Shown: in pieces, positions 1 to 64,000 of the stretch
Layout of the letters: each line of letters starts with the position of its first letter
Position numbering within the stretch: the first letter of the stretch is position 1
DNA from: Bacteroidia bacterium
GTDB taxonomy: Bacteria; Bacteroidota; Bacteroidia; J057
NCBI GenBank assembly: GCA_022760475.1
Contig: JALEFZ010000089.1
Span: 62,001 to 126,000, forward strand
Reading direction: 5' to 3'
Length of the DNA: 64,000 bases
Notes under the pieces: model-generated
What the model saw: the letters and a program-made list of their open reading frames with translations, nothing else
Told to the model about the DNA's origin: nothing
Database searches by the model: none
Program-made: the position numbers and the translations under genes

Positions 1-46
1 GATCTTTAGTTTCTATGGAATGAATGTTGCCTTTGAGCCTGTTCAT
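1..46 (-). CDS. TOBE-domain (molybdopterin-binding-like) protein, N-terminal fragment
   Basis: Only 15 codons are inside the window (reading MNRLKGNIHSIETKD), and the gene continues off the left edge. The ATG overlaps the TGA of modA (ATGA), so it is translationally coupled to it. The start resembles small TOBE-domain proteins that bind molybdate (typical opening MNxLKGxIxSIE), which fits a place directly behind a molybdate-binding protein. A ModB permease start would normally be hydrophobic, which this is not. The identification rests on a short stretch and on context. Confidence 0.45.
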   Translation of the reverse strand, partial: MNRLKGNIHSIETKD

Positions 47-792
47 GAACTCTGGGGAATCTTATAGCCAAAAGATTTTAGAATCTCCTTTGCCTGATTT
101 GAAAATAGAAATTTATAAAAACTAAGGGAATGATTCGGCTCATTTGGATCTTGTTTCAGAATCAGTGCAGCCTGTTTGATAGGAGAATATAGGCTATCTG
201 GAATGCTGATATAGGGATAATTCCTGACCATAGATTGTGAACTGAAGGATACATCAGCTGCTCCCGAATAAAAAAAACGGCTACTTTGCCCTACACTCTC
301 CCCCAATACGAACTTTTTTTGATGGCTTTCCCAAAGATTGAGTCTTTGAAGGCTTTCTTTTGCTGCCTTTCCATAAGGTGCGAGCTCAGGATTTGCCATA
401 GCAACATGCTTTGCCCGTTCAATCAGCCCATTAATAGAAGGTTCTGTTTCCGATCCATCTATAAGAAGTACCAAACTCCCAAGGGCATAGTTTTGGGGTT
501 CAGCCTGCCCCATCGACTCTTTGAATAGCCTGTGTGGGAAGGTGGTATCTGCTGAGATAAATATTTGGTATGGTGCACCAGCCTTGATTTGACTGTAAAG
601 TTTTCCAGAGGAATTAATTATTAACTCAATTTCCGCCTCGGGTTTTAGTTCCTGATATGCCTCCCGTATCTTTTCCATTGGCAAGGCCATGTTGGCTGCT
701 ACTGCGACTCTCAGTTTTTGACTTTTATCTGGGCGGCATGAAAAGCCATTCAGGAGTAAGAAAGCTAGAAATATGTGAAGGGAAAATCTCAT
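43..792 (-). CDS. modA: Molybdate ABC transporter substrate-binding lipoprotein (ModA-like)
   Basis: A 249-residue periplasmic binding protein of the ModA family, which captures molybdate for an ABC importer. The N-terminus is a lipoprotein signal (hydrophobic stretch ending LNGFSC, with the modified Cys near residue 19). Next come the family's opening strand LRVAVAANM, the NSSGKLYSQIKAGAP segment that contributes oxyanion-binding Ser residues, and ISADTTFPHRL. Length is normal for the family. It lies 86 bp downstream of the molybdenum hydroxylase subunit coxM on the same strand, with a palindrome between them, and overlaps the next gene (TOBE-like) by 4 bp. The context supports molybdenum supply to the hydroxylase. 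Tungstate specificity cannot be excluded. Confidence 0.88.
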   Translation of the reverse strand: MRFSLHIFLAFLLLNGFSCRPDKSQKLRVAVAANMALPMEKIREAYQELKPEAEIELIINSSGKLYSQIKAGAPYQIFISADTTFPHRLFKESMGQAEPQNYALGSLVLLIDGSETEPSINGLIERAKHVAMANPELAPYGKAAKESLQRLNLWESHQKKFVLGESVGQSSRFFYSGAADVSFSSQSMVRNYPYISIPDSLYSPIKQAALILKQDPNEPNHSLSFYKFLFSNQAKEILKSFGYKIPQSS

Positions 793-822
793 CAGGGGAG
801 AAAGGTATTTGAGAATAAAAAG

Positions 823-850
823 ATAGAGACGCAGCAGGCTGCGTCTCTAT
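823..850. repeat. 28-bp palindrome with GACGCAGC/GCTGCGTC core
   Basis: Two perfect 13-base arms (823-835 and 838-850) are separated by AG. The element lies between coxM and modA. A second copy with the same core (8954-8981) lies between other genes, so this behaves as a dispersed palindromic element rather than a gene-specific terminator. No long U-run follows on the minus strand. It could still attenuate read-through from coxM into modA. Confidence 0.8.
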
Positions 851-878
851 CCTAAGATGTAAAATAGTTATCTCAGAT

Positions 879-1730
879 TCAAATCACTGCTTTCAAGGCT
901 CTTTCGGCATAGACCTTGGCCAAATGCCCACGGTACTCTGAAGAGGCAAAGTGATCGCTAAGAACCTCCACCCCATTTACAGCATTTTTAACAGCTGCTT
1001 TGATGGTAGCTTCGCTAGCTTCCTGGCCCTTAAGGGCGTTTTCTACCTCCCTTGCGCGGAAGGCCTTCTCTGCTACGGAGCTGAAAGCTACCTTTGCATC
1101 GGAAATCCTTCCTTGATCTACGGTTACCATGGCTGCACAACCTACAATGGCGTAGCGAGATGCAGGCTGCATGAATTTTTGATAGGTAGATTTAGCGTTG
1201 GAAGGACTTATATTCATCCGTACTTCTACGATGATCTCGTTTTCTGCCAAGTCGGTATCAAAAAGCCCTAAAAGGAAGTTTTCAAGGGCAATTATCCTTT
1301 CTCCTCCAGGGCCTTGTACCACAACCTCTGCATCTGCAGCCAGTAGTGCCGCTGGATAATCAGCTGCCGGGTCAGCGTGAGCCAGGACACCACCCATGGT
1401 TCCCTTGTTTCTGACCGCAGGATCTCCGATCAGAGCTGCTGTTTCTGCCAACATCGGCATGTGGGACTGAACATCGCTGCTATTGGCGATATCCGCATGG
1501 GTTGCCCCAGCACCGACTCGCAGGCTATTGCCTTCGCAACGGATGTAGCGAATTTCACTGATTCCTGAAATATCAATCAGGTGCTCGGGTTGGTTTAAAC
1601 GAAGTTTCATCGCTGGAATGAGGGAGTGTCCCCCTGCCAAGATTTTGGCGTCATCTCCACATTCTGCCAGGAGCTTTAAGGCATCAGCCACAGTTCCCGC
1701 TTTATGATAAGAAAATGCTGTTGTAATCAT
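879..1730 (-). CDS. coxM: Molybdenum hydroxylase FAD-binding medium subunit (CoxM/CutM-like)
   Basis: A 283-residue FAD-binding subunit of the xanthine oxidase/CO dehydrogenase family, which passes electrons from the Fe-S subunit to an acceptor. Two FAD-binding signatures are visible: AGGHSLIPAMKLRL near residues 32-45 and TMGGVLAHADPAADYPAA near residues 110-128. Length is typical for CoxM. It lies 18 bp behind coxL in the order coxG-S-L-M. It should form a heterohexamer with the large and small subunits in the cytoplasm, on the inner face of the membrane. The substrate of the complex is not determined by this subunit. Confidence 0.9.
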   Translation of the reverse strand: MITTAFSYHKAGTVADALKLLAECGDDAKILAGGHSLIPAMKLRLNQPEHLIDISGISEIRYIRCEGNSLRVGAGATHADIANSSDVQSHMPMLAETAALIGDPAVRNKGTMGGVLAHADPAADYPAALLAADAEVVVQGPGGERIIALENFLLGLFDTDLAENEIIVEVRMNISPSNAKSTYQKFMQPASRYAIVGCAAMVTVDQGRISDAKVAFSSVAEKAFRAREVENALKGQEASEATIKAAVKNAVNGVEVLSDHFASSEYRGHLAKVYAERALKAVI

Positions 1731-1748
1731 TTTGGTTAATTTTGGGAA

Positions 1749-4130
1749 TTAATGGTGGCCATTGCCATTTGAATGCATAGCTCTCCAAACTCTTTCTGGA
1801 GTCATAGGCATACGAATATCCTTTACATTGTAGTCTTTCAGTGCATCTACTACCGCATTGACCACTGCGGGCGTAGCAGCAATACATCCAGCTTCACCTG
1901 CACCTTTCACACCCAATGGGTTATGAGGACAAGGGGTAACGGTATTTCCTACCTCAAACATTGGCAAGTCATCAGCCCTTGGCATGGTGTAATCCATGTA
2001 AGATCCATTTAACAAGGATGCGTTATCGTCATATAGAACCTCTTCAAAGAGGGCTTGCCCGATCCCCTGTGCCACACCGCCGTGGATTTGGCCTTCTACA
2101 ATCATTGGGTTGATGATGTTACCGACGTCATCTACAGCCACAAATCTCTTCACATCTACCTTTCCGGTATCTGGATCTATCTCTACCACACAGATGTGGC
2201 AACCAAATGGATAGGTGAAATTTTTCGGGTCATAGAAGCTGGAGAAATCCAACCCAGGCTCAATATCCTCCGGATAATTATGGGGTACGTAAGCTGTAAG
2301 AGCTACGTCTCCGAATCCCACAGACTTATCAGTTCCTTTTACTGTCCAGGAACCTCCAGCGAACTCAAGGTCTTCTTCAGATACCTCAAGCAGGTGAGCA
2401 GCGATTTTTGCTCCTTTCTCAATTACTTTCTGGCAAGACTTTACAATGGCAGAACCCCCTACGGCAAGAGATCTTGAACCATAGGTTCCCATTCCAAATG
2501 CTACCGCATCGGAGTCTCCATGAACAATATCTACGTCCTCCAGGGCTATGCCAAACTGGTCAGCTACTACCTGTGCGAAGGTGGTTTCGTGCCCTTGTCC
2601 GTGGGAATGCGAGCCTGTATATACACTCACCTTACCAGTAGGCTGAACCCTTACCTGGGAAGACTCAAACAATCCTGCTCTTGCGCCTAGGGCACCTACT
2701 ACAGCTGAAGGAGCGATGCCACAAGCTTCAATGTAGGTTGAGAAACCAATTCCCAATAGCCTACCTTCGGCTTTCGCAGCAGCTTGCTCGCGACGGAAGT
2801 CGTCGTAGCCCACCATTTCCATGGCTTTCCGAACAACTGGCTCATAATTACCACTGTCATATTGCAGGGCAACCTGAGTCTGGTATCCTGGTTCTTCAAC
2901 CCCGTCAAAAGGAGGAATGAAGTTTTTGATTCTGAGTTCAGCAGGATCCATTCCTATCTCTATAGCGGCCGTTTCAACCAACCTTTCCAGTAGGAAGGTT
3001 GCTTCAGGACGTCCTGCGCCCCTGTATGCATCTACTGCATTGGTATGGGTAAAGGCAGCCTTAAGGTCGATATGGATTGCTGGAGTGGTATACAGTCCCT
3101 GTAGTAGTGTACCATGCAAGTAGGTAGGTACTGCAGGAGCGAAGGTTGAGAGGTAAGCACCCATGTTGGCTACTGTATTTACCCTCAGCCCTACAAAGTT
3201 ACCTTCTGTATCCAATCCCAACTCTGCTGTGGTAACGTGATCTCTACCATGTGCATCAGTTAAGAAGGCTTCGCTTCTATCGGCAGTCCACTTTACAGGG
3301 CGTCCAATTTGTTTGGAAGCCCAGGTTACGAGTGCTTCTTCAGCGTAATGGAAAATTTTACTGCCAAAACCTCCGCCAACGTCAGGAGATACTACCCTCA
3401 CTTTATGCTCAGGTAATCCCAGCACGAAGGCACACATCAAAAGTCGAATCAGGTGTGGGTTTTGAGAAGAAGTATACAGGGTATAATGATCTCTGGAACC
3501 ATCATAATCACCAATCGCTGCCCTTGGCTCAATTGCATTGGGCACTACTCGCTGGTTGACAAACTCCAGTTTGGTGATATGATGCGCTGCGGCCATGGCT
3601 GCGTCAGTTTTGTCTTTGTCTCCGATTTCCCAGTCAAAAGCCAGGTTTCCTGGAGCATCAGCATGGACTAGTGGAGCCCCATCTTTGAGGGCATCAGCTG
3701 GGTTACTGACAGCATCATGCTCATCATACTCCACCTCAATCAAGTCTGCCGCATCGCGGGCGATCTCTTTGCTTTCTGCAATGACTACTGCCACACCATC
3801 TCCTACGTGAAGGCTCTTGTCCTTTACCAAAAGAGGGTGTGGAGGTTCCTTCATGGTATCACCATTTTTGAAATTTACCTGCCATCCACAGGGTACTCCA
3901 CTGATACCAGCCTCAGCAATGTCTGCACCTGTGAAGATGGCAACTACTCCATCCATGGCCTGGGCGGCAGAAATATCAACACTATTTATGGTCGCATGGG
4001 CGTAGGGTGAACGAAGGATATATGCATAAGACATATTGGGGAGGACGATATCATCGGTATATTTTCCCTTACCAGTGATAAATCTTTTGTCCTCGACCCT
4101 TTTTACGGGTTTGCCTATATAATTAGCCAT
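1749..4130 (-). CDS. coxL: Molybdenum hydroxylase large subunit, form II CoxL-like
   Basis: A 793-residue molybdopterin-cytosine-dinucleotide-binding catalytic subunit. Visible motifs are GGGFGSK (about 252-258), the active-site loop AYRGAGR (about 368-374), [14 protein letters not shown] (about 507-520) and VKGAGEAG with the catalytic Glu near 746. The active-site loop is the form II type (AYRGAGR) rather than the AYXCSFR loop of proven CO dehydrogenases, which carries the Cu-ligating Cys. CO oxidation is therefore unproven, and an organic or heteroaromatic substrate is equally possible. Its start overlaps the end of coxS by 8 bp. It has a His-rich C-terminus (NGNGHH). No Tat signal is present, so it is cytoplasmic. 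Confidence 0.93.
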
Positions 4131-4614
4131 GGGTTACCTCCTTTCTCATTTTATCAGCCGCGTACTGTATGGATTTGACAATGTTGTGGTATCCGGTGCA
4201 TCTACAGAAGTTGCCTTCTAGGGCATGTCGGATTTCCGTCTCGCTGGGATTGGGATTTTCCTTTAGCAGGGCATCGGCAGCCATGATCATTCCTGGAGTA
4301 CAAAACCCACACTGCAGGCCATGTTCTTCTTTGAAGCCCTCCTGGAGTGGATGTAAAGTTCCGTTCCCATCGGGAGACATTCCTTCGATGGTTTTGATTT
4401 CGCCCCCATCTGCCTGTACTGCAAGGATGGTACACGATTTTACGGCCTCCCCATTCATATGAATGGTACAAGCACCACAACTGCTGGTATCGCAGCCCAC
4501 ATGGGTGCCCGTCATTCTGAGGGTGTCGCGTAGAAAGTGAACAAGCAATTGGCGAGGTTCTACCTCAGCCTTGTAAGGCTTGCCGTTCACCGTAACTTGG
4601 ATTGGTACGCCCAT
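4123..4614 (-). CDS. coxS: Molybdenum hydroxylase [2Fe-2S] small subunit (CoxS-like)
   Basis: A 163-residue electron-transfer subunit with two [2Fe-2S] clusters. The plant-ferredoxin-type cluster uses Cys at about 41, 46, 49 and 61 ([13 protein letters not shown]). The alpha-helical cluster uses Cys at about 102, 105, 137 and 139 (QCGFCTPGM and [12 protein letters not shown]). All eight ligands are present and the length is canonical. The 3' end overlaps the start of coxL, so the two subunits are translationally coupled. It lies 76 bp downstream of coxG. Confidence 0.95.
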
Positions 4615-4690
4615 AATAAAAATGTTTGCGAGTAGTTAAAACTAAAAAATACCTGTAGTCGGTAGCTAAGAAATTGTAGTAGCCCCGATT

Positions 4691-5206
4691 TTATTTTGAA
4701 AAAAGGTTCTTGAAGAATTGTACAATTCTATCCCAAAATGATTTCTGGGTGACCTCTTCACCTTTTTTAAGTTGAATTTCTTGTTCGAGTGATTCGAAAA
4801 ACTGGTCAGTAAGTGTCTTGGCCACTCCGCTTACCAGACGCTGACTTGTTCTGGCTATGGTTCCCGAAAGCCTGGCATCTCCCGAGAAAACTACTTCCGT
4901 CTGATTTTTTGAAACAGGATTCAAGGAAATTACTCCTTCCGCAGAAACATTGCCTATTTTGCTATTCTGCTTCATCTTGAGTGTGAATTTCTCTGGTTCA
5001 ACAGGATCAGCAACTTCAAGGCTACCTTTGAAATTCCCTTTCACAGGTCCAATCTTTACATCAGAAATAGCCTTGTATTTTCCTTCCTCAATAAGTTCAA
5101 GAGAAGAAATGGCTGGAGTAACTTTTGCCAGTGTATCTGCATCCATTAGCATGTCCCATATTAATTTGGGAGATGCGTTTAGGGTGTGTGTGCCTTCTAA
5201 ATGCAT
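4691..5206 (-). CDS. coxG: CoxG-like SRPBCC protein
   Basis: A 171-residue SRPBCC-fold protein of the CO dehydrogenase subunit G family. The opening MHLEGTHTLNASPKLIWDML and the central VKGNFKGSLEVADP segment are typical. In Oligotropha, CoxG helps dock the enzyme to the membrane through its C-terminal part. Here the C-terminus is an amphipathic aromatic/basic helix (FWDRIVQFFKNLFSK), which could do the same. It is the first gene of the coxG-S-L-M unit and faces a divergent MoaD-like gene across 135 bp. The function is inferred from family and position. Confidence 0.85.
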   Translation of the reverse strand: MHLEGTHTLNASPKLIWDMLMDADTLAKVTPAISSLELIEEGKYKAISDVKIGPVKGNFKGSLEVADPVEPEKFTLKMKQNSKIGNVSAEGVISLNPVSKNQTEVVFSGDARLSGTIARTSQRLVSGVAKTLTDQFFESLEQEIQLKKGEEVTQKSFWDRIVQFFKNLFSK

Positions 5207-5341
5207 GGAGTAGTAGGTGAATGATTGAAGTATCTAATTAGCTATATAAACTAATGTATTTCCCCTACTTTTCCCAACAATTGATAAATTTTTAGCTTAT
5301 TTAGAATTAGGATAAAAAAGGATTAAGACTACAATTGATCT

Positions 5342-5614
5342 ATGCCAAGAATACATTTTACATCTGCACTTAGCCGATTTTTCCCCGGATTGGCTGAAGA
5401 AAGTTGCAAAGGGCTCACTGTCAGGGAAGTAGTGGATGAGATAGAAATTAAATATCCAGGAATTAAAGATTTCATCCTTGATGAAGAGGGAAAATTACGC
5501 AAACATGTCAATATTTTTGTAGGTGAGAAGGTGATACATGATCGGGATAAACTGAGTGATTCCCTTTCTACTGATTCTGAAGTCCTTATTTTCCAGGCTT
5601 TATCGGGAGGGTGA
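5342..5614 (+). CDS. MoaD/ThiS-family ubiquitin-like sulfur carrier
   Basis: A 90-residue beta-grasp protein ending in the diagnostic Gly-Gly (FQALSGG), which in this family is adenylylated and thiocarboxylated by an E1-like enzyme. The central segments VREVVDEIEIKYPGIKDFI and NIFVGEKVIHDRDKL fit MoaD/ThiS. No MoaE, ThiG or E1 enzyme lies beside it. The downstream gene, a BNR propeller protein, starts 1 bp after its stop, so the pair is co-translated. It sits opposite the molybdenum hydroxylase operon. It may supply sulfur for molybdopterin, or act as a small protein modifier or another sulfur donor. The partner is unknown. Confidence 0.85.
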   Translation: MPRIHFTSALSRFFPGLAEESCKGLTVREVVDEIEIKYPGIKDFILDEEGKLRKHVNIFVGEKVIHDRDKLSDSLSTDSEVLIFQALSGG

Positions 5615-5615
5615 T

Positions 5616-6704
5616 ATGAGAATTCTTGTAGGAACTTCCAAAGGCTTGATACTTTGGGAAAAAGATGAACAGGGCTGGAGCATTTCCCAGGTATTTTTTG
5701 AGGGAATGCCTGTTTCTTTGGTATATGTAGATGAGCTTTCAGGTATATGGTGGGCTTCTCTTGCCCATAGACATTGGGGACAGAAAATTCAATATTCAAA
5801 GGACGAAGGAAAAAGCTGGGTTTCGGTAGTTGAAATGCCCAGATATCCTTCTGATGCAGTCTTGAGTTCGGGCAAGCGAGCAAAGCTCAAGAAAATTTGG
5901 TCTATCCAACAGAGGGGAACAGATATAGACGAGGGGATTTGGCTGGGGACAGAACCTGGTGGCCTTTTCTTTAATTCAGCTTCAGAGGAAAAATTTCAAT
6001 TGGTCGAGGCCCTTTGGAATCACCCCAGCAGGGTAGATGAAAACCAGTGGTTTGGCGCGGGTCGTGACCATCCCTTCATTCACAGCATACTGGTTGATCC
6101 CAGGGATAGCGATCATATTTACATAGGAGTAAGTTGTGCAGGGGTTTTTGAAACCACCAACAGGGGCAAGTCCTGGAGACCCAAAAACGAAGGGCTGATC
6201 GCAGCCTACCTTCCTAATCCCAATGCTGAAGTTGGCCATGATCCCCACGCCATGCAATTGGTGCGGAGTCAGCCGGATGTGATTTGGCAGCAAAATCATT
6301 GCGGCATATTCAAGACTATCAATGGAGGAGGGGAGTGGCAAAGGCTGTCTGAGCCAGGAATTACTCCTCACTATGGATTTGCATTAGCCATAGATCATGA
6401 GAATTCTCAAAGAGCCTGGGTCATCCCGGCTATGAGTGATGAAGAGCGGATCGCTCCTGGCCTTCAACTTAAAGTGTACCGCACCGAAGATGGTGGAAAA
6501 TCCTGGGAAGGGCTTACGAGGGGACTTCCTCAGCAATTTGCCTTCGACATTGTATTCAGGCATTCTTTTGCCGGAGCAGGGAATACCCTCGTATTCGGAA
6601 GCACCACAGGTAACCTATTCCTTTCTGAAGATGCAGGCGATAGTTGGGAAGTTTTATCAAATTACCTTGCGAGAATAGAGTCTGTGGTACTTCTGCCAGA
6701 TTAA
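5616..6704 (+). CDS. BNR/Asp-box beta-propeller protein (sialidase-like fold)
   Basis: A 362-residue protein with no signal peptide, built of Asp-box (BNR) repeats: SKDEGKSW, TTNRGKSW, TINGGGEW, TEDGGKSW and SEDAGDSW. It contains a conserved-looking WFGAGRDHPFIHSI segment and HDPHAMQL, with several His residues that could form a metal or substrate site. The ATG at 5616 is preferred over an upstream in-frame ATG because GGGAGG lies just before it and it avoids overlap with the MoaD-like gene. Databases usually call such proteins exo-alpha-sialidase, but the arginine triad of true sialidases is not evident and the protein appears cytoplasmic. Its coupling to a ubiquitin-like carrier is the main clue to function. 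Confidence 0.85.
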   Translation: MRILVGTSKGLILWEKDEQGWSISQVFFEGMPVSLVYVDELSGIWWASLAHRHWGQKIQYSKDEGKSWVSVVEMPRYPSDAVLSSGKRAKLKKIWSIQQRGTDIDEGIWLGTEPGGLFFNSASEEKFQLVEALWNHPSRVDENQWFGAGRDHPFIHSILVDPRDSDHIYIGVSCAGVFETTNRGKSWRPKNEGLIAAYLPNPNAEVGHDPHAMQLVRSQPDVIWQQNHCGIFKTINGGGEWQRLSEPGITPHYGFALAIDHENSQRAWVIPAMSDEERIAPGLQLKVYRTEDGGKSWEGLTRGLPQQFAFDIVFRHSFAGAGNTLVFGSTTGNLFLSEDAGDSWEVLSNYLARIESVVLLPD

Positions 6705-6731
6705 GAAATCATTCACCAAGAGAATAAACCT

Positions 6732-7241
6732 GTGTTTAAAGAACTTCAAAGTCAAAGATTGTCCTTACGAAAGCTAAAACGAAGAGATTGGGAGGCCGTT
6801 TCATTCCTTCGCAGTGATCCAGAGGTCAACCGACTGGTGGTGAGACCTTCAGCAGAAACAAAGGAAGACGCCCTTGCATTCATCGAAAAAATCAGCAGAG
6901 GTATCAGGGAAGAGGAAATATTTTATTGGGCTATTTCTTTGAAAGGAAAGGAGGAAATGGTAGGGAGCATTTGTCTATGGAATTTTTCTGTAGATAGGTT
7001 AAAAACCGAGGTAGGTTACGACCTTCACCCTGCCTTTTACAGAAAAGGAATTATGGATGAAGCCATGAAAAAGGTAATGAGTTTCGGTTTTGAAGTCCTA
7101 GGGGTAAAACAGATCGAGGCCTTTACTCATCGTGATAATGTAGGCTCCAGGCGACTTCTCGAAAAAAATGATTTTCGCTGGAACGAGGCTAGAAAAGATC
7201 AAAACCAACTACATAATGTGATTTATGAGATAAAGAAATAG
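6732..7241 (+). CDS. GNAT family N-acetyltransferase (RimJ/RimL type)
   Basis: A 169-residue GNAT-fold acetyltransferase that starts at a GTG. It begins ELQSQRLSLRKLKRRDWEAV, typical of the RimJ/RimL (Acetyltransf_3) group. The acetyl-CoA-binding motif A region reads VGYDLHPAFYRKGIMDEAMKKV and is followed by EAFTHRDNVGSRRLLEKNDF. The substrate may be a ribosomal-protein N-terminus, another amine or an antibiotic, and is not predictable. It lies 27 bp after the BNR gene and may be in the same transcript. Confidence 0.88.
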   Translation: MFKELQSQRLSLRKLKRRDWEAVSFLRSDPEVNRLVVRPSAETKEDALAFIEKISRGIREEEIFYWAISLKGKEEMVGSICLWNFSVDRLKTEVGYDLHPAFYRKGIMDEAMKKVMSFGFEVLGVKQIEAFTHRDNVGSRRLLEKNDFRWNEARKDQNQLHNVIYEIKK

Positions 7242-7326
7242 GTCAAAATGGAGGGAGCAGCTTTGAATAATCTACTAAAAAATGACATTTCTTGAAGGCC
7301 AGCAAACACGGTTAATATTCAACTAG

Positions 7327-7464
7327 GTTATTGAAATAAAGAAAAGGTCCTTAAAGCCTTACATGCGTCGGATTTGGGGCTGGGAGGTAGATCTTCGAGC
7401 TAAAATCCATATCGATCCGATCGGGGAGTATGAATATCGGCATGAAATGAAAGTCCTTATTTAA
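7327..7464 (+). pseudogene. Possible remnant of a GNAT acetyltransferase
   Basis: A short open frame with no start before residue 13 reads IKKRSLKPYMRRIWGWEVDL and then about 25 more residues to a stop. The LKPYxxxxWGWxxD pattern resembles the N-terminal region of some GNAT proteins. No continuation with an acetyl-CoA-binding motif follows, so this is at best a decayed fragment inside the 316-bp gap between two genes. The rest of the gap shows nothing recognisable. Confidence 0.25.
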
Positions 7465-7557
7465 ACCGCAATTTATTCCACCATTTTATTCGTCCATGCC
7501 ATTAACGAGTTAGAATGCCTAACGTAAAGGAAAATATCAGCATTCTAATAGACCCTA

Positions 7558-7935
7558 ATGGAAAAGCAAAAGTCAATCATCCAATCCTATGTCCTGGCCT
7601 ATAACAATTTCGATGTTGCAGGCATGTGCGAAAATCTACACGAAGAAGTTGTCTTTGAAAATATCTCCGCTGGAGAGGTAAACCTTAGAACGGATGGTTT
7701 GCAAGCCTTTCGTGAGCAAGCAGAAAAGGCAAAGGTATATTTCGCAGAAAGGGAGCAGCAAATTGAAGAATGGGAATTTGTTGGGGAGTGGGTAAAAATC
7801 AGTATTGCTTATAGAGCTGTACTGGCAGTAGATTTCTCTGACAATATGCAAAAAGGAGACACACTTGAGATGAAGGGAGAGTCCGAATTTACATTTAAGA
7901 ATGGTAAACTTATCCTCATTAGAGATAAGAGTTGA
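7558..7935 (+). CDS. NTF2-like / SnoaL-like small protein
   Basis: A 125-residue single-domain protein with the pattern of the NTF2-like superfamily. An N-terminal helix (IIQSYVLAYNNFDVAGMCENL) is followed by EEVVFENI and a final beta-sheet (KGDTLEMKGESEFTFKNGKLI). It has no signal peptide and is predicted to be cytoplasmic. Members act as small-molecule isomerases or cyclases, or as dimeric binding proteins, and no catalytic residue can be assigned. It stands alone between the GNAT remnant and a secreted repeat protein. Confidence 0.75.
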   Translation: MEKQKSIIQSYVLAYNNFDVAGMCENLHEEVVFENISAGEVNLRTDGLQAFREQAEKAKVYFAEREQQIEEWEFVGEWVKISIAYRAVLAVDFSDNMQKGDTLEMKGESEFTFKNGKLILIRDKS

Positions 7936-8069
7936 TGTTTTTTGTGTCTGATAATCAGTGTTTTATGTATTTTTTGTGAGGTATTTAAAAATAAATTTTC
8001 TAAAGGCTGTTGATTGATGTGATGAGGCTGCGACTCATGGAGCGTAACAAACATTAATCGAAAAATACA

Positions 8070-8930
8070 ATGAACAACAAAGTAATTAGCCTCATCATCG
8101 CATTGGTCCTTGGATTTGCAACTATGGTTCAAGCCCAGTGGGTCAGCCACCACAACATGACTTCCAGCTCTTACCAGCAGAAGTTTGACAACTACAAGAA
8201 AAAAGGCCTCCGCCTCGTACACGTTGACGGATACCGAGTAGGTGCCAAAACGCTTTACGCAGCCATCTGGGAAAAGAAGTCAGGCCCTGCTTATATCGCA
8301 AGACATGGATTGAGTGCTGCGGCCTATCAAAAAGCATTTGATTCTTTCACTAAAAGAGGATACCGCCTGGTTTTGGTAGACGGAGCTGGAGGATCTAAAT
8401 CAACTTACTCTGCCATTTGGGAGAAAAAGTCTGGCCCTGCCTACATCGCTCGTCATGGGCTTACTTCAGCGGCATATCAGAAACTGGTAGATGAAAAAGT
8501 TAAGCAAGGATTTCGCATCAGCTATGTAAGTGGATATGGTTCTGGTTCTCAACTTCGCTATGCTTGTATCCTGGAGAAAAAAGGTGGTCCTGCATGGGTC
8601 GCTCGCCACGGCCTGACCGCTTCTACCTACCAGACTGAGTTCAACAAATGGACGAAGAAGGGCTACAAACTGTCTCATGTGAATGTAGGGACAGGAATGG
8701 GAAGCTCGGCACGATTTGCAGCCATTTTCCACAAAAAAGGAGGTGCTTTTATCGCTCGCCATGGCTTGACAAGCGCTGCTTACCAGAAAGAATTTGATCT
8801 CCGCGCCAAGCAAGGATATAAACTGGTAAAAGTTAGCGGTTATGATGCCAAAGGAAGCGCTCGCTTTGCAGCACTTTGGGTGAAACCAGTAAAAATTACA
8901 GGCCCTAATAAAATTAAGGCGAGGAATTAG
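8070..8930 (+). CDS. Secreted protein of five ~50-residue tandem repeats (BTRD1-like)
   Basis: A 286-residue protein with a clear Sec signal peptide (cleavage after about residue 22, VQAQ) followed by five tandem repeats of about 50 residues. Each repeat has the pattern ARHGLTSAAYQKxFDxxxKKGYRLxxVxGY followed by about 10 residues and YAAIWEKKSGPA. Repeat boundaries fall near residues 24, 72, 122, 173 and 225. The pattern matches my recollection of Bacterial tandem repeat domain 1 (Pfam BTRD1), also found in front of fungal polyglycine hydrolases. No catalytic domain is attached. A structural or ligand-binding extracellular role is likely, but nothing more specific can be said. Confidence 0.82.
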   Translation: MNNKVISLIIALVLGFATMVQAQWVSHHNMTSSSYQQKFDNYKKKGLRLVHVDGYRVGAKTLYAAIWEKKSGPAYIARHGLSAAAYQKAFDSFTKRGYRLVLVDGAGGSKSTYSAIWEKKSGPAYIARHGLTSAAYQKLVDEKVKQGFRISYVSGYGSGSQLRYACILEKKGGPAWVARHGLTASTYQTEFNKWTKKGYKLSHVNVGTGMGSSARFAAIFHKKGGAFIARHGLTSAAYQKEFDLRAKQGYKLVKVSGYDAKGSARFAALWVKPVKITGPNKIKARN

Positions 8931-8953
8931 ACTGAGATGATAGTTTAGTAAGT

Positions 8954-8981
8954 GTATAGGCGCAGCATGCTGCGTCTATAC
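8954..8981. repeat. 28-bp palindrome, second copy of the GCAGCATGCTGC-type element
   Basis: Arms at 8954-8967 and 8968-8981 are complementary except for one G/T mismatch. The core matches the element at 823-850. A T-rich run (gtgttttta) follows on the plus strand, so this copy could terminate transcription of the repeat-protein gene that ends at 8930. Confidence 0.75.
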
Positions 8982-9069
8982 GTGTTTTTATAAAAACTTG
9001 ATTGGGAAATAACCATAACTTATCTTTTATGTTATTCCTTAAAATAGAACTACATACTACCGCATTTAA

Positions 9070-9972
9070 ATGAATCTTGACATATCCCAAATTAGCCATC
9101 CCAATCAACTTATCGAACTTTTTGATCAACAGGGCTATGTAGCAGATCTGGAATTGGCCACCATCATTTTTTTGTTATTTCGACTTGAAAAACCCCTTCT
9201 TCTGGAGGGAAATCCTGGGGTAGGGAAGACAGAAGTAGCCCAGGTTTTAGCGGGTCTACTGGATACAGAATTGATCAGGTTGCAATGTTACGAGGGCTTG
9301 GATGTGAATGCGGCGGTTTATGAATGGAATTATCAAAAGCAACTGCTTTCAATCAAAATACAGGAGCAAAGCGATTTGAGCCTTGCCCAGAAGGAAGAAC
9401 ACATATTCGGAGAGGATTTTTTACTTCAAAGGCCATTGTTGAAGGCCATTTCCTCCACTTCCAAGGCACCAGTTTTATTGATAGACGAGGTAGACCGTGC
9501 GGATGAGGAGTTCGAGGCTTTTCTTCTTGAATTACTTTCGGCTTTTCAGATATCCATTCCAGAATTGGGGACGATAAAAGCCATTCAGAAACCTCATGTT
9601 ATCCTGACCTCCAACAGGACACGTGAGCTCAGCGATGCCTTGAAGAGGAGATGTCTTTACCACTGGGTTTCTTATCCCGATATCCATAAAGAGAAGCAGA
9701 TTCTCAAAAAACACATTCCTGACATAGAGGAAGGCCTAGCAGATCAAATGACCAAAATGGTTCAACTGCTTCGTGAAATGAAGCTGAACAAAGCGCCTGG
9801 AATTGCTGAAAGCATAGATTGGGCGAGGGGATTATTGGCATTGGGATACAAGGAAATCAATGCGGAGAGCTTATCCAGTACCATGGGGGCTGTGGTAAAG
9901 TCAGCCTCAGACATGGAGCAGATCCAAAATCAGGGACTTGACAATTTGATTACAAGATCTGAAGCCCAATAA
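9070..9972 (+). CDS. coxD: MoxR-family AAA+ ATPase (CoxD-like)
   Basis: A 300-residue AAA+ ATPase with Walker A GNPGVGKT (about 47-54), Walker B VLLIDE (about 135-140), sensor VILTSNRTRELSDALKRRC and an arginine finger in that last segment. It belongs to the MoxR branch. In CO dehydrogenase clusters the MoxR protein CoxD works with the VWA protein CoxE to mature the active site. The VWA partner starts 3 bp after this stop, and coxG-S-L-M lies about 4 kb away on the opposite strand, so a CoxD role is a good inference. Confidence 0.85.
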   Translation: MNLDISQISHPNQLIELFDQQGYVADLELATIIFLLFRLEKPLLLEGNPGVGKTEVAQVLAGLLDTELIRLQCYEGLDVNAAVYEWNYQKQLLSIKIQEQSDLSLAQKEEHIFGEDFLLQRPLLKAISSTSKAPVLLIDEVDRADEEFEAFLLELLSAFQISIPELGTIKAIQKPHVILTSNRTRELSDALKRRCLYHWVSYPDIHKEKQILKKHIPDIEEGLADQMTKMVQLLREMKLNKAPGIAESIDWARGLLALGYKEINAESLSSTMGAVVKSASDMEQIQNQGLDNLITRSEAQ

Positions 9973-9975
9973 TCC

Positions 9976-11121
9976 ATGTCTCAAACACCTCATTATTCTC
10001 ATCATGAAGACCTTACCGATGCCTTGCTGGCCTTTACCCAACTGGCTCGTGAAGGTGGATTGAATGTGGGAATTGAGGAAATGATTCAGTCAAAAAGGGC
10101 GGCTCTGGCTGGAATGATTCGAGAACCAAGTACTTTTTATTATTCGTTGAAGGGGATTTTTTGTACCAATGAGGAGGACATCAAGGTCTTCAATTCCCTC
10201 TATTATATGTTTTGGCAAGACAATTCGGGCAGAGCAAAAGAAGAGCAGGAAGCAGCACCCAAGGCCAGAAATAAAAAAAGAAATACTGGTTCCATGGTGG
10301 TGCTAGGGGCAGGGAATGCCCTGGAAGGTGAGGAGGATAGCCACAATACTTCTGGTGCCAGTGCCCAGGAACGGCTGCAGGAAACAGATTTTTCCAAGGT
10401 GTCCAGCATTGATGCCCAGATGTTGGAAGAGTTGGCAGAAAGGCTGCTGAAGCAGATGTCCATGAGGCTCAAAAGAAAAATGAAAACTCACCCTCGAAAA
10501 GGAGCCATAGATGTAAGAAAGACCATCCGTCAGAATATGTCCAGGGGAGGAGAACCCATGGTTTTGGCAAGAAGGAGTCGCAAGCCTCGCAAGCAACGCC
10601 TGATTCTCTTGCTGGATGTAAGTGGGTCTATGGACAAATACAGTTTCTTTCTACTGAGGTTTATTTGTGTGTTGCAAGCCCACTTTGAGTTTGTAGAAGC
10701 ATTCATTTTCAGCACCAGTCTTATTCGAATTACGGATAGCATCCAATCTCCTAATCTCCAGGAAAATCTAAAAAGGCTCTCCAGACAAGCAGACAATTGG
10801 TCTAGTGGCACCAAAATAGGGGAGTGCCTGAGATACTTTAATGAAAACTATGCCAAAAGGCTATTGAATGGTTCCTCTACAGTCATTGTACTTAGCGATG
10901 GGCTCGATACGGGAGAACCTTTGGTTCTGGCGAGGGAGGCTAAAAAGATCCGCCTACGTACCAGACAATTGGTATGGTTGAATCCCCTGAAGGGAAACCC
11001 TAATTTTCAGCCCATACAGAGGGGGATGCAAGCTGCCCTACCCGAAATCGATGTATTTCGATCTGCGCATAACCTTCGCAGTTTGCTTGAGTTGGAGAGC
11101 TTTTTGGCTTCTGTGATTTAG
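9976..11121 (+). CDS. coxE: VWA-domain protein (CoxE-like)
   Basis: A 381-residue protein with a variable N-terminal half and a C-terminal von Willebrand A domain. The metal-ion-dependent adhesion site is intact: LILLLDVSGSMDKYSF (D214, S216, S218), a Thr in SSGTKIGECL, and an Asp in VIVLSDGLDTG. The HPRKGAIDVRKTIRQNMSRGG segment before the VWA domain is characteristic of CoxE-type proteins. It is co-translated with the MoxR ATPase (3-bp gap). Such pairs act as MoxR-VWA chaperone complexes that insert metals or remodel enzymes. The molybdenum hydroxylase encoded nearby is the obvious client. The gene ends 2 bp from the convergent haloperoxidase gene. Confidence 0.86.
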   Translation: MSQTPHYSHHEDLTDALLAFTQLAREGGLNVGIEEMIQSKRAALAGMIREPSTFYYSLKGIFCTNEEDIKVFNSLYYMFWQDNSGRAKEEQEAAPKARNKKRNTGSMVVLGAGNALEGEEDSHNTSGASAQERLQETDFSKVSSIDAQMLEELAERLLKQMSMRLKRKMKTHPRKGAIDVRKTIRQNMSRGGEPMVLARRSRKPRKQRLILLLDVSGSMDKYSFFLLRFICVLQAHFEFVEAFIFSTSLIRITDSIQSPNLQENLKRLSRQADNWSSGTKIGECLRYFNENYAKRLLNGSSTVIVLSDGLDTGEPLVLAREAKKIRLRTRQLVWLNPLKGNPNFQPIQRGMQAALPEIDVFRSAHNLRSLLELESFLASVI

Positions 11122-11123
11122 AA

Positions 11124-13310
11124 TCACTCCACCAGGATTTTCTCGCTCACCACTGTCTTACCTATGATTTTGACAAAGTAGATGCCCCTCCCAAGTCCTG
11201 CAGTTGAGATATTGAGCAGCCTGTTTTCATCTGCATTTGCAGGCTTGAACTCTTCCACTACTTTTCCTGAAATGTCTACAAATTGAATCAGGCTTATTTC
11301 ATCTTCCTTGGGTGCGTAGACTTGAACAAAATTTCCTTGCTGTACTGGATTGGGGAAGAATAATCTGTTAGGCTCGATTTGTATTTCCTCACGCTTTCCC
11401 TCTAGGTATTGGATACCCACTTCAAAGGCTCTCTTACCAACTTTTTCTCCGATTATCCTACCGGGAATATCATCTGCTGGAGGATGAATCCCTCCCCAAA
11501 TTCGGGAAAGGGCAGATTGATCTGCGGCATCACGATAGGTCGCCCATTGCAGTTTTAAAGGAACGGAAGGACCGATTTCAAAAACGAGAAATTGCCTTCT
11601 GGGGATGTCAAACTCCCCCATTCCACCAGGGAAATACTTGTCTCCAGTCATCATGGTCAAAACTTCCGCAGCCGCTCTGGAAAAAGTAGAGTGGCCTGAG
11701 ACATAGCCTGCAAAAGGTGGGGTAACAAAAGAAATTCGCTGATAAGGCATCCATGTCCTAATTGGGAGCCAGCCTACTCCGGCCACACCCCCAGAACGGA
11801 GGTCAAAACCTCTCCATCCCCACGCCTTCCAACTTCCTGTATAGAAGACCCAATCCCCCTGGCGAATGTTATTCCAATCCACAAGGGAACTGTCTCCATC
11901 CTTGATCACAGCAAGAAATCCAGGAATGGTATTCAGACCATTCTCCTTATAGTTGTCAATTTGTGGGTTATATTGTTGAAACTGTCCAAGGTATCTGATC
12001 GCAGACACAGGGCGAATGTAATCATAGTAGCCCTTGATACTCCAGGCTGAAATGGCTGCATCGTGCATGGCAGTACCAAGCAGAAAATAAGATTTTACAT
12101 CCCATTCCAACCTGTCCATTTCTGGGCCCTCTCCCTTCAATTTCCTTTCAAGTAGGGGATTGTCGTTGACATAGTTCAAAATGGTAAACCAATGGCCGGG
12201 TGGGGTTTCCGAATCTGGGCCATCTGCCCAGAACTCTGCTACTACCCGGGTGAAATCTCCTCTCGGAACAATTTGTGGTTCGTATGGGAGGCCTGTATGT
12301 GGGTTCAGTGGATGTCCTTCCCCAGGAATTCCTCCTTCTACATCATAGAACTTTGCTGTTTCTTCCTCCGTTTCAGGTAGTTTTTCCATGTTTCCAAAAG
12401 CACCGGGCGAGATGTCCCACATGATGCCATCTGCAGGGTCGAGCTGTGAAGACCATTCCAAAACCTGCATAAAGCCTTTGCGATAATCGTCCCATTCTCT
12501 TGAATTGGTAAGCAAAGGAGGCGGTCCCGGATCATGGTAGACCCAATAGGTATCCCCATCTTTACTAAATACCTTTTTGTCTGATTCTTGTAAGGAAAAT
12601 GGATTCACAAAACCCCATTCTGGACTCAGGAATTCGGGAGTTGAGCCTGAACTAAAACCTGATTGTCCGATAAAATTTTCAAAGGAAAGGGGTTGCCACC
12701 TGTTGGGATCATTGAGCAATATCCAGCTTTCCTGATCGGGATTGAAGGCTTGATTTACAGGCTCGTAAAAGGTATTGGCATATTCATTGGCCTCATTAGA
12801 TCCATCCTGCAGACCATACTCTATGTATTTTTTGGCGATATAATTACCCAATGCTGCTGGATTTCCTCTGGTATAATCAATGGAGGTGAAGGTGGTATCA
12901 TATCCCAGCCTACGCATCAGAGCAGATGCAATTAGTCTTTGATAGATAGGAACTGGAGATTTTTTGAACCTATGTGTGATCAAGCGGAAAGCTGCATAAC
13001 TGATCGCCTCATTCCTTGCTTCTTCCAGCTTTTGGGGAATTTCTACTCCATTAAAGCCACATTTGAAGCCGTGAACTTCTCTGCCAAGCAAATAGGGTTG
13101 GGAAACCTCATCGTAGACTGCCCAGGCGTCATACATCGCCGCAGATATATGAAACAGGTTCCTTGCATGTACGGTTGGCCGGGCAAAGTCATTCCTGATG
13201 GATTCCAGAAGGATTTCATTCCACTCTCTGGCAACGCTTTCTTCCTCTTGCCCATGGAGAGAAACTGAACAAAAAATAAAAAAAATAGAAAGTAGTAAGG
13301 TATATCTCAC
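11124..13310 (-). CDS. Vanadium-dependent haloperoxidase/PAP2-like enzyme with T9SS sorting domain
   Basis: A 728-residue secreted protein. An N-terminal signal peptide (to about residue 20) precedes a large all-helical domain with the vanadate-pocket motifs in order: K-x6-RP (K426, R433-P434), SGHS (S538-H540, with Val before it instead of Pro) and SRxxxxxHxxxD (S602, R603, H609, D613). The C-terminal ~80 residues (about 648-728) are a T9SS type A sorting domain (FFPNP start, ISTAGLGRGIYFVKI near the end). The protein should be exported and anchored or released by T9SS. Activity could be halide oxidation or acid phosphatase. The residue that decides this is not identifiable by eye. It lies 18 bp behind a glycosyltransferase gene. 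Confidence 0.85.
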   Translation of the reverse strand: MRYTLLLSIFFIFCSVSLHGQEEESVAREWNEILLESIRNDFARPTVHARNLFHISAAMYDAWAVYDEVSQPYLLGREVHGFKCGFNGVEIPQKLEEARNEAISYAAFRLITHRFKKSPVPIYQRLIASALMRRLGYDTTFTSIDYTRGNPAALGNYIAKKYIEYGLQDGSNEANEYANTFYEPVNQAFNPDQESWILLNDPNRWQPLSFENFIGQSGFSSGSTPEFLSPEWGFVNPFSLQESDKKVFSKDGDTYWVYHDPGPPPLLTNSREWDDYRKGFMQVLEWSSQLDPADGIMWDISPGAFGNMEKLPETEEETAKFYDVEGGIPGEGHPLNPHTGLPYEPQIVPRGDFTRVVAEFWADGPDSETPPGHWFTILNYVNDNPLLERKLKGEGPEMDRLEWDVKSYFLLGTAMHDAAISAWSIKGYYDYIRPVSAIRYLGQFQQYNPQIDNYKENGLNTIPGFLAVIKDGDSSLVDWNNIRQGDWVFYTGSWKAWGWRGFDLRSGGVAGVGWLPIRTWMPYQRISFVTPPFAGYVSGHSTFSRAAAEVLTMMTGDKYFPGGMGEFDIPRRQFLVFEIGPSVPLKLQWATYRDAADQSALSRIWGGIHPPADDIPGRIIGEKVGKRAFEVGIQYLEGKREEIQIEPNRLFFPNPVQQGNFVQVYAPKEDEISLIQFVDISGKVVEEFKPANADENRLLNISTAGLGRGIYFVKIIGKTVVSEKILVE

Positions 13311-13328
13311 AGCAATGGATGTTAAGTT

Positions 13329-14432
13329 CTAGTCAAGTAATTTTTGGTAAAACTTCTTCAGCTTTTTCTCTTCAGACTCCCAATTTAACGATTTTGCAGC
13401 CAATTTGCTTGACTTGGAGTAGCTTTGATTTTGTTTCTCCAATTCAAGGATTTGCCGGATTAGTTGGGCAAGTTTTTCGGAATTTCGATCGGATTCCTTT
13501 AGCACTTCTCCTACCTGATGGTTTTCAATAATTTTTCTCATCTCGGGCAGGTCTGATGCTATCACAGGGATTCCTGCTTGTATGTAATCAAATACCTTAT
13601 TGGGAGAGGCATAATAATAGTTTTTGCCCATATTCTCTTCCAGGCTAAAACCTAAAATTGCCTGAGAAGTAAGTTCGTGGAGCTTTTCCAAGGGAATGAA
13701 GCCTTTGAAAAAAACCTGTTGGCCAAGTTTAAGTTCTCCAACCAATTGTTTCAAGTCACCTTCTATGTCCCCTTTACCAACAATCCAAAGTTGAAATTCT
13801 TCCAGCAAGGTCATGCTTTGTATCATGAGTTCAATTCCTCTGCCAAGGTTCAACGCTCCCTGATAGATGAAGATATTTTCCTTTGAGCCTAATTGATTTT
13901 CTGCTTTGGAAAAAGGAAGATTTCTAATGGAATGTACTTCTACTTCATAGAGGTCAGAATAGACTTTCGCCAGGGAATCGTTGACCGTGTAGACATGCTT
14001 TAGCTTGGGGAAAATCCATCTTTCCAGCCGAAGCCAAATATTACGTGTCGCAGCTCTATGTTGGAGTTCGGGGACTTCAGTGAAATATTCATGGCTATCA
14101 TAAACCAGTTTGATTCGCTTCAGCTTGGAAAGCAGGAATCCTGCAAGAAGTGTGTCCAGATCACAAGAGTTTAGGATATCCACCTTTCGAAAGAAGAGAT
14201 AAAGAAAAAGCCGAAGATTGTATTCCAGGTAAAAAAACTTGCCCTTGTTGAAAAGCAAGCGCATTCGATGGCAATGGTACGGCCTGTTGAGCTCAATGGA
14301 GTCCGGCAATCGGCGACCGATCAGGTGAACTTCGAATCCCAGATCCATCAAGCTGGTTGCGATCCGGTGCATGCGTTGGTCTCCCGAAAGGTCATTGATG
14401 ACTGTGATGTAGAGCTTTTTTGCCATGATCAA
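13329..14432 (-). CDS. Glycosyltransferase, GT4/GT-B type
   Basis: A 367-residue cytoplasmic glycosyltransferase with two Rossmann lobes. N-terminal features are INDLSGDQRMHRIATSLMDLG and LVYDSHEYFTEVPEL. The C-terminal nucleotide-sugar lobe has IFIYQGALNLGRGIELMI, the phosphate-contact segment VFFKGFIPLEKL and the EX7E-like region YYYASPNKVFDYIQAGIPVI. Two in-frame ATGs are possible (14432 or 14426). It is upstream of the haloperoxidase gene in the same direction, 18 bp apart, and is otherwise not part of a polysaccharide cluster. The acceptor is unknown. Confidence 0.85.
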   Translation of the reverse strand: MIMAKKLYITVINDLSGDQRMHRIATSLMDLGFEVHLIGRRLPDSIELNRPYHCHRMRLLFNKGKFFYLEYNLRLFLYLFFRKVDILNSCDLDTLLAGFLLSKLKRIKLVYDSHEYFTEVPELQHRAATRNIWLRLERWIFPKLKHVYTVNDSLAKVYSDLYEVEVHSIRNLPFSKAENQLGSKENIFIYQGALNLGRGIELMIQSMTLLEEFQLWIVGKGDIEGDLKQLVGELKLGQQVFFKGFIPLEKLHELTSQAILGFSLEENMGKNYYYASPNKVFDYIQAGIPVIASDLPEMRKIIENHQVGEVLKESDRNSEKLAQLIRQILELEKQNQSYSKSSKLAAKSLNWESEEKKLKKFYQKLLD

Positions 14433-14579
14433 AATAAGACCGAATAGTTCCTGCGACCTAAACTTACCGCAAGAATTAGATAAGCTAGATATAAAAATCT
14501 TCGAAAAATTCCAGTTTAATGCTCAAAGCTGTTTTTTTTATCGATGATTAGTATTTTGGAGCACATTAACAAAGCAACC

Positions 14580-16208
14580 ATGACAAAACATTTTTTATCT
14601 TATTTCCTGTTGACCATTTTCTTTTTTGGAGGATCAATATGGAGCCAACAACTTATTCACGGAGATTTACAGAACTTTCAAGGTCAACATGTACCTATAG
14701 AGGCTTTTGAACTTGATAATGGAGAATTCTTTGTTGTTCGTAAAAAATTCAGGCCCTTTTTGGTAAATGATTTACTCTACATTCCCAGAGGTTTCCCACA
14801 TAACTCTACTGTTTTTATAGATCGGCTTGATAAACAAATGAACTTGTTGAAATCTCGAGAGTTGGATATCAACTTTGATAAAGCTCCCGAGTTTTCTTCT
14901 TTGAAGGGAGTCCTTCATAACGGTCAGGGAACCCACCTCATTTACTCCAAGGGAAACAATAAAACGGATATTTTGGAACTGTTTGATCAGAAAATTGATC
15001 CCATTTCTCTGGACTATATAGGTAAGCCTGAATTGCTTGGCTCGGTTAAACTAAAAAATGTAAAAAAATTGGGGAACTTCCCCGACGTATACCAGTTTTT
15101 TAGCTCAGATGAAGGAGCCTATTCCGTCTCGATTGCCACTACATTAATCGATAAAGAAACTGCTCTTTTGGAAATCACCTTTTTTGATGAGAAACTGGAT
15201 AAGGCAGAGACTAGAAAAATCACCTTTAACATTGAGGATTCTTTTGCAGAACATGTGGTGGACAAAGAGGGGAGACTTTTTATGATAAAAGAAATCAGGA
15301 GGAAGACCGAGCCCCTCAGGTTTAAACTATTTCATATAGACCCTTCGGAGGATGAGCCTATTGTACTGGATTTCAGGAATGATAAGGCCAGGGTATTTTA
15401 TCCCAAATTAATCTTGAACAATGAGGGGAAAGTAAATATTGCGGGAATTTCAGTGGCAGGTCGTGTGGGATATTATAACCAAAGTTTGGCAAACCTCTAC
15501 GCATCAGCTTGGTACTTCTCTATTTACAATCCCGTAAAAAAGGAGTTCGAATTCGAAAATGTTGGGGGCTTTCAAAAAGAATTTGCCAGCCAATACATGA
15601 GCAAGAAAGAAAAAATCCATCTCAATAACAGCCTGAAGAAAAATGAACCCTTTGAGATAGATTTGCCCTGGATAGACTTTTTGACTGTAACTCCCTCAGG
15701 AAGAACGATCATGATGGGAGAGCATAGCTTTGCAACTGATAAAAGAACCCCTGGAGATGAGTTGAAATTAATAAGCCAACAGCTTATTGTTGGCAGTTTT
15801 GCTCCTGATGGAACAATGGAATGGTTTCAGAAGCTTCCCAAACGTCAATTTGCAGCACCCAAACACAAATGGTGGAATTCATTTGGCTTTGGCCTTAATC
15901 AGGAAGAAATATATTTGCTTTACAATGACCACCAGGAGAACAACAAAGACTTGAACACTACCACCCTGCTTAAGGACTTGAAAGAGTATAAGATCCGTCA
16001 ACCCAAATACACGGCCATGGCCAGGATTAGCGATGAAGGAAAGGTCTCAAGAGAAAGTCTCATGGAAGATTCAGATAACTTTCTGATGCCTCGAATGGCC
16101 ATTCAAATTCCCACAAGTGGAGACCTATTGTTGTATGGCAGAGACCCTTCCAAGGCTGGAAGTAAGGGCGAAGTTTCGCAAAAGTACATGATGCTAAAAA
16201 TGAAATAG
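14580..16208 (+). CDS. Secreted protein of unknown function
   Basis: Not recognised. From the ATG at 14580 it is 542 residues, and an in-frame ATG 12 codons earlier gives a poorer signal peptide. The N-terminus is a Sec signal (FLLTIFFFGGSIWSQ). The rest is rich in beta-strand-like blocks containing LFDQK, SVSIATTLIDKETALLEI and KLISQQLIVGSFAPDGTMEW, which suggests a beta-propeller or other all-beta periplasmic or surface protein. No Cys lipobox and no sorting domain is visible at the C-terminus. It precedes the Wzi-like gene by about 120 bp. Confidence 0.75.
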   Translation: MTKHFLSYFLLTIFFFGGSIWSQQLIHGDLQNFQGQHVPIEAFELDNGEFFVVRKKFRPFLVNDLLYIPRGFPHNSTVFIDRLDKQMNLLKSRELDINFDKAPEFSSLKGVLHNGQGTHLIYSKGNNKTDILELFDQKIDPISLDYIGKPELLGSVKLKNVKKLGNFPDVYQFFSSDEGAYSVSIATTLIDKETALLEITFFDEKLDKAETRKITFNIEDSFAEHVVDKEGRLFMIKEIRRKTEPLRFKLFHIDPSEDEPIVLDFRNDKARVFYPKLILNNEGKVNIAGISVAGRVGYYNQSLANLYASAWYFSIYNPVKKEFEFENVGGFQKEFASQYMSKKEKIHLNNSLKKNEPFEIDLPWIDFLTVTPSGRTIMMGEHSFATDKRTPGDELKLISQQLIVGSFAPDGTMEWFQKLPKRQFAAPKHKWWNSFGFGLNQEEIYLLYNDHQENNKDLNTTTLLKDLKEYKIRQPKYTAMARISDEGKVSRESLMEDSDNFLMPRMAIQIPTSGDLLLYGRDPSKAGSKGEVSQKYMMLKMK

Positions 16209-16302
16209 GACATATCAGGCCTCGGTTTGAATTCGGAGCATAAAGCTTTCTGCTATTTTGGGGTAAATCCTTTAAATTGCCTAAACGTTTTATGCTCCCC
16301 CT

Positions 16303-16310
16303 TATCTTTG
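16303..16310 (+). promoter_or_regulatory. Bacteroidota -7 box TATCTTTG upstream of the Wzi-like gene
   Basis: An exact TAnnTTTG match lies 20 bp before the ATG at 16330. The -33 element is weak (ATTG at about 16276-16279). The same stretch CTTATCTTTGG recurs before the RND gene at 18041, which supports function. Confidence 0.5.
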
Positions 16311-16329
16311 GTTTATACCATCGCACCCT

Positions 16330-18021
16330 ATGGATCGAATACTTCTCATTCTTTTTTTGTGTCCATCTTTTATTTTTGCCCAGGATACCGACATTCTTCT
16401 GAACCATGATCTCTATCACTTCATAGACCGAATTGATATCAAGGGATTGGCAGATACTACCATCCATACAGATTTAAAGCCCTACGGGCGAAATAGCCTA
16501 AGTGCGGTACTTAAAAAAGTCGATAGCAATTCTTTGAGCGCAGTTGAAAAAGGCTGGTTTGAGAGGATACAGTCTCTGGGGGACGATGATCATGCTTCTC
16601 AACAAGATAGCAAAGGCATTCTAAAGTATTTTTACAGAAATCGGAGGGATCTCTTTCAGGTAAATGAAGATCAATTGCAATTATTCATCAACCCTGTGCT
16701 CTATACCCATGGGGGGCTGGACAGGAATACTTTTTTAAATGCTGAAGGCGAAAACCTTCCCATCTATACCAATGCAAGAGGGGTTCAAATAAGAGGAAGT
16801 GCCTCGGGCAAGGTCGGATTCCACACAGAAGTCTACGACAACTACAACCGGATTCCCCAATTCATCTACAACCGCTATCAACAAAATTTGCGGCTGCCAG
16901 GAGAGGGCTTTATCAAGACCTTTGACCGACCCAATGGGCTGGATTACTTTTCTTCTAGGGCCTACCTGACCTTTTCACCTGTGAAAAATATCAGGGTAAA
17001 ATTTGGTAAGGACAGGGTTTTCTGGGGGAATGGACACCAAAGCCTTCTGCTATCTGACCATGCTGCAGATCCTCTTATGCTCAACATCACCACCAGGATC
17101 TGGAAGCTGGAATATGTAAATCAATTTACCCAAATGGTTGACTTCCTGATCAACCGCAACGACAATGAAGGTACACTGCCTCGAAAATATGGGGCATTTC
17201 ATATGCTGAATTACAAACCCAACGATAAAATATCTATAGGGATCTTTGAATCCGTTATCTACGCCCCCTATCTAGCCAATGGTTACAGGGGCTTTGAGTT
17301 GCAGTACCTCAATCCGATCATTTTTTATCGAGCGATTGAGCAGTTTATAGGTAGCCCGGATAATGCCCTTCTTGGAGCACATGTCAAATGGAATTTCCTG
17401 AATCATTTTCAGTCCTATGGGCAGATCATGGTAGACGATTATAACTATGGGGTGCGTAACCAGGGCACGGGTTATTGGGGGAATAAAATTGGCTGGCAGT
17501 TGGGGGCTAAGTACATTGATGCCTTCAACATTCCTACATTAGACCTTCAATTTGAGACCAATCGCATTAGGCCTTATACCTACCAGCATTTCAATATCGC
17601 CTCAAATTATACCAGCTATGGCCAGTCTTTGGGTCATGGAGCAGGAGCCAATTTGCAAGATTTTTATGCTGCCTTAAGGTACAGGCCCTGGCCTTCAGTT
17701 TTTGTAATGCTTTCTTACACCTATAGGATGGAAGGAAGGGATTTTGACCAATTCGGAACAGTAAACTATGGTGGAAACCTCGATCGGGCTACCGGAAACC
17801 GCCCGGAATGGACAATCCAAAATAGCGACTTTGGTCATACAGTAGGTCAAGGGAATACATGGACTGTGCAACAATTATACGGTAGAGTAAGTTGGCAAAT
17901 AGGCCTTTCGGATGTGTACCTTGACCTTGAAGGCAGGTATAGGTCAGAAAACACGCTCAGGTCATATAGCATTAATGGTGGCTTACGGGCTAATATCGCC
18001 CCTGCATCAATAAAATATTAG
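16330..18021 (+). CDS. Wzi/RemB-like outer-membrane beta-barrel protein
   Basis: A 563-residue protein with a signal peptide (ILFLCPSFIFAQ) followed by many alternating aromatic strands typical of an outer-membrane barrel. The segments VKFGKDRVFWGNGHQSLLLS, YLNPIIFYRAIEQ and DNALLGAHVKWNFL are those usually annotated in Bacteroidota as capsule assembly Wzi family or gliding protein RemB. Wzi helps attach capsule to the cell surface, and RemB contributes to gliding in Flavobacterium. Which role applies here is not known. No capsule genes are adjacent. The polysaccharide locus is about 37 kb away. Confidence 0.75.
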   Translation: MDRILLILFLCPSFIFAQDTDILLNHDLYHFIDRIDIKGLADTTIHTDLKPYGRNSLSAVLKKVDSNSLSAVEKGWFERIQSLGDDDHASQQDSKGILKYFYRNRRDLFQVNEDQLQLFINPVLYTHGGLDRNTFLNAEGENLPIYTNARGVQIRGSASGKVGFHTEVYDNYNRIPQFIYNRYQQNLRLPGEGFIKTFDRPNGLDYFSSRAYLTFSPVKNIRVKFGKDRVFWGNGHQSLLLSDHAADPLMLNITTRIWKLEYVNQFTQMVDFLINRNDNEGTLPRKYGAFHMLNYKPNDKISIGIFESVIYAPYLANGYRGFELQYLNPIIFYRAIEQFIGSPDNALLGAHVKWNFLNHFQSYGQIMVDDYNYGVRNQGTGYWGNKIGWQLGAKYIDAFNIPTLDLQFETNRIRPYTYQHFNIASNYTSYGQSLGHGAGANLQDFYAALRYRPWPSVFVMLSYTYRMEGRDFDQFGTVNYGGNLDRATGNRPEWTIQNSDFGHTVGQGNTWTVQQLYGRVSWQIGLSDVYLDLEGRYRSENTLRSYSINGGLRANIAPASIKY

Positions 18022-18040
18022 CCTTTGCCCAAACAAGCCT

Positions 18041-18048
18041 TATCTTTG
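18041..18048 (+). promoter_or_regulatory. Bacteroidota -7 box TATCTTTG upstream of the RND exporter gene
   Basis: An exact TAnnTTTG match lies 22 bp before the ATG at 18070. It is identical in its flank to the box at 16303-16310. No TTTG is seen at the expected -33 spacing. Confidence 0.45.
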
Positions 18049-18069
18049 GCTTCCTTTTGAAAAGAGTTT

Positions 18070-20331
18070 ATGAATTGGTTGCTTCAACGCAGACAGTATT
18101 TTATTTGGATCATTGTAGGGATAACCGTCCTGATGGCCATTGGCCTGAGTCAACTGCGGATTAGCTTCAGTTTTGAGAGCTTTTACCCAAAGGATGACCA
18201 GGAATACCAGTACCATTCCATGTACAGGTTTCATTTTTCAGAAGATCAGAATTACATGATCTACCTGGCGGTGAAAAGTCCTTCTGATGATATCTTTGAC
18301 AAGGAATTCCTTGAAAAGGCTGATGAGCTATTCAGCAATTTGAGAAATATTGAAGGGGTAGATTCCATGATCTCTGCTACCTCCCTTCAAAAGGTTCGCC
18401 GGAGGGGAATCAATGTAAGTTCCAGGCCTTACCTTAAGTTTGACAGTCAGGAAGCCCTTGAAGAATCCAGGCAATTGCTAGGGAGCGATTCCACCTTGAT
18501 AGGATCCTTTATTTCCAGAGATAAAAAATATGTTTGCGGATATGCATTCATAGATCCTGAAATTTTTGACAGTCCAAAAAGGGACGGCCTTGTCCAGGAG
18601 GTGGAGGCAAAAGCAGCCGAATCAGGTCTGCAAAATGTCATTTCAGGGATTCCGTACATCCGAACCAAGTATGTAGAAACCATAGGGGGAGAGCTGTTAC
18701 TTTTCCTTAGTATGTCTATCCTTTTGATTACCACAGTTTTGGTGATTACTTATCGGAATTTTTGGGGAGTAATCCTGCCACAGATTGCTGTTATACTGGC
18801 ATTGGTATGGATACTGGGCTTCATGGGAGCCACAGGACAGGGGATAGACCTGATTTCCAGTTTGTTGATTCCCATCATGTTCGTAGTTGGAGTGTCTGAT
18901 GTGATCCATTTGACCACCAAATACCTAAGGGAATTCAGGCTAGGAAAGAGCCGTGAGGAGGCCATGCTGAAAACCCTCAAGGAAATAGGCTTTTCTATCT
19001 TTCTAACCTCGGTGACCACCGCTGTTGGTTTTGCTTCTCTGGTAGTCTCAAGGATCATTCCTATCAAAAACTTTGGGCTATATGCTGCTGCGGGGGTGAT
19101 GTTTACCTACCTGATTACCATTTTGATCCTGCCCTACGCCTTGATGAAGATTGACCCAAGGAAGTTTATGGTGAAAAGCTCTTTGGAGAACCATCCGCTT
19201 TGGGATCGCTGGATGGATGCACTCTACCATTGGACAAAGAAATACCCATACAGAATTCTCGCAGGTACGGGAGTCATTCTGGCTGCCTGTTTTTGGCTCA
19301 TTTTCCAAATACCTACGGATTCACATTTGATTGAAGATATTGGGAAAAATGACCCTATCAGGAAGTCCATGGAGTTTTTTGAAGAACAGACCTATGGATT
19401 GAGACCCTTCGAACTTGGGATACATGTCAAGGGAGATTCGGCTCAAATTACAGATAAGGCTGTGTTGATTCAGTTGGATAAAATTCAGAATTATTTGAAT
19501 TCAAGGGAGGAATTTGGCCCCTTTTTATCTGCCGCCACTGTCGTCAAAGAAGCCAATTATATCTATCGAAATAACCGGGAGCGTTACCGGGCCATCCCCA
19601 AGAAACAAGAACAAATTGACGACCTACTAGCCTTTGTAGAGATCAACGCCAATGGGAGCATCATGGAGAAGTTGATGACTGAGGATGGGAAAATGGGGCG
19701 AATAAGTTCTACCATGGCAGATATCGGTACGAATGCACTGGACACCCTTTATGCTGACCTTCAGACCTTTGTGTCTACCGAATGTGATACCAGTCTCTTC
19801 TATTACAAGGCAACTGGCCACGCCTATCTCACCGAAAGAAACCTTGTATATGTTCGATGGAGTCTCCTTGGAGGGTTGAGTATAGCCTTTGTGGTGGTGG
19901 GATTCATCATGGGCTTGTTGTTCAGATCCGGCAAAATGCTGCTCATCTCTATGGCGCCCAATGTGATCCCGCTGATCCTTACAGGTGGCGTCATGGGCTT
20001 GTTCAACATCACCCTGACGGCCTCCACGGCTTTGGTTTTTGTGATTGCCTTCGGCATCGCAGTGGATGACACCATCCATTTTCTGTCTCGCTACCGCCTT
20101 GAGCGGCAGAAAGGCCTGGATGTAGATGCTGCTATTTTGGAAACCCTTCGAGGAACTGGCAAGGCCATGATTTTGACCTCTCTGATTCTGATGGGGGGAT
20201 TCATCTTGCTGTTGGCTTCGGACTTTGGAGGGACATACAATACAGGCTTGTTTACAGGGCTGACCATCATATTTGCCATGTTTGCTGACCTGCTTTTGTT
20301 GCCCATTCTGTTACGCCTGAGTAAGGCTTGA
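18070..20331 (+). CDS. RND superfamily (MMPL-type) membrane exporter
   Basis: A 753-residue inner-membrane protein with the MMPL/sterol-sensing topology. It has one TM helix at residues ~13-30, a periplasmic loop, five or six TM helices (~200-360), a second loop, and a second TM block (~595-750). Signature segments are MFVVGVSDVIHLTTKYLREF in the first block and FGIAVDDTIHFLSRYRLERQ in the second, each with the Asp residues used for proton coupling. The family exports lipids, hopanoids or other hydrophobic molecules. No substrate clue is present nearby. The 3' end overlaps the convergent HAD gene by 21 bp. Confidence 0.87.
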   Translation: MNWLLQRRQYFIWIIVGITVLMAIGLSQLRISFSFESFYPKDDQEYQYHSMYRFHFSEDQNYMIYLAVKSPSDDIFDKEFLEKADELFSNLRNIEGVDSMISATSLQKVRRRGINVSSRPYLKFDSQEALEESRQLLGSDSTLIGSFISRDKKYVCGYAFIDPEIFDSPKRDGLVQEVEAKAAESGLQNVISGIPYIRTKYVETIGGELLLFLSMSILLITTVLVITYRNFWGVILPQIAVILALVWILGFMGATGQGIDLISSLLIPIMFVVGVSDVIHLTTKYLREFRLGKSREEAMLKTLKEIGFSIFLTSVTTAVGFASLVVSRIIPIKNFGLYAAAGVMFTYLITILILPYALMKIDPRKFMVKSSLENHPLWDRWMDALYHWTKKYPYRILAGTGVILAACFWLIFQIPTDSHLIEDIGKNDPIRKSMEFFEEQTYGLRPFELGIHVKGDSAQITDKAVLIQLDKIQNYLNSREEFGPFLSAATVVKEANYIYRNNRERYRAIPKKQEQIDDLLAFVEINANGSIMEKLMTEDGKMGRISSTMADIGTNALDTLYADLQTFVSTECDTSLFYYKATGHAYLTERNLVYVRWSLLGGLSIAFVVVGFIMGLLFRSGKMLLISMAPNVIPLILTGGVMGLFNITLTASTALVFVIAFGIAVDDTIHFLSRYRLERQKGLDVDAAILETLRGTGKAMILTSLILMGGFILLLASDFGGTYNTGLFTGLTIIFAMFADLLLLPILLRLSKA

Positions 20332-20982
20332 TAACTTTTCCTGTAGATCTATAGCATTTTTAGCAATATCCTTGGCTCCCGCTGCCAATAGCTTTTCCTT
20401 GTGCCCCTCGAATATATGACTGGCACCCAAAAAACCAATGGTATAAAGTCCTGCCGCTCGTGCTGCCGTTACTCCAGGAACACTATCCTCGATTACGATA
20501 GCTTCATCTTTGTTCAAACCGTTTTTCTCAAGGGCAAATAGGTAGAGATCCGGTGCAGGTTTGGGATGCTCAACCATGTCTGCAGCAAATATCCTTCCCT
20601 CAAACTCCTCCAATACACCCACTTTGGTGGTGTTGCGGACCACATCTTCTTTCAGGCTATTGGAGACAACAGATTTAGGCAAATCCAACCCTCTGATTAA
20701 ATTGACCATGCCATCAATCGCTTGAAGCTCCTCCACAAAGGCTTTTCGCATGGCAACGACAAAGTTTTTCATGAAATCTTCAGGAATGCTTACCCCATGA
20801 TTTTTTTCGATTTGACTAAGAATCTCATGCTCCTTAAGGCCAGAAAAGTTTCTGGTATGCTCCGCTACGCTCAGCTTGTAACCGCTAGGCTGAAGCATTT
20901 CAACCGCTATTTTGGAAGCAAGTATCTCACTATCAACGATTACTCCGTCGCAATCAAAGATGATGTGTTTGATGTTTTTCAT
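20311..20982 (-). CDS. HAD-family phosphatase (beta-phosphoglucomutase-like subgroup)
   Basis: A 223-residue haloacid-dehalogenase hydrolase. Motif I is IIFDCDGVIVDSE with the nucleophile Asp10 and acid/base Asp12. Motif II is the Ser/Thr in SVVSNS. Motifs III/IV are KPAPDLYLFALEK and EDSVPGVTAARAAGL. An alpha-helical cap lies between motifs I and II. This subgroup acts on sugar phosphates, phosphoglycolate or related metabolites. The exact substrate is unknown. The gene overlaps the end of the RND gene tail to tail. Confidence 0.9.
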   Translation of the reverse strand: MKNIKHIIFDCDGVIVDSEILASKIAVEMLQPSGYKLSVAEHTRNFSGLKEHEILSQIEKNHGVSIPEDFMKNFVVAMRKAFVEELQAIDGMVNLIRGLDLPKSVVSNSLKEDVVRNTTKVGVLEEFEGRIFAADMVEHPKPAPDLYLFALEKNGLNKDEAIVIEDSVPGVTAARAAGLYTIGFLGASHIFEGHKEKLLAAGAKDIAKNAIDLQEKLSSLTQA

Positions 20983-21147
20983 GAAGGAAAGTTAGGAGAA
21001 ATTTCAAGCAATAAGTTAAGAGAAAATAATGCACTGGTCAGGGTTTTTTCTGAATATTTAATGATCGCAAAAACTTCATTATTTGTATAATTGACTATTT
21101 GTAACGTGCATTGGTCTAAATTATAAGTATATCAGAATTTTGGGAGA

Positions 21148-21155
21148 TACTTTTG
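21148..21155 (+). promoter_or_regulatory. Bacteroidota -7 box TACTTTTG upstream of the LruC-domain gene
   Basis: An exact TAnnTTTG match lies 22 bp before the ATG at 21177, in the 194-bp divergent region with the HAD gene. No clear -33 TTTG is present. Confidence 0.45.
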
Positions 21156-21176
21156 TAATGTCTCAAAATTGTATCT

Positions 21177-23435
21177 ATGCGAAACAGCTTATTTATTACT
21201 TGGACCCTCCTTCTTTTTGTAACCCTCATTGGTATATCTTGTAAAATGGAAATTCCTGAAAGTCAGGATAATAAACCTGGCGGTTTAACTGATGGACTTC
21301 AGAACCTCTATTCAGATCCTGATTTCAGTTTCAATACCTGCAGAGCGGTAAAACTTACAATCAATTCAGAGCCAAAAACCATTTTTCAGATCTATTCAGA
21401 TAGACCCATCAATGGTGGCAAATTGATGGCCAAAGGAATAACCAAGCAAGATGGCTCTTTCCAAAAATATTATGTGATCCCGACTTTTGTGAATTCCATG
21501 TTTGTAAGGGCTCAGAATCAGAAGGGTGAGCAATCAACGGGAGAATTCGAAATTATAAACAACAGCGTCCATCTTGAATTTGATTTTGAAGGAGAACCGC
21601 TTGTACTACCCAAGGAGCTTAGTTGCGATAAGGCTGATCAATGGCTGAATTCAGAGTCAAGCCCAGTGATTCAGGTAGCAGAAAATGAAACCTATGCCAT
21701 CCAGGAAGGGGATTATTATGAGGGCGGGATTGAAGTTCAAGAGAACGGCAGGCTTATCATATGTGGCAAGGCCAATCTCAGTCAATTAAAACTTGAAGGC
21801 GAGGCCTATCTTGAAATAAGCGGTGAGCTGATCGCTTCAAGAATTATTCAAGATGGTACAGGTAGCAGGATCATGTTGACCAGAGGTTCAAGGCTCACCT
21901 TAGATGAATCATTTGATTTTTCAGGAAGCCTTCACAACCAGGGGAGAATCAATATTGCAGGTTCTTTCACCTTAAGGACCAATGGGGCAGATAAATCGGA
22001 AAATTTTAACCGCATCACTGTAGGAGGTGATATGCACCTTTGGGGGGAATTGCATAATAAAATCAACAGAAGGCGTGAACAGTATGGGCACTTGATGGTA
22101 GCCAAAACCCTCTATGTCCAACGAGCTGCTTTGATCTCAAATAGTGCCTACATCGAAACAGGGGAAGACATGGATGTCGAAGGCCGGTCTGAGTGGCTAG
22201 GCAGCTATGGCAAAATTGGCGAAAATCTTAAATTCCAACATACTTCTAGCAACAAAATGGCTGTAGAGGGTAGGTATGGAAACTTGATAGAAACGAAAAA
22301 TTTCAAGGCACATGCTACAATTGATGTAAAGGGGAAATTAGAAAGTAGCCAGCTAAACACTTCCCAGGAGAAGGTATCGGTCATAAAAGTATCAGAACTC
22401 ACTAAGCTCTCTTCAGGCATGATCCTCAACAACAATAGGGAGTCAAAATTCATTCTTTGCGACCTGGATGGTGTAGAGATGGATGCCTCAGGCATCAATT
22501 GGGGTTCAAATATGAATTTTTTGACCTGTAAATACATTCGACCTACTGGACCATTTTTTCCAAAAGGAGAAGATATGGACAGGGATGGTATTCCAAACAG
22601 CCTGGACGACTTTCCAAAAGATCCCAACAAGAGCTTTACAAACTATACTCCCTCATCGGGGATTTACGGAACCTATGTATTTGAGGATCTTTATCCCAAA
22701 ACTGGTGATTTCGACTTCAATGACATGGTTGTTAGGTACCAATACCAGACCATTACCAATTCTGAAGGGAAGACTACCAATATTGTAGCCAAGTTTTTGG
22801 TAAAAGCTGTAGGTGCTGCAAAGGAAAATGGTTTTGGAGTAAAGTTGGATGGAATTTCCAAAGCACAGATTAAGGGCATTTCAGGCTTACCTTTTGCTGC
22901 CTCCAGGATTGTAGACCTAGACAGCAAAGGACTGGAATCCGCTCCCTCTGAACCTGTACTTATTGTATATGACAATGTGAATGAATTCCTTGGAATGGAA
23001 GCTGGACAAATTTACAATACCGGAAATCCCACGGGCATTGATGATCCTGATACAACTACCATTCTGATAGAACTTCTCAACCCAATAGAGAATCCTATAT
23101 TGTCTTTCAAACCCATTTTTTTCATTGACAAAGACAGAACGAGAGAAGTTCAACTAAAGGATGAGAAGCCTACAAATTTGTTCAATAGGGGATTGTATGG
23201 GACAGATGATGATGCTTCTCGGCCTATGGAAAATCGATATTTCAGGACGGAATCAGGCATGCCCTGGGTCATGGACATAAGCGGCGACTTCCAACATATG
23301 AGAGAACGAAATGACATTACAACGGGATACCTGAAGATTGTTGATTGGATTAACTCAAATGGGGAAACCTACCAGGATTGGTTTTCCAATGAATCTCCCG
23401 ACTACAGGATGGAGTCAAAACTTATCAAAGATTAG
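21177..23435 (+). CDS. LruC-domain lipoprotein
   Basis: A 752-residue exported lipoprotein (signal LFVTLIGISC, modified Cys near residue 22). The N-terminal part (to about 460) is beta-rich, with a parallel-helix-like run (residues ~155-430) resembling polymer-forming repeats. A calcium-binding type-3 repeat, DMDRDGIPNSLDDFPKDPNK, lies near 466-485. The C-terminal LruC/DUF4842 domain starts at GIYGTYVFEDLYPKTGDFDF (about 494), and its NDMVVRYQ segment is diagnostic. LruC proteins are surface lipoproteins of Leptospira and Bacteroidota with no known enzymatic function. The gene is followed by a hairpin terminator at 23462-23488. Confidence 0.87.
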   Translation: MRNSLFITWTLLLFVTLIGISCKMEIPESQDNKPGGLTDGLQNLYSDPDFSFNTCRAVKLTINSEPKTIFQIYSDRPINGGKLMAKGITKQDGSFQKYYVIPTFVNSMFVRAQNQKGEQSTGEFEIINNSVHLEFDFEGEPLVLPKELSCDKADQWLNSESSPVIQVAENETYAIQEGDYYEGGIEVQENGRLIICGKANLSQLKLEGEAYLEISGELIASRIIQDGTGSRIMLTRGSRLTLDESFDFSGSLHNQGRINIAGSFTLRTNGADKSENFNRITVGGDMHLWGELHNKINRRREQYGHLMVAKTLYVQRAALISNSAYIETGEDMDVEGRSEWLGSYGKIGENLKFQHTSSNKMAVEGRYGNLIETKNFKAHATIDVKGKLESSQLNTSQEKVSVIKVSELTKLSSGMILNNNRESKFILCDLDGVEMDASGINWGSNMNFLTCKYIRPTGPFFPKGEDMDRDGIPNSLDDFPKDPNKSFTNYTPSSGIYGTYVFEDLYPKTGDFDFNDMVVRYQYQTITNSEGKTTNIVAKFLVKAVGAAKENGFGVKLDGISKAQIKGISGLPFAASRIVDLDSKGLESAPSEPVLIVYDNVNEFLGMEAGQIYNTGNPTGIDDPDTTTILIELLNPIENPILSFKPIFFIDKDRTREVQLKDEKPTNLFNRGLYGTDDDASRPMENRYFRTESGMPWVMDISGDFQHMRERNDITTGYLKIVDWINSNGETYQDWFSNESPDYRMESKLIKD

Positions 23436-23461
23436 GTTGAGCTGGAGTATTTTCATGATTG

Positions 23462-23488
23462 CCCGTATGCCTTGCATGCGGGTTTTTT
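23462..23488 (+). terminator. Rho-independent terminator after the LruC-domain gene
   Basis: A 9-bp stem (23462-23470 with 23474-23482, one G-T pair) and a 3-base loop are followed by six T. It lies 27 bp beyond the stop of the LruC gene and immediately before the truB start. Confidence 0.8.
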
Positions 23489-23491
23489 ATT

Positions 23492-23499
23492 TACCTTTG
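23492..23499 (+). promoter_or_regulatory. Bacteroidota -7 box TACCTTTG abutting the truB start
   Basis: An exact TAnnTTTG match ends only 3 bp before the truB ATG at 23503. A CTTG at 23471-23474, inside the terminator loop, is 17 bp upstream as a partial -33. If used, transcription would begin at or next to the start codon, giving a leaderless mRNA. Confidence 0.45.
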
Positions 23500-23502
23500 G
23501 GA

Positions 23503-24180
23503 ATGGATTTTCAGGCAGGACAGGTATTGCTTTTTGATAAGCCTAAAGAATGGACCTCTTTTGACATTGTCAGGAAGGTTAGGAATACCATTAAGATAAA
23601 AAAAGTAGGACATGCAGGTACCCTTGATCCACTGGCGACAGGCCTCTTGATCCTGTGCACTGGCAAATACACCAAGCGAATCAATGAAATTCAGGGACAG
23701 GAAAAAGAGTACCTGGTTGATTTCAAAATTGGTGCAGTAACTCCCTGTTATGATGCCGAACTACCGGAAGAAGATCACAAAGATGCCTCTCACATCACCG
23801 AAGAACTTATAGAGGAGAAAATGAAATTATTCACGGGTGATGTGGTGCAAATCCCACCCATTTACTCTGCAGTAAAAATCAAAGGTCAACCCGCCTACAA
23901 GGCCGCAAGGCAAGGAAAACGACTGGAACTGAAGCCTCGAACCATACAGATCTATGAATTCAGCTTCAAGGGAGGAACTGGCGAAAAGGATATCTATCGC
24001 GCACTGGTTCGTTGCTCCAAGGGAACCTATATCAGAACCCTCGTACATGACCTAGGTCAGGAACTGGGGGTAGGGGCTTATATCCGTGAATTGAGGCGTA
24101 CGCGTATTGGAAACTACAAAGTCGAAGACGCGCTGGATGTCCTCGACTTTGCAGAAAAATATAAAATTGTGAAAGACTAA
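23503..24180 (+). CDS. truB: tRNA pseudouridine(55) synthase TruB
   Basis: A 226-residue TruB that makes pseudouridine at position 55 in the T-loop of tRNAs. Motif II HAGTLDPLATGLLI carries the catalytic Asp. KVGHAG, IPPIYSAVKIKGQPAYKAAR, RCSKGTYIRTLVHDLG and GAYIRELRRTRIG are all present. The start MDFQAGQVLLFDKPKEWTSF matches the family's usual N-terminus, so the longer in-frame opening that runs back into the LruC gene is not used. This is shorter than E. coli TruB because the C-terminal PUA domain is absent, as is common in Bacteroidota. Confidence 0.95.
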   Translation: MDFQAGQVLLFDKPKEWTSFDIVRKVRNTIKIKKVGHAGTLDPLATGLLILCTGKYTKRINEIQGQEKEYLVDFKIGAVTPCYDAELPEEDHKDASHITEELIEEKMKLFTGDVVQIPPIYSAVKIKGQPAYKAARQGKRLELKPRTIQIYEFSFKGGTGEKDIYRALVRCSKGTYIRTLVHDLGQELGVGAYIRELRRTRIGNYKVEDALDVLDFAEKYKIVKD

Positions 24181-24192
24181 TCTTCGAAAGCC

Positions 24193-25563
24193 TTATTTTC
24201 TCTGGAAGTAATTGAGCAAAGGAGAATTTTTGCCTACCGGATCATCCTTGTCTTCTACAAACATTACTGAGAATGCTCCCAGGATCATAAAGATACCAGC
24301 CACTAAAAGGGCATAAATCGCCTCATTGCCATAGACATACTTTATCACTGGCCCACCAATGATACCATTTAGAATTTGCGGTCCTGTAATGAAGAAATTA
24401 AAGATACCCATGTAAATCCCCATTTTTGCTGGAGGAATCGAACCGGCGAGAATGGAGTAGGGCATAGCAAGAATACTTGCCCAGGCGATTCCGACACCCA
24501 CCATGGATACAATCAAGAATTCAGGATTGGGAGCAAAATACATGGAAACAAGTCCTAGACCCCCTGCGACCAAACAGATTGCATGGGTCATTCGTCTGCC
24601 AATCTTCATCGCAATTACCGGAAGGAAAAAGGCCATTACAGTTGCAACAAGGTTATAGATACCAAAAATGAAGCCTATCCAATTACCTGCCTTGTTATAC
24701 ATGGCACTTGAGGTATCCGAAGCCGGAAGGTCATAAATGTGCTGGGCTACTGCTGGCGTTGAGAATACCCACATAGAAAAGAGGGCAAACCAGGAGAAAA
24801 ACTGTACTACACCCAATTGCTTCATGGTTTTAGGCATGGAAGCAAAGTCCTTGAAGATTTGTCCAAGTCCAGCTGAATGATCCTCAGGTTCTTCATCTGC
24901 ATAGAACTTAGCCAACTGCTCAGGCGAATACTCTTTGGTTCGAGAAACTGTCCATAGAATTGTCAGGATGAAGAATGCAGCTCCTACATAAAAAGAAAAC
25001 ATGAGGTTTTGTGGTATTTCACCCTCAGGTGCCTCGGCAGGGATACCAATCCATTCTGCCAATACATAAGGAAGCCACGAGCCTATTACCGCTCCTAATC
25101 CAATAAGGATGGTCTGAACTGAAAAGCCTGTGGTTCTTTGCTCTGTATTTAGGTTGTCTGCTACCAATGCCCTGAAGGGTTCCATCGATACATTGATGGA
25201 GGCATCCATGATCATCAAGATACCTGCTCCGATGAACATGGGTGGGATGACAGCTGCAAAATAGCCTGAATTTGGCATGAGGCATAATGCCAGTGAGGCC
25301 AAAATCGCTCCCACCAGGATGAATGGTCTTCTTCGCCCCAACTTGGTCCATGTTCTATCGCTATAATGCCCAATGATGGGTTGGATAATCATCCCTGTCA
25401 ATGGGGCAGCCAACCAGAACAAGGATAGATGCTCGACATCAGCACCAAAAGTCTGAAGGATGCGGGAGGCATTTGCATTTTGTAGGGCAAAACCGAATTG
25501 AATACCCATGAACCCTAGGCTCATGTTGATTATATCACCGAGTGATAATCTGGGTTTTTGCAT
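24193..25563 (-). CDS. MFS transporter, SLC45-like (sugar/cation symporter)
   Basis: A 456-residue 12-helix transporter. The start MQKPRLSLGDIINMSLGFMG (ATG at 25563) is chosen over an upstream in-frame ATG because the added residues are atypical. The signature GFALQNANASRILQTFGA, GMIIQPIIGHYSDRTWTKLG followed by RRRPFI, and SMEPFRALVADN are features of the SLC45/GPH-like MFS group that carries sucrose, maltose or related sugars with H+. No sugar-utilisation genes adjoin it, so the substrate is open. It may be transcribed with the two unknown genes upstream (71-bp gap). Confidence 0.87.
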   Translation of the reverse strand: MQKPRLSLGDIINMSLGFMGIQFGFALQNANASRILQTFGADVEHLSLFWLAAPLTGMIIQPIIGHYSDRTWTKLGRRRPFILVGAILASLALCLMPNSGYFAAVIPPMFIGAGILMIMDASINVSMEPFRALVADNLNTEQRTTGFSVQTILIGLGAVIGSWLPYVLAEWIGIPAEAPEGEIPQNLMFSFYVGAAFFILTILWTVSRTKEYSPEQLAKFYADEEPEDHSAGLGQIFKDFASMPKTMKQLGVVQFFSWFALFSMWVFSTPAVAQHIYDLPASDTSSAMYNKAGNWIGFIFGIYNLVATVMAFFLPVIAMKIGRRMTHAICLVAGGLGLVSMYFAPNPEFLIVSMVGVGIAWASILAMPYSILAGSIPPAKMGIYMGIFNFFITGPQILNGIIGGPVIKYVYGNEAIYALLVAGIFMILGAFSVMFVEDKDDPVGKNSPLLNYFQRK

Positions 25564-25634
25564 GGTAGTAGTTTCTTTAGAACAAATATGGTGGAATAAA
25601 TATATGAAATAGTATGGTAATGTAGACCCAATAG

Positions 25635-26387
25635 CTAGTCTTCCAGTGTATTTAACAAAAAGACTCGTGAAGGTGAGTGCATTGACCTGGGAAGAAGTTG
25701 AAGAATCCATTTAAATGCAGGGAAGGTAGAATAATAGTGTTCCATCGTGCTGCAAGATCGTCCAAGGTACTTCATTGTCTTTTCTTGCCCAAGGTTAATG
25801 CTCAACCAGCCATAGATTTCTTCCATTAATTTTTCGAACTCAAGAAAGACAGACTCTTCCACATAAGTTGGGTTTTTCCCTTCTGTGATAAGTTTATCAT
25901 GAAGATGTCTTAGGCCAAGGAGTTTACTTTGAAACCTGACTAATGAGTTCTGTTGCTTTCCGAATGATTCAGACATTTGGAAAAAGATCAATTCGAAGAA
26001 GAAAAAGCAAAACTCAATGCCTTGATGTTCAAAAGGAACAAATATGGCTTGAAATGGCCTTATTTTTAGGCTTTGGTTAAATCGTTTTTGGATGTCATGT
26101 CGGAAGTGGCTTTTAGCTGAGTTTGGGTAGGAGCCATGACCGTTTCCTCCTCTGGAGGCATTTTCCAGCAAGCCAAACAAGGACGTGAAGAACAAGGACT
26201 TTTGACCATTGTCCCACAGATAAAATTTATTACCAATTGCTGCTAAACTTTCATAATCCTTATTGATTTCCAGTTTTTCAATGAGACTGAAAATAATATC
26301 ATTCAAGGATTGTTCCTGCTCGGATGAGAGCCGCAACCAGTCCTCGTTGATGATGGGGGGATGAATGTAGGTCGAAATCCTGGCCAT
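25635..26387 (-). CDS. Protein of unknown function, coupled to a small membrane protein
   Basis: Not recognised. The 250-residue protein has no signal peptide or membrane helix and looks mostly alpha-helical. Visible patches are a Gly-rich NASRGGNGHGSYPN near residue 77, FVPFEHQGIEFCFFFFELIFF near 118-138, and a C-terminal helical part. It begins 2 bp after the stop of the small membrane protein gene, so the two are almost certainly co-translated. No enzyme motif is visible. Confidence 0.7.
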   Translation of the reverse strand: MARISTYIHPPIINEDWLRLSSEQEQSLNDIIFSLIEKLEINKDYESLAAIGNKFYLWDNGQKSLFFTSLFGLLENASRGGNGHGSYPNSAKSHFRHDIQKRFNQSLKIRPFQAIFVPFEHQGIEFCFFFFELIFFQMSESFGKQQNSLVRFQSKLLGLRHLHDKLITEGKNPTYVEESVFLEFEKLMEEIYGWLSINLGQEKTMKYLGRSCSTMEHYYSTFPAFKWILQLLPRSMHSPSRVFLLNTLED

Positions 26388-26389
26388 TC

Positions 26390-26794
26390 TCAGGAACTAC
26401 TAGCTTTATAAATCAGGTAAAATCCATATCCTGAGAGTCCCCAGGTGAATACAAGGGTAAGGTACCAAGCTATTGTTGCTATGGGTTCTCCCATGAGTAC
26501 CTGGAAAATATTCAGCTGGAAAATATGATCGATTTGCATGTGCAGGTGCCCAACAGCCATGATCAAAAAGCCCCATGCAAGAAGCGTCATCCCTCTACCC
26601 AGTTTTCCTCCCCTTAGCTCCCGGGCAGTCAGGAAGGCAAAAACGACACACAGAATGAGGAAGGGAAGCTCAAGTAGGCCAAAACCAATTTGTAGGTTGC
26701 TACTCGAACCATGATCCATTTCTTGAGCCCATAAAGTACCGCTACTAAACAATAGCAGCCCAAGAAGGATGGTTTTGGAGAATCGTGAGGTCAT
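26390..26794 (-). CDS. Small polytopic membrane protein of unknown function
   Basis: The protein is 134 residues. A signal peptide (LLGLLLFSSGTLWAQ) is followed by a short periplasmic EMDHGSSS and three predicted TM helices (about 37-57, 70-88 and 100-128). The second helix carries two His (GHLHMQID), and another His follows (DHIF). The His pattern in and beside the membrane could bind a metal or haem, but this is speculation. It precedes the unknown 250-residue gene by 2 bp. Confidence 0.7.
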   Translation of the reverse strand: MTSRFSKTILLGLLLFSSGTLWAQEMDHGSSSNLQIGFGLLELPFLILCVVFAFLTARELRGGKLGRGMTLLAWGFLIMAVGHLHMQIDHIFQLNIFQVLMGEPIATIAWYLTLVFTWGLSGYGFYLIYKASSS

Positions 26795-26939
26795 CTTAAA
26801 GAATTGGGTCTTAGGATAATGTATATTAAATATAAGATTCGAAATCTTAAACGAAAAGATTTTATCCTTAAAAATTCATGAAAGAAGGACTTTCTTATTT
26901 CTCTGTTATCTAAAATCCGCAGGATTTCTGCCCCTTTAA

Positions 26940-27455
26940 CTAGTTTCGTTCAAGTTTGGCTGTACAATTGTCTGTTCGCTCGTTGACTCCATCGCTGTAG
27001 CTAACAGAAAAGTTCAAGCTGAGCTTTCCTGCAGAAGTAAAAGTACCCGAACCATTGAAGAGGTATTGGATGGGGCCACAATCAATCAGTTGGCTATCAA
27101 TATTGATTTGGTTGCCATTTAAGATCCCTATCAACTCAAGGGTATCGCTAGGGCAAGCATAATCCCCCAATTGCTGAATCAAAATCTGAGAAGCACTGCT
27201 GTCAACTTTTTTTAGTAAGACCTTATGCTCAGGACTGGTATTGATACATCCTTGATAATCGGCTGCATAAGTTCCAAAGTGTTGCTGGCTATCCAGGATC
27301 TCACAAAATGGGCCTTCGAAACCTTCAGGGCAATTACAAACCCCTTCAATACATGTTCCTCCATTCTGACAACTTACTTCTTCACAGGGGTCCTGCCTGC
27401 AGGAAAATGTTATAAAACAGAAAAATACGAGTCCAATCCAGATTTTTTTCGTCAT
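26940..27455 (-). CDS. Lipoprotein with one EGF-like domain
   Basis: A 171-residue exported lipoprotein (signal ending FITFSC). After the anchor, an EGF-like module spans about residues 23-52 with six Cys in the expected spacing (CEEVSCQNGGTCIEGVCNCP followed by EGFEGPFC). The remaining ~115 residues form a beta-rich domain of a type often seen after EGF modules in marine Bacteroidota. Cell-surface or periplasmic location is likely, with unknown ligand. It is divergent from the DUF1800 gene. Confidence 0.82.
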   Translation of the reverse strand: MTKKIWIGLVFFCFITFSCRQDPCEEVSCQNGGTCIEGVCNCPEGFEGPFCEILDSQQHFGTYAADYQGCINTSPEHKVLLKKVDSSASQILIQQLGDYACPSDTLELIGILNGNQINIDSQLIDCGPIQYLFNGSGTFTSAGKLSLNFSVSYSDGVNERTDNCTAKLERN

Positions 27456-27573
27456 AAGTTCAAGCTAATGGATTTATGAACTACAAGCCAATGGAATTTT
27501 AAACCATTTTCTGTAGTCCATGTCTAAATTTTGGAAAAAAACAGAAGAATACCTCAATCTCTGATAGCCATTT

Positions 27574-28986
27574 ATGTTAAAACCTGAAGATCGCAAGATA
27601 AAACACCTTTATAGCCGGGCCGGATTTGGGATAGACCTCCAGACCTGGAAAGAACTTGAAGGGAAGCCCCTAAAAAAAGCAATTCGAAAAGTCATGAAGG
27701 GAGCGGAGACCAACATCGAACTCTCTGCAGGACAGATGGAGGAGCTTGACCGCGAACAGATTAAGAACATGGGCAAAGAAGCCCGAAAAGAAAGGCAAAA
27801 GGAAAATAGGCTCTTTATTAAGGAGTTGAACATAGCCTGGTTTCGTAGAATGGCCTTTTCCGAGGCTCAATTAAGGGAGAAAATGACCCTCTTTTGGCAT
27901 GATCATTTTGCATGTAGGCTAAATCTCTATGGAATGGTTTTCCGCCAAAATAATACCTTCAGAAATTATGGCCTTGGGAAATTCAGAGACCTGTTAATTG
28001 CGGTCTCCAAGGATCCTGGCATGTTGCAATTCCTCAACAATCAACAGAATAAGAAGAAATCTCCCAATGAAAACTTTGCCCGCGAATTGATGGAGCTATT
28101 CACCCTGGGCCGGGGACATTATACGGAGCAGGACATCAAAGAAGCTGCCAGGGCTTTTACCGGCTGGGGCTTCAACTTCAAGGGAGAGTTTGTTTTCCGT
28201 GAGCGCCAGCATGACTTTGGCCGAAAGGCCTTCATGGGAAAAAGCGGAAACTTCAATGGAGAGGACATCATTGACATCATCCTTGAGCAAAAACGTTGCG
28301 CCAGATTCCTAACTGAAAAGATTTATAAGTACTTCGTTAATCAAAAAATTGATGAGACCCAGGTGGATGAATGGGCCAACTATTTTTATGATACAGAATA
28401 TGACATAGGAAAATTACTTTTTAAGGTATTTACTTCCAGACATTTTTATGAAGAAAGGAATAGAGGAACCCGAATCAAGTCTCCGGTAGAACTGCTGGTG
28501 GGCATGATGCGCCATATCAATATGGACATTGAAAATCCGGATGGTTTGATTCGTTTACAAAAGCTACTTGGGCAAGTTCTTTTCCAACCACCCAATGTAG
28601 CAGGCTGGCCAGAGGGCAGAAGCTGGGTCGATTCCTCCAGTTTGCTTTCGAGGCTTAGAATCCCCGAAATGTTGGTCAGGGCAGATGTAGAACTGCCAAA
28701 GGTAAAGGATGATTTTTCGGGAAATGAAGACATTATCCGAGCCCATAACAGCTTCAGGAAGAGTTTCAAAACAGACATAGACTGGGAAGATTTGCTGGAA
28801 ACGATTGCCAAATCCGGTAGTTCAAGCAAAGCCTTTGAGTGGTGCCAGGATTACCTCTTGGCGGAAAAGAGAATTAAGCTATCTGAAAAAGACCTTCAGC
28901 ACTTTATCAAACGGTCTGATCAGGGAGAAACCATGAAGTGGATGCTCGTCCGATTGATGGGCAGCCCTGAATACCAATTTTGCTAA
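27574..28986 (+). CDS. DUF1800 family protein
   Basis: A 470-residue DUF1800 protein. Diagnostic segments are HLYSRAGFG near the start, LFWHDHFA, the NENFARELMELFTLGRGHYT block with EAARAFTGWGF, and FQPPNVAGWPEGRSW near residue 345. Function is unknown. The family is nearly always next to DUF1501, as here (24-bp gap). The N-terminus has no signal peptide although the partner has a twin-arginine-like one. Confidence 0.92.
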   Translation: MLKPEDRKIKHLYSRAGFGIDLQTWKELEGKPLKKAIRKVMKGAETNIELSAGQMEELDREQIKNMGKEARKERQKENRLFIKELNIAWFRRMAFSEAQLREKMTLFWHDHFACRLNLYGMVFRQNNTFRNYGLGKFRDLLIAVSKDPGMLQFLNNQQNKKKSPNENFARELMELFTLGRGHYTEQDIKEAARAFTGWGFNFKGEFVFRERQHDFGRKAFMGKSGNFNGEDIIDIILEQKRCARFLTEKIYKYFVNQKIDETQVDEWANYFYDTEYDIGKLLFKVFTSRHFYEERNRGTRIKSPVELLVGMMRHINMDIENPDGLIRLQKLLGQVLFQPPNVAGWPEGRSWVDSSSLLSRLRIPEMLVRADVELPKVKDDFSGNEDIIRAHNSFRKSFKTDIDWEDLLETIAKSGSSSKAFEWCQDYLLAEKRIKLSEKDLQHFIKRSDQGETMKWMLVRLMGSPEYQFC

Positions 28987-29010
28987 ATCCCCAGACCAAA
29001 AAACATTATC

Positions 29011-30198
29011 ATGACAAATCGCCGAGATTTTTTAAAAATATCTTCCCTGGCTTCGGCCTCCTTCTTTATGCCTCGTTTTCTTGGCAATGCAGTTTTTGAT
29101 CCTGCCAACGCCAATGGTAAAAAACTAATTGTGATTCAACTTTCCGGAGGAAATGATGGCCTCAATACCCTGGTTCCTTTTGAGGACGATGTATATTACA
29201 ATGGAAGACCCGGGATTGGAATTGCTAAGGAAGAAACCCTCCGTATCAGTGATTTTCAGGGATTCAATCCTGCAATGGAAGAAATGCGAGACATTTTCCT
29301 AAATGGGGAGATGTGTGTGCTAAACTCTGTAGGCTATCCCAATCCTGACAGGTCTCATTTCAGGTCAATGGATATATGGCACACTGGAAGCAATTCAGAC
29401 GAATACTGGAATTCCGGTTGGCTAGGCAGGTACTTAGACCACAGTTGTGAAGGTTGTGCCAAGCCCCATGAAGTCCTCGAAATTGATGGAGGGCTGAGTC
29501 TAAGTATGAAAGGTGAGGAAGCGACAGGACTGGCCTTAACCAATCCAAAGTTGCTCTACAACAATACCAGAAACCCATGGCTGGATGCCCTGAGCAATCA
29601 GCATAACCATTCGGATGATGACCTGGATTTTCTTTATAAAAATATCACAGAAAGTAAGAACTCTGCCGAATATATTCATGAGCAATCGAAGATTTATAGC
29701 TCAAAGCAGGAATATCCAGCCAATGGCTTTGGAAGAAATCTGAAATTGATCGCAGAGCTAATCTGCTCAGGAATCGATACCTCGGTATTTTATGTTTCCC
29801 TCCCGGGCTTTGACACACATGTCAGGCAGACTCCCCAGCATAAGAGGCTGCTCACCACCTACAGTCAAGGCGTAGGAGCATTGGTCAAGGATCTTAGAAA
29901 AAAAGGTATGTTGGACAATACCCTGATTATGACCTTCTCAGAGTTTGGTAGAAGGGTCAAACAAAACGCTTCGGGTGGAACAGACCATGGGAAAGGAAAC
30001 AATGTGTATCTGATTGGAGGCAAACTGAAGAAACAAGGCATATTCAACGAAGCCCCTGACCTGGCGGCCCTGGACAAAGGAGATGTCAAATGGAAGATCG
30101 ATTTCAGGACGGTCTATGCCGATCTACTCAAAAACTGGTTAGGAGCAGACGATAAAGCCATCCTCAAACGAAGTTTTAAGCCTTTGGGCATAGTTTGA
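29011..30198 (+). CDS. DUF1501 family protein with Tat-type signal
   Basis: A 395-residue DUF1501 protein. The N-terminus TNRRDFLKISSLASASFFMP is a twin-arginine signal, so it is probably exported folded. The domain belongs to the alkaline-phosphatase/sulfatase-like superfamily. Visible motifs are LIVIQLSGGNDGLNTLVP, YPNPDRSHFRSMDIWHTG, LPGFDTHVRQTPQH and the metal-site-like MTFSEFGRR with GTDHGKGN. It pairs with DUF1800 upstream. Biochemical activity is not established for the family. The gene runs to within 2 bp of the convergent DUF983 gene. Confidence 0.92.
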   Translation: MTNRRDFLKISSLASASFFMPRFLGNAVFDPANANGKKLIVIQLSGGNDGLNTLVPFEDDVYYNGRPGIGIAKEETLRISDFQGFNPAMEEMRDIFLNGEMCVLNSVGYPNPDRSHFRSMDIWHTGSNSDEYWNSGWLGRYLDHSCEGCAKPHEVLEIDGGLSLSMKGEEATGLALTNPKLLYNNTRNPWLDALSNQHNHSDDDLDFLYKNITESKNSAEYIHEQSKIYSSKQEYPANGFGRNLKLIAELICSGIDTSVFYVSLPGFDTHVRQTPQHKRLLTTYSQGVGALVKDLRKKGMLDNTLIMTFSEFGRRVKQNASGGTDHGKGNNVYLIGGKLKKQGIFNEAPDLAALDKGDVKWKIDFRTVYADLLKNWLGADDKAILKRSFKPLGIV

Positions 30199-30200
30199 TT

Positions 30201-30611
30201 TTAATGATCCACCTTTAATTGGTCCTCAATCTCCAAAGTTTGGGGATCAAATTTTACAAAAAAACTCAGCCAAAAAGCCCTAGAGATTCTGGAAATCAAT
30301 GGAATCAGGATGGGCAAAAGGACAAACATGGTGATGACATAGTATTTGTATTCAAGGCCAAGTACAAATCTCATCAGAATAAATAGTGGGACCAACCATG
30401 CGACATTCAATGCATAACTTACGTAGGTGGCACCAAAATAAAAGCCTGGTTCAATTGAGTAGTCCTGACCGCATACGGGACAGGAGTGAGGCATGTCCGT
30501 TATTTTCTTGAAATTGAAGGGGTTGGCGCTGGTAAACAGTTTTCCTCTTCGGCACCTTGGGCACCTCAGACCAACCATGGCAGAAAAATAACTACGTTTT
30601 TTTGCAGGCAT
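30201..30611 (-). CDS. DUF983 membrane protein with zinc-ribbon
   Basis: A 136-residue protein of the DUF983 family. An N-terminal zinc ribbon is formed by CPRCRRGKLF and CPVCGQDYS, and the YFGATYVSYALNVAWL segment leads into two TM helices (about 60-78 and 85-105). Function is unknown. It is tail to tail with the DUF1501 gene and lies 64 bp downstream of the queuosine mannosyltransferase-like gene on the same strand. Confidence 0.9.
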   Translation of the reverse strand: MPAKKRSYFSAMVGLRCPRCRRGKLFTSANPFNFKKITDMPHSCPVCGQDYSIEPGFYFGATYVSYALNVAWLVPLFILMRFVLGLEYKYYVITMFVLLPILIPLISRISRAFWLSFFVKFDPQTLEIEDQLKVDH

Positions 30612-30675
30612 TCCAGTTTATTTGGCTGGCAATGTAGAAAAATAATGCATTAATCTATGTGACTAATGCCACCCC

Positions 30676-31782
30676 TTAAGCACTGAACTTATCCAGGAAA
30701 TCATCGTAAGTTCCCACTTGTTTTACAAGCTCATATTGAGCTACCTTTTCTGCCAGTTTGGATTCTGGAAGTGGCCTGTTTAGCAGTACTTTCTCCAGTT
30801 TTTTAGAGAAATTTTCTTTTGATGAGTAAAAATAATCCGAGAAATGCTCTGGAGGAAAATGTTCGGGATATGCCTGATCATAAGGTAAAATAGGATAATT
30901 TCCGGCATATACAGCTTCCAGAACGCTTATCCCAAAGAAATCATGAAAAGAACTGACAGCTAACACATCCGCCTTCCAAATCCACTCAAAGTACTTTTCT
31001 CTACTCTCGACAAAGCCCCATTCCAAAATATGATCCTTGAGTTTTTCCCTGGCTTCGTTGAATACAGTGGGAGAGTTTGAAAATTGCCTTCCCAATACCA
31101 CCAGTTTAAAGGGAAGTTCTTTTTTTTGAAGGAAGTACATCTGCTCAAAAAAACCTTCCGGATTTTTATCATATTCCCATCTATGATTCCAAAGGATAAT
31201 GGGGACTTCATTGATCATTTTTTTCGAAGGTCTGGCTACTTCCAAGGCTTTTAGGGAAATTCCAGGATATTGAACACTGCTTTTTTGCCTGATTATCTCA
31301 ACGTTTCCCATGTCCTGATGGTCAGGAAATGCTTTGAGGAATTTGGGTAAGGCCTTTAGGAAGGATTCCTGGTGAAAGACTGAATTGAAGAGTACATGAT
31401 CGGCCACCATGGCTGAAGCATAATTGATCCAGGCATAATGCCTGTCTCTTCCTTTGCCTACATCCTTATCTATTTTTGACCAAGGATAGGTTAACTGATT
31501 TTCATGAAAATAGAGGAGGACAGGTATTTCCACTAATTCCTTTCTAAGCATAGACACGAAAGAGGATAAATCCATCATGTCAGTTGCGATGATGAGGTCC
31601 GGCCTCTTTTCCAACTCCCCAAATCGCTTTGCAAAAGTGAGTCCCGCCCCGTGCATGCGCCATTTCCAATGGTTTCCACTCAAGGATAAAATCTCAATTT
31701 CATGGCGGCTATGTTCCTTCAACCCATTGGCCCATTGGAGGTGAGAATCGATCGCATATGGCAATAATATAAGAACTTTCAT
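30676..31782 (-). CDS. tRNA-queuosine alpha-mannosyltransferase-like glycosyltransferase (DUF3524/QTMAN family)
   Basis: A 368-residue GT4-type glycosyltransferase whose N-terminal half matches DUF3524. Key segments are LSGNHWKWRMHGAGLTFA, IIATDMMDLSSF, LLYFHENQLTYPW, NSVFHQESFLKALPKFLKAF and the C-terminal-lobe start ILWNHRWEYDKNPEGFF. The animal member (formerly GTDC1) adds mannose to queuosine at position 34 of tRNA-Asp. Bacterial relatives are widespread and thought to act on queuosine too. No queuosine synthesis gene (tgt, queA, queG) lies in the window. Assignment to the family is strong. The substrate is an inference from the family. Confidence 0.85.
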   Translation of the reverse strand: MKVLILLPYAIDSHLQWANGLKEHSRHEIEILSLSGNHWKWRMHGAGLTFAKRFGELEKRPDLIIATDMMDLSSFVSMLRKELVEIPVLLYFHENQLTYPWSKIDKDVGKGRDRHYAWINYASAMVADHVLFNSVFHQESFLKALPKFLKAFPDHQDMGNVEIIRQKSSVQYPGISLKALEVARPSKKMINEVPIILWNHRWEYDKNPEGFFEQMYFLQKKELPFKLVVLGRQFSNSPTVFNEAREKLKDHILEWGFVESREKYFEWIWKADVLAVSSFHDFFGISVLEAVYAGNYPILPYDQAYPEHFPPEHFSDYFYSSKENFSKKLEKVLLNRPLPESKLAEKVAQYELVKQVGTYDDFLDKFSA

Positions 31783-31862
31783 GTGGTAATATTCATCATT
31801 TTCATTAGTTCAAGCCTCCAGGGCCTATTTTAGGCCTTTTGGCCCAATTTTTTAAAAATTAT

Positions 31863-31874
31863 TATGCAAGCATA
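31863..31874. promoter_or_regulatory. Palindromic operator-like site 1 upstream of the acyl-CoA dehydrogenase gene
   Basis: TATGCAAGCATA, with arms TATGC/GCATA around AA, is repeated at 31905-31916, 42 bp away centre to centre (about four helical turns). It looks like a dimeric regulator site, for instance of a TetR-type fatty-acid regulator. The regulator is not encoded nearby. Confidence 0.55.
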
Positions 31875-31903
31875 CCACTTTTTCCTATATTGGACGTATA
31901 ATT

Positions 31904-31917
31904 GTATGCAAGCATAC
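31904..31917. promoter_or_regulatory. Palindromic operator-like site 2 upstream of the acyl-CoA dehydrogenase gene
   Basis: GTATGCAAGCATAC, with 6-base arms around AA, shares a 12-base core identical to site 1. It lies about 145 bp before the ATG at 32062. The remaining part of the 279-bp gap shows no gene. Confidence 0.55.
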
Positions 31918-32061
31918 TATTTTCTTCGAAATTTCCAGCATCATTACTTCTGTTGGCTTTCGCAGCAAATTATCCTGAAAGAGCAAAACAGATGGGTTAA
32001 GTTTTGAGGAATGATTGTTTCGACGATTTCAAGCATCGAGAAATATAAATAAAAGAAAACA

Positions 32062-33855
32062 ATGGATACAGTATCTAACAAGCGCTCTATAAAAGGTGGC
32101 GAATTCCTGGTTCGCGAGACCCATGCGCATGAAATTTTTATTCCGGAGGAGTTTTCCGAGGAACAACAAATGATGGCTCAGGCTTGTAAGGATTTCATCA
32201 AGGCTGAAATTGAACCTGTAAGAGATAGAATTGAGAAGCTGGAAGAAGGCCTCGTACCTTCTATACTTGAGAAGGCAGGGGAATTGGGACTACTTGGGGT
32301 TACTGTACCTGAAGAGTATGGGGGATTGGGCATGAGCTTCAATACTTCCATGTTGATGGCGGACATCATTGGTTCTACAGGATCTTTCTCTACTACTTAT
32401 GGTGCCCATACAGGTATTGGGACCCTTCCTATCCAGTATTATGGAAATGATGAGCAGAAGGCCAAATACCTGCCAAAACTCGGAACAGGAGAGTATAAGG
32501 CAGCTTACTGTCTTACTGAACCAGGTGCTGGATCAGATGCGAACTCCGGCAAGACCAAAGCAGTATTGAACGAAGCAGGGACTCACTACCTGATTTCTGG
32601 TCAGAAAATGTGGATTTCCAATGCAGGATTTGCTGATATCTTCATTGTATTTGCAAAAATCGGTGATGATAAAAACCTTACTGCTTTTATCGTAGAGAGA
32701 GGTTTTGGAGGAATTACCTTTGGTGAAGAGGAAGAAAAACTGGGTATCAAGGGTTCTTCTACCCGCCAGGTATTCTTCGACAATACTCCTGTACCTGTAG
32801 AAAATATGCTTTCTGATCGCCAGATGGGCTTTAAGATTGCTGTAAATATCCTGAATATTGGCCGAATCAAATTGGGATGCGGTGTCATTGGTGGGTGTAA
32901 GGAGTTGATCACTCAGTCTACCCAGTATGCCAATGAGCGTAAGCAGTTTGGACAGTCTATTTCAAACTTTGGTGCGATCAAGCACAAGTTGGCTGAAATG
33001 GCTATCAAGACATTCGCAGTAGAATCTGCGTCTTATCGTTCTGGTCAGGACATTGAGGATCAGATTGAGGCTTTGCAAAACTCAGGCCTAAGCAAGGAAG
33101 AAGCCTTATTGAAGGGAGTTGAGCAGTTCGCTATTGAGGCGGCCATTATCAAAGTACATGGATCAGAGGCTTTGGATTATGTCGTAGATCAAGGAGTTCA
33201 GATTTATGGTGGAATGGGCTTTTCGGCTGATGCACCTATGGAGAGGGCTTACCGTGATGCCAGGATCACCAGAATATATGAAGGAACCAACGAAATCAAC
33301 AGGATGCTGTTGGTAGGTATGATTTTGAAGCGTGCCATGAAGGGAGAGTTAAACCTATTGGGACCAGCCATGGAAGTCGCCAAGGAAATGACATCTCTGC
33401 CCGACATGAGTGATCCTGGGAGTGATTTGTTTGCTCAGGAGAAACGTACCCTTCAAAATTTGAAAAAGGCCATCTTGCTTGTGGCGGGTAAAGCTGCCCA
33501 AGACCTTGGCCCTGCGCTCAACAATGAGCAGGAACTATTGATGAACATTGCAGATATGATCATTGAGGTTTACGCTGCTGAATCTTCGATTCTTAGAGCT
33601 GAAAAGCTGGCTGGCATGCACGGCGAGGAAAGTGCCTCCGCAGCCATCTCAATGGCCAAGGTTTACCTTTACCAGACAGTTGATAAACTTTGGGTATCAG
33701 GTAAAGAAGCCATCGCGAATTTTGTGAAGGAAGATGAGCAGAACATCCTTCAAATGGGTCTCAAGCGCTTTACCAAAGCTCCTCTGTTGAATACCAAGGA
33801 GTTAAGAAGACAAATTGCAGAGCAATTGATTGAAAAGAATGCTTACGCATTTTAA
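32062..33855 (+). CDS. Acyl-CoA dehydrogenase family protein (long, VLCAD-like form)
   Basis: A 597-residue flavoenzyme that catalyses the first oxidation of acyl-CoA in fatty-acid beta-oxidation. FAD/substrate-binding segments AAYCLTEPGAGSDAN and KMWISNAGFADIFIVFAKIG are present, as is RKQFGQSISNFGAIKHKLAEMA. The catalytic Glu is in RIYEGTNEINRMLLVG near residue 415. The extra C-terminal helical domain (about 440-597) puts it in the VLCAD/ACAD9-like size class. It has its own promoter region with twin palindromes and its own terminator, so it is probably a single-gene unit. Chain-length preference cannot be read from the sequence. Confidence 0.92.
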   Translation: MDTVSNKRSIKGGEFLVRETHAHEIFIPEEFSEEQQMMAQACKDFIKAEIEPVRDRIEKLEEGLVPSILEKAGELGLLGVTVPEEYGGLGMSFNTSMLMADIIGSTGSFSTTYGAHTGIGTLPIQYYGNDEQKAKYLPKLGTGEYKAAYCLTEPGAGSDANSGKTKAVLNEAGTHYLISGQKMWISNAGFADIFIVFAKIGDDKNLTAFIVERGFGGITFGEEEEKLGIKGSSTRQVFFDNTPVPVENMLSDRQMGFKIAVNILNIGRIKLGCGVIGGCKELITQSTQYANERKQFGQSISNFGAIKHKLAEMAIKTFAVESASYRSGQDIEDQIEALQNSGLSKEEALLKGVEQFAIEAAIIKVHGSEALDYVVDQGVQIYGGMGFSADAPMERAYRDARITRIYEGTNEINRMLLVGMILKRAMKGELNLLGPAMEVAKEMTSLPDMSDPGSDLFAQEKRTLQNLKKAILLVAGKAAQDLGPALNNEQELLMNIADMIIEVYAAESSILRAEKLAGMHGEESASAAISMAKVYLYQTVDKLWVSGKEAIANFVKEDEQNILQMGLKRFTKAPLLNTKELRRQIAEQLIEKNAYAF

Positions 33856-33886
33856 TAAGAATTGAATAGGTATTTTGTACACGTTT

Positions 33887-33914
33887 GGCCATCCCATTTG
33901 GGATGGCCTTTTTT
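33887..33914 (+). terminator. Rho-independent terminator after the acyl-CoA dehydrogenase gene
   Basis: A perfect 10-bp stem (33887-33896 with 33899-33908) is followed by TTTTTT, 31 bp after the stop codon. It lies between convergent genes. Confidence 0.9.
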
Positions 33915-33966
33915 CTTCGGGAAAATGTCAGTCGTCCTTTACTAGCTTGAACCTGGTATGTAGACA

Positions 33967-36900
33967 TTAATTTACATACAACTTCTGCCTGGTACTTGAT
34001 CCATCAGGCAATTCAATTGTAATCAGGTAAAGCCCTGCAGGAGCTTGAACATTGATTGCATATAGACTCTTTCCTACAAAATCTCCTCTGAAGACCTCCT
34101 TGCCACGCAAATCTGTAATCCTGATGGCAACAGAAGGCATGACTTCTTCAAATTCCACGAATAAAAGCCCCTCGTTTGGATTGGGGTAAATCCTTACCTT
34201 GTCCAATAATGGATTTTGGACCCTCCCAAGCTCAATCAAGACACATTCAGTGGTGTCATTACATCCATTTTTATAAATGACGGCAGCATAAGATCCCATG
34301 GAATCAGGAGTTAAGATTCTTTCTGTTTCGTTTGGAACTACCAGGAAGTTTCCGCTTGAGCAATTGAACCATTGTATGCTGTCAGCTCCTGTTTCAGCGA
34401 TCTCCGCGGAAGCGCTACCCAGGTTGACGGAGTCATTGATGCCAATTACCCTTAGTTTAGTGGTGATGCTGCTGTCGCAACCTAGGCTTGAGCTTAGCAT
34501 GCTGGTGTAGTTCAGGTCAGCCTGAATAAAAAACTGGGTACTTCCATCAGGAAAGGTAAAATCACTTCCAGAACAAATATCTACACTATCTTGAAGGTCA
34601 TATTCTGGAGAAATATCTACATAGGTTTCTATGACGCTGTCGCAAGTGAGGCTGGATATGGTTTCATAGCGGTGTGTGAAAGGGGCTGAAATGAAGTCGT
34701 AAGTCGTCCCATCTGGAAAGCTGATGCTACCTTGGGGACAAACGGAGGTTGTATCTCTGGTAAGGAGTAGGGGACATGGGTCATAGGTAATTCCGCAGCC
34801 TTCCCTAAATCTGTCAACAAACCCATCAATGGCCCAGCTTGTATCGATCTGCCCTCCAAAAGTCTTTAATGGGCCTTCAGTACTTGAGTTAAAAGAAAGG
34901 TAGTAGTCTCCCTCTGATGTTCTGAAGAGACTTCTGCCCTCATAATGATTGCCGTTTCGACTAGGATTATCGTCATTTTTTTGAAGCCTTAGCAGGTTGC
35001 CATTGGTATCATAGTCTGCCACAAAATAGTCCTTCCTTTCAAGGGTAAATAGCACCCCTTGGCCATTTTCGCTGGTCATACGACAAAGTTCAGGTTGGCC
35101 ACTGTAAGGGAAATTGGTCTGAAATGCATCGCCGAAGACACTGACCTCATCACCCTGCAGGTAAACCGCATGCCCTGTACCGAAATTAGACCATTGAGTT
35201 CCTTGTACCCACTGACAGATGCCATCAGGATTGACCTTTGCCAAAAACATGCCTCCGACAGAGAAAGAATTAATGCTGCTGTCGGTATTATAGAATCTTT
35301 GCAACATGCTTGGTGATTTTACCTCATTGCGACCAGATAAATAGGCATTGCCCTTACTGTCTACTTCCATGTCATGTGTCCAAACATTGGATCCGGATCC
35401 AAGACTGTTGCTTTTGATTGACCAGAGGTATTGGCCAGCAGAATCAATTTTGGCCAGGAACAACCTTGGACCAAACGAACCAATCGGAGCTCCTAACAAC
35501 TGATTGCCAACGGCAGCACCTACAGAATAGAATGTAGCCCCTCGTTCAAAGTCGCCATAAATGAACACATTGTTGAGGCTGTCAGTCCCCAGATCAGTGA
35601 TTTGGACAGGGTTAATGCGTTCCAATTCAAAATTGAAGTCCCAGACCAATTCACCTGTTGGGTTGATTTTTAGTACCTGATAGTTACAACTGCTACAATT
35701 TTGTAAAACAGTATCTCTGGGCTGGCCATTGAAGTAAAGAACCTCACTGAAAGGATTGGTAGCAAGGCCAAGTAAGATATTCATATCTTTGTCCAGGCTC
35801 ATGGCTTCAACCCTGTCAGCGGTATTGGTCAAGTTCCAAAGTAGTTTTCCTGTAGAATCAAGTTTTATCAAATAGGTCGGTGGGAAAGAAATTAATGGGG
35901 GTTCCAGCTCAAAATCAAGGGAATCTCCCCTGTTATCAAAAAAGGTACCATGACTTTTGCCTGACAAATACACATTGCCTGAGTCATCTTCTACTACATA
36001 ATTTACAATATCCCTCGATCGACCAATGTTTCCTATCCTTCTTGTTTCAGTATGCACCCACCATTTTAGGATGCCATTGTAATCGTATTTGGCTACATAA
36101 CCTCCATGTCCATCTTGTGTGAGTGAATCACCAGCCTGGGTCGCAAAGGTAATGTCGTTGTAACTCCCACAGATATAATAAGCTGTTTTGCCAGGAATCA
36201 TAGAAGAAATGCTTTCAAAAAAGAGTCCTGGCCATGGAAGGTCATCATCCTGGTTTTGATTGAGCCAACAAGTATCTACGGAGGGTAAGGGAGCTACAAT
36301 GCCAAGTGTATTGCTTTGCAGGGTATCCCTACATCCTGCATTGGAAGATGCGATAAGTTCTACGCTTTTAGAACCTGCTACACTGAAGCTATTGCTGACA
36401 TCCTCAAGGTTGCTGCTTAACAAGGTCGCATCTGAAGGAAATGTCCATGCATAATTTTGGGCGTCTACACTTTGGTTATAAAAGTTGACCGTTTCACTCA
36501 CCTGGGCGTTTACCCTATCGATATAAAAGTTAGCCTCGGTCTTTTCAACCACCACTTTAATGGTATCAATCAGTTCAACAAAGCAGCCCCCCACAATATT
36601 TGTAGCAAAAATATTGATGTTGGCATCTTCAGAAATTGGGTTGCTGGTAAAAACCAGTAAACTGTCGTTTCCTGGGTTGGATGTGCCGAATAAGGGGAAG
36701 CCGGGAGCGATAAAGGAATAAGTTACGTTGGTCTCACTGGAATCAAAGCTGACGACAATACTTTCCTCCTTGCACAGGATGGTATCTAACACACTAAAAG
36801 AGGGGTTTACATTTGGGAGAGGGAGCACATGGACTAGAACTTCTGCAGTATCACTTTCAAAACCAAATGAACCCACTAAAGTGATGGTGTATGTTCCTGG

Positions 36901-38043
36901 ACTGTTAAAAGAGCGGACGAAATTGCAGTTGAAGGATTCAAAATTTCCATCTACAAACCATCGGCAAGCATTAGAAGATCCTCGGGTCGTTTTGATTTCA
37001 AGATTGGCTCCCACACAGGCATCTTTGATAAAAAGATCTACATAGGGTTTGACATCGATAAAATTCCCATTGTTATAAATGACCAGGCCGGAATCTCCGC
37101 AGGCGTATACTCCCTGATTGTTGCCTCTAGGAGCCCATATTCCATTGTAGTTGTGGGTTCCACTGCTTGGGTTCCATTCGATAACTGTATCCATATTTGA
37201 GACCGTAGAGAATACCCCATGATCTGTCGCAAAAAAGAACCTGGCATCATAGCTAGCAATTTGACTGGCATTGAGGGGACCAAAATCGACATTTTTAACC
37301 ACTCGTAAAAATGGATTTTGGAGAGTGCGGTAAAAATTATTTCCAGCCAGGACAGGTCTGGGAGAATTATAGTATACATCGTGGATGACAGCTGTGTCCA
37401 GGCGATTGCTAGAGTTGATGGAAAAGCCATTGAAATCGCTGGCGAAATTTGCTGAAGTATCTGTTGTTACGATGCATGAAAAACCTCCTCGCAAAAAATG
37501 GATGGTTTTATAGTCGGCGATTATGGGGACACTAGGGAAGCTGGCAAACAGGGTATCGAAACGTATTACCAAGGCATTATCCCCCACAGCTAGATACCTG
37601 TCAAAAAGAGAGTTGTAGCCAATGTCATTTAATTTTGTATTAGGCGGGCTCTGGTAAACAATCCTCGACCTTAGAGAAGGTAGACTCAATCTGAAAAGTA
37701 CACTTCTGTTAGTGAGCGTATCTTGCCCTAATGCAAAAATATGGTGGTTACCGGAGCCATTAAAAAATTCATCGGCATAACATTTATCGAATTTGGTTCG
37801 CTCATAAATTAGGGAATCAACTGTGTTTCCCTGCAGGGTAAACCTGAACCATGTGCTGTCCCCATTTCCACCAGTGAGTGTATAATATAAGCCTGAGTCC
37901 GTAGTTACCAAGCCATAGTCATTGTAAAAAACGATTCCGTGTAGGTCAGCCTCGATGCCAGTCTCAAGTTGGACAAACTGGGCATGGATGTTTGGGAGGC
38001 AAGCCAGACAAATTGCGATAAAAAGAGTAGTGAAGTTTTTCAT
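33967..38043 (-). CDS. Large T9SS-exported protein with PKD-like domains and propeller-like repeats
   Basis: A 1358-residue secreted protein. The signal peptide (FIAICLACLPNIHAQ) is followed by a beta-rich N-terminal third and a PKD-like domain (about 340-410, with SPGTYTITLVGSFGFESDTA). A second PKD-like domain follows (about 505-580, with NYAWTFPSDATLLS and SVAGSKSVELIASS). A central SBBP-like repeat region follows (about 620-1070), with units such as GGYVAKYDYNGILKWW and LAKIDSAGQYLWSIKSNS. The C-terminal ~75 residues are a T9SS type A sorting domain (IYPNPNEGLLFVEF, APAGLYLITIELPDG). No enzymatic domain is seen. It is likely a surface or extracellular adhesin or structural protein. It is the largest gene of the window. 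Confidence 0.87.
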   Translation of the reverse strand: MKNFTTLFIAICLACLPNIHAQFVQLETGIEADLHGIVFYNDYGLVTTDSGLYYTLTGGNGDSTWFRFTLQGNTVDSLIYERTKFDKCYADEFFNGSGNHHIFALGQDTLTNRSVLFRLSLPSLRSRIVYQSPPNTKLNDIGYNSLFDRYLAVGDNALVIRFDTLFASFPSVPIIADYKTIHFLRGGFSCIVTTDTSANFASDFNGFSINSSNRLDTAVIHDVYYNSPRPVLAGNNFYRTLQNPFLRVVKNVDFGPLNASQIASYDARFFFATDHGVFSTVSNMDTVIEWNPSSGTHNYNGIWAPRGNNQGVYACGDSGLVIYNNGNFIDVKPYVDLFIKDACVGANLEIKTTRGSSNACRWFVDGNFESFNCNFVRSFNSPGTYTITLVGSFGFESDTAEVLVHVLPLPNVNPSFSVLDTILCKEESIVVSFDSSETNVTYSFIAPGFPLFGTSNPGNDSLLVFTSNPISEDANINIFATNIVGGCFVELIDTIKVVVEKTEANFYIDRVNAQVSETVNFYNQSVDAQNYAWTFPSDATLLSSNLEDVSNSFSVAGSKSVELIASSNAGCRDTLQSNTLGIVAPLPSVDTCWLNQNQDDDLPWPGLFFESISSMIPGKTAYYICGSYNDITFATQAGDSLTQDGHGGYVAKYDYNGILKWWVHTETRRIGNIGRSRDIVNYVVEDDSGNVYLSGKSHGTFFDNRGDSLDFELEPPLISFPPTYLIKLDSTGKLLWNLTNTADRVEAMSLDKDMNILLGLATNPFSEVLYFNGQPRDTVLQNCSSCNYQVLKINPTGELVWDFNFELERINPVQITDLGTDSLNNVFIYGDFERGATFYSVGAAVGNQLLGAPIGSFGPRLFLAKIDSAGQYLWSIKSNSLGSGSNVWTHDMEVDSKGNAYLSGRNEVKSPSMLQRFYNTDSSINSFSVGGMFLAKVNPDGICQWVQGTQWSNFGTGHAVYLQGDEVSVFGDAFQTNFPYSGQPELCRMTSENGQGVLFTLERKDYFVADYDTNGNLLRLQKNDDNPSRNGNHYEGRSLFRTSEGDYYLSFNSSTEGPLKTFGGQIDTSWAIDGFVDRFREGCGITYDPCPLLLTRDTTSVCPQGSISFPDGTTYDFISAPFTHRYETISSLTCDSVIETYVDISPEYDLQDSVDICSGSDFTFPDGSTQFFIQADLNYTSMLSSSLGCDSSITTKLRVIGINDSVNLGSASAEIAETGADSIQWFNCSSGNFLVVPNETERILTPDSMGSYAAVIYKNGCNDTTECVLIELGRVQNPLLDKVRIYPNPNEGLLFVEFEEVMPSVAIRITDLRGKEVFRGDFVGKSLYAINVQAPAGLYLITIELPDGSSTRQKLYVN

Positions 38044-38686
38044 GGTTTGCTATGTATATAGAATGGGGATAAAAGTAAGCCTTCAAAAATCTATTTTTCA
38101 AATATACTGGAAAAGAAATTTCGTGTTGAAAATGTTCGAATGAAGCTGGACAAATGAACTTTTATGCTTTTTGTAGATAAATATTTCAATCACTGTCTAT
38201 AAATCTGGTCGTGAAAATTAATCAAGGGAAAAAGCCTGAAATTTTGATTGGGCAGGACGGGTAAAATTGACTATTCCTGAAGAAATCTTACTTCAAGCGA
38301 ATGTTGTTTAGGTGACTTTTGAGAATGACTAATTAAAAAATATCCTTCCTGAGGTCGTTTAATCCACTTATTTAAAGTTTGTTATATGTAATTTTATTAA
38401 AAAATCCACAAAAACCTGGCATGATTTACAATAGGGAAAAAAAATGTGGATTAATGCAGCAAACGTTTTTCCTCAAACTTTCGTAAGTATGTCGGTGTAA
38501 GTAAAGAATGGGTAAAATTCTTGCTTAACGGATTTTCAGGGTAAATTTCTAAGGAGTATTACCCTTGAAAAAAATACGAGAAAATACGCTCGAAATTTTA
38601 GGAACAATTATTGACATTTCGTGCGTATAGTTCTTTGTAAAAAAACGTAGCAAAAAGCTACAGTTTGTTGGATTAAAAATAATTCT
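38044..38686. other. 643-bp AT-rich intergenic region
   Basis: A divergent region between the large T9SS cargo gene and the M23 peptidase gene. No convincing gene, RNA, repeat or exact TAnnTTTG box was found. It is long for this genome and must contain the promoters of both flanking genes. Confidence 0.5.
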
Positions 38687-39274
38687 ATGAGAAAAGTCCT
38701 ATTGATTGGATGTTTCATAGCCGTAGCAATTGCGATTGCAGCTTGTAGAAATACAATCGGCCTCGGAGAGATCCACGATAGTTCCCAATCAACCCTTGTT
38801 GGTGCACAGAATGGAAAGAAGGACCTCAAGGTTCAGCAAGCACACCTGAGAACCATTGATCCCTTTGATATTGACATCATTCCAACCTCTCGTCCGGTTC
38901 CGGAAGGTGTCCCACTTAGCAGTATGTTTGGTATGAGAAACCATCCCATCCTCAAAGTGGAAAAGATGCATACAGGGATTGATTTTCCGGCACCTACAGG
39001 GACTCCGGTTATGGCAACGGCCACTGGACGCGTGAATAAACTGGTATTAGGAAATGATAGCAGCTCATATGGTAAACATATTATCCTTGAGCATGATGAA
39101 ATTTTCTGCACCTTATATGCGCACCTTTCCAGAGTGAATGTGATTCCAGGGCAAATTGTTGAAGAAGGAGATACCATTGGATTTGTGGGAAGTACAGGAA
39201 GAAGTACAAATCCTCACCTTCATTATGAAGTAATCCGCGATGGCATCAGAATCGATCCGGAGGATTTCTTGTAA
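38687..39274 (+). CDS. M23 family (LytM-type) metallopeptidase lipoprotein
   Basis: A 195-residue exported lipoprotein (signal FIAVAIAIAACRN) with a C-terminal M23 peptidase domain. Zinc ligands are visible: His in KMHTGIDFPAPTGTPV (HxxxD) and the HLHYE motif, with an intervening YAHLSRVNV. All catalytic residues appear present, so it is probably an active peptidoglycan endopeptidase facing the periplasm. The domain begins at GVPLSSMFGMRNHPIL, the usual opening for this family. A strong terminator follows 15 bp after the stop. Confidence 0.9.
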   Translation: MRKVLLIGCFIAVAIAIAACRNTIGLGEIHDSSQSTLVGAQNGKKDLKVQQAHLRTIDPFDIDIIPTSRPVPEGVPLSSMFGMRNHPILKVEKMHTGIDFPAPTGTPVMATATGRVNKLVLGNDSSSYGKHIILEHDEIFCTLYAHLSRVNVIPGQIVEEGDTIGFVGSTGRSTNPHLHYEVIRDGIRIDPEDFL

Positions 39275-39289
39275 TTCAAAGTAAATGAA

Positions 39290-39328
39290 AATGGGCCAGT
39301 CAATTTCGACTGGCCCATTTATTTTTTG
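39290..39328 (+). terminator. Rho-independent terminator after the M23 peptidase gene
   Basis: A perfect 12-bp stem (39290-39301 with 39308-39319) and a 6-base loop are followed by a T-rich run to 39327. It directly abuts the 54-bp palindrome. Confidence 0.88.
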
Positions 39329-39377
39329 ATCACTAGCCCTGACAGGGTTATAACCCTGTCAGGGCTAGTGATCAAAA
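39324..39377. repeat. 54-bp perfect palindrome
   Basis: Two 27-base arms (39324-39350 and 39351-39377) are perfectly complementary with no spacer, centred on GGTTATAACC. The core contains CCCTGACAGGG. It lies between convergent genes. As RNA it would form a long hairpin with A/T flanks that could terminate both ways. The left T-run is shared with the preceding terminator. Confidence 0.92.
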
Positions 39378-39414
39378 GCCGGGAATACATCCCAACGAAA
39401 ACATTATCCCTTTA

Positions 39415-40047
39415 CTAGAATAACATCTCATCTTTGCTTTTCTTTTTTCCCCTTTTTGAATCATCCGTATCAATTTGGATGTCGAGCTTGCCTTCCTTCT
39501 CCAACTCCTCAACTGCCTTCTCGACCTCTTTTCCAAAATCCTTTAGGGCATCCATGATATTGTCTAAGGCACCGCTATCCTTCAGCCTATTGACGAAGTC
39601 TTTGCCGAGGCTTTCGAATTGTGGAGCCAATGCCTCAATTTCTGGAAGAATCTCTTGGGTAAATTCATCTCCCAAGGTTTCAATCAACTCTGCGCTTTCA
39701 TTAAGGATTTTGCTGTAGGCCTCAGAGTATTCTTCAGAATTTTCTTCAAGATCTTCCGAAATCCTTTCTGAAATCTGGTAAGTCGTATAGGACATTACTT
39801 GTGAGACAATATGTACCTTCTCCTCTTCAGTTAATTCTTCCTCAACGTCTTCAAATTCAGATTCCAGCAACCTGCCAAACTCCTCATTCTTCTTCTTCCA
39901 GTCTTTCTCATCATACTTCTCATGTTGCTGCTCTACCTCTGCGACAAAACTGTCAACATCACTCATAAATGCTTCCTTTTGGGAGCCTGCACAAGAAATA
40001 AGAAGGACCAGGGGTAGGATAAAAAGATATTTCGTCATTGTTGCCAT
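39415..40047 (-). CDS. Acidic coiled-coil lipoprotein of unknown function
   Basis: A 210-residue lipoprotein (signal PLVLLISCAG; a start at 40038 is equally possible). The mature part is highly acidic and predicted helical, with long Glu/Lys-rich stretches (KYDEKDWKKKNEEFGRLLES, EDVEEELTEEEKV) and a basic C-terminal patch (SKRGKKKSKDE). The YDEKDWKKxxEEF pattern resembles DUF6565-type periplasmic proteins of Bacteroidota, but this is from memory. Function is unknown. Confidence 0.75.
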   Translation of the reverse strand: MATMTKYLFILPLVLLISCAGSQKEAFMSDVDSFVAEVEQQHEKYDEKDWKKKNEEFGRLLESEFEDVEEELTEEEKVHIVSQVMSYTTYQISERISEDLEENSEEYSEAYSKILNESAELIETLGDEFTQEILPEIEALAPQFESLGKDFVNRLKDSGALDNIMDALKDFGKEVEKAVEELEKEGKLDIQIDTDDSKRGKKKSKDEMLF

Positions 40048-40301
40048 TTGTTTTTCTCAACTTAAATGAAGATAAAAATTTTATTTTGAAGTAAAATTCT
40101 TCCAATTTACTGATATATAGACCTGATGATGCGACCAAAGGTTGGACGATTTGCCCACGGTGGCTAGTATTCGCAAGAACGGAAGAATTATTCGGGCTGA
40201 ATTACAAGAATATTATTGATCGTTTTAAAGCCATCAGTATTTTAATATTCTTAAAAAAAATCAGATTTTGCAGCGCATTTTTTAATGATCAATACTTTAA
40301 C

Positions 40302-41495
40302 ATGGGATTTTCTGAATTAATTAGCTCCCTCGCTCCATCTGCTACCCTGGCAATTTCTCAAAAGGTAAGAGATTTGAAGGCTCAAGGAAGAGATGTGATT
40401 GGCCTTACTTTGGGTGAACCAGACATGGATACACCTATGCACATCCGGGATGCCGCCAAAAAGGCTTTGGATGATGGATACACCCATTACCCCCCAGTAC
40501 CCGGATATCCGGCCTTGAGGGAAGCCATCGCCGCGAAACTGAAACGAGACAACAAACTCAATTACAGCCCAGATCAGGTTGTTGTGTCTACCGGAGCTAA
40601 ACAGTCCCTATATAATGTTGCTCAAGCTATTCTGAATCCTTCTGATGGGGCTTTGCTTATCGCTCCATATTGGGTGTCATATGAAGCCATGGTACACCTG
40701 GCAAGGGCTCAGGCACAAATTGTCGTTACAGGCATCGAAAACAATTATAAGGTTACCCCTGATCAGTTGGATGAAGCCATGCAGGAAAATACCCGCCTGG
40801 TATTCCTTACGACTCCAAGCAACCCAACCGGGTCTATGTATTCCAAAGAAGAGTTGGGTGAATTGGTAAAAGTCTTTGAGAAGTATCCATATGCCTATAT
40901 CATTTCTGATGAGATTTATGAGCACATTACCTTTGGACTTGAGCATGTAAGCCTTGGGACATTTGAAAGCATCGCTGAGCGAGTAATTACAGTTAACGGA
41001 TTCTCCAAAGGTTTTGCCATGACTGGATGGCGCCTGGGGTATATAGCGGCACCCAAGGAGGTCGCCAAATTATGTAATAAGGTGCAGGGACAAATTACAT
41101 CAGGTGCCAACGCATTTGCCCAAATGGGGGCGGTTGCAGCACTCGGTGAAAATCTTGAACCTACCTACCAAATGAGGGATGAATTCCTTAGTAGAAGGAA
41201 TATGGTGCACGAAAAGCTCAGTGCCATTGATGGGCTAAGGGTCAATATGCCGGATGGTGCTTTTTATTTCTATCCCGATTTTGCGGATTTTCTGGGCCGG
41301 GTTTCACCCAATGGTGATCGAATTAACAATATCAATGACCTCTGTCTGTACTTGATTGATGAGGTCGGACTTGCCCTTGTGCCCGGAACTGCCTTTGGTA
41401 CCCAGACACATGCACGTATCAGCTATGCATATTCTGTAGAAGAACTTAACAAGGCTGTAAGTAGACTCAGCAACGGCCTTTCTCTCTTGAAATAG
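40302..41495 (+). CDS. Pyridoxal-phosphate-dependent aminotransferase (class I, aspartate aminotransferase-like)
   Basis: A 397-residue fold-type I aminotransferase. The PLP lysine lies in NGFSKGFAMTGWRLGY (about residue 236). TTPSNPTGSMYSKEEL and IISDEIYEHITF contribute the cofactor-ring contacts, and the substrate-carboxylate Arg is in HARISYAYS near the end. Overall pattern and length match the type Ib (thermophilic-type) aspartate/prephenate aminotransferases common in Bacteroidota. Specificity between aspartate, aromatic and other amino acids is not resolved. Confidence 0.9.
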   Translation: MGFSELISSLAPSATLAISQKVRDLKAQGRDVIGLTLGEPDMDTPMHIRDAAKKALDDGYTHYPPVPGYPALREAIAAKLKRDNKLNYSPDQVVVSTGAKQSLYNVAQAILNPSDGALLIAPYWVSYEAMVHLARAQAQIVVTGIENNYKVTPDQLDEAMQENTRLVFLTTPSNPTGSMYSKEELGELVKVFEKYPYAYIISDEIYEHITFGLEHVSLGTFESIAERVITVNGFSKGFAMTGWRLGYIAAPKEVAKLCNKVQGQITSGANAFAQMGAVAALGENLEPTYQMRDEFLSRRNMVHEKLSAIDGLRVNMPDGAFYFYPDFADFLGRVSPNGDRINNINDLCLYLIDEVGLALVPGTAFGTQTHARISYAYSVEELNKAVSRLSNGLSLLK

Positions 41496-41516
41496 CAGAG
41501 CATTTACAATAATTAT

Positions 41517-41551
41517 AACGGGAATTGATAATTGTCAGTTCCCGTTTGTAT
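41517..41551 (+). terminator. Hairpin terminator between the aminotransferase gene and hemF
   Basis: An 8-bp stem (41517-41524 with 41539-41546) and a loop with a small inner pairing are followed by TGTATTTTT. It lies 21 bp after the aminotransferase stop. hemF starts about 25 bp further on, so it must have its own promoter or depend on read-through. Confidence 0.65.
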
Positions 41552-41574
41552 TTTTGATTCCCAATCGAAAAAAG

Positions 41575-42492
41575 ATGGTCGAAACAATAAATGGAAATAC
41601 TTCTCTGGACGAAATAGTAGCATTTTTCAAAAACCTGCAGGACGAAATCTGCGGAGGATTAGAAGAACTGGATGGTAAGGCAAAGTTTCAGCAGGATCTT
41701 TGGAATCGAGATGGAGGGGGAGGAGGTCGAACACGTTTGATTCAGGACGGCCTTGTATTCGAAAAGGGGGGGGTGAATTTTTCTCATGTACATGGAAAAA
41801 TGCCTGAGAAAATCAGCAAAGCCCTGAAGCTGCCTGAAGAAGTTGAATTTCATGCCAGTGGAGTTTCGATAGTAATTCATCCATCCAGTCCTAGGGTACC
41901 GATTATTCACATGAACGTCAGGTATTTTGAGACCTCAAATGGGACACATTGGTTTGGAGGGGGAATAGACTTAACCCCTATCTATGTGATAAGAGAAGAC
42001 GCGGTTTTTTTCCATGAAAAAATGAAGGCAGTTTGTGATAAATTTGATTCCAATTACTATCCCGAATTCAAAAGTTGGGCTGACAGATACTTCTTTCTGA
42101 AACACAGAAATGAAAGTAGAGGGATTGGCGGGATTTTCTTTGATCACTTGAAGGCAGACAGTCCTGAGATGAAGACCCAAAACTTCGAATTTGTAAAATC
42201 TGTGGGGCAGGCATTTCTTCCTGTCTATGAGGAAATCGTAAACAGGCATAAAGATGAAGCATTTGGTGAGCGGGAAAAAGACTGGCAATTGCTTCGCAGG
42301 TCTCGATATGTAGAGTTCAACCTCGTTTGGGATAGAGGGACCAAGTTTGGGCTGGATACCAACGGTCGTACAGAATCCATCCTGATGTCTATGCCGCCAC
42401 TTGCCAAGTGGGTATATAACCACCAAACAGAAGAAGGTAGCCAGGAAGCCTATACCTTGAGCCAATTGACAGCACAAGATTGGCTCAACTAA
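41575..42492 (+). CDS. hemF: Oxygen-dependent coproporphyrinogen III oxidase
   Basis: A 305-residue HemF that oxidatively decarboxylates coproporphyrinogen III to protoporphyrinogen IX in haem synthesis, using O2. Conserved family segments are FQQDLWNRDGGGGGRTRLIQ, VFEKGGVNFSHVHG, HMNVRYFET, HWFGGGIDLTPIY, RGIGGIFFDHL, RRSRYVEFNLVWDRGTKFGL and RTESILMSMPPLAKW. The ATG at 41575 is used. A TTG start seven codons earlier is less likely. The presence of HemF indicates an aerobic lifestyle. Confidence 0.96.
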   Translation: MVETINGNTSLDEIVAFFKNLQDEICGGLEELDGKAKFQQDLWNRDGGGGGRTRLIQDGLVFEKGGVNFSHVHGKMPEKISKALKLPEEVEFHASGVSIVIHPSSPRVPIIHMNVRYFETSNGTHWFGGGIDLTPIYVIREDAVFFHEKMKAVCDKFDSNYYPEFKSWADRYFFLKHRNESRGIGGIFFDHLKADSPEMKTQNFEFVKSVGQAFLPVYEEIVNRHKDEAFGEREKDWQLLRRSRYVEFNLVWDRGTKFGLDTNGRTESILMSMPPLAKWVYNHQTEEGSQEAYTLSQLTAQDWLN

Positions 42493-42583
42493 AATAAGTG
42501 GGACTTATCCACTTATCCACATCGACCCCTTTCAATCTCCCATTACAAATCTTCGTACTTTCATCATGATAAAGCTCAGTTGA

Positions 42584-43084
42584 ATGATGGATGAAGATAT
42601 TGTTGCAAAGACGTATTATGATACACCCATTGGGACCCTTGAAATAAAGGCATCTGAGCTTGGTATCAGGAGCCTGTGCTTCATCGATTACCCAACTTAC
42701 GAACAGAATCCTACTCAAGAGAACCTCCTTGCCCTTATTGAGCAGCTGGATGAGTATTTTCAAGGGAAGAGAAGCCGATTTAATGTATTTCTTGATTTTC
42801 AAGGCACCGAATTTCAACGACGTGTCTGGAGGGAACTGATGGAGATACCCCTTGGAGGTACCAAAACCTACCTTGAAGTCGCCAAAGAAATAAAATCACC
42901 CAAAGCCGTCCGAGCTGTAGGCTCCGCTTGTGGTTCAAACAAACTCTGGCTATTGGTTCCTTGCCACAGGGTTATTGGAAGCGACGGAAAGTTGACAGGC
43001 TACGCAGGAGGCTTGAAACGAAAAAGATGGCTCCTTGAGCACGAATGGGGCATCCTTTATGGCAAACAAAAAACTCTTTTCTAA
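42584..43084 (+). CDS. ogt: Methylated-DNA--[protein]-cysteine S-methyltransferase
   Basis: A 166-residue suicide DNA-repair protein that removes alkyl groups from O6-guanine. The active-site motif is VPCHRVIG with Cys127, preceded by the helix-turn-helix region FQRRVWRELMEIPLGGTKTY and the arginine-finger region KAVRAVGSACGSNK. The usual NP before the active site is NK here, a mild deviation. The glycine-rich YAGGLKRKRWLLEHE end is typical. There is no fused Ada regulatory domain. It lies 91 bp after hemF. Confidence 0.93.
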   Translation: MMDEDIVAKTYYDTPIGTLEIKASELGIRSLCFIDYPTYEQNPTQENLLALIEQLDEYFQGKRSRFNVFLDFQGTEFQRRVWRELMEIPLGGTKTYLEVAKEIKSPKAVRAVGSACGSNKLWLLVPCHRVIGSDGKLTGYAGGLKRKRWLLEHEWGILYGKQKTLF

Positions 43085-43171
43085 TTTAAAAGCTTTCCCC
43101 TTGGTTTTTGTCAGCCAGCTTACCTCCCATAATGCACTATTTCCATTATTTTAGCATATTATCATATTACA

Positions 43172-43486
43172 ATGGAAACAATAGAAGTGTTGACGATAAG
43201 AAAAGATAAAGAAAAGTTGCGTAGGATCGCCAATTTGATGAAGACCATTGGACATCCCGCCAGGCTGGCAATCATTGATTTACTCCTGGAAAAGGGTAGG
43301 CTTCCTGTCAAGGAAATACATGAGTCCATCGAGATCAGCCAGTCCAATGCCTCCCAACATTTAAAAGCATTGGAAAATCTGGATGTACTCCGTTCTGAAA
43401 GAGAAGGAAAGAATATTTTCTATCGAATTCACAAAATGCCTGTTAAAACACTTCTGGAGTGTGTCAACCACTGCGATGAATGCTAA
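43172..43486 (+). CDS. ArsR-family transcriptional regulator with Cys-rich C-terminus
   Basis: A 104-residue winged-helix repressor. The HTH core is KTIGHPARLAIIDLLLEKG, LPVKEIHESIEISQSNASQH and LKALENLDVLRSEREGKNIFY. The ELCVC metal site of ArsR proper is absent. Instead the last residues carry C97, H100, C101 and C104, a CxxHCxxC arrangement that could bind metal or sense redox state. AT-rich partial dyads (TTAGCATATTATCATATTAC) lie directly in front of the ATG and may be its own operator. The neighbour on the right is convergent, so the target could be itself or unlinked. Confidence 0.87.
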   Translation: METIEVLTIRKDKEKLRRIANLMKTIGHPARLAIIDLLLEKGRLPVKEIHESIEISQSNASQHLKALENLDVLRSEREGKNIFYRIHKMPVKTLLECVNHCDEC

Positions 43487-43531
43487 GCAGTTAGATCTCC
43501 TCAAAAACTCTGATCAGGGGAATCAATTGAT

Positions 43532-44212
43532 TTACTTTTTACCTTTTCTTGCTGGTGAGTTTTTCACCATTACTTTTTCTTGCCACCTTCCGTCGTCAAT
43601 TTTGAATTGTATCCGATAAATTCCTTTGTTCCAGCTTTGGGTATTCAAAACTAGCTCGAATCCTTTGGGCTTCTGAAGGATTTTATTGTTGTAAACCAAG
43701 CGTCCATCATGGCCATATACCCTTACTACAAGGGTAGAAATTCTCAATTTTTGGAATCTTAGTGAAAGGCTGTGGTTATACTTGTCTTCGATCATCAACA
43801 AAGACTTATTTCCATCTAGGTCAACGGTGCTGATTCCTTCCCCATTATCAACCTCCATAAAGATCGCATCCTGTGGGACGGTCTTTCTTATATGAATGGG
43901 AAACTCTTCCAGTCTCTTTTGTTTAAGGTCTTTAGGTGTCTCTGCAGTATTTACTGTAATGGGTTCATCCTCTGAGATTTCTGTAGTCTTTACATCATCA
44001 GCCAGAAGGCCACGACGTAGTTGGGCTTCCTGTCGCAGAAAGGAGATTTCATCAGCAAGGAGTATTGAATCCTCCTTATATCCCAATTCCAATACACGCT
44101 CATCGAAGACTGAAATATCAAACAACTTCATCTGTGCCATGAGTTTGCCTTGGCCAAAAGCCAGCACAAAGATGAATAGGATTGCTCTGGTAAGAAGTAC
44201 AGGTTTATGCAT
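43532..44212 (-). CDS. Secreted protein with C-terminal T9SS-like beta domain, unknown function
   Basis: A 226-residue protein with an N-terminal signal (ILFIFVLAFGQGKLMAQ) and a charged, probably helical middle. The C-terminal ~80 residues form a beta-sandwich similar to T9SS sorting-domain-like modules (STLVVRVYGHDGRLVYNNKI, NKGIYRIQFKIDDGRWQEKV). It lacks the usual PNP start, and its basic tail (SPARKGKK) is unlike a classical sorting signal, so T9SS export is uncertain. The rest is not recognised. Confidence 0.7.
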   Translation of the reverse strand: MHKPVLLTRAILFIFVLAFGQGKLMAQMKLFDISVFDERVLELGYKEDSILLADEISFLRQEAQLRRGLLADDVKTTEISEDEPITVNTAETPKDLKQKRLEEFPIHIRKTVPQDAIFMEVDNGEGISTVDLDGNKSLLMIEDKYNHSLSLRFQKLRISTLVVRVYGHDGRLVYNNKILQKPKGFELVLNTQSWNKGIYRIQFKIDDGRWQEKVMVKNSPARKGKK

Positions 44213-44521
44213 GAATTTGATTTCTTGCTATAAAATAAACGTAATAAATCAAATAATTATTGGGCTTTCTTGCCGAATAATGAAATAAGTTCATTTAACT
44301 GTACAAATTTTGTTCCGTGTAATATTTTCAATTCAAAGAAAGAGAAAGTAGAAGCTAATTTGTTCATTTGTGCAAGGCTTGGAAGTACTTTTTTATGTTG
44401 GTTGTAAAATTCACAGTTTGAACTGTTTGGGGCTGTTTTTTTCAATGTGTAATTTATTGTTCAGTTTTTGGGTGTAGAAAAATGTCCTATGTAAGTTTAG
44501 GGATACTAAATAAGATCTTTC
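44213..44521. other. 309-bp intergenic region with msrB promoter
   Basis: A divergent gap, AT-rich, with no recognisable gene. The right end holds the msrB promoter candidate at 44467-44499. The left end must hold the promoter of the 226-residue secreted protein gene, for which no exact consensus was seen. Confidence 0.5.
44467..44499 (+). promoter_or_regulatory. Bacteroidota-type promoter of msrB
   Basis: A -33 TTTG (44467-44470), a 21-bp spacer and a -7 TAAGTTTA (44492-44499, 7 of 8 to TAnnTTTG) lie 22 bp before the ATG. The spacing is within the known 17-23 bp range. Confidence 0.5.
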
Positions 44522-44926
44522 ATGATAGAGAAAGTGAATAAGTCTGAAGAAGAATGGAAGGAGCAATTACCGGAAGCTTCCTTCAGGATATTGCGAGAAG
44601 GAGGTACTGAGGCACCATATTCTGGAAAATACTGGGATGAAAAAGCTGAAGGTATCTATTATTGTGGTGCCTGCCACCTGGAGCTTTTTGACTCAACTAC
44701 GAAGTATGATTCAGGTACAGGATGGCCCAGTTTTACTGCCTTGATTCGTCCCGAACTCGCAGAACTGAAAACAGATAGTTCCCACAACATGATCAGGACG
44801 GAAGTGAATTGTGCAAGATGTGGCTCACACCTTGGTCATGTGTTTCCTGACGGCCCGAATCCTACTGGCATGAGGTTCTGTATCAATTCTCTTTCTCTTG
44901 AGTTTGAAAGGGGAACTTCCAAATGA
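44522..44926 (+). CDS. msrB: Peptide-methionine (R)-S-oxide reductase MsrB
   Basis: A 134-residue MsrB that reduces methionine-R-sulfoxide in proteins. The zinc site is formed by CGAC (about 47-50) and CARC (about 99-102). GTGWPSF, the SHLGHVFPDGP loop and the catalytic Cys in GMRFCINS are present. There is no signal peptide, so it is cytoplasmic, and no MsrA fusion. A lipoprotein gene begins 13 bp downstream and is probably co-transcribed. Confidence 0.95.
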   Translation: MIEKVNKSEEEWKEQLPEASFRILREGGTEAPYSGKYWDEKAEGIYYCGACHLELFDSTTKYDSGTGWPSFTALIRPELAELKTDSSHNMIRTEVNCARCGSHLGHVFPDGPNPTGMRFCINSLSLEFERGTSK

Positions 44927-44939
44927 TTTTCAAAGATTT

Positions 44940-45902
44940 ATGAGACCAATTCTTATTTCATTCCTCTTGGTTCTGCTTCTTTCTTGTAAAAATGAATTGG
45001 CCCCTAAAGTCGAAAGGGTAGACCTGAATTTGACAAAAGAAGAAGTCTTAAGGAAGATCAAGTTTGGAAACGATAGCAAAGGGCTTTTGGTGGGAGGTAT
45101 TCGTTTTGACCGTGAAAGCATACTTTTTACTGAAGATGGAGGGCTTACATGGGAAAGTTCAAGACTTGATTTTGAATATGGCAAAAGCCTTTTCGATCTG
45201 AGCTGGATAAATGATACTGTTGTTTTTGCATCGGGCCTGGATGGGAAAATTTTAAGGAGTGAGGATTCTGGGAGAAACTTTTCTCAAGTGGGCCAGACAG
45301 ACTGGTTGCCCTTGTATGGCATTGATTTTCAGGATTCCATTGGGATAGTGGTCGGGGGAGTAGGTTTTTCCAAAGGCACCATTTGGAGATCCGAAGATTG
45401 GGGTGGGACATGGACCAGGGTAGATACACCTGAAACCGAATTAAGGGATGTGGTTATCCTGGAAAACGGAATGGCCCTTGCGTGTGGATTCGGAGTTGTT
45501 TTTAAATCTGAAGATGGCGGAAAAAGCTGGAAAAGAACCGAGGCTCAGAATGAATTTTTTACCTCCATGTTTTTTCAATCAGAAAAACTGGCTTGGGTGC
45601 TTGGGCGGACTGGAAGCATCCTGAAGACAATAGATGGGGGAGAAAACTGGGAAATGCTTAGGAATGGGAATGCTGCCAAACTTTCTCGAAAGCCCTTCAA
45701 CGACATTTATTTCGAGTCGCCCGAAAAAGGCTATTTGGTGGGAGACGATGGAACGGTCATGCAGACATTGGATGGTGGAAATTCCTGGACAGCTTACCTA
45801 TTTCCAAGGGAGGAACACCTTTATGGACTTTCTCAGAGAGAGGATGGGGCAATATTTGTGGCAGGAGAACGGGGAGGCCTATGGCATATCCTCCCCGAAT
45901 GA
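44940..45902 (+). CDS. HCF136/YCF48-like beta-propeller lipoprotein
   Basis: A 320-residue exported lipoprotein (signal LLVLLLSC, start ATG at 44940). The mature protein is a run of BNR-like blades with the pattern F-x-S-E-D-G-G-x-x-W: TEDGGLTWESS, SEDSGRNFSQV, SEDWGGTWTRV, SEDGGKSWKRT, TIDGGENWEML and TLDGGNSWTAY. The VGDDGTVMQTLDGGNSW pattern is that of photosystem-II assembly-factor-like (YCF48) proteins found widely outside phototrophs. It probably acts as a periplasmic scaffold. Pairing with msrB suggests a stress or repair role, but this is inference. Confidence 0.85.
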   Translation: MRPILISFLLVLLLSCKNELAPKVERVDLNLTKEEVLRKIKFGNDSKGLLVGGIRFDRESILFTEDGGLTWESSRLDFEYGKSLFDLSWINDTVVFASGLDGKILRSEDSGRNFSQVGQTDWLPLYGIDFQDSIGIVVGGVGFSKGTIWRSEDWGGTWTRVDTPETELRDVVILENGMALACGFGVVFKSEDGGKSWKRTEAQNEFFTSMFFQSEKLAWVLGRTGSILKTIDGGENWEMLRNGNAAKLSRKPFNDIYFESPEKGYLVGDDGTVMQTLDGGNSWTAYLFPREEHLYGLSQREDGAIFVAGERGGLWHILPE

Positions 45903-45923
45903 ACATCAATCTATTTAGCAATT

Positions 45924-46940
45924 TTATTCCAGGGCAATATTCTTAAGGAAGCTCGTGAAATGTTTTGCGGGGATAATCCCAATCGGACCTTCGTAGATTC
46001 CACCTTCTCCTTTGTGGTCATAAACTTTGACTGTGAGGACATTCACCTGATTGGGAAGTAGCAGGTTGGGGGGAATAAAATAGCCACGAAGCTGCTTGTA
46101 TGCCCAGCTATTTCCAGGATCCGGGATGCTTCCATCCTCCTTGATACCGGTGCTTCCTATTCTGACTCCATTCAGGTATACCACATCCATGTCGTCGATC
46201 AGGCCAAGGGTAAGTACCATTTGTTCTTTGGTGAGCTCTTCGGGGCAGCGGAAATCCTTTCTATAGCATGCGAAACCATTGTAGTGCTTGTAGCCCTGGT
46301 TCTCCCAAAAGCCGGGTACCATTAATTTATCCCAATCTACTCCATCATTGACCAGACAGGATTCATCTTTTTGAAGTTTCCTGAAATCCCAAAGACCTTG
46401 TAAATCAAAAAACTCTTTGTGTAGCCCCTTCTTTCCATAGATTCCTATATCGCCTCTCAAGATTCCACCCTCATAATAGTGGTCATATACCCTTACTGCG
46501 ATTACATTTTTACCAGATGTATTTATCAGTTCTCTTGGAATGAGGTACCATCTTTTTGAATTGTAAGCTGTAGAGAAGTGGGGGGGAAAGGAGCCCGATG
46601 AGCCAATCATTACCCCATTGAGGAAAACTTCATCGGCATCATCGATCTCTCCCAAAGAGAGATAAAGGTCTTGTCCTGTAGGCAGCTCATTGGAAAAGAA
46701 TGATTTCCTATACCATGCAAACCCATCATAGCCCTCAAAGCCTTCGTTTTCCCATTGTTCGGGAACCTTGACTCTATCCCAGTTGGAGTCGTCATAATAA
46801 GGAGATGCCCAAGCAGTTTTGTCTCCAATGGTAAAGGCCCACTGGCCACTCAGATCGATGAGTTTTTCAACATCAGCTTGTACAGCTGTAGTGATGAGAA
46901 GCATGAAAAACAGGGCGGCGATGATTCTGATTGTTTTCAT
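45924..46940 (-). CDS. Secreted protein of two GH2-type sugar-binding jelly rolls, no catalytic domain
   Basis: A 338-residue protein with a Sec signal (FFMLLITTAVQA) and two tandem copies of a ~145-residue galactose-binding-like domain (about 28-169 and 178-325). Each copy runs DLSGQWAFxxGD, VPEQWENEGFEGYDGFAWYR, LSLGEIDDADEVFLNGVMIG, then VRVYDxxxxGGIxxGxIGI. This fold is the N-terminal module of glycoside hydrolase family 2 enzymes, but the catalytic TIM barrel is missing. It is a paralogue of the adjacent upstream gene. It is the last gene of a kinase-regulator-protease-binding-protein array. Carbohydrate binding is inferred. Confidence 0.85.
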   Translation of the reverse strand: MKTIRIIAALFFMLLITTAVQADVEKLIDLSGQWAFTIGDKTAWASPYYDDSNWDRVKVPEQWENEGFEGYDGFAWYRKSFFSNELPTGQDLYLSLGEIDDADEVFLNGVMIGSSGSFPPHFSTAYNSKRWYLIPRELINTSGKNVIAVRVYDHYYEGGILRGDIGIYGKKGLHKEFFDLQGLWDFRKLQKDESCLVNDGVDWDKLMVPGFWENQGYKHYNGFACYRKDFRCPEELTKEQMVLTLGLIDDMDVVYLNGVRIGSTGIKEDGSIPDPGNSWAYKQLRGYFIPPNLLLPNQVNVLTVKVYDHKGEGGIYEGPIGIIPAKHFTSFLKNIALE

Positions 46941-46961
46941 TCTTTTTGATTTTTCTTCCTG

Positions 46962-46979
46962 ACTTCCCCGAAGGGAAGT
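46962..46979 (-). other. Hairpin with TTCG loop between the two jelly-roll genes
   Basis: A 7-bp stem with a TTCG tetraloop on the minus strand, followed by an A-rich rather than T-rich stretch, in the 95-bp gap between the paralogues. It is not a classical terminator. It could stabilise or process the mRNA of the downstream gene. Confidence 0.5.
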
Positions 46980-47035
46980 TCTGGAAGACCGTTTATACTA
47001 CTATTAACAATGAGCCAAATTGATGGTTGTAAGGG

Positions 47036-48172
47036 TTATTGATTTTGACACCAGAGGTGTTTGCCAGTTTGTTGCTTGTGTGGGTTACAGTACACGTTTG
47101 CTTTCTTGCTTCGAGAGCTTTTCCAAAAGGAGGTATAGTCTTCAGCACGAATTAATCCTACAGGGCCTTCGTAGATTCCTCCTTGTTCAAGCCCATCGTA
47201 TACCTTTACTTGCAGCATATTGTTTCCTGCTTGCAGTACTCCTGATGGTATAGGGTAGGCTCTGTCTTTGAGCCACTCATTGCCATTCAGGTTGCCCTTC
47301 CAGGCATCTTCGTCTCCGGTACTGCCTACAAGGATGTCATTGATATAAGTTCGATCAACGTCATCTACTTTCCCCAGGACAAGTACCCAGGAGTCATTTG
47401 CCTGTTCATCTGACATCGAGAATTCTTTTTTGTAGGTAGCATAGCCATCGTAGTCGAAGATTCCCTGGCTTTCCCAGGTAGAGGGAACATACATGTCTAC
47501 CCAATCTTCTACTTGTGGATAGCCACGGGTATAAGTGGTTCTGAATTTCCACATTCCTTCTAGTGAGATTTCCATAAACTGGGCATCTTCGCGGGTGCGA
47601 AATCCCAGGATATCCGAAAGGAATCCTCCGTCATACTCGGCATCAAATACCCTGATGGCAATTTGAATTTTTTCGTTTTTGGTCTGTTCAGGAGAAAGCA
47701 TGTATGTCCTTTCTCTATTGTAGGCAGTGATGAATTTTGGTGGGAATTGGCCACTTTGTCCAACCAGGGCACCATCCACGAATACTTCATCCACATCATC
47801 AATCCTGCCCAGGTATAGCTCAAGGGTCTTTCCTCTAAGTGCAGGATCAATTTTTACTTCCTTGCGATACCAAGCGTAACCATTGTATCCTTCGAAGCCC
47901 TGCTTTTCCCAGTTCTCAGCCGCGCTGATTTCTTCCCAGTTTTCATCCTGAAAATCTTTTTCTTTCCACTCGGGGTTGTCAAGGATGTTAAACTTCCACT
48001 TTCCGGAAAACTTCTGGTCCAGTTTGACATTGCTGACGGGCTTTACTCCCTTAGAAAAAAGGGCCATTTTCATGTTCCATGGCTGTGCCAAAAGTATCAG
48101 GATAGGAAGTCCTATCAGGAGGTAGATGGCCAGGGTTCTCAGTGATTGGATGAAGGATTCTCTCATAATCAT
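47036..48172 (-). CDS. Membrane-anchored protein of two GH2-type sugar-binding jelly rolls
   Basis: A 378-residue paralogue of the neighbouring secreted protein. It has an N-terminal signal-anchor helix (LRTLAIYLLIGLPILILLAQ) and two jelly-roll copies (about 55-195 and 203-345). Shared features are ENWEKQGFEGYNGYAWYRKE, YLGRIDDVDEVFVDGALVGQ and VKVYDGLEQGGIYEGPVGL. No catalytic domain follows. The last ~28 residues, after TSFWKSS, have no counterpart in the paralogue and contain two Cys and many basic residues. They may be a natural tail or the result of a lost stop. The start overlaps the stop of the aspartic-protease gene (ATGA). The first start codon could be 48172 or 48166. Confidence 0.83.
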   Translation of the reverse strand: MIMRESFIQSLRTLAIYLLIGLPILILLAQPWNMKMALFSKGVKPVSNVKLDQKFSGKWKFNILDNPEWKEKDFQDENWEEISAAENWEKQGFEGYNGYAWYRKEVKIDPALRGKTLELYLGRIDDVDEVFVDGALVGQSGQFPPKFITAYNRERTYMLSPEQTKNEKIQIAIRVFDAEYDGGFLSDILGFRTREDAQFMEISLEGMWKFRTTYTRGYPQVEDWVDMYVPSTWESQGIFDYDGYATYKKEFSMSDEQANDSWVLVLGKVDDVDRTYINDILVGSTGDEDAWKGNLNGNEWLKDRAYPIPSGVLQAGNNMLQVKVYDGLEQGGIYEGPVGLIRAEDYTSFWKSSRSKKANVYCNPHKQQTGKHLWCQNQ

Positions 48173-48666
48173 TTTGATTTTTGAATCAATACCTTATTAG
48201 TGGAATAGTCGATGACAAAACCATATTTTCTCATGATGTCGGAGCCAATGATTCCACTTATTTTGACTCCTGTCTTTCCATAAATGCCTTCTACAACGTG
48301 GTTCATGTTAAAGGCAAGTATCCTGGATTTTATTTTTTGGGGACCGAGATAGATTTCTGCCTTCTTGGTTGCCTTGACTTGTTGTCTTTTACCTTCTACT
48401 CCCTGGATGTGATGCTCACCAATTACAGGCTGAGTTTCAAATCCATAATCTTGTTGTGCTTCAATGTTTAGGAGGCTGATGTCTGCTCCTGTGTCAAGTA
48501 GGAAATACGTTTTCCTGCCGTTGATCATGCCTTTTACAATAGGTTTCGGCCTGAACGATACTACTTTTACTTCATGCCCTGAGGGGCTTATCATGGCTAC
48601 CTGAGTGAAGAACACCAAAAACAGGCAGCAGATACTAACTGGAATGTTTTTAATTGGATGGCGCAT
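48169..48666 (-). CDS. Retropepsin-like aspartic protease
   Basis: A 165-residue protein with an N-terminal hydrophobic signal or anchor (SICCLFLVFFTQVAMI) and one clan AA protease lobe. The catalytic motif is FLLDTGADISLLN (Asp58). The second structural motif is ISGIIGSDIMRKYGFVIDY, as in single-lobe retropepsins that act as homodimers. It is predicted to face the periplasm. It overlaps the downstream membrane-anchored jelly-roll gene by 4 bp and lies 62 bp below the response regulator gene. The protease substrate is unknown. The co-encoded jelly-roll proteins are candidates. Confidence 0.87.
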   Translation of the reverse strand: MRHPIKNIPVSICCLFLVFFTQVAMISPSGHEVKVVSFRPKPIVKGMINGRKTYFLLDTGADISLLNIEAQQDYGFETQPVIGEHHIQGVEGKRQQVKATKKAEIYLGPQKIKSRILAFNMNHVVEGIYGKTGVKISGIIGSDIMRKYGFVIDYSTNKVLIQKSK

Positions 48667-48728
48667 TTTTGAGGATGTTTATTTAGCGTTATGATTAAAA
48701 ATACGCCCATTCCACTTAGGGGATGTCA

Positions 48729-49454
48729 TCAGGAGGTAGACCTTTGTAAAGGATTGTCATGTGTTGCGATGAGTTTGTATCCTATACCATGGACGGTAAG
48801 GATAATCGAGGGTGAACTGGGTTGATTTTCAACTACTTGCCTGAGCTTTACGATGAAGTTGTCAACTGTCCTTGTTGTGGGCATTTGATCATAGTCCCAG
48901 ACATTTTTTAGCAAATCATCCCTACTAACTACTTTATTCTGATTTTCAAATAAATATTCCAAAAGCTGAAAAGCCTTGTGGGACAATTTCACCTCCTTAT
49001 CATCCTGGAATGCCTTGAAGGACATAAAGTCGACTTTTAATCGGCCAATAGTCGCTTCTTTGCTGGTACTCTTCGAGGGTACATTGTTGTTACTTCTCCT
49101 TAATATGGCTTTAACCCTGGCCAGAAGCTCACGCAGGCCAAATGGCTTGCTCAGGTAGTCATCTGCACCCAGTTCAAGGCCCAGGACTTTGTCAATCTCT
49201 TCCCCCTTGGCAGAAAGCATCAGGATAGGAGTCAGGTTGTCCTGTTGTCTGATCTGTTTACACACATCAAAGCCGGACAGCTTGGGCATCATGATATCCA
49301 GGATAATCAGGTCGTAGGTATTTGCCAATGCCAGCTTAAGGCCTTCTTCGCCATCTGCTGCTGCATCTACTTCATAGCCATCGAAGCCCAGGTTATCGGT
49401 CAATCCCATCCTCATGGATGGTTCATCTTCAACGATCAGTATTCTTGCTTTCAT
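48729..49454 (-). CDS. OmpR/PhoB-family response regulator
   Basis: A 241-residue two-domain regulator. The receiver domain has acidic residues D10/E11, phosphoacceptor D53 (LIILDIMMP), S81 and K103 (YLSKPF). The C-terminal winged helix (about 135-230) has LSHKAFQLLEYLFENQNKVVSRDDLL and TRTVDNFIVKLRQVVE. It is translated with the histidine kinase (ATGA overlap) and is followed by the protease and jelly-roll genes, which are likely targets or functional partners. Confidence 0.94.
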   Translation of the reverse strand: MKARILIVEDEPSMRMGLTDNLGFDGYEVDAAADGEEGLKLALANTYDLIILDIMMPKLSGFDVCKQIRQQDNLTPILMLSAKGEEIDKVLGLELGADDYLSKPFGLRELLARVKAILRRSNNNVPSKSTSKEATIGRLKVDFMSFKAFQDDKEVKLSHKAFQLLEYLFENQNKVVSRDDLLKNVWDYDQMPTTRTVDNFIVKLRQVVENQPSSPSIILTVHGIGYKLIATHDNPLQRSTS

Positions 49455-51013
49455 TCTTTAGGTTTTTTGGGTGTCTGTAAGGGAAACCAGAGGGTAAAAG
49501 TGCTGCCTTCACCCAATTGACTTTCCAATGAAATCCGCCCCTGATGTGCTTTCATGATATCTTGTACCAATGAAAGACCTAATCCTGTCCCTTGAACAGA
49601 ATAAAGGGAGCCTTTGGTTACCCTGAAAAACTTATCAAAAATGGCCTTTTGATGTTCAGGACTGATGCCAATCCCTTGATCTGATACCGAAAGGCCAAAC
49701 TCTTTATTCCCTTTTTGAAAAAATATCTTGATGAACTTTTTTTCCTCACTGTACTTGACAGCATTGTCAATCAGGTTAACCACTGCTTCGGATATGGCTC
49801 CGTGATCCAGGCTTAGCATAGGCGAGGAATCAGGACATGCTAATTCCCAATCGAAACCTTTTTGTTTCAAATGATACTCATAAGTATACATGGTGTCCTT
49901 TACCAATTTGCAGATGTCATGATCCTGAAAGGTAAATGCCCTCTTTCCTGAATCCAATTCAGAAAAATTCAGGATCTTGTTGACTATACCTGTCAGTCGT
50001 TCGGATTCTTGCCTGATAATGCGGTGGTATTCCTCTTTTTTATCCTCCGTAGGTACCCTCTTTAGTTCAAGCGTTTCTGCAAACATCCTGATAAGGGCCA
50101 GGGGAGTGCGAAGTTCATGTGAAACATTCGAAACGAAGTCCGACTTATACTGTGCCAATTCAAGTTCCCGGCGTAGGTTTCGAAATACGAGGAATACTAC
50201 TGCAATGAGTATCACATTCAACCCAATTAGCATCCACAGGTTGACGTTGGCTCGCTGTCTTACCGTATCCTCGATGGTAACACCTGTGGAGTATACATAG
50301 AGGGTTTGGTCAGGCAAGATCCAGACCTTCTCTTCTTTGACCAGTTCTCCTGTGAAATTCTTTTTGGTGTAAAAAATACCCATGTTTTTTCGCTGGTCAT
50401 GCACCACAAATACAAACCTTCCTCGGCTCAACTGCTGAAGTCTGGGGCCAAGAACCTCGAAGGTGAATTGTTTGATGTTAATGACCAGGGCTGCCAATAT
50501 CCCCTTGTTTTTATTCTTTCCAACCACACAAAGCAAAATTGCTCTGCTAGAATCGTTTTTGATGGTTAAGGGAAATTTCTTTTGATAATCGGCTTCAAAG
50601 TAGCGACCCAGTTTTTCGATCAACCCTTCATTTTCTGCCAATATATTTTCAATTGGCAAATTTTCGGCATGAAAGCTACTGTCGTTGACTTTCCATCCCA
50701 TGTTTTCAAGTCCCAGTTTCTGGAAGTCATAAAGGTACATGGCATCCACAGACCAATGGTTATTCAGGAAGGCATCCAGGGATTCCTGAGAATAATCTTC
50801 AGCCAGGTTGAGTTCTGACAACCAGTTTTGGACAATGTCATCGGCATATTGATTGGCTGCGAAGGTAATGGAAGACAATTGTTGGTCGTAGATTTGGGTT
50901 AATTCTTCTTCTGTTTGGTTGAGATTGTAAATTTCAAATAATGAGAAGAACAGTATGGGCATGAGAAAGCCCAACAGAAGAATGAGGCCTATTTGTTTAC
51001 TTTTTGACGACAA
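49451..51013 (-). CDS. Membrane sensor histidine kinase
   Basis: A 520-residue sensor kinase. TM1 spans about 7-27 and TM2 about 258-278, enclosing a ~230-residue periplasmic sensor region with no recognised named domain. No HAMP is evident after TM2. The HisKA dimerisation helix carries the phosphoacceptor in SNVSHELRTPLALIR (H299). The ATPase domain shows N box VNLIDNAVKYS, G1 DQGIGIS, F box FDKFFR and G2 GTGLGLSL. All catalytic boxes are intact. It overlaps the response regulator gene by 4 bp and heads the five-gene minus-strand array. Confidence 0.94.
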   Translation of the reverse strand: MSSKSKQIGLILLLGFLMPILFFSLFEIYNLNQTEEELTQIYDQQLSSITFAANQYADDIVQNWLSELNLAEDYSQESLDAFLNNHWSVDAMYLYDFQKLGLENMGWKVNDSSFHAENLPIENILAENEGLIEKLGRYFEADYQKKFPLTIKNDSSRAILLCVVGKNKNKGILAALVINIKQFTFEVLGPRLQQLSRGRFVFVVHDQRKNMGIFYTKKNFTGELVKEEKVWILPDQTLYVYSTGVTIEDTVRQRANVNLWMLIGLNVILIAVVFLVFRNLRRELELAQYKSDFVSNVSHELRTPLALIRMFAETLELKRVPTEDKKEEYHRIIRQESERLTGIVNKILNFSELDSGKRAFTFQDHDICKLVKDTMYTYEYHLKQKGFDWELACPDSSPMLSLDHGAISEAVVNLIDNAVKYSEEKKFIKIFFQKGNKEFGLSVSDQGIGISPEHQKAIFDKFFRVTKGSLYSVQGTGLGLSLVQDIMKAHQGRISLESQLGEGSTFTLWFPLQTPKKPKE

Positions 51014-51030
51014 TGAGGATGTTATATTTG
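51003..51030 (+). promoter_or_regulatory. Possible Bacteroidota promoter for the membrane protein-GGT operon
   Basis: TTTG at 51003-51006 and TATATTTG at 51023-51030 are spaced 16 bp apart. The leader to the ATG at 51143 would be about 109 nt. The -33 lies inside the start of the divergent kinase gene, so use is uncertain. Confidence 0.35.
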
Positions 51031-51142
51031 GTTATTCCTTAAATATAGGATCAAATTGGGATTTTTGGAGATCTTCCGTGTATGTATATGGTAAGGGATT
51101 GTAAAAGTTTGTCATCGTAGCCAAAGTGAAAATCGCTTAGAA

Positions 51143-51700
51143 ATGGAAACATTGATATTATATGCAGACCCCCTGATAGCCCTTTCCATCTTGCTGGGCT
51201 TGTCATGGGGCTATTTCTCGGGAAAACTCAGCAAGAGGCTTTACCAATTATTCTGGATAGGAGTATGGCTGGGCTTGAGTTGGGAATTACCTCTTTTTTT
51301 AATTGGTCCTGAATTCAGTTCTGTGCCTCCTTATCGCTTGCTGGCTCCCTTTCCTATACATCCCCAGTTGCAATGGATTTGTCATAGCTTTTGGGATGGT
51401 GGTTTGTTTATGCTAGGATTATATATAATAAGGATCTCATACGGAGGCTCAGATTTTCAGGAGTTTAAATGGAAGGAGCTGGTAACAATGATATCCTGGG
51501 GGGTATCATCAGCAGTGTTTTTAGAAATGCTGGGTTCCATGGGAATCTGGGAGTATATTCCATCCTGGTGGAATCCAGAGATGTTTAAATTTCGGGGGAA
51601 ATCCATTACCGCATTGGCACCCATTACCTGGTTTGTCGCGTCCTGTATTTTTTATTTGATTACCTTAGGCTTACATTCTTCAAAAAATCGTAATTCATGA
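51143..51700 (+). CDS. Small polytopic membrane protein, unknown function
   Basis: Not recognised. The protein is 185 residues with four or five predicted TM helices (about 9-26, 34-54, 80-98, 110-130 and 155-175), rich in Trp and Leu. Visible features are PPYRLLAPFPIHPQLQWICH and EYIPSWWNPEMFKF in loops. Its stop overlaps the ATG of the gamma-glutamyltransferase gene (ATGA), so the two are coupled. The role is unknown. Confidence 0.72.
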   Translation: METLILYADPLIALSILLGLSWGYFSGKLSKRLYQLFWIGVWLGLSWELPLFLIGPEFSSVPPYRLLAPFPIHPQLQWICHSFWDGGLFMLGLYIIRISYGGSDFQEFKWKELVTMISWGVSSAVFLEMLGSMGIWEYIPSWWNPEMFKFRGKSITALAPITWFVASCIFYLITLGLHSSKNRNS

Positions 51701-53382
51701 GACCTTGGCTTCTAATGATTCCGGCTATTTGCCTGTGCTTTTTTTCATGTAGAAAAGTAAAACAAGCCCAGCGTGGGCTTATTGCAGATCACGCAATGGT
51801 GGTATCCGCGCATCCTGAAGCTTCCAGGGTTGGAATTGAAATTTTAAAGAAAGGAGGCAATGCCATAGATGCGGCAGTTGCGGTTCAATTCGCACTGGCT
51901 GTAACTTATCCACGTGCAGGAAACATAGGAGGAGGAGGATTCATGCTGGCGAGGATGGCTGATGGTCGTACCTATGCGCTGGATTTTCGGGAAAAAGCTC
52001 CTTCCAGGGCAGATCGGGACATGTACCTGGACTCTACGGGTCAGGTCATCAAGGATTTGAGTTGGTTGGGCCACCTTGCCGTGGGGGTTCCTGGTACGGT
52101 AGCCGGAGCCAAGGCTGCCCATGACTCCCTGGGGAAACTCAGTTGGCCTGAGGTCGTGGAGCCTGCGATTCGCCTTGCCGAGGGGGGATTTGCCCTTACA
52201 GCAAAAGGGGCCAAATCATATAAAGGAAAACAAGATAAATTTTTAGGATACAATACCCGGCCTAATATTTTTGCTGTCCAAAAAGACTGGAAAGAAGGAG
52301 ATAGGATAATTCAAAAAGACCTGGCAAGAAGCCTGAAAAGTATTCAGGATGAAGGAGAAAAAGCCTTTTATCAGGGCTGGATAGCTGATAGCCTGGTGGC
52401 AGAAATGGAAAGAGGCGGAGGGCTCATTAGCCATGAAGATTTGTTGGCCTACGAAGCGGTCTGGCGTAAACCTGTAAGGGGCTTATACCGAGGGCATGAA
52501 ATCATCAGCATGCCGCCTCCTTCCAGTGGAGGAATTGCCCTGCTACAAATGCTGGAAATGGTAGAAAACTTTCCATTGGGAGAATACAGCTATAAGGGAG
52601 CCAAAATGGTTCATTTAATGGTGGAGGCAGAAAGAAGGGTCTATGCCGACAGGTCTAAGCATTTGGGGGACCCTGATTTCTATGCTGTTCCCAGAGAAGG
52701 CTTGCTAACTGAAGCCTATCTCAAAGAAAGAATGGCAGACTTTAATCCTGATCAAGCTACTCCCAGCGATCTTGTAGAAGCAGGTAATCCCACTAAGGAA
52801 TCGGAGCAAACTACTCATTTTTCTATTGTAGATAGCATGGGGAATGCGGTATCAATTACGACTACCTTGAATGGAAGCTACGGAAGTTGTGTAATTGCTG
52901 GAGGAACGGGGTTCTTCTTAAATAATGAAATGGATGATTTCAGTTCCAAGCCTGGAGTGCCAAACTTTTACGGGCTTTTGGGTTCTGAAGCCAATTCAAT
53001 CGTAGCGGGTAAGAGAATGTTGAGTTCAATGACCCCCACGATTGTAACTAAAAATGACTCCCTATTGATGGTGGTAGGAACTCCGGGGGGATCTACGATC
53101 ATAACTTCTGTCTTTCAAAACATCGTCAATGTAATTGATTTTGGCCTTCCTATGCAGGCATCTGTTGCGGAGGGAAGGTTTCACCATCAATGGAAACCGG
53201 ATACCATCCGAATAGATACAGCTGCCTTGCACCCCAGGGTCATCAATAAACTGGAGGAAATGGGACATGTCGTGAAGCCACGTTCGCCCATCGGAAGGGT
53301 CGATGCGATCCTGGTCTTGCCTGATGGCAGACTTGAGGGTGGAGCCGATCCCCGAGGAGATGATAAATCAATGGGATTTTGA
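51697..53382 (+). CDS. ggt: Gamma-glutamyltransferase (lipoprotein)
   Basis: A 561-residue GGT that cleaves the gamma-glutamyl bond of glutathione and related compounds. A lipoprotein signal (AICLCFFSCRK) places it in the periplasm or on a membrane surface. The large-subunit start has GGNAIDAAVAVQFAL and GGGGFMLAR. Autoprocessing would occur before the nucleophile Thr372 in EQTTHFSIVD, giving the small subunit with ITTTLNGSYGS, NNEMDDFSSKP and MLSSMTPTIV. All key residues appear present. It is translationally coupled to the membrane protein upstream and overlaps the convergent acyltransferase gene by 15 bp. Confidence 0.94.
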   Translation: MRPWLLMIPAICLCFFSCRKVKQAQRGLIADHAMVVSAHPEASRVGIEILKKGGNAIDAAVAVQFALAVTYPRAGNIGGGGFMLARMADGRTYALDFREKAPSRADRDMYLDSTGQVIKDLSWLGHLAVGVPGTVAGAKAAHDSLGKLSWPEVVEPAIRLAEGGFALTAKGAKSYKGKQDKFLGYNTRPNIFAVQKDWKEGDRIIQKDLARSLKSIQDEGEKAFYQGWIADSLVAEMERGGGLISHEDLLAYEAVWRKPVRGLYRGHEIISMPPPSSGGIALLQMLEMVENFPLGEYSYKGAKMVHLMVEAERRVYADRSKHLGDPDFYAVPREGLLTEAYLKERMADFNPDQATPSDLVEAGNPTKESEQTTHFSIVDSMGNAVSITTTLNGSYGSCVIAGGTGFFLNNEMDDFSSKPGVPNFYGLLGSEANSIVAGKRMLSSMTPTIVTKNDSLLMVVGTPGGSTIITSVFQNIVNVIDFGLPMQASVAEGRFHHQWKPDTIRIDTAALHPRVINKLEEMGHVVKPRSPIGRVDAILVLPDGRLEGGADPRGDDKSMGF

Positions 53383-54771
53383 GGTTTTCTGCTTGAACCA
53401 AGAGGAAAACATCAGGGTATGTATGGCGATTACTACGAATAAAATTCCGAAGACTAAGGCCAATACAGCTTTACTAGGCCCTACTCCAAAAATGAAGTCG
53501 AAGGATGAGAATATGGCTGAGAAGCACAGAAAATCAACCATCAGCGACCTATTGGCGGATTTGTACCAAATGAATAGTATGGCCATGGCCTCTAGCAGCA
53601 TAACATAATTCACCAATTGTTCTAGCCAGATCGGAGATTCAGAAAGGTCAAGTAGAAAGATGGAGGTCAGCAGAAAAACGGACATGGCTGAAAGGAGAAT
53701 GTAAACCCATCCTTTTTTCCTTAGGTGATGAATCCCCAATAGGATCTTTCCTGATAGTTTGTCTACCAAAAATCCAAGAGGAAGGCTAAACAATAAGCAT
53801 CCAACTCCGATCAGTCCAACTAATAGCTTTTGATCGGGGAATGTTTCCATGAGTCCCTCAAATGGCACAAAATGAACCAAAAGTATGGCGTAGCTAAAGC
53901 GACCAATCCATCCCAGTCCTTTGTTGATGGTTTTTTTTGTAAAATCGTATCTATCGAAGAAAATGAATAAGGAGTAAAATAATCCTAATCCTGCTACTGC
54001 CTTAAAGGTTCCTGCCAACATGCCTAGGAATGGAACTTTTAGGCTAAAAATCCCCATAGCATAAATCCCTACTGATCCCAGGAAAATATAGATTGGTCTT
54101 AGGATAGGTGACTCATTGGAATAGAAAAATTTTGCCAGAATCATTCCCAAAGAAAATTCCATCATCCTGGGACCTATAAATAGTCCTTGTTCCCAATAGA
54201 AAATACTTTCAGTAAACATTACCCCTTCACTTCCCAGGTACTTACTCACTAAAACTATTACAAGAGAAATCAATAAGAATATAGGAGTGGAAGTCTTCTT
54301 GAAGAGCCAATAAAACCATGGAAAAATCAGGTAAAATTGTAGGATTGGCCAGAAAACCCACCATGAAGGATTGAGGTAGGCGAAGGTTTCGTCTGTGAAG
54401 CCAAAGCCCCAAAGCCTGAAAAAAGTAGATCCATTGCTCACCAATTCAAATTCACTCTTGTAGAAGAATTGGAAGATGCCCAGAAACATCAAAAAGATGA
54501 GAAAGTATAAAGGATATAGGTTGAAGACCTTTTTTTCGAGGAATTCTTTAGGGGCGATTTTGTCTTGTTCCTTTTCCAGGTAATCTGTTGTCAAGCCGAA
54601 ACCAATCAATAGGAAAAATAAGCCTCCCAGGTGTTTTCCTTCAAGTCCTAGGGGGATCATCCATTCGTTTGAGTTTAAGCCCTGGGCTAAATGGAAAATC
54701 ATGATGCCCAAAACACTCAATCCAAGTACCACATCAATCCATCTCAGGTTTGGAACATTAAGTTCGCGCAT
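53368..54771 (-). CDS. Acyltransferase 3 family membrane protein
   Basis: A 467-residue polytopic protein with about 11 TM helices. The N-terminal NLRWIDVVLGLSVLGIMIFH, with the helix-1 Asp and His, matches the acyltransferase-3/OafA layout. FAYLNPSWWVFWPILQFYLIFP and GRFSYAILLVHF are further typical segments. Such proteins O-acetylate or otherwise acylate surface polysaccharides, peptidoglycan or lipids. It is near the polysaccharide locus but separated from it by a strong terminator. It overlaps the ggt gene end to end. Confidence 0.82.
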   Translation of the reverse strand: MRELNVPNLRWIDVVLGLSVLGIMIFHLAQGLNSNEWMIPLGLEGKHLGGLFFLLIGFGLTTDYLEKEQDKIAPKEFLEKKVFNLYPLYFLIFLMFLGIFQFFYKSEFELVSNGSTFFRLWGFGFTDETFAYLNPSWWVFWPILQFYLIFPWFYWLFKKTSTPIFLLISLVIVLVSKYLGSEGVMFTESIFYWEQGLFIGPRMMEFSLGMILAKFFYSNESPILRPIYIFLGSVGIYAMGIFSLKVPFLGMLAGTFKAVAGLGLFYSLFIFFDRYDFTKKTINKGLGWIGRFSYAILLVHFVPFEGLMETFPDQKLLVGLIGVGCLLFSLPLGFLVDKLSGKILLGIHHLRKKGWVYILLSAMSVFLLTSIFLLDLSESPIWLEQLVNYVMLLEAMAILFIWYKSANRSLMVDFLCFSAIFSSFDFIFGVGPSKAVLALVFGILFVVIAIHTLMFSSWFKQKTSKSH

Positions 54772-54900
54772 AAATGAATATTTTTCTTATTAATGACCTA
54801 TTTAGCTTAGGGATTTATGGGAGGGGAATACAAAAATAATACTAGAATAGGCTTTAAGGCCTTTGTTTTTCATGAATGGCCTTCATTTCGGTATAAGCTG

Positions 54901-54941
54901 TAAAAACAAATGAACCATTTCCAAAAATGGAAATGGTTCAT
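54901..54941 (-). terminator. Rho-independent terminator of the wbpB operon
   Basis: A perfect 13-bp stem (54910-54922 with 54929-54941) and a 6-base loop are followed, on the minus strand, by TTGTTTTTA. It lies about 30 bp after the wbpB-like stop and insulates the operon from the acyltransferase gene. Confidence 0.88.
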
Positions 54942-54971
54942 CTATATCTTGACAAAATCTGGAAATAGTCC

Positions 54972-55922
54972 TTACGAAATTCTTTCCATTAGGAATGGGT
55001 GCCCATGTCGGATGTTGCTTGAAACTTCTGAAGAGTAGATGCCGTGTACAACTTCGATGGCAGGTCTTGCCATGGCAGTTGTGAATCCGTTTCCTGCCAG
55101 GGTATTTTCGTATACGCGGGTATGCAGGTCGGTAAAACCACCTGAAAACTCAATTTCCTCGCCATTAACAGTGATTGAACGATAAGTTGGCTGGCCTTTG
55201 TCTACCATTTCTTGTGGGAGATCTGTTTTATCAATGGAAAGGAACCAGGTAACGTCTGCATTTTCCAACTCCATGAATCCACTCATTTTTGTTTTTTCCT
55301 TCAGGTATACATCAGAAGAAGTTTGCTTACCAAACATCCACATCAGCATATCAAAAAAGTGAATTCCAATATTGGCAGCTACCCCACCTGATTTGCTCAC
55401 ATCTCCTTTCCAGGAGTACATGTACCAGGGACCTCTGGAGGTTATGTAAGACAAGTTTACCTGATAACGCTTTCCTGAGGTATCATTAGCGATTCTGTTC
55501 TTCAATTCAATCAGGGAAGGGTGAACCCTTAGTTGAAGAATGGTATAGATGCTGCCACCAGAATCTTCTTCAAGTCTTTGAAGGGCATCCAATTGCCATG
55601 GATTCACGACAAGTGGCTTTTCACATATGGCAGATGCTCCCAACCTTAAAGCCAGGCGACAGTGGGCATCATGCAGGTAATTTGGGGTACAAATGGTCAA
55701 GTAGTCTATTCCGCCTCTTTCATCCCTACGAATTCTTTCCAGGTGTCTATCAAAGCGCTCAAATTCTGTGAAAAATGAACACTGAGGAAAATATCTGTCC
55801 AAAATTCCGACGGAGTCATGGGGGTCAAGGGCGGCAACAAGAACATTGTTTGTGTCTTGAATTGCTTTTAAATGTCTAGGAGCAATATATCCTGCTGCTC
55901 CAGTTAGGGCAAATTTCTTCAT
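54972..55922 (-). CDS. wbpB: UDP-GlcNAc-uronate 3-oxidase (WbpB/WlbA-like, Gfo/Idh/MocA family)
   Basis: A 316-residue NAD-dependent oxidoreductase. The N-terminal FALTGAAGYIAPRHLKAI with DPHDSVGILDRYFP and FERFDRH is characteristic of WbpB/WlbA, which oxidises C3 of UDP-N-acetylglucosaminuronate on the way to UDP-2,3-diacetamido-uronic acids. The conserved Lys lies in ICEKPLVVNPWQL, and the substrate-side GGVAANIGIHFFDMLMW is present. It is the last gene of a four-gene operon behind a UDP-GlcNAc 2-epimerase-type gene. The partner aminotransferase (WbpE) and acetyltransferase (WbpD) are not in the window. Confidence 0.88.
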   Translation of the reverse strand: MKKFALTGAAGYIAPRHLKAIQDTNNVLVAALDPHDSVGILDRYFPQCSFFTEFERFDRHLERIRRDERGGIDYLTICTPNYLHDAHCRLALRLGASAICEKPLVVNPWQLDALQRLEEDSGGSIYTILQLRVHPSLIELKNRIANDTSGKRYQVNLSYITSRGPWYMYSWKGDVSKSGGVAANIGIHFFDMLMWMFGKQTSSDVYLKEKTKMSGFMELENADVTWFLSIDKTDLPQEMVDKGQPTYRSITVNGEEIEFSGGFTDLHTRVYENTLAGNGFTTAMARPAIEVVHGIYSSEVSSNIRHGHPFLMERIS

Positions 55923-55954
55923 GAGTAGACGCGCTTTTAAAATATGCCTGATAA

Positions 55955-57112
55955 TCAGGCAGGAATCATTTCTTTTGATTCCAGAAATTTAATGATTTCT
56001 ATGATTGTAATATCAGCAGATTTACCTTCTCCAAAAGTTTCTTGCAATTTTTCGGTAAAAGTATGGCCCTGAGCAGTCATTTTTTCCCAATGTTGTACTG
56101 CATTCATGATTTTCTCCGGATCTGCACCTGTGATGATATTGCCTCCTGCCTCAACAGTTTCTGTCCATTCGGTTTCATCTCTCATGGTCACACAGGGGCA
56201 CTCCAGGAAGAAAGCTTCCTTCTGCAAGCCTCCTGAATCAGTTAGGGCCATTTTGGCACCTCCAATCAACTGGACCATGTCCAGGTAACCCAGGGGTTCG
56301 AGGATGATCAGGTTTTCAGCAGCTTTCCAGTCTGGCAAGACGTTTGGAAGGATGTGCTTCGTGCGCGGATGCATAGGGAATACTACTGGAAGATGCTCCG
56401 TAGCGATTTTATTGAAGGAGTTCATGATGTGGGTCAAGCGCTGTGGATCATTGGTGTTTTCAGCTCTGTGACAGGTAGCAATGGCATAGCTACCCTTTTC
56501 CAAATTCAGCTTTTCCAGAATGGTAGATTTCTTTTCTGCCAATTTTGAATTAAGCATCACCGTATCATACATGATGTCCCCACTGGATATGGTTCGAGAC
56601 TCCAAACCTTCGTTTTTAAGGTTGGCGATGGCAGTTGGGGTAGGAGCGAGGAGAAGGTCCGAAACATGATCAGACATGATGCGGTTTACTTCTTCTGGCA
56701 TCTTGCGGTTAAAACTTCTCAATCCTGCCTCGATATGAGCGATGGGGATATGAAGTTTGGCTGCAGCCAAGGCACCTGCGATGGTAGAGTTTGTATCACC
56801 AAAGATGACTAACATATCAGGCTTTTCATCCATGAGGATCTTTTCGATGCCTTCCAGCATCTTGCCTGTCTGAACGCCATGAGGTCCAGAACCTACTCCC
56901 AGGTTGATGTCCGGATGGGGAATCTCCAACTCGTCAAAGAATATATCAGACATTCCGTGGTCATAATGCTGACCGGTATGGATGATGTAATGGTCGACCT
57001 GAGTGGAAGATGAGCCCTCATTGAAGACTTCAATGGCCTTTACAAGGGGAGCAAGTTTGATGAATTGGGGCCTGGCTCCAACCAGACTCATCAGCTTAAT
57101 CTTAGTTGACAT
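55955..57112 (-). CDS. wecB: UDP-N-acetylglucosamine 2-epimerase, non-hydrolysing (WecB/WbpI-like)
   Basis: A 385-residue GT-B-fold epimerase. Key segments are LVGARPQFIKLAPL, HTGQHYDHGMSDIFFDEL, VFGDTNSTIAGALAA, IAHIEAGLRSF, MPEEVNRIMSDHVSDLL and LTDSGGLQKEAFFLECPCVT with MRDETEWTETVEAGG. The usual product is UDP-ManNAc. Next to a WbpB-like oxidase it could instead be WbpI, which epimerises the diacetamido-uronate nucleotide. Sequence by eye does not separate the two. It overlaps the upstream membrane gene by 11 bp. Confidence 0.92.
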   Translation of the reverse strand: MSTKIKLMSLVGARPQFIKLAPLVKAIEVFNEGSSSTQVDHYIIHTGQHYDHGMSDIFFDELEIPHPDINLGVGSGPHGVQTGKMLEGIEKILMDEKPDMLVIFGDTNSTIAGALAAAKLHIPIAHIEAGLRSFNRKMPEEVNRIMSDHVSDLLLAPTPTAIANLKNEGLESRTISSGDIMYDTVMLNSKLAEKKSTILEKLNLEKGSYAIATCHRAENTNDPQRLTHIMNSFNKIATEHLPVVFPMHPRTKHILPNVLPDWKAAENLIILEPLGYLDMVQLIGGAKMALTDSGGLQKEAFFLECPCVTMRDETEWTETVEAGGNIITGADPEKIMNAVQHWEKMTAQGHTFTEKLQETFGEGKSADITIIEIIKFLESKEMIPA

Positions 57113-58358
57113 CTTGTTTGATTTTTATCACTACGAATTTTTCTGCCACGAATCCCAGCCAGACAGTGATGAAAGGCAGGGTAAGAACTACATATCTGTT
57201 GATGGCCGCCATAAGCGAAGTTCCCCCCAAATACATAAGACTGAAAAGGGCCAATGCAACTATTGAGTAAGGCACCTTTTTCCAGTGGAAATATAGGGGT
57301 ATAAGGCTCATAAACAGACAGAAAAGAAAGAAAATGTTCGAGATTATAAAAAAATATGTATCGAGTTTTTGAGGTTCATAGGTATGTGGGAAATTGAATA
57401 GCATTCGGCCAATATTTGCCACATAATTTTTTGCGTAAGCTTCTGGGTGATTTTTAATATTTTCTACAGCAGCTTCTACATATCTGTCATTGGTTTCTAT
57501 GAAAGTCAGTTCTTCATTACCCAAAACAAACTCAACTTGTTCTTCCGGAAATTTATGTCTCAGGGTATCTACATCCATGGGACTCACCCAATTTCCCCAT
57601 TGACCCTCATAAGGGGCACTCATCCAGTAAAACTGCTCTCCACCATTTGTACCCCCGTAGAATAGTTTACCTGTCAATTGGTAAGTATAACTTAAATAGG
57701 GCATACAGACCACCATTGAAAGGGCAAGTATCAAAGATGTCTGGATACCTTTTTGGTTCCTGGAAATGATTGAATAGGCTATCCCCATAAGGATACCGAC
57801 TATGGCGATGTACGAAAATTGTACCCTTGTGAGTATAAGTAAGCCCAGGGTCAAACTCGCAATGAAGAAATTAACTTTGCTATCCTTTCCCAGATAATGA
57901 ATTTTGATGAAAAAATAGCAGAAGGCCGAGACCATGAGTAAGGCCAAAACTTCCGAGTACAGGAAGGGTATGGTTTTGAGAATAAATGGAGGGTATAGGG
58001 CAAAAACCAGGGTTAAAATCACCACCTTAGGCCCTTCACCAAATATTTTAAGGATTTTATTAACATAAACTACACTTCCCCAGAGGAAGAAAACATTGAA
58101 GAATCGAATCCAGTAAACGGGTATTTTCAGCATTGAGAAAAAGGCAATCACAAGTGGCCAACCAGGACCGTTGATCAAGTCCGGATTGTCTGGATCACCT
58201 GCATAATTGCCCATCAACAAGCGATTGGCATATTTTAGGTATCTGTGTTCATCTCCTGCCAGTTCTGTCGCAGAAGAAAGGAAGATGATACATAAGGTAT
58301 AAAACGGAATAAGAGGCCAATAGGGGATATACTTGTTCAGTCTTTTAAAAAATGTCAT
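57102..58358 (-). CDS. Membrane glycosyltransferase-like protein (GT-C, ArnT/PMT type)
   Basis: A 418-residue protein with about 10 TM helices. The first periplasmic loop carries TELAGDEHRYLKYA, with the acidic DE pair used by GT-C enzymes to activate a lipid-linked sugar acceptor. A ~100-residue hydrophilic segment (about 225-325) lies between later helices. It follows a DPM1-type GT2 gene by 55 bp, a pairing common in systems where GT2 makes a lipid-phosphate sugar and the GT-C transfers it outside the membrane. It could also be a polymerase-like protein. No exact family was recognised. Confidence 0.65.
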   Translation of the reverse strand: MTFFKRLNKYIPYWPLIPFYTLCIIFLSSATELAGDEHRYLKYANRLLMGNYAGDPDNPDLINGPGWPLVIAFFSMLKIPVYWIRFFNVFFLWGSVVYVNKILKIFGEGPKVVILTLVFALYPPFILKTIPFLYSEVLALLMVSAFCYFFIKIHYLGKDSKVNFFIASLTLGLLILTRVQFSYIAIVGILMGIAYSIISRNQKGIQTSLILALSMVVCMPYLSYTYQLTGKLFYGGTNGGEQFYWMSAPYEGQWGNWVSPMDVDTLRHKFPEEQVEFVLGNEELTFIETNDRYVEAAVENIKNHPEAYAKNYVANIGRMLFNFPHTYEPQKLDTYFFIISNIFFLFCLFMSLIPLYFHWKKVPYSIVALALFSLMYLGGTSLMAAINRYVVLTLPFITVWLGFVAEKFVVIKIKQDVN

Positions 58359-58413
58359 TCGCTACCAAATATTTGGCTGATTGCTGCCTCATGGGCAGCA
58401 TGGTTAAAAATCC

Positions 58414-59520
58414 CTAAGCGTTCTCTTTGTCTTCCAACTTCTGAATTCGCTCTACCTGTGCAGTATTGATGTGGAAGAGTTCGTCGAAGTATCTTTTGTT
58501 TTGAAGAGAAACAAATCCTGTACTTAAGAATTGAAGGGCTACCACTAGGCAGATACCTCCTACGAAGAACGCATGTGGCCTTTGCTTGAATACTTCTGCT
58601 ACAGCCATGGTGAACCTGCTGTCAAAAAATTCTCCATTGGACTCTACCAAGGGATAAATTTCAAAAACATTGACAAATGTCCAGCCAATCATATAAAAAG
58701 CCAGCATCAGCAGGATGCCTCCAATCAACATAAATGGGCCATAAGGCCTGAAGATGAAGCTGGTCATCAGACCTGCAATGATCCCCTTGAAGATCTTGAT
58801 GCTCGAAGTTCTCGCAGGGGCTTCTTCCTGAAAACTCCAGTCAAGATGTGCAGGAATTTCTATGATTTTGGCTCTGAGAATCAGGGCCTTAAAGATGATC
58901 TCAGGATTGATTGAAAATGTATTGGATTTCAAGTTTACCTTCCTGATAAACGAGCGTTTGTAAGCCCTTACCATGGCAGTGAAAGTCTTGATATCGGTAT
59001 TTGGGGCAGAGAAGTTCATCATGCGATTGACCACTTTGGACAGGGTCAATCGGAGGAAAGGTACTTTGGTATTCTTTCCACCTTTCATGTAGGGAGAGGC
59101 CAGAACCATGTCAGCATCTTGCTCCACAGCTTTGTTGACGAGCCTTTCGATGTGGTCAATAGAATAACTAAGATCGAGGTCCATGACCACGATGTAATCG
59201 CCTTTGGCGTTGGCAAAACCTGTCCTCAAGGCTCCCCCCAAATTTTTATTGCTCGGATGGTGAATGATCCTTACATGGTCATGCTCGGCAGCAAAGGCAT
59301 CCGCCAACTCTGCTGTATTGTCCTTGCTACCATCATTTACAATCAATAATTCAAAGGTATATTTGTGATTGAGACCATTCATATAGTCCCAAAGAACTTT
59401 CATATTTTTTGAAATGATGGCCTCTTCATTGTAGGCGGGGGCAAGGACTGTAATCATTGGAAGAATCGTTTTCTTGGACTCTTCTGTATTTGACGAGTAG
59501 GCAAAATCTGTTGTTTGCAT
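58414..59520 (-). CDS. Glycosyltransferase family 2 (polyprenyl-phosphate sugar synthase, DPM1/GtrB type)
   Basis: A 368-residue enzyme. The N-terminal GT2 domain has ITVLAPAYNEEAII, LLIVNDGSKDNT, NLGGALRTGFANAKGDYIVV and the metal-binding DLDLSYSIDHI. Two C-terminal TM helices (about 260-282 and 325-345) anchor it in the inner membrane. This architecture belongs to enzymes that charge undecaprenyl phosphate with a hexose. It is the first gene of the minus-strand operon GT2 - GT-C - epimerase - oxidase. Confidence 0.87.
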   Translation of the reverse strand: MQTTDFAYSSNTEESKKTILPMITVLAPAYNEEAIISKNMKVLWDYMNGLNHKYTFELLIVNDGSKDNTAELADAFAAEHDHVRIIHHPSNKNLGGALRTGFANAKGDYIVVMDLDLSYSIDHIERLVNKAVEQDADMVLASPYMKGGKNTKVPFLRLTLSKVVNRMMNFSAPNTDIKTFTAMVRAYKRSFIRKVNLKSNTFSINPEIIFKALILRAKIIEIPAHLDWSFQEEAPARTSSIKIFKGIIAGLMTSFIFRPYGPFMLIGGILLMLAFYMIGWTFVNVFEIYPLVESNGEFFDSRFTMAVAEVFKQRPHAFFVGGICLVVALQFLSTGFVSLQNKRYFDELFHINTAQVERIQKLEDKENA

Positions 59521-60031
59521 CCTTATTTACTTTTGGTAAATAAAGCGAGCCATTGAGCTGCTTTTCCTGAAAATCTTTACAATAGAATTAATAACTGAAG
59601 CAGGAGACTGCATCATGAATTATATATATTCAGAGAATTTCTAGTGAAAGAACCGCCTAAGGGAGATAATCCTTGGGAGTATCCGGCGATCATGATTAGA
59701 GCTTATCTAATTTATGTGCCTGGAATTAAATGATGTCGTGTGCAGATTCTGAGCAAAAAAACACAATAGCTTTCGCGTTTGGAAAAGGAATTTTGTTCAA
59801 CTATCAGTTTAATTACCTGATAAGTAATATTTGCAACCTCATTGGTTTAGCCCTATTAGGTTCAAATATCATCCCATCAAGATCTGCTTTAATTTCCATT
59901 CAATTTCCTTTGCATTATAGCCTGGTTTTTTGGGGAATTGCTGTGGAAACTAATGCTATTCTTACAAGCACCTTGCCAAAAATTATTTATAGGGGTAGGC
60001 GGGTAAACTTCATTTTGACTTGTATGCACCG

Positions 60032-60059
60032 TCCACCAAAGCCATCATAGGCTGGTGGA
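60032..60059 (+). other. Bulged hairpin in the polysaccharide intergenic region
   Basis: A 7-bp plus 3-bp stem (60032-60038 with 60053-60059, 60041-60043 with 60050-60052), a 2-base bulge and a 6-base loop. No T-run follows, so it is not a standard terminator. Confidence 0.4.
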
Positions 60060-60187
60060 TCATCCTAAATCATGTTAGGCTCTACAATTCATGGCTTCTT
60101 CCGCACTATTCAATGTTAGAATCTTACAATTCAAGGTACTAAAAAGAAGGTTCAGTCAAGGCGAAATTATTCTTTGCCCAAATTTTA

Positions 60188-60195
60188 TACTTTTG
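60188..60195 (+). promoter_or_regulatory. Bacteroidota -7 box TACTTTTG upstream of the Wza-like gene
   Basis: An exact TAnnTTTG match lies about 245 bp before the Wza-like start. A TTTG at 60173-60176 is closer than the usual -33 spacing. If used, the mRNA would have a leader of roughly 240 nt. Confidence 0.35.
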
Positions 60196-60441
60196 TCGCT
60201 GCTACTCTTCCCCCTAAAAGGCAGGCTTTATGTAAAAAGCACATGAAATTATTGCCTAAACGTTCTTCTCAAATTATCCCGGACAACTACAGCTTGTGGG
60301 AGTGACTAATATTTATTTTTCTATTCAAAGTAATATGTTCTGCCAGATTGGACCATTTATTGATAGAAAAATATTCAAATTAGACCCGTCGTTCTTCTCA
60401 TCATTTCATTTTCCATACACAACTTATTGATACTGAATAAT

Positions 60442-61263
60442 ATGTTGCGACGCTTCATCCCCTTATTTATTGGCCTTATCGTTTTGTTTTCTAGCTGTGT
60501 TCCCTACAAAAAGATGCAAATGCTCTCATCAGTGGAACAAACAGCTGCTACGGACTCTGCACTTATTTATCAACTTTCTCCCCTTCTGGATTACAAATTC
60601 AGGCAAAATGACCAGTTGTTTATCAAGGTCAATGCTTACGAAGGAAATACCAAAGACCTATTTGATGGAAACGAGTCTGATGGTGGAGGGTTAAACAGTC
60701 AAGCCCTGTATTTCACCTCTTTCAACTATTTGATTGATAAGGAAGGTAATATCGAGTTGCCATTGATTGGGAAAGAAAAAGTAGTAGGACGTACATCTGA
60801 AGAAGTAAAACGAAGTCTTGACGAGAAACTTAAGGCATATTTACCCAATGCTTCAACCATCGTAAGGCTATCGAGCTTTAAAATCACCATCCTTGGAGAG
60901 GTTCAAGCTCCAGGAGTTCACGAAATATTTAGCGACAGAATCAGCATTCTTCAGGCATTTGGATTGTCAGGTGGGATGACAGATTACGCTGATCTTGAGC
61001 ATGTTAAGTTGGTTAGGGAAACCGAAGATGGAAGGATAGGAAGTATTTATCTCGATTTGACCAAGTCAGATATCCATAAAAGTGAGTTTTACTTCCTTCG
61101 CCCGGGAGACGTGATTTACATTGAGCCGCTGAAAGCCAAAGCCATGGCAACCAGTACTCAATCTTTGTCCATCGTATTCCAGTCATTGTCATTCCTGACC
61201 GTTGTATTGAATACTGCGGCCGTAATCCTGAATATCAGAAATCAAAACCAGAATACTGACTAA
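60442..61263 (+). CDS. Polysaccharide export lipoprotein (Wza/BexD-like)
   Basis: A 273-residue outer-membrane lipoprotein from the ATG at 60442 (an in-frame TTG five codons earlier is less likely), with signal FIGLIVLFSSCVPYKK. The poly-export domain has FRQNDQLFIKVNAYEG and YLIDKEGNIELPLIGKEKVV. An SLBB domain begins at ITILGEVQAPGVHEIFSDRI and includes LRPGDVIYIEPLK. A hydrophobic C-terminal helix (about 245-265) may cross the membrane. It should form the export channel and work with the Wzc-like kinase encoded 109 bp downstream. Confidence 0.92.
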   Translation: MLRRFIPLFIGLIVLFSSCVPYKKMQMLSSVEQTAATDSALIYQLSPLLDYKFRQNDQLFIKVNAYEGNTKDLFDGNESDGGGLNSQALYFTSFNYLIDKEGNIELPLIGKEKVVGRTSEEVKRSLDEKLKAYLPNASTIVRLSSFKITILGEVQAPGVHEIFSDRISILQAFGLSGGMTDYADLEHVKLVRETEDGRIGSIYLDLTKSDIHKSEFYFLRPGDVIYIEPLKAKAMATSTQSLSIVFQSLSFLTVVLNTAAVILNIRNQNQNTD

Positions 61264-61372
61264 GTAAGGTATCACAACTGACGGTATTTAATCATTCTTT
61301 CCTGCAACAAAAGCTCTTGAACTAAGGCTATGGCAGGACTATGTAAAATTTTTCATCAATAATTTTTGTAAA

Positions 61373-64000
<2,628 letters not shown>

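Follow-up and report, generated by a model that had tools for sequence, protein, structure and literature searches.

Among described systems, the closest working analogues of the locus reported here are CpxRA-CpxP and ZraSR-ZraP, envelope stress systems which likewise are two-component systems (CpxA-CpxR-CpxP and ZraS-ZraR-ZraP) that induce small exported accessory proteins at the site of the sensor. ZraR is a sigma-54-type regulator, whereas the regulator considered here is of the OmpR/PhoB type. The CpxR box, GTAAA-N(4-8)-GTAAA (PMC5063474), is a short direct repeat with a period of about 10 bp, as is the site predicted for the present circuit, and its GTMA is the reverse complement of the TKAC in that site. 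Cpx differs in that no CpxP-like gene was recognised in the circuit, and both systems differ in that double jelly-roll proteins form the output here, within a far narrower regulon.

The exported components also have described relatives. The N-terminal jelly roll of GH2 enzymes and the inserted jelly roll of sialate O-acetylesterases are alike in sequence and fold to those of the locus (7kmm, 1e-29; 5uj6, 6d50), but here a tandem of two jelly rolls accounts for the entire exported protein, which lacks any catalytic domain. RloA of Pseudomonas is a bacterial exported retropepsin (PMC12239564). RloA and RimB resemble the protease of the locus as single-lobe clan AA enzymes with a signal peptide and a DTG motif; they differ in gene setting, a RimK-like operon as against two-component and jelly-roll genes here, and the present protease falls below the TIGR02281 cut-off. 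A limited search of open-licence papers found no description of a module combining a kinase with jelly-roll proteins.

The array lies in the window, by which is meant the whole 64-kb stretch of DNA that was analysed, and is likely to encode a self-contained envelope-sensing two-component circuit whose products are an exported protein from a variable gene slot, together with double jelly-roll proteins. Its features are as follows.

51091-51114, minus strand: predicted regulator-binding site 1, TGACAAACTTTTACAATCCCTTAC, lying 77 bp before the start of the kinase gene; the best matrix match in the 64-kb window
49451-51013, minus strand: sensor histidine kinase, 520 aa, TTG start; Pfam HisKA and HATPase_c
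48729-49454, minus strand: OmpR/PhoB-family response regulator, 241 aa; Pfam Response_reg and Trans_reg_C
48736-48769, minus strand: predicted regulator-binding site 2, TCGCAACACATGACAATCCTTTACAAAGGTCTAC, four half-sites at 10-bp spacing; the second and third best matrix matches
48169-48666, minus strand: exported single-lobe retropepsin-like aspartic protease; RVP/Asp_protease_2, E about 3e-8; motifs LLDTGADISLL and IIGSDIM
47036-48172, minus strand: JR1, double jelly-roll protein with an N-terminal hydrophobic anchor; Glyco_hydro_2_N, family alignment
46954-46988, minus strand: hairpin in the gap between JR1 and JR2, -19.6 kcal/mol, z -3.4 against shuffles
45924-46940, minus strand: JR2, double jelly-roll protein with a signal peptide; BetaGal_ABD2 and Glyco_hydro_2_N

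An earlier note on this DNA had described the five genes, and their order, coordinates and two 4-bp overlaps (kinase with regulator, protease with JR1) were all recovered on the minus strand; Pfam bears out its naming of a kinase, a regulator, an aspartic protease and two double jelly-roll proteins devoid of catalytic domains. The second predicted site lies inside the regulator gene, at its 3' end and about 70 bp ahead of the protease, and with a site there the array is unlikely to form one simple operon. The hairpin could be an attenuator or an mRNA-stability element. An Rfam search gave no match. A short stretch within the regulator gene resembles two other places in the genome. PADLOC gave nothing for a defence system, its matches (E about 1e-4 to 1e-16) being confined to sub-domains of the kinase, the receiver and the protease.

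The kinase comprises a first transmembrane segment, a periplasmic dCache-like domain (about residues 29-246), a second transmembrane segment, and the HisKA and HATPase_c domains, with the phosphoacceptor H299 lying within a VSHELRTP motif; the receiver of the regulator carries LIILDIMMP. HisKA/HATPase_c, receiver and winged helix all score well above the Pfam cut-offs, identifying an OmpR/PhoB-type two-component system, for whose regulator the best NCBIfam models (YycF, RpaB and PhoB) are all below cut-off. Assignment to a phosphate (PhoR-PhoB) or WalK-WalR system was rejected, with the PnpS, PhoR, WalK, YycF and PhoB models all below cut-off, as was membership of Cpx (kinase 115.7 bits against a CpxA cut-off of 486; regulator 164 against a CpxR cut-off of 341). 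Nor is this a hybrid two-component system of the type found in polysaccharide utilisation loci, as kinase and regulator are separate genes and no SusC/SusD gene occurs among the scanned neighbours. In the sensor model (pLDDT 90.7) two PAS-like lobes come after a long helix, an order of secondary structure that fits a dCache domain, and a Foldseek comparison with the PDB returned mostly dCache ligand-binding domains, at TM-scores of only 0.3-0.4; Pfam gives no Cache match for the domain. The most conserved part of the sensor is its membrane-proximal helix (residues 29-62, with 2.76 bits vs 1.41 in the distal Cache), a pattern compatible with a protein-protein interface.

JR1 and JR2 are tandem paralogues (40% identity over 324 aa), each with two jelly-roll repeats of the GH2 N-domain type by Pfam; their sequences suggest that JR1 is anchored by an uncleaved helix and that JR2 carries a signal peptide. 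Neither is a GH2 enzyme, since there is no catalytic TIM barrel and only N-domain-type matches occur along their entire lengths. A model of JR2 (pLDDT 92.7) matched GH2 N-domains over one jelly roll, and its relatives in the PDB are GH2 N-domains and sialate O-acetylesterases, a kinship of fold which suggests that these proteins may bind glycans. A single-sequence scan of the genome contigs with JR1 gave no match; an alignment-based profile search of the named genomes gave 449 relatives. The best 80 of these 449, which come from Ignavibacteriota, Marinilabiliales and other Bacteroidales, Calditrichota, KSB1, Rhodothermota and Cytophagales, are exported proteins of some 350 aa that stand alone and frequently occur as tandem pairs.

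Within the window's own family, four of 13 genomes encode a double jelly-roll protein: that of the window (G000), G002, G003 and G010. The kinase sensor profile is likewise confined to these four. The related arrays of the three other genomes, at roughly 37-48% jelly-roll identity, place the arrangement beyond chance. G003 has the identical order of kinase, regulator, protease and two jelly-roll genes; G002 has two proteases and two jelly-roll genes, with the kinase divergent; and G010 carries protease-protease-jelly roll on one contig and kinase-regulator on another. Beyond the family, the kinase family and an OmpR-type regulator adjoin the jelly-roll gene in at least 57 of the best 80 loci, mostly upstream of it, and downstream in one clade. 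The set of kinase, regulator and double jelly roll is thus not local, being found in Bacteroidota, Ignavibacteriota, Calditrichota and relatives, and these three components form its core.

In one fixed set of 396 genomes, with double jelly rolls called at E below 1e-60, the sensor domain occurs in 40 genomes, the double jelly roll in 41, and both in 39 (Fisher 2e-50, a value that overstates independence because the genomes are related). Adjacency alone is not the source of this association, as kinase and jelly-roll genes are unlinked in several genomes, such as G653, G544, G401, G413, G439 and G010. In the sole kinase-only genome, G488, the contig ends about 600 bp past the regulator, just inside a slot-like open reading frame, with no full double jelly roll elsewhere in the genome; the two genomes with jelly rolls only belong to one genus, and no operator site was found in either.

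The predicted operator came out of an EM search of the sequence preceding the first slot or jelly-roll gene at 86 non-redundant loci, the window being excluded. This returned TGACAATTnnTKACAAYnnnTKAC, a direct repeat of three half-sites with a 10-bp period and a log-likelihood of 871 vs 81-87 in shuffled sets; its usual place is 60-140 bp ahead of the start codon. At 20 bits or more, 108 sites were found in 1.48 Mb of loci, where most of those outside the window belong to the training set and are thus present by construction, and none in 0.88 Mb of shuffled DNA. Fifty of the 108 precede slot genes, 41 precede jelly-roll genes and 2 precede kinases, with almost all of the remaining 15 lying before other small exported proteins, slot-type genes included.

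Four tests do not depend on the training regions: the window itself, the transfer of a matrix to Bacteroidales, the unlinked exact matches, and the lack of the site in the two genomes with jelly rolls only. In the 64-kb window, the three best matrix positions are 51091, before the kinase, and 48736 and 48746, before the protease. These window sites also rank top with a matrix built from Ignavibacteriota and Calditrichota only (26.7, 19.1 and 16.2, the next unrelated position scoring 8.2), and a plain pattern search of the window gives exactly the two sites, vs 0.04 expected. The same Ignavibacteriota/Calditrichota matrix places its top site in the slot or jelly-roll promoter at 37 of 40 Bacteroidales loci. 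A Bacteroidales-only matrix is less sharp on the window sites (13.4 and 12.5 vs 8.9), and its top site lies in the promoter at only 18 of 32 Ignavibacteriota-group loci. Genome-wide, exact matches beyond the array are scarce; of five, three stand 106-136 bp ahead of unlinked slot-type proteins (in G454, G619 and G340). One-mismatch sites in the window's genome (contigs C32 and C44, and C52:147488) were discarded as regulon members, reversed-pattern controls being equally numerous. At some kinase-adjacent loci no site could be recognised ahead of the first called gene, examples being L034 (before its 162-aa gene) and L196 (with this matrix); the mechanical calling of start sites is part of the reason. 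A tandem direct-repeat operator near the predicted targets, with a computed 10-bp period, is as for OmpR/PhoB-type systems, and the repeat is the predicted binding site of the regulator, with a regulon predicted to be tiny and exported.

Such binding sites, for which the earlier note had proposed a search, are predicted upstream of both kinase and protease. That note had raised independent promoters as a point against a common unit; a second predicted operator does precede the protease, but, being the same site as that before the kinase, it ties the genes together. With conserved synteny, extending to arrays in three other genomes of the family and to several phyla, co-occurrence of protease and double jelly roll in the family, and a predicted regulator site at the protease/jelly-roll unit, its view of the genes as a real functional unit holds. 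Its refuting conditions, synteny confined to the one genome and a lack of such co-occurrence, did not come true.

Together, the data support a dedicated circuit made up of a sensor and a regulator, with one promoter of its own and another for the exported proteins. The kinase would sense an extracytoplasmic cue through its dCache-like domain, to judge by the predicted fold, and, as the motifs suggest, would phosphorylate the OmpR/PhoB-type regulator encoded beside it. The regulator would bind the computed 10-bp-phased TKACAW direct repeat, most likely as an activator, and would drive two units, its own and the exported slot/double jelly-roll set, which in the window is protease-JR1-JR2. These regulatory steps are very likely. 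The products would then act where the kinase sensor lies; there the jelly-roll proteins may be dedicated partners of the kinase, whether as co-sensors that bind glycans or as regulators in a feedback loop, and the slot protein (the protease here, a HEAT-like or unannotated exported protein elsewhere) may trim, titrate or tune them.

LuxP-LuxQ, TorT-TorS and ChvE-VirA are pairs of a periplasmic binding protein and a kinase, and offer a mechanistic model should the jelly-roll proteins be co-sensors, although the folds differ and, in the present locus, the gene for the partner bears the site predicted for the regulator itself. By this analogy, a direct co-sensing or feedback role is quite conceivable, if tentative; a role as glycan-binding envelope effectors with no feedback on the kinase is also a possibility. 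The latter belongs to a fuller alternative, of envelope-glycan maintenance, in which the jelly-roll proteins are structural glycan-binding effectors with no kinase contact, the slot proteins are helpers, and the kinase cue is envelope damage or a small metabolite. This alternative, possible though short of probable, accords with an exported regulon, with a fold shared with glycan-processing enzymes, and with a sensor resembling small-molecule dCache domains, but the near one-to-one coupling of sensor and jelly-roll families, with few other regulon members, exceeds its needs. A bolder form of the co-sensor reading is doubtful: that the locus represents a new three-component sensing class in the Bacteroidota, Ignavibacteriota and Calditrichota, in which tandem GH2-type jelly rolls devoid of catalytic domains would have turned into obligate co-sensors that read glycans for a single family of dCache kinases, with a cross-phylum operator and an exchangeable exported modulator slot, and in which a retropepsin would, in one lineage, tune the jelly-roll signal by cleavage.

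The protease is assigned to retropepsin-like clan AA by its D[TS]G[AS] motif and by its family profile, which matches retroviral proteases and Ddi1, and D58 and G60 are invariant across six relatives. As the earlier note's pairing of protease and double jelly roll would lead one to expect, strong matches to the protease profile occur in all four jelly-roll genomes of the family, always beside the jelly-roll gene, and in none of the other nine. The central place which that note gave to the protease was not sustained, however, as unrelated small exported proteins replace it in most taxa. The protease is a lineage-specific occupant of a variable slot between regulator and jelly roll, not part of the core: the slot holds an aspartic protease in the window's family, a HEAT-like protein (Pfam HEAT_2) in Ignavibacteriota, a 120-aa protein with no Pfam match in Bacteroidales, and weak secretion-tail-like proteins in some Cytophagales. 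A TonB-C-like fold, suspected by eye for the Bacteroidales protein, found nothing in Pfam and was dropped, and a Pfam scan of the slot proteins gave no CpxP-type match.

This distribution bears on the proposal that proteolysis regulates glycan sensing, with cleavage of the jelly-roll proteins or the kinase as the key step. The translational coupling of protease and JR1, the invariant catalytic motif, the restriction of the protease to exactly the four family genomes with jelly roll and kinase, and the separate predicted site of each of the two protease genes in G002 all speak for it; most lineages, however, run the circuit without the protease, which cannot therefore be an obligatory step; cleavage cannot be a general step, and the proposal is improbable. 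Very improbable is a role in polysaccharide utilisation, with the jelly-roll proteins acting with neighbouring hydrolases under a degradation regulator: such domains are common to GH2 enzymes, melibiase-type enzymes and esterases, but no hydrolase or SusC/SusD gene adjoins the array in the window (open reading frames, and Pfam of scanned neighbours), the flanks of other loci are varied and unrelated, and there is almost no regulon beyond exported slot proteins.

The preferred reading, a self-contained envelope-sensing circuit, joins a widespread but unassigned kinase family, a double jelly-roll family and unannotated small exported proteins in one circuit, for which an operator is predicted and the regulon is very small; this makes the system directly testable. 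Cultured hosts, including Labilibaculum, Prolixibacter, Carboxylicivirga, Melioribacter, Fulvivirga and Roseithermus, could reveal the cue. The circuit provides a clear case of enzyme-derived sugar-binding modules tied to signalling, and of one regulatory slot filled by unrelated proteins in different lineages.

The exact predicted operator, the computed binding site of the array's regulator, also precedes small exported-protein genes unlinked to the array in three loci (L235, L237 and L233), and on sequence grounds these proteins are putative regulon members distant from it. Near the arrays, a strong predicted operator lies at each of the further unannotated exported proteins found in five loci, whose families, where scanned, have no Pfam description:

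L056, near 5490: exported protein, 145–176 aa
L110, near 5587: same size range
L076, near 3763: same size range
L079, near 4843: same size range
L116, near 11878: same size range

In the window's genome, one-mismatch operator matches are equalled in number by those of reversed control patterns, so the one at position 4482 of L238 (contig C32), which a TolC-like outer-membrane protein gene follows after ~95 bp, could be a chance match.

Two further features lie in the window:

43532–44212, minus strand: exported protein, 226 aa, C-terminus weakly secretion-tail/DUF3244-like
46954–46988, minus strand: strong RNA hairpin (z −3.4) in the gap between the double jelly-roll genes JR1 and JR2

The 226-aa protein bears a distant likeness to some Cytophagales proteins from the variable slot preceding the jelly-roll genes, and a matrix scan of the window found no good operator upstream of its gene (top score 4.0 bits, at 44464). 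The hairpin may set the ratio of JR1 to JR2 protein.

Single jelly rolls occur fused to acetyl-xylan-esterase-type domains in L037 (4564–6327) and L133, and to melibiase-type enzymes in L128 and L129. Two genomes of a single genus (G430 and G612; L183 and L184) retain the double jelly roll but have neither the kinase family nor the operator, and this genus offers a natural test of jelly-roll function away from the proposed two-component circuit.
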